Shown one piece after another: positions 1 through 34,277 of a stretch of 34,277 nt of DNA. Both the position numbers and the translations under genes were made by a program. The notes under the pieces are model-generated. The model did no database searches. It was not told the origin of the DNA and worked only from the letters and a program-made list of their open reading frames with translations. The first letter of the stretch is position 1. The number at the start of each line of letters is the position of its first letter. The stretch comes from a virus, in IMG/VR virus record IMGVR_UViG_3300011116_001091, positions 1 through 34,277 of that record. One strand, written 5' to 3'.

Positions 1-133
1 TGAGATTCACCTCTAATTTCCTTTTATGGTGTTTACACTTAGGACAGAAATACACCGCGTCAGTTCCCTTTCTGATACGCGCTTTTTGTTTCAACACCTT
101 GTTAAGCAAAGAAACTTTTTCTTCCAGTAACAT
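1..133 (-). CDS. DNA primase, T4 gp61-like, N-terminal fragment
   Basis: The open frame starts at an ATG at 133 and runs off the left edge of the window, so only about 44 residues are visible. The fragment has a basic stretch (KVLKQKARIRKGTDAVYF) followed by CPKCKHHKRKLEVNL, which looks like the first half of the zinc-binding N-terminus of phage primases. These enzymes make RNA primers for lagging-strand synthesis together with the replicative helicase. The second pair of zinc ligands would lie outside the window. It lies just downstream of a RuvC-like nuclease gene on the same strand, which fits a replication/recombination block. The family call rests on the short CxxC region and flanking residues only. 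Confidence 0.68.
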   Translation of the reverse strand, partial: MLLEEKVSLLNKVLKQKARIRKGTDAVYFCPKCKHHKRKLEVNL

Positions 134-164
134 CAATCTATCTTACGGTGAAACACCAAAACAC

Positions 165-677
165 TCAATTTAGATTATCTTTCGCTAACGCCAGTACCAT
201 GGCGTCATACATATCGGAGTTCTTTTCGTCCCAGTTTCCCTTTTTATTCAAAGTATCGAACTTGTGGATGTCGTGAATTTTTTCAAGATGCATTTTTACA
301 AAAACTTTCGACTTTATACCCTTCTCACGACATTTACCTAGAACACTTTTTCTAGCCGTATTGACGTTCCACAATTTTATTGGTTTATTCCACCGTTCAG
401 AGAGGATGTATTCAAATACGGCATTGAACCTGGACAGTTTTATTATGACCTGTTGGGAGGTAAATCCACCTGCAAAACCGCTGAGTGCTGCTTCCAGATG
501 AATTTTTTCTATCTTTGAAAAACATGGATGTATTTCCAAAACTCCTATAACTTCCGATGTCTTTTCCTTCGACGTCTCGAAGTTTTTTATGTTTATAAAA
601 CCAGCAGACTGTACCACGGAGTTTTGGGCAAAAGCCCACCCAACTGTACTAGTAGACGCATCTAATCCTAAAACCAT
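165..677 (-). CDS. RuvC-like Holliday junction resolvase
   Basis: A 170-residue protein with the RNase H-like fold signature of RuvC-type nucleases. The N-terminal strand MVLGLDASTSTVGWA carries the first catalytic Asp (D6). The strand IEKIHLEAALSG carries the central Glu near residue 58. The C-terminal helix KNSDMYDAMVLAL supplies the last acidic residues. Length fits the RuvC/pox A22-like group (about 150-190 residues). In T4-like phages, branched DNA must be resolved before packaging; here a RuvC-like enzyme may do the job that endonuclease VII does in T4. It is followed closely by the primase gene and is transcribed with it. The exact substrate is inferred from the family. Confidence 0.82.
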   Translation of the reverse strand: MVLGLDASTSTVGWAFAQNSVVQSAGFINIKNFETSKEKTSEVIGVLEIHPCFSKIEKIHLEAALSGFAGGFTSQQVIIKLSRFNAVFEYILSERWNKPIKLWNVNTARKSVLGKCREKGIKSKVFVKMHLEKIHDIHKFDTLNKKGNWDEKNSDMYDAMVLALAKDNLN

Positions 678-710
678 ATGGAATACATATAGTTCTAAAT
701 TAGATAAGAA

Positions 711-935
711 TTAACCCTTATACTTCTTGTTCGAGTGACCTTTTAGAAAGATTGATTCTTTCTTAGGAAACCCCGTATCTTTTCCGCCTTTAGTAAATCC
801 ATCTGCGAATTCATTAGAGAATCCGTCTACAGTCGACTTTCCAGCAGATTTTGCATCGAAAGCACCGCCACATTTTGAGTTGGAATAACGGTCTTCCATA
901 GTCGTCACGAGAGATTTTCTGTCAGTCTGTTCCAT
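711..935 (-). CDS. Small conserved phage protein, unknown function
   Basis: A 74-residue polar protein rich in Gly, Ser and Lys, with no membrane segment or known domain. It opens MEQTDRKSLVTTMEDRY and contains a Gly/Asp/Lys-rich middle (FADGFTKGGKDTGFPKK). From memory this resembles short hypothetical proteins of marine T4-like phages, but no role can be given. The start is supported by a copy of the promoter-like motif ending four bases before the ATG. It stands between the virion module and the resolvase and could belong to either transcription unit. Confidence 0.6.
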   Translation of the reverse strand: MEQTDRKSLVTTMEDRYSNSKCGGAFDAKSAGKSTVDGFSNEFADGFTKGGKDTGFPKKESIFLKGHSNKKYKG

Positions 936-939
936 ATTC

Positions 940-950
940 TATAAATATAC
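940..950 (-). promoter_or_regulatory. Late-promoter-like motif before the 74-residue gene
   Basis: On the minus strand the sequence reads GTATATTTATAG and ends four bases before the ATG at 935. It is one of about a dozen near-identical elements (consensus close to GATAYTTATAG) placed just before first genes of minus-strand units. It is absent from starts that overlap an upstream gene. Its AT-rich core and position suggest a -10-like element read with the phage sigma factor, leaving almost no leader. The T4 late promoter TATAAATA is close to its reverse complement, not to its sense strand. Confidence 0.5.
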
Positions 951-951
951 A

Positions 952-3900
952 TCAGATATCAAATCGGATAATAAAATTGAGAGGAAAGTAACCCTGATTC
1001 TTTATTGGTGTACCGAGCTTCGCGACTCCTATCAAATCCAATCCATTGTATAAACCAATTGTCGTCACATACGGGGATAGGTTCGAGCCTGTGGAGAAGG
1101 AATCCACGGTCATATCTCTTAAAAATTCCGATTTTATTGATCTCGGCTGACCTCTACCTGTCAAGGTGTTCAAATATCTTATAATTCCATCGAAAGTGTT
1201 CCTAGAATCCGATGCCATAGACCTAGAGCGCAATAACGGAGAAATGTTATCCGAATTTAATTTACCTACAAAGAACTTCCAGAGTATCTTTATATCCAAT
1301 TCATCCGTTTTACCGTCTGAGTTTATATCAAAATCTTCAAAAATTGTATCGGTGACATATTCATAGATCCCTGCTGGCACGGTTGCAGCTATCAAACTTA
1401 CTCTCGTCTTGTTTTCAAAAGAGTTTGATACGTGATAGTGGAACACACTTGACTCGGACTGTTCCTCCGATGTGTTTGGATTTAAAAACGTGAAGAGTTC
1501 CCACCATGATTCGCTTCCGGTGTTTTTTTTGTAGATCGATCTGAGAATAAAATCACAGTCGTTAAAATCAAAACTTCCGTTTTGATTTAAATCGGCGACG
1601 CACTGGTCTACCTCATAAGACGTAGGGTTCGTCGATACGTTAAATTCTCCCGGATTAACTGTACAAATAATTTCTTTTTCAAAAAATTTCTCAGAACTTC
1701 TATAAGAAATATCGTATATTGGGACATCATTGAATCCACTCTCAAATACTGAGTTAAATGTATTACTATCCGAGGTAAAGATGATCTTACCGGTTCTGTA
1801 AAAAACGTTACCGACGTGATGATTCACACCGACGTCAGATAGATCAAATATATGAAATCCCCCATGAAAACTAGAAGATACATTCCCGTTTGAAAATGTG
1901 TAATCGATAGAATCTATAGATGTATCCAGTATAGGCATTGGATCGCCGGTTATAAGATTATCTCCAAAAATCTCTACGTCGTTGGAAAATAAGTAGTATC
2001 CTACACCTTTAAGTTTTTTTGGTTTGTATTTTGAAAAAACATCCCAACTGGAACTTACAGATGATGTGTAGACGTAAAGAATACCATTATAATCGTAATC
2101 AAAAAATTCATTGTCTATAGGGCTGTTTGTTAAAGTGTTTTTTATGTATGAAGATGTGTATTCGGATAAATACTTTGGTGAGGAGACTGCTAACGTGTCT
2201 CCGTAAATACTTACCGCATGTCCGAATCTATTGGAATGGAAATTATCAGCGTCGCCTATCAACCGAGTTTCTTTCCAGTGTGATCCTGTTAATCCATTTA
2301 GAGTGCAATACCTTTTTTCAAACACATACACAGCACCATTTCTCATATAATCCGAACCGCTGTATTCCAGTATATTTCTATCATACGGAGCGCCGATAGC
2401 AACCTTAATATCGGAATCCGATGAACAGTGGATAGAGACAGAATTTCCGAATCCATCCATAGTGTTGTTTTGGTTGAAATACGGAGTTATTGGGGCAAAA
2501 AACAGATCCTCCTCATCTTTTGTTGGAGAAAATTTCTTGGTTTCCTGCCATCCACCACTTGAAGACTCAAATAGGTAAACTTTCGAGGACGTATTATTAA
2601 AACTTCCGTTTCCTATTATGATCTTATTAAACCCCTTGTCTATTTCTAAAGCAGAACCAAAAAACACGTCAGATGATTCACTACCAGTCAAAAACGTCTG
2701 ATATACATATCCGTTCGACGAACTTTTAAATAAATATGCAGACCCACGAATTCCATTTGTCTGACTAAACGGTGAACCGACTACTAAATAATCATCGTTC
2801 ATAGACACGGAATATCCAAATGACCGCGACTGTTCGTTTGAATTTAAAGAGTGGGATATTATCTGAACCGGATCTGTAGAACTTGTATTGTTCAGATCGT
2901 AAAGTAAAACGAAGCCGCTTGCTGTTTTTTGTGTGGACCCAATGGAACACCTTAGATCTGTTGTAGAGACGGCTAATAAATTTTCAAATATTGACACGGC
3001 GACGCCAAAATCGGATTGAGAAATAGATGTCACCGCGCCGATGTGAGAAAGAGAGCTTGTTTTTACAGATAAAGATTTATCAAAAACAAATCTGTCAGAT
3101 ATTAATCTTTCTTTTTTATAAACATCTACGCTTCCTGTCTTTATTATATTAGATTGGAAAGATGGACACCCGACCGCAGAAAAGTATTCCGATGTCGCCA
3201 CGGAATAACCGACGTTCGGGTGTAATGAAGATGTGTGGCGGGAATCCTTTACTATTTTTTCAAAAACGCTTCCGCTTGTGATAACATTCCCATCTCCATC
3301 ATCGACAAAAGTTATAGACTGTTCTTGAGAATTGTCCTCTATCCTCAACGAGTTCTTTTGGATCGTATCTCCGAAATAAGCCTGTGGAACAGTGGCGACT
3401 TTTATAGAATTTCCTATAAACCTCTTACTTCTGTCTAAAAATACGTCTATATTCTCCAACCCTAAAACCTTAGTTGGGTCCTTTGTGTCACTGTAGTAAG
3501 AATTCTTAATTTGGTCGTAAACAAGTCTCTTATACGTTCCGTCGACGTTTCTGGAGGAACTTTCTGGCAAAAATCTCACATACTTTTCGATCTTAACCCC
3601 CTCCGCGATATTAATGAACTTGTCTCCACTTTCTTCTAAAACAAGATTAAAATCATCCACTCTGGATTCGTTTACACCACTTATAGTGAATACATCCCCT
3701 GGATATGGATAGTATCCCAAACTTAAACTCGTCTCATTAAAAGACTTGTCGTAGTAATTAAATGAGCCAGATGTGAAATTTGATGAAACCAGTCCGGACC
3801 TAAAATCCGTATAATTTATTCCGGCAGGAAGATTATCTCCGACGGAGCTTGTTGTATAGTTGGAATCCGTTAACAGAAAATTCACGGAATTTCCGGGAGA

Positions 3901-3966
3901 TCTCCACGTCTTCGAGACGTTGAAAGGAGAAGCGGAAATATCTTCCTTACTTAGATTCTTAATCAT
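952..3966 (-). CDS. Large virion protein with FG-GAP propeller and dockerin-like Ca loops
   Basis: A 1004-residue protein, probably an exposed tail or fibre component. Residues 320 to about 680 hold at least six FG-GAP blades, with the FG or related pair near 320 (FGVAVS), 383 (FGYSVS), 436 (FGSALE), 506 (FGNSVS), 581 (FGHAVS) and, degenerate, 660. This predicts an integrin-like beta-propeller. Two calcium loops of dockerin/EF-hand type follow: D792-x-N-x-N-G-x-F-D-x-x-D803 and D880-x-N-x-D-G-x-x-D-x-x-D891. The last ~45 residues (YVTTIGLYNGLDLIGVAKL onward) match the end of the next gene's product. The start is supported by a promoter-like motif just upstream. Domain calls come from visible motifs; adhesion or host binding is inference. 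Confidence 0.75.
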   Translation of the reverse strand: MIKNLSKEDISASPFNVSKTWRSPGNSVNFLLTDSNYTTSSVGDNLPAGINYTDFRSGLVSSNFTSGSFNYYDKSFNETSLSLGYYPYPGDVFTISGVNESRVDDFNLVLEESGDKFINIAEGVKIEKYVRFLPESSSRNVDGTYKRLVYDQIKNSYYSDTKDPTKVLGLENIDVFLDRSKRFIGNSIKVATVPQAYFGDTIQKNSLRIEDNSQEQSITFVDDGDGNVITSGSVFEKIVKDSRHTSSLHPNVGYSVATSEYFSAVGCPSFQSNIIKTGSVDVYKKERLISDRFVFDKSLSVKTSSLSHIGAVTSISQSDFGVAVSIFENLLAVSTTDLRCSIGSTQKTASGFVLLYDLNNTSSTDPVQIISHSLNSNEQSRSFGYSVSMNDDYLVVGSPFSQTNGIRGSAYLFKSSSNGYVYQTFLTGSESSDVFFGSALEIDKGFNKIIIGNGSFNNTSSKVYLFESSSGGWQETKKFSPTKDEEDLFFAPITPYFNQNNTMDGFGNSVSIHCSSDSDIKVAIGAPYDRNILEYSGSDYMRNGAVYVFEKRYCTLNGLTGSHWKETRLIGDADNFHSNRFGHAVSIYGDTLAVSSPKYLSEYTSSYIKNTLTNSPIDNEFFDYDYNGILYVYTSSVSSSWDVFSKYKPKKLKGVGYYLFSNDVEIFGDNLITGDPMPILDTSIDSIDYTFSNGNVSSSFHGGFHIFDLSDVGVNHHVGNVFYRTGKIIFTSDSNTFNSVFESGFNDVPIYDISYRSSEKFFEKEIICTVNPGEFNVSTNPTSYEVDQCVADLNQNGSFDFNDCDFILRSIYKKNTGSESWWELFTFLNPNTSEEQSESSVFHYHVSNSFENKTRVSLIAATVPAGIYEYVTDTIFEDFDINSDGKTDELDIKILWKFFVGKLNSDNISPLLRSRSMASDSRNTFDGIIRYLNTLTGRGQPRSIKSEFLRDMTVDSFSTGSNLSPYVTTIGLYNGLDLIGVAKLGTPIKNQGYFPLNFIIRFDI

Positions 3967-3970
3967 TTGT

Positions 3971-3980
3971 TATAAATATA
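3971..3980 (-). promoter_or_regulatory. Late-promoter-like motif before the FG-GAP protein gene
   Basis: The minus strand reads TATATTTATA, then ACAA, then the ATG at 3966. The four-base spacing is the same as at 935, 12153 and 17693. Confidence 0.5.
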
Positions 3981-4056
3981 AAGAACCCAATTTTATACAT
4001 CGATATAAAAACCAAGAATTAATCCACAGAGATTTTCGTTGGTCAAAAATCCATGA

Positions 4057-5148
4057 TCAAAAATCCAAACGGATTCGGAAACTCAACTCAGACGAAAAAT
4101 CTTTCCTCGCCGGCTGACTCAGCTTCGCTACAGCTATTAACTCATTTTGTTCATTGTATAACCCAACAGTTGTCACGTATGTCTTTGGGTCTTCTACCAG
4201 GGAATCGATGACTTCTCCCTTGTAACTGCCGGAGACATTTTCCGTATAAACAAAAGATGGATTATTTGAAAAATTGAAATCTTGATTCTTAACTCTTACA
4301 AAATAATGAGTGGACGGAACTATCTCCGATTTTCTCACCCTCATGTTTCGGTTGCTCACAGCGACCATCTGGTTGTAGAATCTAACGCTATTGTCGACGT
4401 GATGAGACGAATTCGACCCACTATTAAAATTCAATCCACTCAAAGACTTGAGTTTATTTGCGTTGAAAACCATGATTCCGTTTTTAGGATAGAAAAGTCC
4501 GATTCCTTGATAATCTCCGGTTGCAACAGTCCGCCCCACATCTCCATCAAAACTTCCGGAGACTATCTGATATACCAATCTCTGTTCCTTCTTTTCAGCC
4601 GGCGTCAATAACGGAGTCTCATCTATCATGTGAAGGGATGTGCTTCCGGTATCTGCTGCTAAAGCAAAGGCCCACTGGCCCTTGTCAATCTGATCATTCA
4701 TCAGATTCGTAGAGAAGGCCATCACGAACACTTCTGAACTCGTTATGTATGTATTTGATGTAGAACTGCCCGTCTTAAAACTAAAAAGCCCATCTTCGTC
4801 GGATATCCCCAACAAAGTATTTGAAAATTGAGAGTATATCGATTTAGTGTTTTTGAATAAAGAACCGGTCTTTACGCCTCCACCATTTTTATCTCCGTAT
4901 GCAATAGAAAAAAGCAATTGTTTTGTGGAAGCGTTACCATCGTATACGTTAGTGTAATACAATCCATTTAAAACATCATAAGCACCATTCGACCCCGTGA
5001 GCTGTTTTTGATCCGAATCCGTTCTTAATAGAGATTGCAAAAACGTGGCTTGATTTCCCGGAAAATATCCATTCGATATGGTGTTATTCTTTCCTGATAT
5101 GATATCTCCCGAGTCGAACGATTGATATATTTTGAAATTATTCGCCAT
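4057..5148 (-). CDS. Structural (virion) protein with conserved C-terminal module
   Basis: A 363-residue Ser/Asn/Gly-rich protein with no enzyme motif. The N-terminus (MANNFKIYQSFDSGDIISG) and the C-terminal module (YVTTVGLYNEQNELIAVAKL, ending FRIRLDF) resemble virion proteins common in marine T4-like phages. The C-terminal ~45 residues closely parallel those of the 1004-residue protein downstream, suggesting a shared docking or assembly unit. The gene starts four bases after the end of the 211-residue gene upstream in the same unit, so the two are probably co-transcribed. No promoter motif is seen at this start. The precise position in the particle is unknown. Confidence 0.7.
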   Translation of the reverse strand: MANNFKIYQSFDSGDIISGKNNTISNGYFPGNQATFLQSLLRTDSDQKQLTGSNGAYDVLNGLYYTNVYDGNASTKQLLFSIAYGDKNGGGVKTGSLFKNTKSIYSQFSNTLLGISDEDGLFSFKTGSSTSNTYITSSEVFVMAFSTNLMNDQIDKGQWAFALAADTGSTSLHMIDETPLLTPAEKKEQRLVYQIVSGSFDGDVGRTVATGDYQGIGLFYPKNGIMVFNANKLKSLSGLNFNSGSNSSHHVDNSVRFYNQMVAVSNRNMRVRKSEIVPSTHYFVRVKNQDFNFSNNPSFVYTENVSGSYKGEVIDSLVEDPKTYVTTVGLYNEQNELIAVAKLSQPARKDFSSELSFRIRLDF

Positions 5149-5152
5149 AGTG

Positions 5153-5788
5153 TTAGGATGTTACAGTAACGGTCACAGGAATACTCACTCCGCCGCCGGA
5201 TTCGTTTCCAATTATAGTCAAGGTAGTGGTTGTGGTTCTATTCAAGGCGGAGGATGGTATGAAAGCGAACTCAAGCCCCACAGCATAAATAGAACTATCC
5301 ACAGATCTGTCGCCGCCAAATGTAGGTGTAGTCCCAGGAGAAGAAGAAACCGGAGACTCCACGGTTACAACTAAACTACCAACTTTGCTGTTACCAAGTA
5401 TTGCGGTATAACCTCCGTTTGAATTATAGTTAGAAGGGGTAGTGGCTGGAGATATAACGACTCTGCCATTATATGTAGATAATACGGATATACTTTCTTG
5501 AGAAATTGTGACCGTAGGAATAAAAGTTGATCCCTGATCAAGAGTCACGAGTTTATATTTCATAACCTGTGTCTCATCGGTGTTTGGCTCAAATATCGGA
5601 GTGTTTACGAGCGCTATCTCCTTCAAATCCTCAGTTTCAGCGTCACTGTTATAGAGCCCATAATCAATCTCATCGTCTGCTAGAGCGAATGATGTTATTT
5701 TAAGACTACCGTTCTTTGCCAACAGTTCACGTCCTTTTTTTGTAAGCACGGCGTCAACTACGATTGATTTGTTGTCTAAATATGCCAT
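5153..5788 (-). CDS. Conserved virion protein of marine T4-like phages
   Basis: A 211-residue protein beginning MAYLDNKSIVVDAVLTKKG, followed by GRELLAKNGSLKITSFALAD and DEIDYGLYN. I recognise this N-terminal signature from structural proteins encoded beside baseplate and fibre genes in marine T4-like phages. The C-terminal half is Thr/Ser/Val-rich and beta-like (TTTTTLTIIGNESGGGVSIP), like an immunoglobulin-type or jelly-roll strand region. No catalytic motif is visible. It lies between the 1525-residue baseplate protein and the 363-residue virion protein, and a promoter-like motif precedes it. Function beyond being a likely particle component is not known. Confidence 0.7.
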   Translation of the reverse strand: MAYLDNKSIVVDAVLTKKGRELLAKNGSLKITSFALADDEIDYGLYNSDAETEDLKEIALVNTPIFEPNTDETQVMKYKLVTLDQGSTFIPTVTISQESISVLSTYNGRVVISPATTPSNYNSNGGYTAILGNSKVGSLVVTVESPVSSSPGTTPTFGGDRSVDSSIYAVGLEFAFIPSSALNRTTTTTLTIIGNESGGGVSIPVTVTVTS

Positions 5789-5795
5789 AATCTTC

Positions 5796-5807
5796 TAATA
5801 AATAGTC
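5796..5807 (-). promoter_or_regulatory. Late-promoter-like motif variant before the 211-residue gene
   Basis: The minus strand reads GACTATTTATTA and ends seven bases before the ATG at 5788. The core TATTTATT is shared with the elements at 30435 and 32088. Confidence 0.4.
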
Positions 5808-5832
5808 TACGATTCCGATTTTCTGTTTTATT

Positions 5833-8800
5833 TTAAACCTTTAATCCGGCGTTTGTATTCTTTATATTCGGTCCGACAGAAACTCTTATCACAGGACTCC
5901 TATCTTCTGTTCCTGATTGGTTTATAGTGGTATTCTCGGTTTGTCTGGATTTCCCCGTAGAGTTTCTGAGTGGCAAATACTTCCTATTTATAGGACGGAA
6001 CCTCTCCACATCAGATAATAACGTGTAAGAATCCGGTATTTCCATTGTGCTTCCACTAGGGATCAACTCTACAGAATACATTGTTCTACGGACTATCCTG
6101 TCGTTTTCAAAATTCTTTATTCGTGTATATTTCTTCTGATACGCTTTGTAGATGTTGTCTTGGTAAGAAACGTAACCGTTTTCTCCCAAGAAGATGTTTG
6201 TGTCGTATTCGCTCACTCTATCTTCCACAGCCCCAAACTCGGCGAAAGAGTTTCCGGAATGAGATCGGTTATCGTGAGAAATGTATGAAATATCGACGCT
6301 GGAAGTAATCGGTGAAGAAATAGACGTCATTCCAACAAGATCGTCGACATTAATCGAAGATTTATACAATCTCATTTCAGATATTGCTGCGGGTTTTTGT
6401 TCGACTCTACTTCTTTCCAACAAAGTCGCTTCTACGAGAATACCGGAATAAACTTTGTTTCTTGCCGGCAAAACGGCTTTTAACGTCTCAAATATGCTTT
6501 TATCGATGAATATCCTATATATTGAAAACAATTCATTGAATAAAATCTTTGATACTAGATTTTTTCTATAAAAATTTCTACGGAATTCATACAATTTAGC
6601 ATACCTTCTACCATATCGGTCAGCCGGTTCGACGACGGCGGAGATTATGTCGTGATCTCCGAAGAAATTCAAAATGTCTTTGTTTCTTTCGTGCACAGGT
6701 GATACAAATACTCCCAACTTCCTGGAATCCTCGTATTTATTTGATGACGATTTATAAGTCGTGGATTTCTCGTGAGACAATCTGGAATCCAAAGAATTTA
6801 CAACGGTGTAATTCACCTTCTTATTTTCGAGTCTACTTGGACCGATATGCTCGGTGGGCAATTCGTTTATAACGATAAATTCCTTCGTCTGATGTGGGAA
6901 GTATGAATACGATTGAGTCGTGCAACTCCCGGTAGTTAAACTCGATGTCATGTTGCTTCCGGAAAAATTGTAAATATGTGCGAAGGATGAGGAATATCCG
7001 CTGTTTAAGTTGTTTACCACATGACCCTCCGGTGTGAGAGACGCAGATGAAAAATCCACAGGTATGCCTAAACCAAATCTAAAAAGTAAATCCTCGTAAC
7101 TAGACGAAGGTTCACCCTGATAGTAAGATTCTACATTTTTGCCTCTTATAATGAAGTCTTTATCGGATAACGGGGTTGACTGAATTATGAACTTATCCAT
7201 ACACCCTCTGAATTTTGCTGCCGAATAATTTGGTAAACTATCAGTGTATAACTCAGAAGAATTCTCCGTTATAAAATCATAAACGGATTCCTCGGTTTCA
7301 ATTATCTCTAAAACCTCGCTTACGATTTCGACTTCATTTCCTTCAACGTTTCCGAACGTGAAGAAGCCAGGAAACTCAAAAGATTCGTTGAGCGAACCGC
7401 TTAAATAAAAAGACGTCTCCAGATCTACACTCTTTCCGCCTGCTGACGAACGGTATATCTTTATGTCATACTTCACGGGGACAAAAGACGAAGATTCCTC
7501 CACCCTGAAGTTCTTGTCTATATAGTTTCTACGGAGCATTACACTCATCGGTTCATCTGAGAAAAGATACACCGGATCAGTAAGTGTGGTGAAATGGGAT
7601 GATTCGTTTCTTATCGTAAAATAGAATCTTCCCAAACTTTTTCCGGTTTTTACAAATCCAAGCGAATAAATCTGAGAAGATTCCGATGATTGATCTCCGA
7701 ATTTTTCGTGGAGAGGAACTATCAATCTGGATGAAGAATAGTGAGTCGGATCAATATAAAGCTTAAAATCCACGGACTTAAATCTTGATGGCCATGAACC
7801 GGATATTTCAACGTATTCGTCCACCTCTCCCTGATATTCCAGCAGATATTCTCTTTCCTCGGAAAAATATGAAGAACTAATCTCATGATCAGAATATCCT
7901 CCACCGAATTCTTTAAGAGTGATCAGATTATTAGGAACTCCGTAGATGGAAAATATTTGTCTGATGCATTCCTCTGTGCCCTTGGATTTATATACGGATG
8001 GTAAATTTATCAACATCCTCTTCCAAATAGTTTTTGTCTTCTCATCCACAGATATGCTGTTCACAAGGCTGGACTGATCCTGAGAAGATAGATAATTTTC
8101 AACTGTGTCCGACGATTCTATAAGTCCAGAAAGGCCGGGCGGAAGTTTGAAACCAAAGCTGTTTAAAATATAGCTTACAACTTTACCAGTTATTCCGTCG
8201 TTTATGTCGTGGCCGACACGTTTATATATGCCTATATTTGATATATGAAGATATAGATTATCGAAGTGGTGCCCAACCATACTCAAAAATTTCAAGTATT
8301 CATCGTTCTCTTCATCAGCATAAACAAACTCGGGACAATTGTTCAAGAGAGAATCGCGGTTATTTTTATCATAGACCTCCGATTCAGCCATTAGTTCGGA
8401 AACGGTTTCTGAAGGCGTGCTGCTTCCGGACGTTTCCACAAAAATCTCAGAAGAGGTATCATAAACGAAGTTCCCAGATTTGTAGAGATAAGCCTCATAC
8501 CCATCAAAACCCCCTATAATAGAATCTAACTCAGCTTTTTTACTTGTAAGGTCTGTATAAACGCTTAATCTGTCAATTACAGCCGTAGAACCAGAATCTA
8601 TCAATTCTAAGGAATCTATTTCCTCGGCCAAATTAGTTATCTGAATTACCTTATTTTTAAAAATCTTTAATCTGAGGTTGGCGGAGGAGAACACCACAAA
8701 GTTTGAAAACTCACTATAATCGACGTTTAAGTCTATTAATTTCTTGTTTATAAGGATCTTGTTTTCTACTTCTCTATTTATAGATAAATCATCATTTGAA

Positions 8801-10410
8801 TAATATTTCGTGGAGACTGTTCTGTTGGACGGTTCGTTTAAACTTAAAGAAAAATTAGGAGTCCGTAATTTAACTGTTTTTTCCGAACTTTTCGCTGACC
8901 AGGAGATTAATTCAAATGTCGGAATTATAGATATATTTGATAAGGCGGTTTTATCTCCAACGGAGAATTTTCCGTCAAGTGGGTCTTTCAACTTAACCCA
9001 CACCTCTGACAAGTTTTCTATTTTAATTGAAATTATTGGAAATATATCTCCCATTCCGAAATTGAGAGCCATCTTTAAGGGAGACTTAAACTTAACCTTA
9101 TACCCATATTCCACATTTGATATAGAAGAATTTACCAATTTCAACATTATACTGTTCAAGTAAACTAACGCTGATTTAAATTCTTCTTTTTTCGATTTTG
9201 TTTCAAAAATGTTAGGATTGTAAAATTTTAAGCGGTTCTCACACACGGATGAAACTATGGCGTTGGCATAATTTCTAAGAGATTTAAATTCCCCATAAAA
9301 TTCAAAATTAAATTTGAAATGGTTCTCGATGAATTCTCGGATTCCCGTGAGCTTTGTATTTTTTCCCGTCATGGAATCGTTCAAACTGACACCGTTGTAT
9401 ATTGATGACATCAAGTTCAACACTTCGCTGTCATTTGAAAAAGACAATAGATTCCGTAAAATCGTTATCTCGTTTGAAAAAGATTGTTTCGTAGAGTCAT
9501 ATAGTTCAGTGAGGTTTGCACCGTTTAACTCATAAACCATCTCATCGAAAATCTCCCTGTGTATAAAACCGTCGGCCGATAAAGAGGAAAATTCGGTGTT
9601 TAGTTTAAAGTCGAGAGGTGAGACGGATTCCAAAAAACTTACAGAGACATCATTGGTTACTGAGTCAGCGTGGTATATGAACAATAGTTTAGGAAACTCC
9701 TCGGTGGCATCGATTATTATTTCTCCCGCCGATGGTCGATAAACTATGTTTTTTAGATAATCCGTAGAACCATTCTTTGACCCCCCACGGACTTTGCTAA
9801 AACGGATCTTCCTGACATCAGAACCACTCACCTTTACAGTATGAACTATCCCCGATTTTAATTTTAGACTATTAGATCCATCCAAGGTAAGAATATTCCT
9901 CTTAATCTCCAGAGTGTGTTCCTCCGACACCCTCTCAGACTTAAATGATTTTACTAACTTAATCTCTTTCCTAGAGTTGCTTATTTCTTTTATTATCAGT
10001 GGATTATTTGAAGAAAATGTAGAATAAACCGGATTTACGGATAGATAAAAGTTGTTGGAAGTTATAGACCCGTTTCTTATTACATCTTCTATTGATAATA
10101 GTATGTTTTTTTCCGGATCTTGGAGAGAACCGACCTTAGTAGGAAAGTAAAAATCCTCAAATGAATTCCCATCCACATCCGAATATTGATAGAAAGATTT
10201 TTTATCGGAATAAGAACTGGTTATCTGAAAGTGGGAGCCGAGTTCTTTCTGTAGATTATATACCCCCACCTCTACTGTATCTTTCGGCGAGTTTCCAAAC
10301 GAATACTCTCGACTGGATGAGACGAAAAATAGATTATACTCTTTCTTTCCCAAATACCCTACGATATTTAAAGAATTTTTAGACTCTTCGATGAGGTTCA
10401 GAGATGACAT
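5833..10410 (-). CDS. Giant baseplate/tail protein with tail protein I-like and LamG-like regions
   Basis: At 1525 residues this is the largest product in the window. Around residues 795-840 it has the signature of phage tail protein I-like modules: LINLPSVYKSKGTEECIRQI, then FSIYGVPNNLITLKEFGGG. Residues ~860-1090 resemble a LamG/concanavalin-like fold that ends with KFRGCMDKFIIQSTPLSDKD, the usual closing strand of such domains. The first ~700 residues are Ser/Lys/Asn-rich and of unclear fold. Its place between fibre-type proteins and gp6/gp25 suggests a baseplate wedge or connector role comparable to T4 gp7/gp10, but it is not clearly homologous to either. One uninterrupted frame covers the whole length. 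Confidence 0.7.
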   Translation of the reverse strand: MSSLNLIEESKNSLNIVGYLGKKEYNLFFVSSSREYSFGNSPKDTVEVGVYNLQKELGSHFQITSSYSDKKSFYQYSDVDGNSFEDFYFPTKVGSLQDPEKNILLSIEDVIRNGSITSNNFYLSVNPVYSTFSSNNPLIIKEISNSRKEIKLVKSFKSERVSEEHTLEIKRNILTLDGSNSLKLKSGIVHTVKVSGSDVRKIRFSKVRGGSKNGSTDYLKNIVYRPSAGEIIIDATEEFPKLLFIYHADSVTNDVSVSFLESVSPLDFKLNTEFSSLSADGFIHREIFDEMVYELNGANLTELYDSTKQSFSNEITILRNLLSFSNDSEVLNLMSSIYNGVSLNDSMTGKNTKLTGIREFIENHFKFNFEFYGEFKSLRNYANAIVSSVCENRLKFYNPNIFETKSKKEEFKSALVYLNSIMLKLVNSSISNVEYGYKVKFKSPLKMALNFGMGDIFPIISIKIENLSEVWVKLKDPLDGKFSVGDKTALSNISIIPTFELISWSAKSSEKTVKLRTPNFSLSLNEPSNRTVSTKYYSNDDLSINREVENKILINKKLIDLNVDYSEFSNFVVFSSANLRLKIFKNKVIQITNLAEEIDSLELIDSGSTAVIDRLSVYTDLTSKKAELDSIIGGFDGYEAYLYKSGNFVYDTSSEIFVETSGSSTPSETVSELMAESEVYDKNNRDSLLNNCPEFVYADEENDEYLKFLSMVGHHFDNLYLHISNIGIYKRVGHDINDGITGKVVSYILNSFGFKLPPGLSGLIESSDTVENYLSSQDQSSLVNSISVDEKTKTIWKRMLINLPSVYKSKGTEECIRQIFSIYGVPNNLITLKEFGGGYSDHEISSSYFSEEREYLLEYQGEVDEYVEISGSWPSRFKSVDFKLYIDPTHYSSSRLIVPLHEKFGDQSSESSQIYSLGFVKTGKSLGRFYFTIRNESSHFTTLTDPVYLFSDEPMSVMLRRNYIDKNFRVEESSSFVPVKYDIKIYRSSAGGKSVDLETSFYLSGSLNESFEFPGFFTFGNVEGNEVEIVSEVLEIIETEESVYDFITENSSELYTDSLPNYSAAKFRGCMDKFIIQSTPLSDKDFIIRGKNVESYYQGEPSSSYEDLLFRFGLGIPVDFSSASLTPEGHVVNNLNSGYSSSFAHIYNFSGSNMTSSLTTGSCTTQSYSYFPHQTKEFIVINELPTEHIGPSRLENKKVNYTVVNSLDSRLSHEKSTTYKSSSNKYEDSRKLGVFVSPVHERNKDILNFFGDHDIISAVVEPADRYGRRYAKLYEFRRNFYRKNLVSKILFNELFSIYRIFIDKSIFETLKAVLPARNKVYSGILVEATLLERSRVEQKPAAISEMRLYKSSINVDDLVGMTSISSPITSSVDISYISHDNRSHSGNSFAEFGAVEDRVSEYDTNIFLGENGYVSYQDNIYKAYQKKYTRIKNFENDRIVRRTMYSVELIPSGSTMEIPDSYTLLSDVERFRPINRKYLPLRNSTGKSRQTENTTINQSGTEDRSPVIRVSVGPNIKNTNAGLKV

Positions 10411-10436
10411 ACTACAATAATTATGACCATTGGTGG

Positions 10437-10907
10437 TTATTTATTAGAAATTGTAGCATCTTTTTTAAGATAAAACGGAAACGTATCGGAAAAGTCCTCC
10501 TCAGATCTCCCCTCCCCGGCCGAAATTCTAAGACCAACTATTATATCTCGGCTCGCTTTCAAGTCCGATCTAAGTTTATATACCGAATCGTCTTGAACAG
10601 ACGGTGTGCTAGAAGATATCTGCGATTTTAAAGAATTTATCTGAGCTCTGTATTCTGCTGTATCTGTTGAAGACGTGATCTGTGGTTCCTGTGTTGAAAA
10701 TTCTTCAAATCCGAGAGTATAAAACTTGTTGAATTTTCTATAATCGTATTCGGAATTTCTTACGGGAACTTTAAGAAAAGATTCACTGACATTATTTGAA
10801 TCTTCTTTAAAAAAAAGATTCCCGGCGGAATTGAAATTGTAAGAATACGGAAGAGTTCCGTGACGGAACGCTGCCATAGATTCACCGAATTTATTTAAAT
10901 CTGCCAT
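10437..10907 (-). CDS. Baseplate-region protein, unknown function
   Basis: A 156-residue hydrophilic protein. The N-terminal half is aromatic-rich (PYSYNFNSAGNLFF, YDYRKFNKFYTLGFEEF). The C-terminal half has a short helix (AEYRAQINSLKSQI) and a basic/acidic tail. No known domain is visible. The start lies one base after the end of the 414-residue DNRLRE gene and is preceded by AAGGTGA about nine bases upstream, one of the few good Shine-Dalgarno-like sites here. It is followed by the giant baseplate protein gene. A structural or chaperone role is possible from context only. Confidence 0.6.
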   Translation of the reverse strand: MADLNKFGESMAAFRHGTLPYSYNFNSAGNLFFKEDSNNVSESFLKVPVRNSEYDYRKFNKFYTLGFEEFSTQEPQITSSTDTAEYRAQINSLKSQISSSTPSVQDDSVYKLRSDLKASRDIIVGLRISAGEGRSEEDFSDTFPFYLKKDATISNK

Positions 10908-10908
10908 A

Positions 10909-12153
10909 TCATCTCGTCACCTTAAATGTGTGTTTATCGTCGAATATTTGAATGGAACCGTCCGAAAATTCTGACTTTATCAATATTCTATAATATCTCT
11001 CCTGAGCAAGTCCTGTAGTGTCCAGATAGAAGAAGTTTCCGTATTCGTCGCAGCTTAACCTTGTATAATCATCAAAACCTATAACCGTCTCTTCGCTTTC
11101 ATTATCTTTTATAGAATAAAAACTGCTTGACGGTAGAAATTTTGGAGTGAGGTAGTTGGTCTGCGCAGACACGAATCTTTTTAGGGGATTTTGCTCTCTT
11201 GAAAAAACTGTGAATTTTATTTTATTTCCACTCTTATATTCGGAACGTATTCCCTTTATACTAACCGATACACCCAGACTGGATGTGACGGGAGACAAGC
11301 TAGACGTGTTTATAGCGGCATCGGGCCACTTCACATCTATGAATGGTGAGTATATGGTATTAGTCTCCCTTCCAAAGAATTTTAAATTCATGGATGCGGA
11401 AGGATTCAACTCCTCAGAGGTCAGTAGAATTATTCCTTCGTTTGGGATACATCCGCATATCCATGCTCTGCATATCGAAGTTATGTCCATCGAAATGTCT
11501 GAACTAGCGTAACTGAAAGATTGAGAACAGATATAACTCGATGCGGAGACAGTCGAACAAAAGCTTAAACTTGGGTTATTTGAACAACTTGGCGGAGAAG
11601 AATAATACCAGGTCCCCCCTCCACGTTGAAAAGATGCCGTGGAGGATGTATCCAGATAATTTGAATTGGTTATATTCAAGTCTGCGTCCTGGTTTGGATA
11701 CCACTTACTTGATGTGTTTAAAGAATTTTTATAGAGCCAACTCACTCCGTCTGCAGAACCACCGGATGCATATAAACCCGTTCCCATTGCCCAACTCTGA
11801 CTTATAGGGAACGCATAGATTGTATAATCTATAGGAAGTTCTTTGGATTCTATGACCCGCAAGGTCAATGTGAATTTTGGATTTGATATATCTCCGGACG
11901 AAATAGACCTGCTTACTTCGGTCATATCAAACTTTATAAGAGAACGCTTTATGTAATTCTTATACTCATTTACAAATCGATTAACGGTTACATAGTATGA
12001 ACCAGAAATATATCCAGAAAGAACACCCGTGAAGCTAGATAGACTTCCTGTATATCCGCAGGCCGAACCACTAAAACCTCCGTGCATAGTTCCAGAAACA
12101 CAGCTGCTTCCCGTTATTCCTGTGAAGTGATCAACTGTAAATGATAGTGCCAT
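10909..12153 (-). CDS. DNRLRE-like virion protein, cysteine-rich
   Basis: A 414-residue protein. Residues ~65-280 resemble the beta-sandwich DNRLRE family, which is often carbohydrate-associated. Typical pieces are KRSLIKFDMTEVSRSI, IYAFPISQSWAMGTG and MDITSICRAW, followed by a closing strand YSPFIDVKWP. The N-terminal ~55 residues are a Gly/Ser/Thr-rich lead-in (SGTMHGGFSGSACGYTG). The C-terminal ~120 residues form a second, unidentified beta-rich part. Nine or so cysteines are unusual for a phage structural protein. Two shorter related genes lie immediately upstream. A promoter-like motif ends four bases before the start. Carbohydrate binding is inferred from the family, not shown. Confidence 0.65.
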   Translation of the reverse strand: MALSFTVDHFTGITGSSCVSGTMHGGFSGSACGYTGSLSSFTGVLSGYISGSYYVTVNRFVNEYKNYIKRSLIKFDMTEVSRSISSGDISNPKFTLTLRVIESKELPIDYTIYAFPISQSWAMGTGLYASGGSADGVSWLYKNSLNTSSKWYPNQDADLNITNSNYLDTSSTASFQRGGGTWYYSSPPSCSNNPSLSFCSTVSASSYICSQSFSYASSDISMDITSICRAWICGCIPNEGIILLTSEELNPSASMNLKFFGRETNTIYSPFIDVKWPDAAINTSSLSPVTSSLGVSVSIKGIRSEYKSGNKIKFTVFSREQNPLKRFVSAQTNYLTPKFLPSSSFYSIKDNESEETVIGFDDYTRLSCDEYGNFFYLDTTGLAQERYYRILIKSEFSDGSIQIFDDKHTFKVTR

Positions 12154-12156
12154 ATC

Positions 12157-12167
12157 GTATAAGTATT
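12157..12167 (-). promoter_or_regulatory. Late-promoter-like motif before the 414-residue gene
   Basis: The minus strand reads AATACTTATAC and ends three to four bases before the ATG at 12153. It sits just upstream of the last of the three DNRLRE-related genes, so that gene may have its own transcript. Confidence 0.45.
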
Positions 12168-12181
12168 GTCATTTTAGTGAT

Positions 12182-12568
12182 TTATGGGAAAACAAAGAAA
12201 TCTTCGTCAGTGGATAAATAGAGAGCGTCCCCATCCTCCTCGGTTATAATATTTCCAAATTCATCTACTATCCCCGCAGGACCACATATTCCACCCGGAG
12301 ATGAGGCGGCTGAACAATTTACTGATCCGCTTACGCTTCCGGTTGCACAATAAATGCTCCCCGTAAAATACCCATTAAAATTCTGGACATATCGGTTCAC
12401 AAGTTCGCTGGATAAAGTGGTGGTGGAGAGCGACGCGGTCCGAAATGTTCTTGATAATTTGTTTACACATCCAACTTCAACGTAAGGAGATGTTCCGAAG
12501 TTCTTCCTCCGAGCAGTTTCTTCATTGTAAATGAAGGTATCTTTTTGACAAAAAATAAAATGATGCAT
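12182..12568 (-). CDS. DNRLRE-type N-terminal half protein, second copy
   Basis: A 128-residue protein whose start MHHFIFCQKDTFIYNEET, then RRKNFGTSPYVEVG, parallels the 95-residue product upstream and the opening strand of DNRLRE proteins (aDt-x-n-NFG-x-x-x-x-L-E-V pattern). A Gly/Ser/Thr segment (FNGYFTGSIYCATGSVSGSV) follows. The acidic C-terminus ends DEDFFVFP. It has five cysteines. It begins one base after the stop of the 95-residue gene. It lacks the second half of a full DNRLRE domain, so it may pair with the 414-residue product or be a remodelled duplicate. Confidence 0.6.
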   Translation of the reverse strand: MHHFIFCQKDTFIYNEETARRKNFGTSPYVEVGCVNKLSRTFRTASLSTTTLSSELVNRYVQNFNGYFTGSIYCATGSVSGSVNCSAASSPGGICGPAGIVDEFGNIITEEDGDALYLSTDEDFFVFP

Positions 12569-12569
12569 A

Positions 12570-12857
12570 TCAACAACTTTCGTTTTCCGTCAAAACCAAC
12601 CCACATCCTATTATACTCCCCGAGACATCTGACGCCGAGCCGGTGATTGACCCTGTTATTTTTCCGGTAAATCGTATTAAGTTCAATCCAGAAAAATCGG
12701 TTATTGCGTGCTGTAAAGAAGACGTGTTCAGATAAGTTTTTACTGTATAATTTATCGAAGAGATTTCTAGTATTTCGTCACGCCCAAAGTTATTCCCTCT
12801 ATAATCTGGGTGATTATCTACAAACGAATCTGCAGTTGGAAATACAAACTTGTGCAT
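12570..12857 (-). CDS. DNRLRE-type N-terminal half protein, first copy
   Basis: A 95-residue protein opening MHKFVFPTADSFVDNHPDY, then RGNNFGRDEILEIS, a good match to the first strands of DNRLRE-family proteins. A Gly/Ser/Thr segment (FTGKITGSITGSASDVSGS) follows, of the same style as in the next two genes. It ends shortly after a cysteine pair (IIGCGLVLTENESC). It starts three bases after the end of gp6 and is probably translated from the gp6 transcript. Too short for a complete beta-sandwich, it looks like one of three related pieces of a baseplate-associated appendage. Confidence 0.6.
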   Translation of the reverse strand: MHKFVFPTADSFVDNHPDYRGNNFGRDEILEISSINYTVKTYLNTSSLQHAITDFSGLNLIRFTGKITGSITGSASDVSGSIIGCGLVLTENESC

Positions 12858-12860
12858 ATT

Positions 12861-14825
12861 TTAAAGACACTTTCCTCTAATGTCTGTGTCTGGATATTTC
12901 ACCTCGAACACGGCTGGGTCAATCGGAGGATATACTATCTTATGCTTTGTAGCAGCAACTAAATCATATTCACATGGAGAATAGTTTCCACCAACTAAAT
13001 TCGTGAACTTCAAATCTGACACGGCCTGTACGCCCTCAACCTTTGCAATCTCAAGTTCTAACTGACCTATATTGATCGGTTGAGAAAACTGCCAAAGTTC
13101 TATATCGAAAAACTTTTTAACAGCGGAAATACAGTCGGCCAAAACTTCTTTTTTATTATAAGTAGAATAAGTCAGAACGGTAAAATCCACACCCACATTT
13201 ACTATGAATCCGTCTATTATATTTACTCTATCCGATATCATCCTATATTTTGAAATATACTTCTTCAGATTGTATACCAACGCTTCATTTACGGGGGTGA
13301 GGTTTTTATTATCATCGTAAGTCAAGACATACAAATTTATTCCGAATGGATTTACGCCATCGAGATTAGCTTTTCTCAACCCAGCTTGAGTGGAATCTAG
13401 TATCAAATTGTGATTTTCATCCAATAATCCATTTACAGACTGTATATTGTTGGAAGTCAGATCTGACTCGGTTGAAACGTATGCTTTAGAAACTCTTCCG
13501 TATTCGGCAGGCATACTCAACACTCTGGCTACGTAATCTTCTTTAGTCACCATTCTGTCCTGGGAAGCAAAATTGGCCATAGCATTGTGTTTCATCTCCA
13601 AAATAGATTCGGACGAGGCTCCGCCTGTTGCAGGGATTGGATTTGACACACGCAGACTGCTTTTTACAGTATTTACCAAATTACTTTCTGCTGGCAGATA
13701 CTCTACAGCATCATCGAATTCTATTTTGCTTATAGATGTTATATCCCCAACGTTTGCATTTGACTCAATCCCGCCGCCAATGATATATTTAACCGATAAG
13801 GTCGTGTTAAATGGCGACGACCCATAAGAATTGGATTTTACAAAACAGGTTGGATCCAGAGTAAGATTATATCTGGATACATTGGAGAATCCCACACCTA
13901 ACAGTTCCGAGTTAGGTACTAATATCTCTTCCTCAAGACTGTCTGTAGATGAACCAAACTGAAGGAAGGTCTTATTATTCTCATCCACTTCGAGGATATA
14001 TCTCCGATTTGTTCTTAGGAATTTTATTATGTTCGGCACGGTGGAACTATAGTCTGAATATTCTTCAAAATTAAACCGATTATTTTCTACCGGCAAATGA
14101 ATCAAATCCTGAGCTAAAAAGTCAACCTGATACCAATCGTTATTATCGGAATCTTTCACCGAGACAATCTTTATTACGTTGTCCTCCGCCAATTCTATTC
14201 TCAGATTCGGAGTCTGGCTGGAAACAACAAACTCTCTGGAAATAGTTTTTCCTGAGTAAGCCTTTACAGATTTCTTTATAAGATAGAATTCTGGTTCCCC
14301 TGCGGAATTTCTTGAAAAAACTTCGTCAACTCTCGGGTAAAGTTCGCTTTTTATAGAAAAATTTACAGTTTCGGATGTGATGAAAGACGTTCTGTTCGAG
14401 GACACCGCTTCCATTCCCTCCTTAACTATCAGAGCGTATCTAGTGTCCGGCTCAAATGTTCCGTCACTATTTCTCTTTGATGGGATTATTTGATATAAAT
14501 CTAAAATTGTCGCAGAAGGTTTGCTTGGTCTGGGAGTATACCCCAAGAACTTTACAAGGTTTATCACATTCTTCCGTTCTTCCGCAAAATTTATAAGCCC
14601 CTCCTTGAACTGATAGTCTATGTAGAAAGATAAAACGTCACCTACATACGATGCCATGTCTATGAACATCATTCCTGGAGAAGAGTTGTTGAAATCTTTG
14701 TAAGTTCTGGGATAATAGTGTTTTGCAAAATCGATAAGATTTTCCTTTAACGCGTCAAAATCTTTGCCTAGGTATCTGATTTCCCTTGACAGAGGTTTGA
14801 AATTCTTATCTAATGTTGTTCCCAT
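12861..14825 (-). CDS. 6: Baseplate wedge protein, T4 gp6-like (baseplate J family)
   Basis: A 654-residue protein close in length to T4 gp6 (660). The N-terminus has the conserved opening IRYLGKDFDALKENLIDFAK and the helix SSPGMMFIDMASYVGDVLSF (residues ~48-67), typical of gp6 of T4-like phages. Near residue 425 is QDRMVTKEDYVARVLSMP, the conserved stretch of the baseplate J-like part. gp6 dimers form the iris-like ring that links the six wedges and opens during sheath contraction. The gene lies directly after gp25 and before the DNRLRE trio. Order gp25-gp6 on one strand is conserved in contractile tails. Confidence 0.88.
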   Translation of the reverse strand: MGTTLDKNFKPLSREIRYLGKDFDALKENLIDFAKHYYPRTYKDFNNSSPGMMFIDMASYVGDVLSFYIDYQFKEGLINFAEERKNVINLVKFLGYTPRPSKPSATILDLYQIIPSKRNSDGTFEPDTRYALIVKEGMEAVSSNRTSFITSETVNFSIKSELYPRVDEVFSRNSAGEPEFYLIKKSVKAYSGKTISREFVVSSQTPNLRIELAEDNVIKIVSVKDSDNNDWYQVDFLAQDLIHLPVENNRFNFEEYSDYSSTVPNIIKFLRTNRRYILEVDENNKTFLQFGSSTDSLEEEILVPNSELLGVGFSNVSRYNLTLDPTCFVKSNSYGSSPFNTTLSVKYIIGGGIESNANVGDITSISKIEFDDAVEYLPAESNLVNTVKSSLRVSNPIPATGGASSESILEMKHNAMANFASQDRMVTKEDYVARVLSMPAEYGRVSKAYVSTESDLTSNNIQSVNGLLDENHNLILDSTQAGLRKANLDGVNPFGINLYVLTYDDNKNLTPVNEALVYNLKKYISKYRMISDRVNIIDGFIVNVGVDFTVLTYSTYNKKEVLADCISAVKKFFDIELWQFSQPINIGQLELEIAKVEGVQAVSDLKFTNLVGGNYSPCEYDLVAATKHKIVYPPIDPAVFEVKYPDTDIRGKCL

Positions 14826-14828
14826 AAT

Positions 14829-15248
14829 TTAAATCTTTATGTTCTCTAACTCAAAGTCGAGGGTGTCTCTCTGATCGGTTTGTATCACTGTAAATTCTAA
14901 CGTTATCCTCAACTTATAATTATCATCGTTGGAAGAGTTTTCTGTGTTAATAATAGATATTTTATCCACACTGACTTCGGGTATCCAGAAAGAAATCTCC
15001 TCCCTCAGAAGATTCTTTACTATCTCGTTCATATTCTCATCCTGTTGTTCAAATAAGACTGTGTATAATCTCGTTCCAAATTCCGGCATCATTCTCCGTT
15101 CACCCCTCCGCGTTTTTAAGAAGTTTGACAAATTAGATTTCACCTGGGTATTGGTATCGAATGACTGTTGAAAATACCCACCAGGACCATTTACAATCGG
15201 CAATGTTATACCTATAGGGTATTTCGACGATGTTATGTTGGATATCAT
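14829..15248 (-). CDS. 25: Baseplate wedge protein, gp25-like
   Basis: A 139-residue member of the GPW/gp25 family. The hallmark is TRRGERRMMPEFGTRLYTVL at residues ~46-65, containing the EFG and R-L-Y positions that form the LysM-adjacent core in gp25-like proteins. It then has an acidic dimerisation helix and a beta-hairpin (YKLRITLEFTVI). gp25 sits at the inner baseplate, contacts gp6 and primes sheath polymerisation. The start is at 15248, sharing one base with the end of the 143-residue gene. The gp6 gene follows three bases after its stop. Confidence 0.88.
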   Translation of the reverse strand: MISNITSSKYPIGITLPIVNGPGGYFQQSFDTNTQVKSNLSNFLKTRRGERRMMPEFGTRLYTVLFEQQDENMNEIVKNLLREEISFWIPEVSVDKISIINTENSSNDDNYKLRITLEFTVIQTDQRDTLDFELENIKI

Positions 15249-15679
15249 TATCTGTTAGTTGACTTTGTTTTTGACAACTTTAGCAATTGAGAGTAATCTC
15301 GTGTAAGAGCTGCTGCCACGACCGGAGGGGCGCTCTCGACATTATCCAAAACCGAAGGTGCATCAGTTGTCATGGTAGAGGGTGCGCCCGCGACCATCTG
15401 GCCCTCTTGTTTTATTCTGACTGTGGTTTCGTTGAGAATGTCATTCAAGACAGCATTTTTTACATATTGACGCTTCTGACCAGTGGGTTGAGCAGCAGGT
15501 GGTGCCGGACGTGGTTGTTGAGGAACGTCATTCATTTGTTTGCGAACATTTCCCTCTTGAATACCCTTAGAGTGTGGTTTCATACCGGAAAAATATTCGT
15601 CCAATACCGATGGTAATATCTCCCTTAACTTACGTTCTATAGATTCCCCTATAATTTTTTTGAATTCCTCTGTGTTCAT
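15248..15679 (-). CDS. Baseplate-region protein, Pro/Ala linker, unknown function
   Basis: A 143-residue protein in three parts: an N-terminal amphipathic helix (EFKKIIGESIERKLREILP), a long Pro/Gln/Ala linker (PQQPRPAPPAAQPTG), and a short motif KNAVLNDILNETT before an Ala/Val-rich tail. The LNDILNET-type motif recurs, from memory, in small proteins near gp25 in marine T4-like phages. It may be an assembly chaperone or short connector, but nothing shows this directly. The start is set by a promoter-like motif ending about five bases upstream. Its stop is fused to the start of gp25. Confidence 0.6.
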   Translation of the reverse strand: MNTEEFKKIIGESIERKLREILPSVLDEYFSGMKPHSKGIQEGNVRKQMNDVPQQPRPAPPAAQPTGQKRQYVKNAVLNDILNETTVRIKQEGQMVAGAPSTMTTDAPSVLDNVESAPPVVAAALTRDYSQLLKLSKTKSTNR

Positions 15680-15683
15680 AATG

Positions 15684-15694
15684 TTATAAATATC
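15684..15694 (-). promoter_or_regulatory. Late-promoter-like motif before the gp25-gp6 unit
   Basis: The minus strand reads GATATTTATAA, followed four to five bases later by the ATG at 15679. It would drive the 143-residue gene, gp25, gp6 and the first two DNRLRE-related genes. Confidence 0.5.
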
Positions 15695-15705
15695 TAAATT
15701 CGGTG

Positions 15706-17310
15706 TTATCTTCTATTTTTCCCCGTCCAACCACCAGGAACACCGTTTCCCGATGAGATATCTATGGTTACTGGGTTTACGCCGTCTGTTATCCTCCCAC
15801 CATTCGATCCTGGAGAATATCCTCCGCCGGTGAGAAACACTCGCCGACTCATAAGAGTGTGTAATTTATCCCTAAGCGCGTACAGTCTTTTTAATTGAAC
15901 AGGAAACTGAGTTTGGTCTGGATTTGCTCCACCCGCATTTGGGTGTGAGTGTTGGTAATGGTGTGAGTGTTCTATTAACCAATTACATAGATCATACAAC
16001 CAGTCAACGGTCGTCTGTCCTAACAATGCCGGCTCTCCCGTCGCATCATATTCCCCCAAATATATGGCAGGGGAATTAAACACTACCTTCGAGTTTGTCG
16101 ACATAACTATCTGATCGTGAGAATCCACCACATATTCACTATCCGTCACGACCATGTATCTCTTTTTTGAAAAATGTATAGATTCTCCGAACCTAGATGA
16201 AAATAAAAGCCTATCGCTGTTTATAACTATCTGATCCTTATCGAGCTTCGGAAACTCAAAAGATGTACTTCCTTTAGGACTGAACTTGGGTTGTTCCTCG
16301 GAAGCATTTTTTGAAAAGGGAGTCTTGTAACACGTCGTCCTAAATCCAGATATGGTTTTTCCAGATGTGATGTGAATCGAAGAACCGTCATTATTTATGT
16401 CCTCTGAAATATACCCAGTAAAACTCTTTTCATTTAAAGATTTTGATATGGGTTGTATATCATTAAGTTTCGGGTGAAGCGACTGTTTAGACAACTGCGC
16501 AATAGGCCGTTGTCTATTTCGTATCAATATCATGGGATTTCCGCCGCCGTAATTCTCATCCCCACTCTTGTAATTGTCATAATCACCCACATCGTTTTTT
16601 CTGTCGGCATCGTAAGCGCCCATTCTCACGCTCTGACCGAAACGGCCTTCGAGGATAACATCGCCCTCGAAACGACGGAGATTTCTTATCTTACTGTTAA
16701 ACCAAAAGTAATTTCCAAGAATGCCGTTAAATCCCCCAGACGAGCCTCCCGGAAAACAATCAAATCTGGAAATAGGACCCCTCAATTTTACAGAGCCATA
16801 TGAGGTGTTTTTTTCCTTTTTTCCGTATGTCATTTCATATCTAAAGTCGGCATTTGAATTACAATTTCCCTTCGTATTTACCTTTGAAGTGTAATAGAAT
16901 TTATCGAATATCTTAACTACATGGACAATTTCATTAAGAGTGGGTATTGACAGTAACGTAGAATCCAGAGGAACTGCCCATATTAAAGATTCCTTTTCAA
17001 ACTTTTCATGTGTATAACACAACCTAACTAAAGCTGTCCCTATTGAAAAATAATCTCTATCTTTTATAGAGAGAGGTTTTCCATTAAAATCTGGAGGGTT
17101 TTCAAGTGGAGTAATTACGTCACCCAACCCCTCGCCTTGTTTTGAAAAAATAGGGTGGTTATCATCTAAAACCACATCAAGGACTATGGCTGGTTCAAAC
17201 TGGATTATGCTCCTGCCGCTCTGTATTATTTTATTGTCTCTTTTTGTAGACAATAATACAACATCATCTGTTGATGTATCAAATATAGAATGGTCTATAG
17301 AATAACTCAT
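15706..17310 (-). CDS. Baseplate central spike / hub protein with HxH tip
   Basis: A 534-residue virion protein. The central part (RFEGDVILEGRFGQSVRMG) and the strand-rich stretch to residue ~420 (SDRLLFSSRFGESIHFSKKR, NSPAIYLGE) look like the stacked beta-helix of spike proteins. Residues 448-456 read HSHHYQHSH and are followed by PNAGG, a His-rich segment like the metal-binding tip or plug of contractile-tail spikes. A Gly-rich tail follows. It is comparable in length to T4 gp5 (575) but has no visible lysozyme domain. It sits just upstream of gp25/gp6. The role, puncturing the outer membrane, is inferred from fold type and context. The start lies within the end of the preceding gene, with AAGGA nine bases upstream. 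Confidence 0.66.
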   Translation of the reverse strand: MSYSIDHSIFDTSTDDVVLLSTKRDNKIIQSGRSIIQFEPAIVLDVVLDDNHPIFSKQGEGLGDVITPLENPPDFNGKPLSIKDRDYFSIGTALVRLCYTHEKFEKESLIWAVPLDSTLLSIPTLNEIVHVVKIFDKFYYTSKVNTKGNCNSNADFRYEMTYGKKEKNTSYGSVKLRGPISRFDCFPGGSSGGFNGILGNYFWFNSKIRNLRRFEGDVILEGRFGQSVRMGAYDADRKNDVGDYDNYKSGDENYGGGNPMILIRNRQRPIAQLSKQSLHPKLNDIQPISKSLNEKSFTGYISEDINNDGSSIHITSGKTISGFRTTCYKTPFSKNASEEQPKFSPKGSTSFEFPKLDKDQIVINSDRLLFSSRFGESIHFSKKRYMVVTDSEYVVDSHDQIVMSTNSKVVFNSPAIYLGEYDATGEPALLGQTTVDWLYDLCNWLIEHSHHYQHSHPNAGGANPDQTQFPVQLKRLYALRDKLHTLMSRRVFLTGGGYSPGSNGGRITDGVNPVTIDISSGNGVPGGWTGKNRR

Positions 17311-17693
17311 TTAATTTCCTTGACCTGAACTGTTGTGGATTTTGAGTTTCCCGACTGAAGTTTTTCTACCTCTTCCATGAGCTGTTTCCGTTCTTCATCA
17401 GTTATGGAAAATCCGTTTGCTCCGGCTGCTGCCTCTTCGTTTTGTTTTGAAATGATTCTTTGAATTATGGCAGCAAGCTTTACGAGTTGTTCATCGTTTT
17501 TTACCCCTACATCCAGATAGTCTCTGATGAGAGGAACTATAACTATGGCGTCGTTCACACCTTTTATAAGAGATCGGAGTTCACTTATCAGAACATCCAA
17601 CTGATCTTTCTTTTCATTCTGATTTACAACTATTTCCTTACACAAGGATGAGAAAGATTTGCCCTTATATATCTCAAATTCATTAAGTTCCAT
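17307..17693 (-). CDS. Helical baseplate-associated protein, unknown function
   Basis: A 128-residue, mostly helical protein (EKKDQLDVLISELRSLIKGV, LVKLAAIIQRIISKQNEEAA) with an acidic/basic C-terminal helix and a Ser/Thr tail. No catalytic motif is visible. It overlaps the spike gene by four bases (ATGA), which suggests coupled translation and perhaps a partnership with the spike or its loading. A promoter-like motif ends four bases before the ATG. Similar short helical proteins occur beside hub genes in other T4-like phages, but I cannot name a homolog. Confidence 0.62.
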   Translation of the reverse strand: MELNEFEIYKGKSFSSLCKEIVVNQNEKKDQLDVLISELRSLIKGVNDAIVIVPLIRDYLDVGVKNDEQLVKLAAIIQRIISKQNEEAAAGANGFSITDEERKQLMEEVEKLQSGNSKSTTVQVKEIK

Positions 17694-17696
17694 ATC

Positions 17697-17707
17697 CTAT
17701 AAGTATC
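17697..17707 (-). promoter_or_regulatory. Late-promoter-like motif before the helical protein and spike genes
   Basis: The minus strand reads GATACTTATAG, then GAT, then the ATG at 17693. This is the exact consensus form. Confidence 0.55.
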
Positions 17708-17756
17708 AACTCTCGGAAGACTTTAAGACACAATCACAGATTATCTATATAATTGG

Positions 17757-18641
17757 TCATATGACTCCCTCTTCCACATATTTCTTTGTGATTTTTTGCT
17801 GATATTCCTTCATCTTATTTATGATCTTTGTTATGGCTTGAGTTTTACATGACGAAATTTCTCTAATGTAGAGATATAAAGCTTTCTTGTTGAAATAATC
17901 CAACCGGTCACTGTTTCTGAACAGTTCCACAACCGCCTCAGCTATTTTAAGATCTCGGCTCTTCGGAAAAATCGTTTTTATATTTTTATCCCAATACTCG
18001 ACCATCATTCGTATGAATTCTTCATTTTCTTTGTCTTTTTGATACGTATCGACGGTTTGCAACCGAACTGTGTTTTCATCGTTTTCTTCACTTATATCTA
18101 CCTGCTGATTATAACGTTTATAGTTTGAATTGTTGTTAAATATCAAATAGTTTTTAGCGACTATACTAAAGTAGGAGAAAGCCTTACCCTTTCCCTCCTC
18201 AAACTTATGAATGTTAGCTACTAAGTGAGAAAGAGTTTCCTTCTGGACTTCAAGTGGGCCGACGTCAAAGTAGCTAAATTTGAAAGTATTAAAAACATTC
18301 TCTACCAACTTCTCGAATGATCTCTGTATACAGGTTTCGTATATATGATTTCTTTTATCCTGATCAACTTCTTTATTGAATCGGATTATAGCGTCTTCCG
18401 TATCCTTTGTAAAATACATCTTCTCGACCGATATCTTTTTAGGTTTAACCTCCGGTTGGGTGGATTTTTGTTCTACAATCTTTTTTGATGGATTCACCGA
18501 TGGAACCGATATCATCTCCGTTGGCAATGGTGAACGAGACTTTTTAGATTGGGAACCGGCCACTTGCCGCAAATTCTCTTTTTTTGAGAGATTCTTCACG
18601 GGCATCTTGGTCTTTTTTGATTTCTTCTTGAGTTTCGACAT
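17757..18641 (-). CDS. Late RNA polymerase sigma factor, gp55-like
   Basis: A 294-residue protein. The first ~60 residues are a Lys/Ser-rich tail of low complexity. Residues ~85-190 resemble region 2 of divergent sigma factors in T4-like phages: FEKLVENVFNTFKFSYFDVG and then HKFEEGKGKAFSYFSIVAKN ending YLIFNNNSNYKR, comparable to the F-x-x-Y-x-x-x-x-x-x-N segment that binds promoter DNA and core polymerase. The C-terminal ~80 residues are helical. It would direct host RNA polymerase to late promoters, plausibly the GATAYTTATAG-type elements here. The ATG at 18641 lies 98 bases inside the upstream gene; ATGs at 18605 and 18515 are alternatives, the last avoiding the overlap. Confidence 0.62.
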   Translation of the reverse strand: MSKLKKKSKKTKMPVKNLSKKENLRQVAGSQSKKSRSPLPTEMISVPSVNPSKKIVEQKSTQPEVKPKKISVEKMYFTKDTEDAIIRFNKEVDQDKRNHIYETCIQRSFEKLVENVFNTFKFSYFDVGPLEVQKETLSHLVANIHKFEEGKGKAFSYFSIVAKNYLIFNNNSNYKRYNQQVDISEENDENTVRLQTVDTYQKDKENEEFIRMMVEYWDKNIKTIFPKSRDLKIAEAVVELFRNSDRLDYFNKKALYLYIREISSCKTQAITKIINKMKEYQQKITKKYVEEGVI

Positions 18642-18897
18642 AGGTTTTTTCTTTTAAATCGTTCACGATGGATACGATGTTTGAGAATACGAAGCCAACT
18701 TCATCATCACGTTCAAAGATTTCTTTTTCGTCGACCATTTTAAGCATATAATAAGTTTCCTTTACTATGCCTTGATATTTGAGTATCCAAGACTCGTATT
18801 CATCTATCTTATCAGTGGCAACGTTAGTTGCCTTTATAAGAAAAATGTTAAGAATTATTGATACTAACAATGCCAATGATAAAATGATTGTGATCAT
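18544..18897 (-). CDS. Small membrane-anchored protein, unknown function
   Basis: A 117-residue protein with one N-terminal transmembrane helix (residues ~3-25, IILSLALLVSIILNIFLI), then a helical region (KIDEYESWILKYQGIVKETY) and the segment FERDDEVGFVFSNIVSIVND, which recurs in small proteins of T4-like phages. The C-terminus is highly charged (EEIKKDQDAREESLKKRE). The ATG overlaps the stop of the 44-residue gene (ATGA), so translation is probably coupled. Its 3' end overlaps the sigma factor's N-terminal coding region. The role is unknown; the helix suggests an inner-membrane location. Confidence 0.62.
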   Translation of the reverse strand: MITIILSLALLVSIILNIFLIKATNVATDKIDEYESWILKYQGIVKETYYMLKMVDEKEIFERDDEVGFVFSNIVSIVNDLKEKTYVETQEEIKKDQDAREESLKKREFAASGRFPI

Positions 18898-19028
18898 ACA
18901 TCTTCGTCGGCGTCGCCCGAGGAAAACTCTTCCAAGAATTCCACGGCCTCGATTACAATATCCCAGTCGGAACGGTTGATTCCTCGCCTAAGTAATTTTA
19001 ACACTTCTTCTATTTCTGTTTCGCTCAT
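18894..19028 (-). CDS. 44-residue acidic protein, unknown function
   Basis: A short frame, ATG at 19028 to TGA at 18894, encoding MSETEIEEVLKLLRRGINRS and continuing DWDIVIEAVEFLEEFSSGDA. It is acidic and predicted helical. The pattern D-W-D-x-x-x-E-A-x-E-F-L-E-E-F resembles very small proteins encoded next to the membrane protein gene in other T4-like phages. The ATGA overlap with the next gene supports it as a real coding unit. A TATAAT hexamer within GATATATAAT lies seven bases upstream of the ATG. Confidence 0.6.
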   Translation of the reverse strand: MSETEIEEVLKLLRRGINRSDWDIVIEAVEFLEEFSSGDADEDV

Positions 19029-19192
19029 AATATGAATTATATATCAAAAACATTTTAAAAGAGTCGTTTAATTCTTAAACAGTCTGGAAAAATAATCGTG
19101 ACGTCTCCGTTTCGATGTAACATTACTATTCGGTTTACTAATTGTCAAATTCTTTTTTAAGATATTTTCTTCAATCGAAATATATTTGTCCG
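19029..19192 (-). promoter_or_regulatory. Intergenic region with candidate promoters for the 44/117/sigma unit
   Basis: This 164-base gap holds no convincing gene. On the minus strand a perfect TTGACA (19148-19143) is followed 17 bases later by TAATGT (19125-19120), a moderate sigma70-type candidate. A second candidate is TATAAT at 19041-19036, inside GATATATAAT, ending seven bases before the ATG at 19028. This second one resembles the phage motif and would give an almost leaderless transcript. No terminator hairpin is evident after the upstream gene. Confidence 0.4.
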
Positions 19193-19993
19193 TTAATTTT
19201 TTTTTTCTCCTAACTGTTCTTGATCCGCTGTATTATATGCTAACAATAGACATATAGCCAATGGGTCAAACACGGTTATAATCAACACGATGAACCACTT
19301 GACCACCTTATCCATAGAAATTCCCGCCTCGTCGGCAACGAACTTAAAAGTTATTATATCATTCTTACCCATCTCGGACAACTTCAATTCTGATATGGAT
19401 TTGTTCACCGCATCGATATCTTGATATGCGGCTTCCATCTTTTTGTTTTCCGATTCTATATTAGATTCACTCCTTGTTATCAACTCTACTGTCTGAGTCT
19501 GTAGTTCCTGTAATTGTATCGGGTTTCTTGCAATCATAGAATTCGTCATGGTCTGACCCATCCGCAGTTCTTGTGCAGCTCTCAAGTCATTTATGGTTAC
19601 TATCCTAGATTTCGACAGATCTATCTTTTTGTTTATATCAGACCGTTTAGACTCCAACAGTGAAATCTTCTCCAAAGATAACTTATTATCAAGTGAAGAA
19701 CGTTGATAAGAAGCGGTCAAATACCCAAAAATTCCCAACGATGTTATGAACATCAGAACCAAAACGCTGAGTGTTAGGTATATTTTTAGATAGTTTTTTG
19801 TGGCTTTCCAATATTTAAACAGATAACTTGTTGACACAAGTTTTCCGAGTTCCAACGAAGCAGCCATCACCATCGCCGATTCTTTTGAACCGGAGAAAAG
19901 CATGGCTATACCTATAATTGAGAAATACGCGGCTACGGAGGCTATAAAAATTGACGTAGAAGCGACTAACTGTTTAAATGTGAAATTGTGCAT
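19193..19993 (-). CDS. Four-helix membrane protein with coiled coil
   Basis: A 266-residue membrane protein. Hydrophobic helices are predicted at ~10-33, ~36-58 and ~69-94 (LTLSVLVLMFITSLGIFGYL), then a long coiled-coil-like region (~98-222, KLSLEKISLLESKRSDINKK), and a last helix at ~231-253. The segment MAASLELGKLVSTSYLFKYW, together with the LMFITSLGIFGYLTASYQ stretch, resembles a membrane protein family of unknown role that recurs in T4-like marine phages. It could act at the inner membrane in lysis control, superinfection exclusion or virion assembly; none is shown. A promoter-like motif lies 10 bases upstream. Confidence 0.68.
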   Translation of the reverse strand: MHNFTFKQLVASTSIFIASVAAYFSIIGIAMLFSGSKESAMVMAASLELGKLVSTSYLFKYWKATKNYLKIYLTLSVLVLMFITSLGIFGYLTASYQRSSLDNKLSLEKISLLESKRSDINKKIDLSKSRIVTINDLRAAQELRMGQTMTNSMIARNPIQLQELQTQTVELITRSESNIESENKKMEAAYQDIDAVNKSISELKLSEMGKNDIITFKFVADEAGISMDKVVKWFIVLIITVFDPLAICLLLAYNTADQEQLGEKKN

Positions 19994-20002
19994 ACTGTAT
20001 CA

Positions 20003-20013
20003 CTATAAATATC
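20003..20013 (-). promoter_or_regulatory. Late-promoter-like motif before the membrane protein gene
   Basis: The minus strand reads GATATTTATAG, nine bases before the ATG at 19993. It is an exact consensus form with the longer spacing. Confidence 0.5.
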
Positions 20014-20038
20014 AACACAGTGTCGGAAACTCTTGAAT

Positions 20039-20704
20039 CTAAAAGGATTTTTGTTCTCGTTTCCACGCATCATATTCCGAACGACAGGCCAAATAATCGC
20101 CCGCATGAATCACTCTAGGAAGATTTGTTTTCAACTCATTGTCTGGGTTGTAACTCTTTAAGTAGGAAGAAGCCGCTTCGTGGTAAAGACCGTCCGACAA
20201 TTTAATCGCCAACGTTTCTTTCCATGTGCAAACAATCTGGTGTTGTTGTAGGATATACAACGCCCTATCCGTGACATCCATATACTGGAGATTTGGGTTA
20301 AACTTAAATATTTCTCCTCGATTTTTTTTGTGCCATTCGCTGTCTTGTGTAAGATAATACTCCCCTTGTTGTAAATCGCCCAATTTACCCAGATCGTGAT
20401 GTATCGCGGAAAATACCAACTCTTCATCCGTGAAATCTATGGTAGCACCCATTGCTTCCCACAGTTTCTTTGTTCCAACGGCGGCCCGATACACGTTCAT
20501 AATGTGGTCAATATACCCACCAACATAGGCATTGTGGAAGTGTGCCTTTGCGGAAGCTGGGGCCATAACCAACCTCACTCCATATGCATCTTCCGAATAG
20601 AGTTTACGGAGTCTATCTAACCTTTCTCCTGAAAAGGTCTTTTCGACCAAGGCCATAAATTTATCGTAGAGTTTTTGAAGATCCGTCTCTGAGTATTCTT
20701 TCAT
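20039..20704 (-). CDS. HD-domain metal-dependent phosphohydrolase
   Basis: A 221-residue HD-superfamily enzyme. Visible metal ligands are H57 (HNAYVGGYIDH, residues 57-67), the HD doublet H103-D104 in SAIHHDLGKLGD, H155 in LQQHQIV, and D203 in IHAGDYLACRS. The spacing fits the YhaM-like/HD phosphohydrolase group that cleaves nucleotides or nucleic-acid phosphoesters. No second domain is present. In a phage it could act in nucleotide salvage, RNA turnover or signal nucleotide breakdown, and the sequence does not decide between these. It lies 45 bases upstream of the membrane protein gene, probably as a separate unit. Confidence 0.75.
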   Translation of the reverse strand: MKEYSETDLQKLYDKFMALVEKTFSGERLDRLRKLYSEDAYGVRLVMAPASAKAHFHNAYVGGYIDHIMNVYRAAVGTKKLWEAMGATIDFTDEELVFSAIHHDLGKLGDLQQGEYYLTQDSEWHKKNRGEIFKFNPNLQYMDVTDRALYILQQHQIVCTWKETLAIKLSDGLYHEAASSYLKSYNPDNELKTNLPRVIHAGDYLACRSEYDAWKREQKSF

Positions 20705-20740
20705 TTAAGAATGATATACTGATAAACTGTAGATACAAGT

Positions 20741-20914
20741 TTATTTACTTCGGATGTAATCTACTAACTTAATACACTCGTCCGCTTTACTGTTTATCTT
20801 CGCCATGTCGAGATTTCCCGACTTAGCATACGGTAAAGATATAGAAAGTATCTCTTCGAGATTTTTTCTAATCGAATCCTCAACAGTTTCGTTCACTTGA
20901 ATAGAGTCGCTCAT
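20741..20914 (-). CDS. 57-residue helical protein, unknown function
   Basis: Opens MSDSIQVNETVEDSIRKNLE and continues as an amphipathic helix ending CIKLVDYIRSK. An in-frame ATG at 20941 exists, but the ATG at 20914 follows a perfect promoter-like motif by about eight bases and is preferred. The first 35 bases overlap the 3' end of the GT8-like gene. No domain is recognisable. It may be an independent late gene placed at the end of the glycosylation island. Confidence 0.5.
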   Translation of the reverse strand: MSDSIQVNETVEDSIRKNLEEILSISLPYAKSGNLDMAKINSKADECIKLVDYIRSK

Positions 20915-21581
20915 AATCGTATCTATAAGTATCGAATACATCAGAATATTCTACATTTTTATGTGTAGGGAGCCACGGGCCTCCTTCTGTGAAGTGTAGT
21001 CCTAAAGGTTTTCCATCGTTCGGTTCTTTATACCATCCGACCAACCAATTCCATTGAATCGGTATCGAACCGATGTCATCCTCTTCTAAAAATTTCAATT
21101 GGTGGAGAAATGCGCCTGATTGGCCGTTAATTGTATCTGGAGATAACGTTTTTATTTTTGGATGTTCGTTATTGAAAATCATCAAACTGCTCCAGTTCTT
21201 TTTTGGAAACCTGGTTTGAATTTTTCCACCCATTTTAGTTTCATTTATTGGGTTATAATTGTGTTTACAGCACATCACCGCGAATCGGTCATCATACAAT
21301 TCGACCAAATCATAGATGTCTTTTAGAAAAACAAAATCTCCGTCCACGAATATAGAAACCCCACGGAACTCTGAACAGTGTGGTACGAAAAATCGTGCAA
21401 AAGAAAAATCAGTGGATTCTGTTGGGTCGTCCGCACGTCTATAACTTTCGACGGTATATTTGTTTATGGGTCTAATATTGACTCTATATCGTGCGTGAGT
21501 TTCTATACTAAATTTACAAACCTCATACGCAATCGGGTGTGCTGAGTCTAATCCTATAAATACGTTAAAGTTCTTTCTCAT
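20880..21581 (-). CDS. GT8-like glycosyltransferase
   Basis: A 233-residue GT-A-fold enzyme when started at the ATG at 21581 (MRKNFNVFIGLDSAHPIAYE); a longer frame begins at 21662 but its extra residues look non-homologous and overlap the radical SAM gene. It contains TDFSFARFFVPH and IFVDGDFVFLKDIYDL, where D80-x-D82 is the metal and nucleotide-sugar binding motif. Later it has HFTEGGPWLPTHK, like the C-terminal ligand region in GT8 and related families. It would transfer a sugar from a nucleotide donor to an unknown acceptor. It follows the radical SAM gene with a 17-base overlap, in the same operon. Confidence 0.72.
   Translation of the reverse strand: MRKNFNVFIGLDSAHPIAYEVCKFSIETHARYRVNIRPINKYTVESYRRADDPTESTDFSFARFFVPHCSEFRGVSIFVDGDFVFLKDIYDLVELYDDRFAVMCCKHNYNPINETKMGGKIQTRFPKKNWSSLMIFNNEHPKIKTLSPDTINGQSGAFLHQLKFLEEDDIGSIPIQWNWLVGWYKEPNDGKPLGLHFTEGGPWLPTHKNVEYSDVFDTYRYDYERLYSSERNC
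20923..20933 (-). promoter_or_regulatory. Late-promoter-like motif inside the GT8 gene
   Basis: The minus strand reads GATACTTATAG, exact consensus, within the 3' end of the GT8-like gene and eight bases before the ATG at 20914. Its presence inside a coding region supports its being a selected element. Confidence 0.55.
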
Positions 21582-22422
21582 AAAATAGATCTGCCAAATT
21601 TTTTCCCACCTTCTCACCGTGAATGTTGCAGACGTTACATGGAGACAATATCCTTTTTCCAAGCATCAAAGTATCTCTATATGAACCGAGTTTCTCTGAG
21701 TTCCATATTTCAGATAAAGTGTGAGTGTTTATGTTCAATTCGCTTCTACTCTTTCTCCCCCAATCTTCACAACATACGAGAACGTCACCATTCCAATCTA
21801 TCACGAGCTTATAGAACGGCAAATAACATTTATTGTATTTGAATTCGGATATTTTGTCAGAATTTACTGACACGAATCCTGCACGGTTAGTGAATCCGAC
21901 GGGATTTTTATCCCCATAAGAGATTCTCAACGTATAGTCATCATCAGCATACCCACGGAACAGATTTTTGAACTTTTCCAAAGATTCCTCGCCATCATAA
22001 ACGCTTACTATTATGTGATTTATGCCAGCGGAGTAGATCTGTTCTATCAGATTCGGTGTGAGCCTATCTCCGTTGGTGTTGATTTCGTGAACCGACAAAT
22101 CCGGATTAGCTTGTGACACAAACCCTACGTGTTCCAAGAAATTTTCTGTAAGCAACGGTTCTCCGTTCCCAGACCAGCCGAGTCGGCCACTGTATCCAAA
22201 TTCGGTAAGTCTCTTTGACAACGAACTAACTGTTTCAATAGATATGTGTAAATTTTGATTGGGATACTTCTTAGCATCTGAACGTGGACAAAACCCGCAC
22301 GTTCTATTACACAGCTCAGTTGGGTTCACCGTTATGCTCTGCAAACATCCATTGACCTCATCGGTATGTTTTATCTGAGAGTTCCTCAAAACAACTACAT
22401 CGGATTTTGATTTTGCTATCAT
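21565..22422 (-). CDS. Radical SAM enzyme with SPASM/twitch domain
   Basis: A 285-residue protein from the ATG at 22422, which overlaps the upstream stop as ATGA; an earlier ATG at 22536 lies wholly inside that gene and is rejected. The radical SAM cluster motif is C38-NRT-C42-GF-C45, followed by the GGE-like SGNGEPLL (residues 84-91) that contacts SAM. The C-terminus has cysteines at 199, 217, 218, 262 and 265 (VLVCCEDWG, SPCNVCNIHG), the pattern of a SPASM or twitch auxiliary Fe-S domain. Such enzymes modify peptides, proteins or sugars by radical chemistry. The neighbours are glycosyltransferases. The substrate is not visible. Confidence 0.85.
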   Translation of the reverse strand: MIAKSKSDVVVLRNSQIKHTDEVNGCLQSITVNPTELCNRTCGFCPRSDAKKYPNQNLHISIETVSSLSKRLTEFGYSGRLGWSGNGEPLLTENFLEHVGFVSQANPDLSVHEINTNGDRLTPNLIEQIYSAGINHIIVSVYDGEESLEKFKNLFRGYADDDYTLRISYGDKNPVGFTNRAGFVSVNSDKISEFKYNKCYLPFYKLVIDWNGDVLVCCEDWGRKSRSELNINTHTLSEIWNSEKLGSYRDTLMLGKRILSPCNVCNIHGEKVGKNLADLFYEKEL

Positions 22423-23303
22423 TGGGTCAGAAAGTTGAATTTTTTCTGTAAAACTACGAACATATCGAAGTAGTTGCTCATAAAAATGTCTTTGTCGAAA
22501 ATATGTTTGGTGTATCTGATTGAATTGAAAAAACACGTTTCGCTTGGAATCCCCTTGTATTTTTCCCGTATCTCTCCGTAATACTTGCTGTGTAAAAAGT
22601 CGTTAGTCACAAAGTTGGTCTTAGAACAGAGCCAGATGTCATCCAATACGCTTTTCATATCACCCTTCTCCCTGTGATATAGCGGGCGATAGTGATTCCT
22701 GACCGGTCTTTCTGTGGAATATTTGTTGGAAAAGAAATCGACCATCTGTTTACATCCTCCTACGAAAACAAGAGACTGTGGATTGAACTCTTTTATATAT
22801 TTTTCGACAACAAAATCTGTTATTTCTATATCTACATCAACGTTCAATAGACTCTTATTCTTGACGTGAAACGTGGTCAGTTTTTCAGAAACGTTCGGCT
22901 GAGCGCCGATGAGAATTTTCAATTCTATACTATCTGTCTGGATGGGATGAACTTTCGGGAACCATTCGTAAAAAAGTAAAGTGTCGCCCGACAGTGCTTC
23001 TGGAACAACTCTTGTCAATGTCCCCTTCCGTCCGGTCTTAGATAAAAATCTCGAAAGGATGAATGCCTCAAATTTGTTGGAGGTATCGTTCTTTAATGCA
23101 CGGAACATTTCTACCGGTATGCCGCTGAAAAAATCAGAATATATTCTCAACTCTATATCTGAGTTTATAGACAGTGGAATGAGAGCATCGTTGTAAACCG
23201 TTAAATCGGCTCCAAGTTTCTTTGCCACAACATAACTTTTTAACAACGTCATAAGATTGGTGGTGACACCAAAATAATCCTGTGATATGTTATGTAAGGT
23301 CAT
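22419..23303 (-). CDS. Possible fucosyltransferase-like glycosyltransferase
   Basis: A 294-residue protein. The opening resembles GT-B glycosyltransferases (DYFGVTTNLMTLLKSYVVAK, then KLGADLTVYNDALI). The C-terminal part FNPQSLVFVGGCKQMVDFFS followed by DDIWLCSKTNFVTNDF looks like the donor-binding half of GT11/GT23/NodZ-type fucosyltransferases, where a displayed sugar-nucleotide loop precedes a conserved D-x-x-x-x-x-x-C/S-x-x segment. The match is by pattern only, without a clear catalytic Arg. It is the first gene of a three-gene minus-strand operon with the radical SAM and GT8-like genes. The divergent plus-strand gene starts 17 bases away. Confidence 0.5.
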   Translation of the reverse strand: MTLHNISQDYFGVTTNLMTLLKSYVVAKKLGADLTVYNDALIPLSINSDIELRIYSDFFSGIPVEMFRALKNDTSNKFEAFILSRFLSKTGRKGTLTRVVPEALSGDTLLFYEWFPKVHPIQTDSIELKILIGAQPNVSEKLTTFHVKNKSLLNVDVDIEITDFVVEKYIKEFNPQSLVFVGGCKQMVDFFSNKYSTERPVRNHYRPLYHREKGDMKSVLDDIWLCSKTNFVTNDFLHSKYYGEIREKYKGIPSETCFFNSIRYTKHIFDKDIFMSNYFDMFVVLQKKFNFLTQ

Positions 23304-23320
23304 AGATATACCATATTAAC
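23304..23320. promoter_or_regulatory. 17-base divergent intergenic region
   Basis: Only 17 bases separate the ATG of the minus-strand operon (23303) from the GTG of the plus-strand pair (23321). The minus strand holds TAATAT nine bases before the ATG. On the plus strand AGATATACC precedes the GTG. Any -35 element would lie in the opposite coding region, and both transcripts would have leaders of only a few bases. Confidence 0.4.
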
Positions 23321-23839
23321 GTGTTTCACATAAAAGACAACATTTATCTGTCAGACAAAGATTTTTTATTGGATGAACGAAACCAATCTAATTTAATACA
23401 AAGTGACATAAAGAGGATACTAATATGCACCGAGTATATTGACGGTGAGATAATAAAGAACGAGTCATTGTGCCGTTTCTTATCGGCTTCAAGAATTTCT
23501 ATTGATTGGGTATTTGACACACAGAGGCTCATTCACGAAACAAGATTTAAGATGAAGGGAACGGAGGAATTCAATAAAATACGTAATGCACTTCGATGTA
23601 ATTCTATCAAAACCACCAGGATTTTCAAAGATTTGGCGGATTTTAACGGAAATATTCTGTTAGTGTGCAACAAGATGAATAAAATGTCTCCTGTATTCTG
23701 TCTATTGATTGAAAACTTAAAAACGGAGAGATCTTCCAATTACATACTGGACTCTTTACCAGAGAGTTCTAAGGACGAAACCTCAAAAATCAGAACCACT
23801 CGGATTTTGGAATGTTATAATATGTTGAAATCGGTATGA
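23321..23839 (+). CDS. Degenerate dual-specificity phosphatase (pseudophosphatase)
   Basis: A 172-residue protein read from a GTG start. The N-terminus HIKDNIYLSD, later IKRILICTEY, follows the dual-specificity phosphatase pattern I-x-x-N-I-Y-L-G-D...I-x-x-I-L-N. The active-site loop is NILLVCNKMNKMSPVFCLLI: the nucleophile-position Cys is C116, but the CX5R arginine is M122, while S123 is kept and the usual His before Cys is Val. Loss of the phosphate-binding Arg predicts no phosphatase activity. It could be a binding scaffold or a decoy. It is one of only two well-supported plus-strand genes and is followed 20 bases later by the oxygenase. Confidence 0.5.
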   Translation: MFHIKDNIYLSDKDFLLDERNQSNLIQSDIKRILICTEYIDGEIIKNESLCRFLSASRISIDWVFDTQRLIHETRFKMKGTEEFNKIRNALRCNSIKTTRIFKDLADFNGNILLVCNKMNKMSPVFCLLIENLKTERSSNYILDSLPESSKDETSKIRTTRILECYNMLKSV

Positions 23840-23859
23840 TTCCATGACATATTTGAACC

Positions 23860-24459
23860 ATGAGGTTTAGGTCTATAAAATTGTGGAAGGATCCGTTCCA
23901 ACACTACACGTTTTCTCGGTTTTTTTCTCCCGTAGAGCTGGCAGACTACAAGTTCGTGGACCCTCACGGAGAAAACGGAAACCAACTCAACCAGACCAGA
24001 ACCAGCAGTAAACGAAGAATCTTTATTGATGACGAATTGTGTGAAAAACACAAAATTTACTCAAAACTTCGAGCCTTTTTCTCGTCGGAAGACACCCTCC
24101 GTCTGTTTGAATCATATATCGGAGCGCGTGCTCCAGAGTATCTCCGTATGGAAATCATAAAAGATGTTGGAGAGTCTTGGTTAGAACCTCACTGTGACAT
24201 AAAAGAGAAATACCTGAGTCTGTTAATATTCATTAACGATGTTGGCGAGGATGAAAACTTAGGAACCGACCTATATTCTTCCGAGTTAGTGGTCAAGAAG
24301 ACGGTTCCATTCGTGGATAACACCGGATACTTTTTTTATCCTGGAGATAACACATGGCACGGTCTGGAACGGAGAAAAATTAAGACGCACAGAAAGATTC
24401 TTATGGTGAATTATGTGACTTTTAAGACCGAAATTCAACTTCCTCTAAGAGTTCCATGA
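23860..24459 (+). CDS. 2OG-Fe(II) dioxygenase
   Basis: A 199-residue enzyme with the double-stranded beta-helix iron triad. H111-x-D113 lies in LEPHCDIKEKYLSLLIFIND, H167 in FYPGDNTWHGLERR, and R178 in THRKILMVNYV, which would bind 2-oxoglutarate. These proteins hydroxylate proteins, sugars or small molecules. The arrangement resembles short P4H-like oxygenases common in marine phages. The final 25 bases overlap, tail to tail, the end of the minus-strand glycosyltransferase-like gene. It is probably co-transcribed with the pseudophosphatase gene. The target is unknown. Confidence 0.78.
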   Translation: MRFRSIKLWKDPFQHYTFSRFFSPVELADYKFVDPHGENGNQLNQTRTSSKRRIFIDDELCEKHKIYSKLRAFFSSEDTLRLFESYIGARAPEYLRMEIIKDVGESWLEPHCDIKEKYLSLLIFINDVGEDENLGTDLYSSELVVKKTVPFVDNTGYFFYPGDNTWHGLERRKIKTHRKILMVNYVTFKTEIQLPLRVP

Positions 24460-25337
24460 GACTTAAAAAACTGGACCAACACGTCAAACTTTTCTGCCTT
24501 TCCGGCTCTAAATAACGTGTATCCAGGACGTATTCCGTCTAAACAAAACTCTCGTACCAACAGTTCTAACGGAACAAACTCGGTGTTCACACAGTTCTGT
24601 AAATCAACCATCACTGACAAAGAATTTCCTCTCGACAAACTCCCACCCTCTCGTAAAGACACCTTAGATTCCACTCCGACTTCTTGAAATGGAACACCAA
24701 AATGGGAACAAACGGTGTATTTCATTTCATTGTTTCCAGAGACGAAAAATGGAGTTTTTCCTGGGTTTACACTCAAAAATTTTGTAATTGCGTTTATCCA
24801 ATATCTCCTTTCCATATCAAACTGTTCCGGTGTACTTGTTTTTAGATTGAACGATACGACGTCTAATGTAGGGGAACGATATTTGTATTCATCTGTTATT
24901 ATTGGGTCAAACCTAAACGGTTCTATTATCTGTGAGAGGGATTTTTCGTAACCAACAGCACCATCATTGTAGTCGAGAAGGATTGTCTGGTTTTCCTTCA
25001 ACGATACATTTGAAATGTTTCCGAACCGATAAACAAGTTCCCCTTTTATAGAAAACGGATACCACTTCTGAATGAATTCCTTGTATAAATCGGTGTAACT
25101 CTCACCTGCATCCAATCTCGCGCGTTCATTGAAAATGTGTTTTTGAGAACAGTTGTAATCGGGGAAAGAAACTATGTCTAAGTCAATGTCATCAAACCTC
25201 AGAATTAAGTTTTTCTCTGTTTCTAAACATGGAAAAATCAAATTAATAGAGTTCTTCTTACAGAAATCATAAGTTATGATGAACTTTAGAAGGTTTCCAG
25301 AAAGGCCGGTGTTTTTGACCGAGAAAAGTTGGTTCAT
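24435..25337 (-). CDS. Putative glycosyltransferase-like protein, weakly assigned
   Basis: A 300-residue protein. Features such as SVKNTGLSGNLLKFIITYDF at the start and KTPFFVSGNNEMKYTVCSHF with FGVPFQEVG later suggest a two-domain Rossmann-like GT-B or fucosyltransferase-type fold, by analogy with the 294-residue protein nearby. No DxD or other catalytic motif is clear. It starts within the stop of the GT29-like gene (ATGA overlap), making a three-gene operon of unknown 234-residue protein, GT29-like enzyme and this one. Its 3' end overlaps the convergent oxygenase gene. The glycosyltransferase label is mostly context. Confidence 0.4.
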   Translation of the reverse strand: MNQLFSVKNTGLSGNLLKFIITYDFCKKNSINLIFPCLETEKNLILRFDDIDLDIVSFPDYNCSQKHIFNERARLDAGESYTDLYKEFIQKWYPFSIKGELVYRFGNISNVSLKENQTILLDYNDGAVGYEKSLSQIIEPFRFDPIITDEYKYRSPTLDVVSFNLKTSTPEQFDMERRYWINAITKFLSVNPGKTPFFVSGNNEMKYTVCSHFGVPFQEVGVESKVSLREGGSLSRGNSLSVMVDLQNCVNTEFVPLELLVREFCLDGIRPGYTLFRAGKAEKFDVLVQFFKSHGTLRGS

Positions 25338-25933
25338 AGAGCTCTGAGTTTCCCCTTTTTTAAAAGAATCGAATGTAAAGCACGTTCGTATGAATATGGA
25401 TGACGATTCTTGATGTCTCTGTTATGACTTTGTTTCCAATACCAACCGGTTTTAAAAAAGTCGAACCCATACGTATAAATCTCAGATTCTTTGAAGTGCT
25501 TCATAACAAGTCTTATTGCTCTATAACCAAGACTCGGATTTATCAACGACAGATCTATGCTCAACGGACCCATCTCTTTATAAGACTCTATTATATCCAA
25601 GGCATCTTGACGGTTCATAAAGTGAACGAGATTTTCCTTTTGTCTGTCATCCAATAAGGATAATATCTCTCCCTTCACGGTTTCTATTTTGTTATCATCA
25701 TAGTATTCATTGAAAACTGGAAAAGTAACAAACGTTTTTGTTTTTCGGAGCCTCTCGGTGTTAAGCTTCCAATGAGCCGTTATACAGTAGTCTGTTTTTG
25801 TGCCAACGTTTTTTTCAAATCCACCCAGTTCATATGTTCCAAGTCTAACAACGGTGTCAAACGCATCAATTTGGTCCCCGAGAGTTCTATCTAATACTTC
25901 ACAACCGTTTCCTATTAATACAAGCTTTCTCAT
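25334..25933 (-). CDS. GT29 sialyltransferase-like enzyme
   Basis: A 199-residue protein with the sialylmotifs of family GT29. The L-motif-like start is LVLIGNGCEVLDRTLGDQID followed by AFDTVVRLG. The S-motif-like segment is NPSLGYRAIRLVMKHF, followed by EIYTYGFDFF. The final H178-x4-E183 (HPYSYERA) fits the VS motif. The length is short for a eukaryotic enzyme but normal for bacterial and phage members. It would transfer a sialic acid or related nonulosonate from a CMP-linked donor. No synthesis or activation genes are in the window, so a host donor is needed. Both flanking genes overlap it by ATGA. Confidence 0.75.
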   Translation of the reverse strand: MRKLVLIGNGCEVLDRTLGDQIDAFDTVVRLGTYELGGFEKNVGTKTDYCITAHWKLNTERLRKTKTFVTFPVFNEYYDDNKIETVKGEILSLLDDRQKENLVHFMNRQDALDIIESYKEMGPLSIDLSLINPSLGYRAIRLVMKHFKESEIYTYGFDFFKTGWYWKQSHNRDIKNRHPYSYERALHSILLKKGKLRAL

Positions 25934-26634
25934 CCGTCTTTTAGAGCAACCCTTGGTTGGAGATAATACGGCGACGGATTTATTAAAGATGGCCAGTAGT
26001 TCTGGAGTTTTCCGGGAGGAATGTTACGTATTCCCTTCAAAAAATCTCCCACATTTCGGTGTATATCATCCACAATGGGCCTCGCATCTTCTCCTAAGTT
26101 TCTGTTCATATCCTCTATTACCATATCCATCTTTTTATTTATTACACAGCTGTAGTTCTTATACAGTTCCGATAAATCCGAATCCGATATTGAATGGATA
26201 TGTTTAAATCTGTCGAAATATACCTTATCGAATTCTTGAGGAGAACTGTAGCCCATGAAATCCATTATTCTTATATAGTTTATGTTCATCCCTTCGATAA
26301 AAATAAGGCGTATCACATCCACGGAAGTCAATCTAAAAAGGGGTTCTGATAGTATGGGCAAAAGCGTAGAACCTATAAAACTCAAAGTGATCTTCATAGA
26401 TTCCTCGTAATTTCCCATGGAAAATATCTCCACATTAAAAACCTCCGATATAGGGAAAGAATCTATTTCTTTCGTAAGAAGGTTTTTAAGAGATAACGTT
26501 CTATCATTCACCTCGAAAAAATTTTCGACTCCTCTATCATATGGGATCGAATAAATCACCCCATTTCTATTTATTTTAAGGAATCCACAATTATTCTCAA
26601 GTGTCTTGATAAGCCACTTTTCAAATGTAACCAT
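25930..26634 (-). CDS. Unknown 234-residue protein heading the sialyltransferase operon
   Basis: No known domain is recognised. The protein is mixed alpha/beta, with a hydrophobic stretch (ITLSFIGSTLLPIL) too short and polar at the edges to be a sure membrane helix, a helix DVIRLIFIEGMNINYIRIMD, and a Pro/Gly/Asn-rich end (PPGKLQNYWPSLINPSPYY). It starts 10 bases after the fibre gene's end and overlaps the GT29-like gene by ATGA. A degenerate promoter-like motif (ATAAGTTATAG) ends four bases before the ATG. It could be a fibre-associated factor or part of the glycan pathway; the sequence does not say. Confidence 0.55.
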   Translation of the reverse strand: MVTFEKWLIKTLENNCGFLKINRNGVIYSIPYDRGVENFFEVNDRTLSLKNLLTKEIDSFPISEVFNVEIFSMGNYEESMKITLSFIGSTLLPILSEPLFRLTSVDVIRLIFIEGMNINYIRIMDFMGYSSPQEFDKVYFDRFKHIHSISDSDLSELYKNYSCVINKKMDMVIEDMNRNLGEDARPIVDDIHRNVGDFLKGIRNIPPGKLQNYWPSLINPSPYYLQPRVALKDG

Positions 26635-26644
26635 ATTCTATAAC

Positions 26645-28105
26645 TTATGTTTTAATCAAATATCTGAAAGCATACAAGTGTCCGGAACTTGTTATAACGG
26701 AGTTTGTTGGATTTAAATTCTCTGGAATACTCCCCGAATGATTCACGCTCGGTATAAAAAATGATGACGAGAAAACCCTCGATGTCTCTACGAATCCACT
26801 ATCGTTATAACCCATGAACTGTAAAGTTTGGTTGGATTGTCTCAGAGAGGATGTAATCATATCGTTATAAGATCCGCTATAACGAACTACGCTGCAGGTG
26901 AAAGATTGTCCGTCCGGCAAAAGAAGTCTTGCGGGAACTTGATGGGTTATACTAGCAGGAGAAGATTGTCTTAAATATCCATCAGAAGTTTGGTCTGTAA
27001 TATTTTCAGTGACAGAGAACCTTGAACTATATGCTACATTTGAGGACGGGGTGAACGTCAGCGATGTATGCGGTCCAAGAGATAAGGCTTGAGTGATATT
27101 CGTTCCCTGTATATGGACACTTGCAGTATATGTAAGCGTGTCTCCTGTATTTTGTTCTGTTATTATAAATTTATATTGTGCGGCGCCGAGGCCGGTGAAT
27201 GATACCGTTGGGACTCCTTCTCTTAAAACCTGTGAAGAACCGCTACCACCTGCTTTCAGAGCGGTTATTGTATATATACCTCTTATGGGCGACAAGGATT
27301 GGGTGGTGAACGTCACTACCCCAGAGCTTAAAGCGTGTCCATATATGTTTACATCGTCGTGATCTATAAAACAATACATCGGTTGAGTTATAGTCGTTCT
27401 CGACGCTGATATTACCAACTCTGGGTAAAAACCAAATTTGTTTCCAACTACATTGTATAGATTTTGATATGAGTTTACGAATACATCCCGACCGTTACAT
27501 ACTAAATAATTCCCAGTTCCTTCTATGGCCGATGTATCCATCCCTGCATATAAAACCATATATCCGGTTTCTATACCATTTGCAGAGTAGTTTGACTTAG
27601 AAGCCGTCAATGCGTGACTCGAACTTAGTGCATAGCTGCTGGAATAAGCAAATACTCCTGACCCCGATGCGGAGCTCGCCGATATTGAATACGAAGCGCT
27701 CAGTGAAGTCGAACCGCTTAGAGAAAAACTGCTAGATAATGAGTATGAACTGGATAATGCGAATATACCTGATCCGGATGCAAAACTCGCTGTAAGAGAA
27801 TATGATGAGGAGGCGGCGTAACTGCTGCTAAACGCATATATTCCGCTTCCGCTTCCTGCCATAGAAAAGCTAGAAGTCAGGCTGGATGAAGCCCAACTGC
27901 TACTAAGTATTCTATCGGAGACAGATGATGTGAGGGAGTAACTTGCAGACTCCACAGATGCAGATGCAGCGATCACCGTAGAAAGATACCCCCAAGTTAC
28001 GCTCTTAGATTCTGAAATAGGTGCCACGTCTTGGATCAAAAACAAATCTTCATTTGATATTTGACCATCGATACTGTTGAGTTCGGATATTCTCTTGTTT
28101 GCCAT
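26645..28105 (-). CDS. Tail fibre with Ser-rich repeats and tail-collar domain
   Basis: A 486-residue fibre protein. The N-terminus RISELNSIDGQISNEDLFLI is an attachment signature shared with the next gene. Residues ~50-170 are Ser/Ala/Tyr-rich with irregular repeats of SGSG(I/V)(Y/F)A-x-SSSYA, at about residues 85, 110 and 147, a shaft-like low-complexity region. Residues ~178-250 are tail-collar-like (YMVLYAGMDT, NYLVCNGRDV, LYNVVGNKFG). The rest is beta-rich and probably the tip. It is likely to bind the host surface. The paralog follows upstream, and the sialyltransferase operon lies downstream, so fibre and glycan genes are adjacent. Confidence 0.78.
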   Translation of the reverse strand: MANKRISELNSIDGQISNEDLFLIQDVAPISESKSVTWGYLSTVIAASASVESASYSLTSSVSDRILSSSWASSSLTSSFSMAGSGSGIYAFSSSYAASSSYSLTASFASGSGIFALSSSYSLSSSFSLSGSTSLSASYSISASSASGSGVFAYSSSYALSSSHALTASKSNYSANGIETGYMVLYAGMDTSAIEGTGNYLVCNGRDVFVNSYQNLYNVVGNKFGFYPELVISASRTTITQPMYCFIDHDDVNIYGHALSSGVVTFTTQSLSPIRGIYTITALKAGGSGSSQVLREGVPTVSFTGLGAAQYKFIITEQNTGDTLTYTASVHIQGTNITQALSLGPHTSLTFTPSSNVAYSSRFSVTENITDQTSDGYLRQSSPASITHQVPARLLLPDGQSFTCSVVRYSGSYNDMITSSLRQSNQTLQFMGYNDSGFVETSRVFSSSFFIPSVNHSGSIPENLNPTNSVITSSGHLYAFRYLIKT

Positions 28106-28111
28106 GTGTCT

Positions 28112-28124
28112 CTAAATAAGTATG
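28112..28124 (-). promoter_or_regulatory. Late-promoter-like motif before the 486-residue fibre gene
   Basis: The minus strand reads CATACTTATTTAG, six bases before the ATG at 28105. The core ATACTTAT is shared with the motif before the other fibre gene. Confidence 0.45.
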
Positions 28125-28131
28125 TTGTAGA

Positions 28132-29358
28132 TTATCGTTTTATGTTGTAATAAAACGCGCTTCCAGATGGACCCATATCTGTCCCATACACTATCCCTTC
28201 TGAATATGTTCCGATTATAGTTCCGGTGCCATATGATTGACTTATTTGAGTATTGGTAGGGTGCCCGAGGATTGACGCCGAAATGTAATTTTGTTTATTA
28301 TAAGGACCTGAACCAGAATAAAAGTTTGAAGAAATTTTTGGCAATCTATTGGAAACCATACCATCGGTGAATTTATTGCCTATAGAAGAAGACAAGTCGG
28401 TGTAAGAGGTAGAATAACTCCTCCCATTGCAGTCATACCACGCATTAGATCCCGTGACTCTAATTCCGGCATACAATAATATCATTCCTGGCAAAGGCCC
28501 ATTTGAAGATGTCAATGATATGGAACTTCGATCAGAATAAAAAGAAGCGCTATTTATTGAAGACGATATCGAAAACGTACCGGATCCGCTTGAATTGAGT
28601 GTAAACTCTGCAGCTGAAGAGCTTACTACATTTCCAAAATTTGATGAATGACTTGCGTTTAAATTAAAACTCGATGATATAGATGTTACACCTAATCCCG
28701 AAGCATACTGTGCACCACCGGCAGAATGATACATAAACTCACCGTATCTAATAGTCGGTGGGTTGTTATACGTTATCGTTGCCGAGAATTTCAAAACTTT
28801 CTCACTCGAATCTAACTTCGATACTTCAAATTCGTATACTCGTGCCGGAAGACCAAAATAACTTATTACACCCGACGTAGGACTTATGATTCTTGACCCG
28901 ATTATATCCGCATGACTCGTTGGTTTTAAAACATAAGAATTTGCAAATGGACTTCTTGGTTTTACGGTTATGCTTCCGCCAGCATTTGGAATGGTGTAGA
29001 TATTTAAGGTATCGTCGCTCGCGGTTATCTCAAACAAATCAAAATTCGTGAAACACTGACTAACGGAAAAAGCATAACTACTTGACCAAGCAAATGAATT
29101 TGGTCCACTCAAATTTAAAGTATAATAAGAAGAAGATACCCGTAAAGATACACTACATGAGGGTGTAGTCCCCGCCGTAAATGAGCTCGTCAATGCGTAA
29201 CTTGAAGATAAAAATGTGGTCCCATCAATCGCATCCGACAAATCCCCCAATGATACTGTGTGGGTGGTAAGTTTACTTCTATCGACGACCACGAATAAAT
29301 CCGCAGAGTCGATGGAACTGCTTATCGAAGTTAAATTATGGATCTGGCGATTTGACAT
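28132..29358 (-). CDS. Tail fibre with tail-collar domain, paralog
   Basis: A 408-residue fibre protein related to the 486-residue one. The N-terminus (RQIHNLTSISSSIDSADLFV) aligns with that paralog's start. Ser/Ala/Tyr repeats (FLSSSYALTSSFTAG, SSSYYTLN) follow, and a tail-collar-like region lies near residues 290-345 (LPGMILLYAG, WYDCNGRSYS, LSSSIGNKF). The C-terminal residues (GPYNKQNYI, GPSGSAFYYNIKR) probably form the tip. Two fibres with the same anchor but different ends suggest either a heteromeric fibre or alternative receptor ranges. It lies 27 bases upstream of the 486-residue fibre gene. Confidence 0.75.
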   Translation of the reverse strand: MSNRQIHNLTSISSSIDSADLFVVVDRSKLTTHTVSLGDLSDAIDGTTFLSSSYALTSSFTAGTTPSCSVSLRVSSSYYTLNLSGPNSFAWSSSYAFSVSQCFTNFDLFEITASDDTLNIYTIPNAGGSITVKPRSPFANSYVLKPTSHADIIGSRIISPTSGVISYFGLPARVYEFEVSKLDSSEKVLKFSATITYNNPPTIRYGEFMYHSAGGAQYASGLGVTSISSSFNLNASHSSNFGNVVSSSAAEFTLNSSGSGTFSISSSINSASFYSDRSSISLTSSNGPLPGMILLYAGIRVTGSNAWYDCNGRSYSTSYTDLSSSIGNKFTDGMVSNRLPKISSNFYSGSGPYNKQNYISASILGHPTNTQISQSYGTGTIIGTYSEGIVYGTDMGPSGSAFYYNIKR

Positions 29359-29370
29359 TACTTATACACT

Positions 29371-29381
29371 GATAAGTATGG
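29371..29381 (-). promoter_or_regulatory. Late-promoter-like motif before the 408-residue fibre gene
   Basis: The minus strand reads CCATACTTATC, 12 bases before the ATG at 29358. Spacing is longer than at most sites. Confidence 0.4.
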
Positions 29382-29385
29382 AATG

Positions 29386-30120
29386 TCAGTCCTTTTTGGA
29401 TTCTTTTTTGATCTTTTTGATGATAAACTTCACCAATTTTGACCTAACAATATCGTCGTCATCAAAAGTAAATGTATAAATTCCATTTTCTTTGCTTTCT
29501 CCGTCGTTGAAGGTATCAAACATTTTCTTGAATCCGCTTTTAAGTCCTATATCAGTTTGATCGGTATCTCCTAAAACAAATATCTTGCTAAATTCTCCGA
29601 CACGGGTAATAAGTGTTAACAATTCCTTGGAGGTCATGTTCTGTGCTTCGTCGGCTATAATAGATTTAGCATTCCAGTTAAGTCCCCTTAGAAATCCAAC
29701 AGGCACGGATTCAACCCTACCATCCAACTGTAAAGATCGAACTTCGCTTGGTGGCAACAATTCGTCTAATTTATCTATAAGCGGCTGTAGATAAGGAGCC
29801 ATCTTCTCATTACATTCTCCTGGAAGAAATCCCAGTTTACTATCACTGCTTTCCACCGCGCTTCGAATATACATTAAATCGCTCACTCTCTTATCGTTCA
29901 TAAGCTTAAGCGAAGCTAACACGGATAAATATGTCTTGGATGTTCCCGCTGGGCCAGACACAAAAATCATCTTTACATCTCTATTTAAAGCAAGTGATAT
30001 AAATTCCTTCTGTTTCTCTGTAAGTGGTTGTTTCTCGAAGATGGTCAGTCCGGTTTTTATTTTAGATTTTTGAGGTATAACTGGGCTTGTATCTGGCTTC
30101 CGACGATTTTTATTTTTCAT
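29386..30120 (-). CDS. phoH: PhoH-like ATPase
   Basis: A 244-residue P-loop protein. Walker A is G56-PAGTSKT63 (MIFVSGPAGTSKTYLSVLAS) and Walker B is IIADEAQ with D157-E158. The sensor-like GDTDQ is at 184-188. The family is common in marine T4-like phages and has been linked to RNA metabolism and phosphate stress, though its phage role is unsettled. The start follows a Lys/Arg-rich opening (MKNKNRRKPD) that overlaps the end of the 103-residue gene by 11 bases, pointing to joint transcription. Confidence 0.88.
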   Translation of the reverse strand: MKNKNRRKPDTSPVIPQKSKIKTGLTIFEKQPLTEKQKEFISLALNRDVKMIFVSGPAGTSKTYLSVLASLKLMNDKRVSDLMYIRSAVESSDSKLGFLPGECNEKMAPYLQPLIDKLDELLPPSEVRSLQLDGRVESVPVGFLRGLNWNAKSIIADEAQNMTSKELLTLITRVGEFSKIFVLGDTDQTDIGLKSGFKKMFDTFNDGESKENGIYTFTFDDDDIVRSKLVKFIIKKIKKESKKD

Positions 30121-30421
30121 ACTTTTTTAGTAATTTGACATTAATACGTTTAACTCTATTACAGAGTTCGTATTTCTCTTCATCAACATAAAACTTGTAG
30201 ATATTCTCTACGTTTTCTAAAAAACAATCTCCGTGTAAAGTGACTATGAAATCTGAACCCTTGAAGGAAAAAACCTCAATTGAATCTAAGTTATTCTCTA
30301 ATGAGTGTTCAATTGAATCTAAAACCTGTTCCGTCATTTTTATCTTATTTTTAGACAGATAGACTTTAAGTTCTGCGTCATCCGACGGTAATTTCAATGA
30401 CTTATACGATGATGTAGCCAT
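30110..30421 (-). CDS. 103-residue protein upstream of phoH, unknown function
   Basis: A small alpha/beta protein, acidic in the middle and basic at the end (RINVKLLKKYEK). Pattern pieces are KIKMTEQVLDSIEHSLENNL and a strand-turn-strand FKGSDFIVTLHGDCF. No named family is recognised. It overlaps PhoH and so may act with it, but this is context only. A promoter-like motif variant lies 13 bases before the ATG. Confidence 0.6.
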   Translation of the reverse strand: MATSSYKSLKLPSDDAELKVYLSKNKIKMTEQVLDSIEHSLENNLDSIEVFSFKGSDFIVTLHGDCFLENVENIYKFYVDEEKYELCNRVKRINVKLLKKYEK

Positions 30422-30434
30422 ATTTCTAACTGTC

Positions 30435-30445
30435 TAATAAATATC
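30435..30445 (-). promoter_or_regulatory. Late-promoter-like motif before the 103-residue/phoH unit
   Basis: The minus strand reads GATATTTATTA, 13 bases before the ATG at 30421. It lies between the terminator hairpin at 30485 and the gene, as expected for a new transcription unit. Confidence 0.45.
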
Positions 30446-30484
30446 ACATAAACCTTCTAATCGACCGTTTTACTGCAAAATAAA

Positions 30485-30511
30485 ACGCCGAGGTGGTTAA
30501 TTCCTCGGCGT
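30485..30511 (-). terminator. Rho-independent terminator, probably bidirectional
   Basis: A nine-base perfect stem, ACGCCGAGG and CCTCGGCGT, encloses a nine-base loop. Reading the minus strand the stem is followed by TTTATTTT, a U-rich tract, just after the stop of the 77-residue gene. The plus-strand reading also ends in a short T-run (CTTTTAT). It separates the small-gene unit at 30530-31300 from the phoH unit. Confidence 0.82.
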
Positions 30512-30529
30512 CTTTTATATCGAAATATA

Positions 30530-30763
30530 TTAGTAGACGCGATGACGCTTCTCATCCTTTTCTAAAATTTCTACGTGTGAAGTGGGATCCCAACGGGACA
30601 CCAATCCCTGCCAATAACCATACTCTTCTCCGGCCTGTTCTTGCGTTGAGTATTCTAGGTCAGAGACTCTCTTTCTATCTCTTATAACTACGAATCGTGT
30701 TGGCTTTGTCAGTTTGATTTTGTTTTTTTGTGTAGTGTCTGTCATACGTTTTAATATTCTCAC
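30530..30763 (-). CDS. Small basic protein, unknown function
   Basis: A 77-residue protein when read from the GTG at 30763, which overlaps the upstream stop as GTGA; an ATG at 30745 (MTDTTQKNKIKLTKPTRF, 71 residues) is an equally plausible start. The pattern RFVVIRDRKRVSDLEY with YGYWQGLVSRWDPTSHVEI recalls short hypothetical proteins of marine T4-like phages, with no assigned role. The stop is followed directly by a strong terminator hairpin, marking the end of the transcription unit. Confidence 0.6.
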   Translation of the reverse strand: MRILKRMTDTTQKNKIKLTKPTRFVVIRDRKRVSDLEYSTQEQAGEEYGYWQGLVSRWDPTSHVEILEKDEKRHRVY

Positions 30764-31038
30764 TCATTGTTCTGATTGTCAACATCTTTGATAATGAAAG
30801 ATATATTGTTTATCAAACTGGAATATTGGTTTAACCTTTCCGAAGAAGATTTGGTTGGTTCATGTATATTGAGATTTTTTATTAATTCTTCAATCTCGGA
30901 TAAAGCTTTTAACGCACGGTTTTTTACCTTCCGTTCGGCTGTAACAAAACTCTTCGGAACCATGTGTTCAAACTCCGGCTCAGTCTCCGGTGTTTTGAAA
31001 TCATCTTCATCCATGTAATAACGATTTTGATTTTTCAT
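30760..31038 (-). CDS. 92-residue protein, unknown function
   Basis: An acidic, mostly helical protein (RALKALSEIEELIKNLNIHE, SSLINNISFIIKDVDNQ) with no recognised domain. The ATG at 31038 overlaps the upstream gene by 32 bases; a second ATG at 31014 (MDEDDFKTPETEPEF) gives an eight-base overlap and may be the real start. The stop overlaps the start of the next gene. It is one of three tightly packed small genes ending at the terminator. Confidence 0.55.
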   Translation of the reverse strand: MKNQNRYYMDEDDFKTPETEPEFEHMVPKSFVTAERKVKNRALKALSEIEELIKNLNIHEPTKSSSERLNQYSSLINNISFIIKDVDNQNNE

Positions 31039-31300
31039 TTGATTTGTTAGTTAAAAACTCCACAAGTTCATCCTTACTCTTCGAGGTCAATACGATTTCA
31101 TCGGCCCACAAATTTCCCGTTGTAAAAAGTCTCCATGTCCACCGAAGACGTTCTTCCCAGGATAATGGCCTTGTGAAATTACCGTAACTCCAGATGGAAA
31201 AATTGTATTGATCAAACTCTGTATCATGTTCCACTTCAACAGCATGTCCATAACAGGCACATTTTATGAATAATGTTCTCGATTTTTGGTCTTTAGTCAT
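31007..31300 (-). CDS. Conserved phage protein, Cys/Trp-containing, unknown function
   Basis: A 97-residue protein from the ATG at 31300 (MTKDQKSRTLFIKCACYGHA). A longer frame to 31345 adds 15 residues with little resemblance to the family and is rejected. The pattern CACYGHAVEVEHD, then LSWEERLRWTWRLFTTGN and EIVLTSKSKDELVEFL, resembles a small protein family common in phages, with no known role. The central aromatic W-x-W segment is characteristic. It is the first of the three-gene unit ended by the terminator at 30485. Confidence 0.65.
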   Translation of the reverse strand: MTKDQKSRTLFIKCACYGHAVEVEHDTEFDQYNFSIWSYGNFTRPLSWEERLRWTWRLFTTGNLWADEIVLTSKSKDELVEFLTNKSNEKSKSLLHG

Positions 31301-31324
31301 ACACTTTTTATATTTATTGATACT

Positions 31325-31501
31325 ATGAATTCGTATCCTCGACACGGTTTAATTGATAGAATTCTTCACATAATCCTTCACTCCCGCTGTATAATACGTA
31401 TATCATACAAATTCATAACTGGCAAGATTTTATACCGAGATTTTTGTAACAGGTTTAAGTTTTTCAGAGACGGAATAATCCGTTCGTTTCTTTGGAAATG
31501 A
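31325..31501 (+). CDS. Possible small basic protein, plus strand
   Basis: A 58-residue frame from ATG at 31325, MNSYPRHGLIDRILHIIL to a basic, aromatic end (FKFFRDGIIRSFLWK). It is supported by a motif-like TATATTTATTG a few bases upstream on the same strand and by divergence from the 31300 gene. Its composition is like small basic phage proteins, but a frame of this length can arise by chance. A competing minus-strand frame (31378-31575, GTG start) overlaps it. Low confidence. Confidence 0.3.
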   Translation: MNSYPRHGLIDRILHIILHSRCIIRISYKFITGKILYRDFCNRFKFFRDGIIRSFLWK

Positions 31502-31671
31502 ATTGAAAGTATTTTGACCACGGGAACGTCTCGTCCCATCCAAGAGCTTACACATTCAAGGTAGCAGCCTATCACGGTAATTCGGTTAAACTTAATAACT
31601 TACTGTTTCGCGTGAGTATTCGTATATGTAATATGACGAATATATAGTAGTTCTTCACAGGTAACTTTCAG
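31502..31671. other. Noncoding stretch downstream of tmRNA
   Basis: About 170 bases with no supported gene. A hairpin-forming sequence (TATTCGT ... ACGAATA, 31617-31642) lies just beyond the tmRNA 3' end, but no U-run follows it in the tmRNA direction. I see no promoter motif of the phage type. Confidence 0.35.
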
Positions 31672-32054
31672 GGTGGAGCCAGCGGGAGTCGAACCCGCGT
31701 GGACAACATTTACTCAACCCAAGACTACACGTTTATGGTTTTTATTTTTTCGTGAAGGTGATACTAAAACCCGAAAGTTCCTCTCCCTTAGATTTGAGTT
31801 ACTTCGACAAACCAACCAAATCAAATGGTTTATCTAGCTCGATAAATAACGTAACAGGAAAATATCGTGCGTCAATTCATGTTACGGGCAGCCTAATTAG
31901 GCTACGGCGTATTCGGCCTCGACACCTTCTGGTGTGAAGTCGTATGCGATTACGTTTTTAGCGTTTATCTTTTGATAGAATTTTAAAGAAGCCAACTATC
32001 ATCTTCTACGTGCCTTAGATTTCGTTTACATTGCCTCGAAACCAGTATGGCCCC
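31672..32054 (-). ncRNA. ssrA: tmRNA (transfer-messenger RNA), one-piece
   Basis: A complete ~383-base tmRNA, read on the minus strand. The acceptor stem is GGGGCCA (32054-32048) pairing with TGGCTCC (31681-31675) with one G-U pair. The T-arm GCGGG-TTCGACT-CCCGC lies at 31698-31682, and CTGGTTTCGAGG follows the 5' stem as in other tmRNAs. The 3' end is A-CC followed by C, so the final A of CCA is not encoded. The resume codon is GCT at 31962, after GATAAAC. The open frame runs 21 codons, beginning AKNVIAYDFT and ending GVEAEYAVA, to TAA at 31897. tmRNA rescues stalled ribosomes and tags the product for proteolysis. No smpB gene is in the window, so host SmpB is presumably used. Confidence 0.93.
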
Positions 32055-32087
32055 AATGGTATTCAAAGAACTAACCAACTCTAACAT

Positions 32088-32100
32088 CAATAAATAGAAA
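32088..32100 (-). promoter_or_regulatory. Possible promoter element upstream of tmRNA
   Basis: The minus strand reads TTTCTATTTATTG, between the stop of the 384-residue gene and the tmRNA 5' end (32054). The core TATTTATT matches motif variants at 5796 and 30435, but the distance to the RNA (33 bases) is larger than elsewhere, so the tmRNA could also be processed from a read-through transcript. Confidence 0.3.
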
Positions 32101-32101
32101 G

Positions 32102-33256
32102 TCAATTAGATTTTCCTAAACGAATATCCCTATCATGGGGTTTCTCTCCCAACGGAGGGTCGGTCGGACAGCTTGGCATATGGTGGACCAATCCGCTCAT
32201 GGGCATTCTATAACGAGTTTCGCTTGGAAGTATTTCACGTTTGCATCTAAAACACATATCTTTATTAGCCTCTCCCTCAAACTCTTTTAACAAATCATTT
32301 TTTGTGGAATTTGTCGGGAGGGTGTGTCCACATGAACTACAAGACTTTGTTCCCTCAATATCATTATGAATCGAGGTTTCTCCATAAGTTCCTTTTTTAC
32401 ACCTTACACATTTCTTACCAGTTATATTAATCGTCTTTTCTGGTTTTACTTCTGGCTTAGGCATTGTGAATGATTGCATCTCATTCACGAGATCCCAAAG
32501 ATTCTTCCCCATCACATCATCATAAACCGCAGAATCAATTTTATCCCATTGTTCATCCGTTGGTGCCGGCGTGACATTTTCGATTTCGACATCAACTGAC
32601 GTCTCATCAACTTCTGAATGAAATTCTCCGTGCGGTTGTGGTGTTCCGACTACGTTACCAGATACGGTTGCTTCATAGTCAAAATCCGAACCGTCTACAT
32701 TAACCGTGCCTTTAACGAGTTTTGAAAAGTGTTCCACATCTTCTTTTATCTGGCCCGCCGACAACTTCTGATTCAACTCAGCAGCAACCGCTTTTGCCCG
32801 ACCCTCATCATAATACTCCATACCAATCGGAGTCTCTTCATATTCGTCACCCATAGGGTCAGATGTCACTTTTACAATCTGATAAACAATCTCACGTTCG
32901 GCATCTGGGTCTCGACTTCCTCTTGATAGGTCTTCTCGGTTTACAAAGAAATGAGTTTTCTTACCCGAACTGACTGATTCGTTTACTACTGCGCCATCAC
33001 TTGGGCGATCATCCAAGTTATACATCTTTCTAAAATAATTGTATCCGTGGACAACATCTCCGGAAAATGCATAAACACCTATATCGCGTTTTCCACTTGG
33101 GTATCTTGCCCACACGTATTCGTATTTCTTTCCCCCCATCATAAACGGTACTTCACCATTCATTTGACGGAGATAAGTCACATACGGCTCATCATACTCG
33201 CTCTTGTTTTCGTTCAAACATTGACGGATAAGTTTTTTCAAAATTCCTTTTTTCAT
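32102..33256 (-). CDS. Protein with two C-terminal zinc-ribbon-like segments, unknown function
   Basis: A 384-residue acidic protein. The N-terminal amphipathic helix MKKGILKKLIRQCLNENK is of a type often seen in phage head or packaging proteins. The middle is unassigned. The C-terminal ~110 residues carry two Cys clusters: KKCVRCKKGTYGE paired with KSCSSCGHTLP, and DMCFRCKREILPSETRY followed by HHMPSCP, each a plausible zinc site. Nucleic-acid or protein binding is possible; the sequence does not decide. The gene ends about 47 bases before the tmRNA 5' end. No Shine-Dalgarno is seen at the start (ACCACTATG). Confidence 0.6.
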   Translation of the reverse strand: MKKGILKKLIRQCLNENKSEYDEPYVTYLRQMNGEVPFMMGGKKYEYVWARYPSGKRDIGVYAFSGDVVHGYNYFRKMYNLDDRPSDGAVVNESVSSGKKTHFFVNREDLSRGSRDPDAEREIVYQIVKVTSDPMGDEYEETPIGMEYYDEGRAKAVAAELNQKLSAGQIKEDVEHFSKLVKGTVNVDGSDFDYEATVSGNVVGTPQPHGEFHSEVDETSVDVEIENVTPAPTDEQWDKIDSAVYDDVMGKNLWDLVNEMQSFTMPKPEVKPEKTINITGKKCVRCKKGTYGETSIHNDIEGTKSCSSCGHTLPTNSTKNDLLKEFEGEANKDMCFRCKREILPSETRYRMPMSGLVHHMPSCPTDPPLGEKPHDRDIRLGKSN

Positions 33257-33277
33257 AGTGGTAATGTTAAATAGAAC

Positions 33278-34276
33278 TCAGCTTCCTTTAAACTCATTAA
33301 ATGCTTCCACATAGTATTCGTAGTTCTTTTTATCTTTATCAGAATCGTTAGTTCTAGGTGGAGATAATTCCTCAAGGCTCAAAGGAGTGGAGTGAATTTT
33401 TTTAACTTCTGCTTCCATGTGTTTCATATTCGTGGAATAACGTGTGTTCGGCTCTTCCATATCACGGTGTAACTGTCTAAGTTTTGAAGCTCTGTCGTTA
33501 TCACCGTTTCGTTGGGCCGCAAACGCTTGTCTCAATATTTCGGATTTTTTCCTTCTTTGGGCAATGACATCTGGCTTAGACTGGTCTTCCTTTTCGTCAT
33601 CGTCCACTTTTTTACGAAGCGGCATTATAAGACGATAATTCACGTAAGCAAGTGCATGATCTAACATCCACACAAACCTCTGTTGAGGGTCTTCTCCTCT
33701 CATGTCTCCAAACTTGTTCATCACATATAATCTACAAAAACTCAACTTATCCAACAGGTCGCCTAGAGTGTGTCCCTTAAATATTCTCAGAAACGCTTCC
33801 GGAGTCGTCGCGGTTTCCTTGAACCGACTTATTGTTCCGGGCTGAACCAGAGCGGTTTCTTCGTTTTCATTCATTTCATTTGGTTCACATTTTTCGTTCA
33901 TATACTTTGAAAGTTCACTTAAAAGTTCAGTTGCGGTTGTTTTACCACCGAATTTTTCATTTATCTCCCTCAATGCCTTCTTTATATCAATCCCCCTATC
34001 TCGTAGAGCACGTATGATAGCTACCGCTGACGTTCCATAGTGGCTCAATTTCTTCTCAAGTTCAGCGTAAAGAATGTCAGCGGGTATAACATCACCTTCA
34101 TCATCCGCCAAATTATCAATGGTCTTTATAATGACGTTCTTGATTTCCTTCTCCCCCGACTTTGATGCGGCGCCCAAGGCATCCAACTCAGCCTTAATGT
34201 TAATCATGTCTATCTTGTGACGGCGTTTCTCGGATTGTGACCACGTTGCTCCTTTGACGTGCTCATCGGATTCCAT
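33278..34276 (-). CDS. Unknown protein, possibly cut by the right edge
   Basis: At least 332 residues; the ATG at 34276 is one base from the edge and may be internal, so the true start may lie beyond the window. The protein is hydrophilic, with a helical N-terminal third (INIKAELDALGAASKSGEKE) and a C-terminal region of alternating helices (LSFCRLYVMNKFGDMRGED, KKSEILRQAFAAQRNGDND). No catalytic or membrane motif is visible. It lies next to the 384-residue gene and before the tmRNA. Its function is unknown. Confidence 0.6.
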   Translation of the reverse strand: MESDEHVKGATWSQSEKRRHKIDMINIKAELDALGAASKSGEKEIKNVIIKTIDNLADDEGDVIPADILYAELEKKLSHYGTSAVAIIRALRDRGIDIKKALREINEKFGGKTTATELLSELSKYMNEKCEPNEMNENEETALVQPGTISRFKETATTPEAFLRIFKGHTLGDLLDKLSFCRLYVMNKFGDMRGEDPQQRFVWMLDHALAYVNYRLIMPLRKKVDDDEKEDQSKPDVIAQRRKKSEILRQAFAAQRNGDNDRASKLRQLHRDMEEPNTRYSTNMKHMEAEVKKIHSTPLSLEELSPPRTNDSDKDKKNYEYYVEAFNEFKGS

Positions 34277-34277
34277 C

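Follow-up and report, generated by a model that had tools for sequence, protein, structure and literature searches.

The window that we analyzed, a contig of 34,277 bases from a virus record of environmental origin, encodes a genuine, functional-looking phage tmRNA, judging by its sequence. As an RNA, it is of a known type. Its tag belongs to a family of long tags with a conserved core that had gone unremarked and is new here; the family is common to many related phages. Our best explanation, to which we assign a probability of roughly 0.8, is that a T4-like phage makes a functional one-piece tmRNA here, which uses the host's SmpB and tags stalled products for the host's Clp-type proteases.

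Phage tmRNAs have been reported in 402 of 18,146 phages (PMC9004378). In the window, ARAGORN identified a single RNA gene, which is a tmRNA with the tag AKNVIAYDFTPEGVEAEYAVA, followed by a stop codon (Table 1). The Rfam model for one-piece tmRNA (RF00023) aligns to it over its full length (32054-31671; 122.4 bits, E = 1.3e-47; the curated cut-off is 47 bits), with the GCU at the consensus resume position. Nothing else in the window scored above the Rfam cut-off. The fold beats 100/100 shuffles (z = -2.9). The segments follow the one-piece order and are not permuted, as the 3' and 5' segments of a two-piece tmRNA would be. As in other tmRNAs of the RF00023 type, there is a tRNA-like domain with a G3-U pair, helix 2, pseudoknots 1 to 4, helix 5 around the stop codon, GCU as the resume codon, and alanine at both ends of the tag. 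What differs is the tag itself, with 21 amino acids, the core NVIAYDF, and the ending AVA.

Table 1. Features of the tmRNA locus in the window.
Feature	Position	Strand	Support or remarks
One-piece tmRNA (ssrA) gene, 383 nt	31672..32054	-	ARAGORN; RF00023, 122.4 bits; covariation
Acceptor stem, 5' side, GGGGCCA, including the G3-U pair	32048..32054	-	Partner at 31675-31681; G-U in 12/13
T arm and acceptor stem (3' side), with the A at 31674 as discriminator	31675..31698	-	Rfam; covariation
Helix 2, 5' side	32012..32035	-	3' side at 31702-31725; both-side changes in 15/20 pairs
Pseudoknot 1	31974..32007	-	AGAAG/CUUCU and GAUAG/CUAUC, paired in all cells
Helix 5 hairpin, with the tag's stop codon in the loop	31888..31905	-	Both-side changes in 3/6 pairs
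Pseudoknot 2	31840..31886	-	Of all helices, conservation is lowest in its second stem (76.9% paired)
Pseudoknot 3	31791..31834	-	Explicit structure and covariation
Pseudoknot 4	31737..31786	-	Explicit structure and covariation
Tag frame, GCT..TAA, AKNVIAYDFTPEGVEAEYAVA and stop	31897..31962	-	ARAGORN; divergence by codon position; 3-nt indels
Tag front, A[KN]NVIAYDF, residues 1-9	31936..31962	-	Constant in 13 distinct relatives except for K/N at residue 2
boxA-like element, GTTCTTTGAATA; start lies 17 nt ahead of the tmRNA	32060..32071	-	Position kept in relatives
Weak sigma-70-like promoter, TTGACT-16-TAGAGT	32078..32105	-	No commoner than in shuffles
phoH, conserved downstream neighbor of the tmRNA	29386..30120	-	PF02562, E = 1.4e-49

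To measure covariation, we aligned 13 distinct RNAs from the window's clade and counted pairing in an explicit structure (the acceptor stem, T arm, helix 2, pseudoknot 1, helix 5, and pseudoknots 2 to 4). In this alignment, 94.7% of cells were paired, and both sides had changed in 46 of 84 pairs. The observed level was reached by 0/500 shuffles, a comparison that is inflated by the relatedness of the RNAs. Slid controls, in which the partner is moved by 1-3 columns, retain that relatedness, and these were 40-47% paired. Changes on both sides were seen in 11 of the 12 helices, including at least one stem of each of the four pseudoknots, as well as helix 5; the changes in the second stem of pseudoknot 1 were confined to one side. 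The T arm was 100% paired, with both-side changes in 4 of its 5 pairs, and the G3-U alanine signal was present in 12 of the 13 RNAs. Together, ARAGORN, Rfam, the shuffles, and the covariation rule out chance or an artefact as the source of the tmRNA call, and the original prediction of a phage-encoded tmRNA at this location is upheld.

At the 3' end of the gene (31671-31674, minus strand), CCA is written as CCC, that is, CC and then C, so it is not fully encoded. This implies that the host's CCA-adding enzyme is needed. Among the relatives, CCA is absent after the discriminator in L002, L012, and L013, where GAGCACAG comes next; L007 and the AEDN-type sister clade encode it in full.

The tag frame runs for 21 sense codons, from GCT (31962-31960) to TAA (31899-31897). 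Across the 13 distinct relatives, divergence within this frame is 0.05, 0.19, and 0.35 at codon positions 1, 2, and 3. Indels within it are of exactly 3 nucleotides, and a one-codon gap separates two tag lengths. The resume position in Rfam and this codon-wise pattern rule out any other tag frame. The 21-codon frame is the one that had been read from the sequence originally, and ARAGORN and the Rfam alignment both agree with it. The tag was also described as long, which it is (21 amino acids, as compared to a commonest length of 10; PMC11915505), and as acidic, which is true but mildly so (one lysine versus one aspartate and three glutamates). The last alanine is constant among the 13 relatives, while residues 12-20 are mostly variable. 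The window's tag ends with Val-Ala and lacks the C-terminal Ala-Ala of the canonical -[LVI]AA degron for ClpX.

A degenerate pattern for the front of the tag identified 17 IMG/VR contigs, in each of which a tmRNA was verified by ARAGORN or Rfam. A search with PhoH only, which made no use of the tag, yielded further loci, and the complete tmRNAs at these loci bear tags of this kind as well. With a second pattern, we obtained 74 stretches, some of which overlap the earlier set. Five matches without a readable tag are RNAs that are cut at the ends of loci, and the pattern matches in L019 and L020 are not tmRNAs. In total, this lineage of uncultured T4-like phages has about 70 distinct tmRNAs and 29 distinct tags. 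The window's tmRNA is not unique to this contig, as L017 has an identical one besides the distinct relatives.

The 29 tags are 19-30 amino acids long: 20 of them have 20 amino acids, six have 21, and there is one each of 19, 23, and 30. The longest tag that we read in the lineage is basic (ATKKSKVISYNFTSKKSSKTFKKSGLALAA; L056, 3212-3620), and the adjoining phoH is 65% identical to the window's. Since tags of about 20 amino acids are general across the phage lineage, this length is not peculiar to the window. All 29 tags contain the core [VI][VI][AS]Y[DN]F and end with alanine; the core was required in extracting these tags, and a fair test of it comes from the loci that were found with PhoH only. 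Of these tags, 21 end with -AA and eight with -VA, so AVA looks like a minor departure from -[LVI]AA, the ending of most of the lineage. In the window's clade, 10 distinct RNAs end with -VA and 3 with -AA.

Collections of annotated phages and plasmids yielded no similar tag, and no isolate has a similar tmRNA. Complete ssrA genes are likewise carried by mycobacteriophages Bxz1 and Wildcat, Bacillus phage G, Streptomyces phages, and huge phages, but these are of another phage group. The tags from Streptomyces phages (ANSNFALAA and ANSKNASAYALAA) are short and are unrelated to the window's tag. The marine phage Melnitz and pelagimyophages resemble our lineage in that an aquatic T4-like myophage encodes a tmRNA with a presumed role in infection; however, that of Melnitz is a permuted two-piece tmRNA of the alphaproteobacterial type, with a glutamine riboswitch (PMC9004378), and the window's is one-piece.

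We counted 115 pairs of tmRNA and phoH, including copies from overlapping loci, and in every one the tmRNA is upstream and shares its strand with phoH. The spacing ranges from 970 to 5,696 bases. This fixed order and strand beside phoH, along with the 70 distinct RNAs and 29 tags, implies long-term retention. There were 34 loci in which the tmRNA seemed to be missing upstream of phoH. Some of these absences are false: an insertion shifts the tmRNA past the flank, and at least seven contigs carry the tmRNA farther off. The tmRNA tree disagrees with the PhoH tree. For instance, the tmRNAs of L057 (4596-4978) and L060 (5745-6127) are nearly identical, beside clearly different phoH genes (identity to the window's PhoH is 83% and 68.5%, respectively), which suggests that the tmRNA locus has been exchanged among these phages.

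A boxA-like element precedes the tmRNA. Among 37 distinct upstream regions, the motif G[TC]TCTTT[GTA] is present at about -17 in 29 and is not found from -130 to -36; the mean expectation from shuffles is 0.21. Fifteen of the motif-bearing regions have unrelated preceding sequences, and some seem to have a tRNA just before. The window's copy alone is unremarkable (1.5 are expected in the window), while its fixed place across relatives is remarkable. The boxA consensus GYTCTTTAANA is gamma-proteobacterial (PMC5725501). Relative to this consensus, GTTCTTTGAATA is off at one specified position and the element from the sister clade (GTTCTTTAAAA) is a full match. Judging by titles and abstracts, no paper in the library that we searched links boxA to ssrA or tmRNA. 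We believe that this putative boxA before a tmRNA is new here.

Larger relatives of the window encode gp23, a T4-type portal, a prohead protease, and terminase, which implies that the lineage is T4-like. The closest gp23 proteins are from Microcystis phage Mel-JY01 (53%), the huge phage LR756508, and Flavobacterium immuto phages; Mel-JY01 and the Flavobacterium phages, which are the closest isolates, are at 52-53%, and the window's baseplate wedge protein leads to the same neighbors. These neighbors are ambiguous as indicators of the host. When we sought the host via neighboring genes, psbA was not found. One relative (L076 1723-3087, from the 103-kb contig G010) has a DUF1552 (HXXSHH) gene; DUF1552 is rare in plasmids (4 records), and we view this gene as a weak hint about the host. 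The window itself has a cluster of apparent genes for sugar-transfer enzymes and a radical-SAM-like protein amid its structural genes (20880-25933; motifs identified by eye). The 484-kb phage LR756508 also has a tmRNA (L024 1501-1947; LR756508.1 92434-92880), whose tag is ambiguous: ARAGORN reports GRRKPLSW, but from the resume region a frame that starts with GVNNADYES extends for about 36 codons.

Some huge phages encode SmpB as well as tmRNA (PMC7162821), but we did not find SmpB (PF01668) in 43 contigs or records from our lineage (24 + 19), which are mostly fragments; controls were positive in 10 of 14 genomes. The simplest reading is that the phage tmRNA would use the host's SmpB, as expected. 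Similarly, SspB was not found in 23 contigs or records, mostly fragments, and we did not recognize a phage adaptor or protease beside the tmRNA. ClpP-like matches were found solely in the isolate Mel-JY01 and in LR756508, and these may be prohead proteases.

Under our best explanation, a host enzyme would charge the tmRNA with alanine, the host's SmpB would bind it, and it would enter ribosomes that stall on broken or degraded mRNAs during infection. The ribosome would switch to the tmRNA's own frame, add the 21-residue tag, and be freed, and the host's Clp-type proteases would destroy the tagged fragment. The final alanine, and the valine or alanine before it, would be retained for this proteolysis step. 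The front of the tag (NVIAYDF or NVISYDF) would be retained for a separate reason: the simplest is that an adaptor or protease of the host recognizes it, or else it is the tag motif of the host. In E. coli, SspB recognizes the front of the tag.

A further reading is about where the tag came from, and it is compatible with this explanation. The tag may be that of the host lineage, captured along with the host's ssrA and kept to supplement the host's tmRNA; we view this as a serious possibility, if somewhat short of even odds. The host may thus have an unusual tag, which the original prediction gave as an alternative. Cyanobacterial and plastid tags (ANNIV.F...) look similar to the phage tags, and one red-algal plastid tag ends with AVA. 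Also, phage tmRNAs often track host lineages (PMC9004378), and there are cellular tags of such length and style. For instance, the tag of Chlamydia trachomatis (AEPKAECEIISFADLEDLRVAA) has 22 amino acids, and in its middle is IIS[F], like VIS[Y] (EIISFAD as compared to NVISYDF in the phages), but it is without YDF and ends with RVAA (PMC12493166); this likeness was judged by eye only. On the other hand, we searched 84,980 cellular genomes for AKN[VI][VI]AY[DE] behind AAAYGC and found two matches, neither of which is a tmRNA. The original prediction had named an identical tag in many cellular bacteria as a finding that would count against it, and none turned up in these genomes with this narrow pattern, which would miss an AACTGC context and AE or AN fronts.

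The original prediction also proposed that the tag might redirect or weaken degradation. In the stronger form of this idea, the tag is a deliberately altered degron, whose long acidic body and AVA ending spare tagged viral fragments or reroute them. The -VA tags are clustered on the PhoH tree, recur (8/29), and need at least three changes, so degron strength may have been under selection; the body of the tag is conserved beyond the needs of a bare C-terminal degron. Also, when the last or next-to-last residue of the E. coli tag is changed, the KM of ClpXP rises, with little effect on Vmax (PMC7652416). But LVA is among the tag variants that are used on fluorescent proteins in E. coli, where it serves as a degron (PMC9382460). 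Given these data from another organism, we would expect AVA to cause some weakening at most, without abolishing the signal, and the AVA-ended tag is probably still an ordinary degradation signal. Furthermore, close relatives toggle between the endings with most of the tag unchanged (-VEVEVAA in L012 and -VEVELAVA in L013), the final alanine is invariant, most of the tags keep -AA, the length is lineage-wide and has the chlamydial precedent, an adaptor or protease of the phage's own was not recognized beside the tmRNA, and SspB was not found in the contigs described above. Redirected or weakened degradation is possible, and the comparison speaks mildly against it; we consider a deliberately altered degron to be unlikely.

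A bolder proposal is that these phages own a tagging channel. An adaptor or protease that is specific to infection would dock on NVISYDF or NVIAYDF, and with its boxA leader the tmRNA would be transcribed in the manner of rRNA, under Nus antitermination. The idea of a docking motif comes from the front of the tag being kept while its tail and the RNA diverge. We think that this is quite improbable. If true, ribosome rescue would be boosted, and tagged products would be sorted apart from those of the host.

Finally, the RNA is very unlikely to be a decoy that titrates SmpB or blocks the host's trans-translation: mycobacteriophage DS6A sets a precedent with an RNA that has the tRNA-like domain only (PMC4131195, PMC11915505), and we did not find a phage SmpB, but a decoy would have no need of the complete mRNA-like domain, the four pseudoknots, or the selected coding frame that the window's RNA retains.

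That phages have tmRNAs is established, and what they do is the larger question. The lineage described here has about 70 distinct versions of the RNA and 29 tags, a fixed place by phoH, natural switches between -VA and -AA, an unusually conserved tag front, and a boxA-like leader. It allows us to ask if degradation has shaped the tags of phages, and for what purpose a phage would have a ribosome-rescue RNA of its own.
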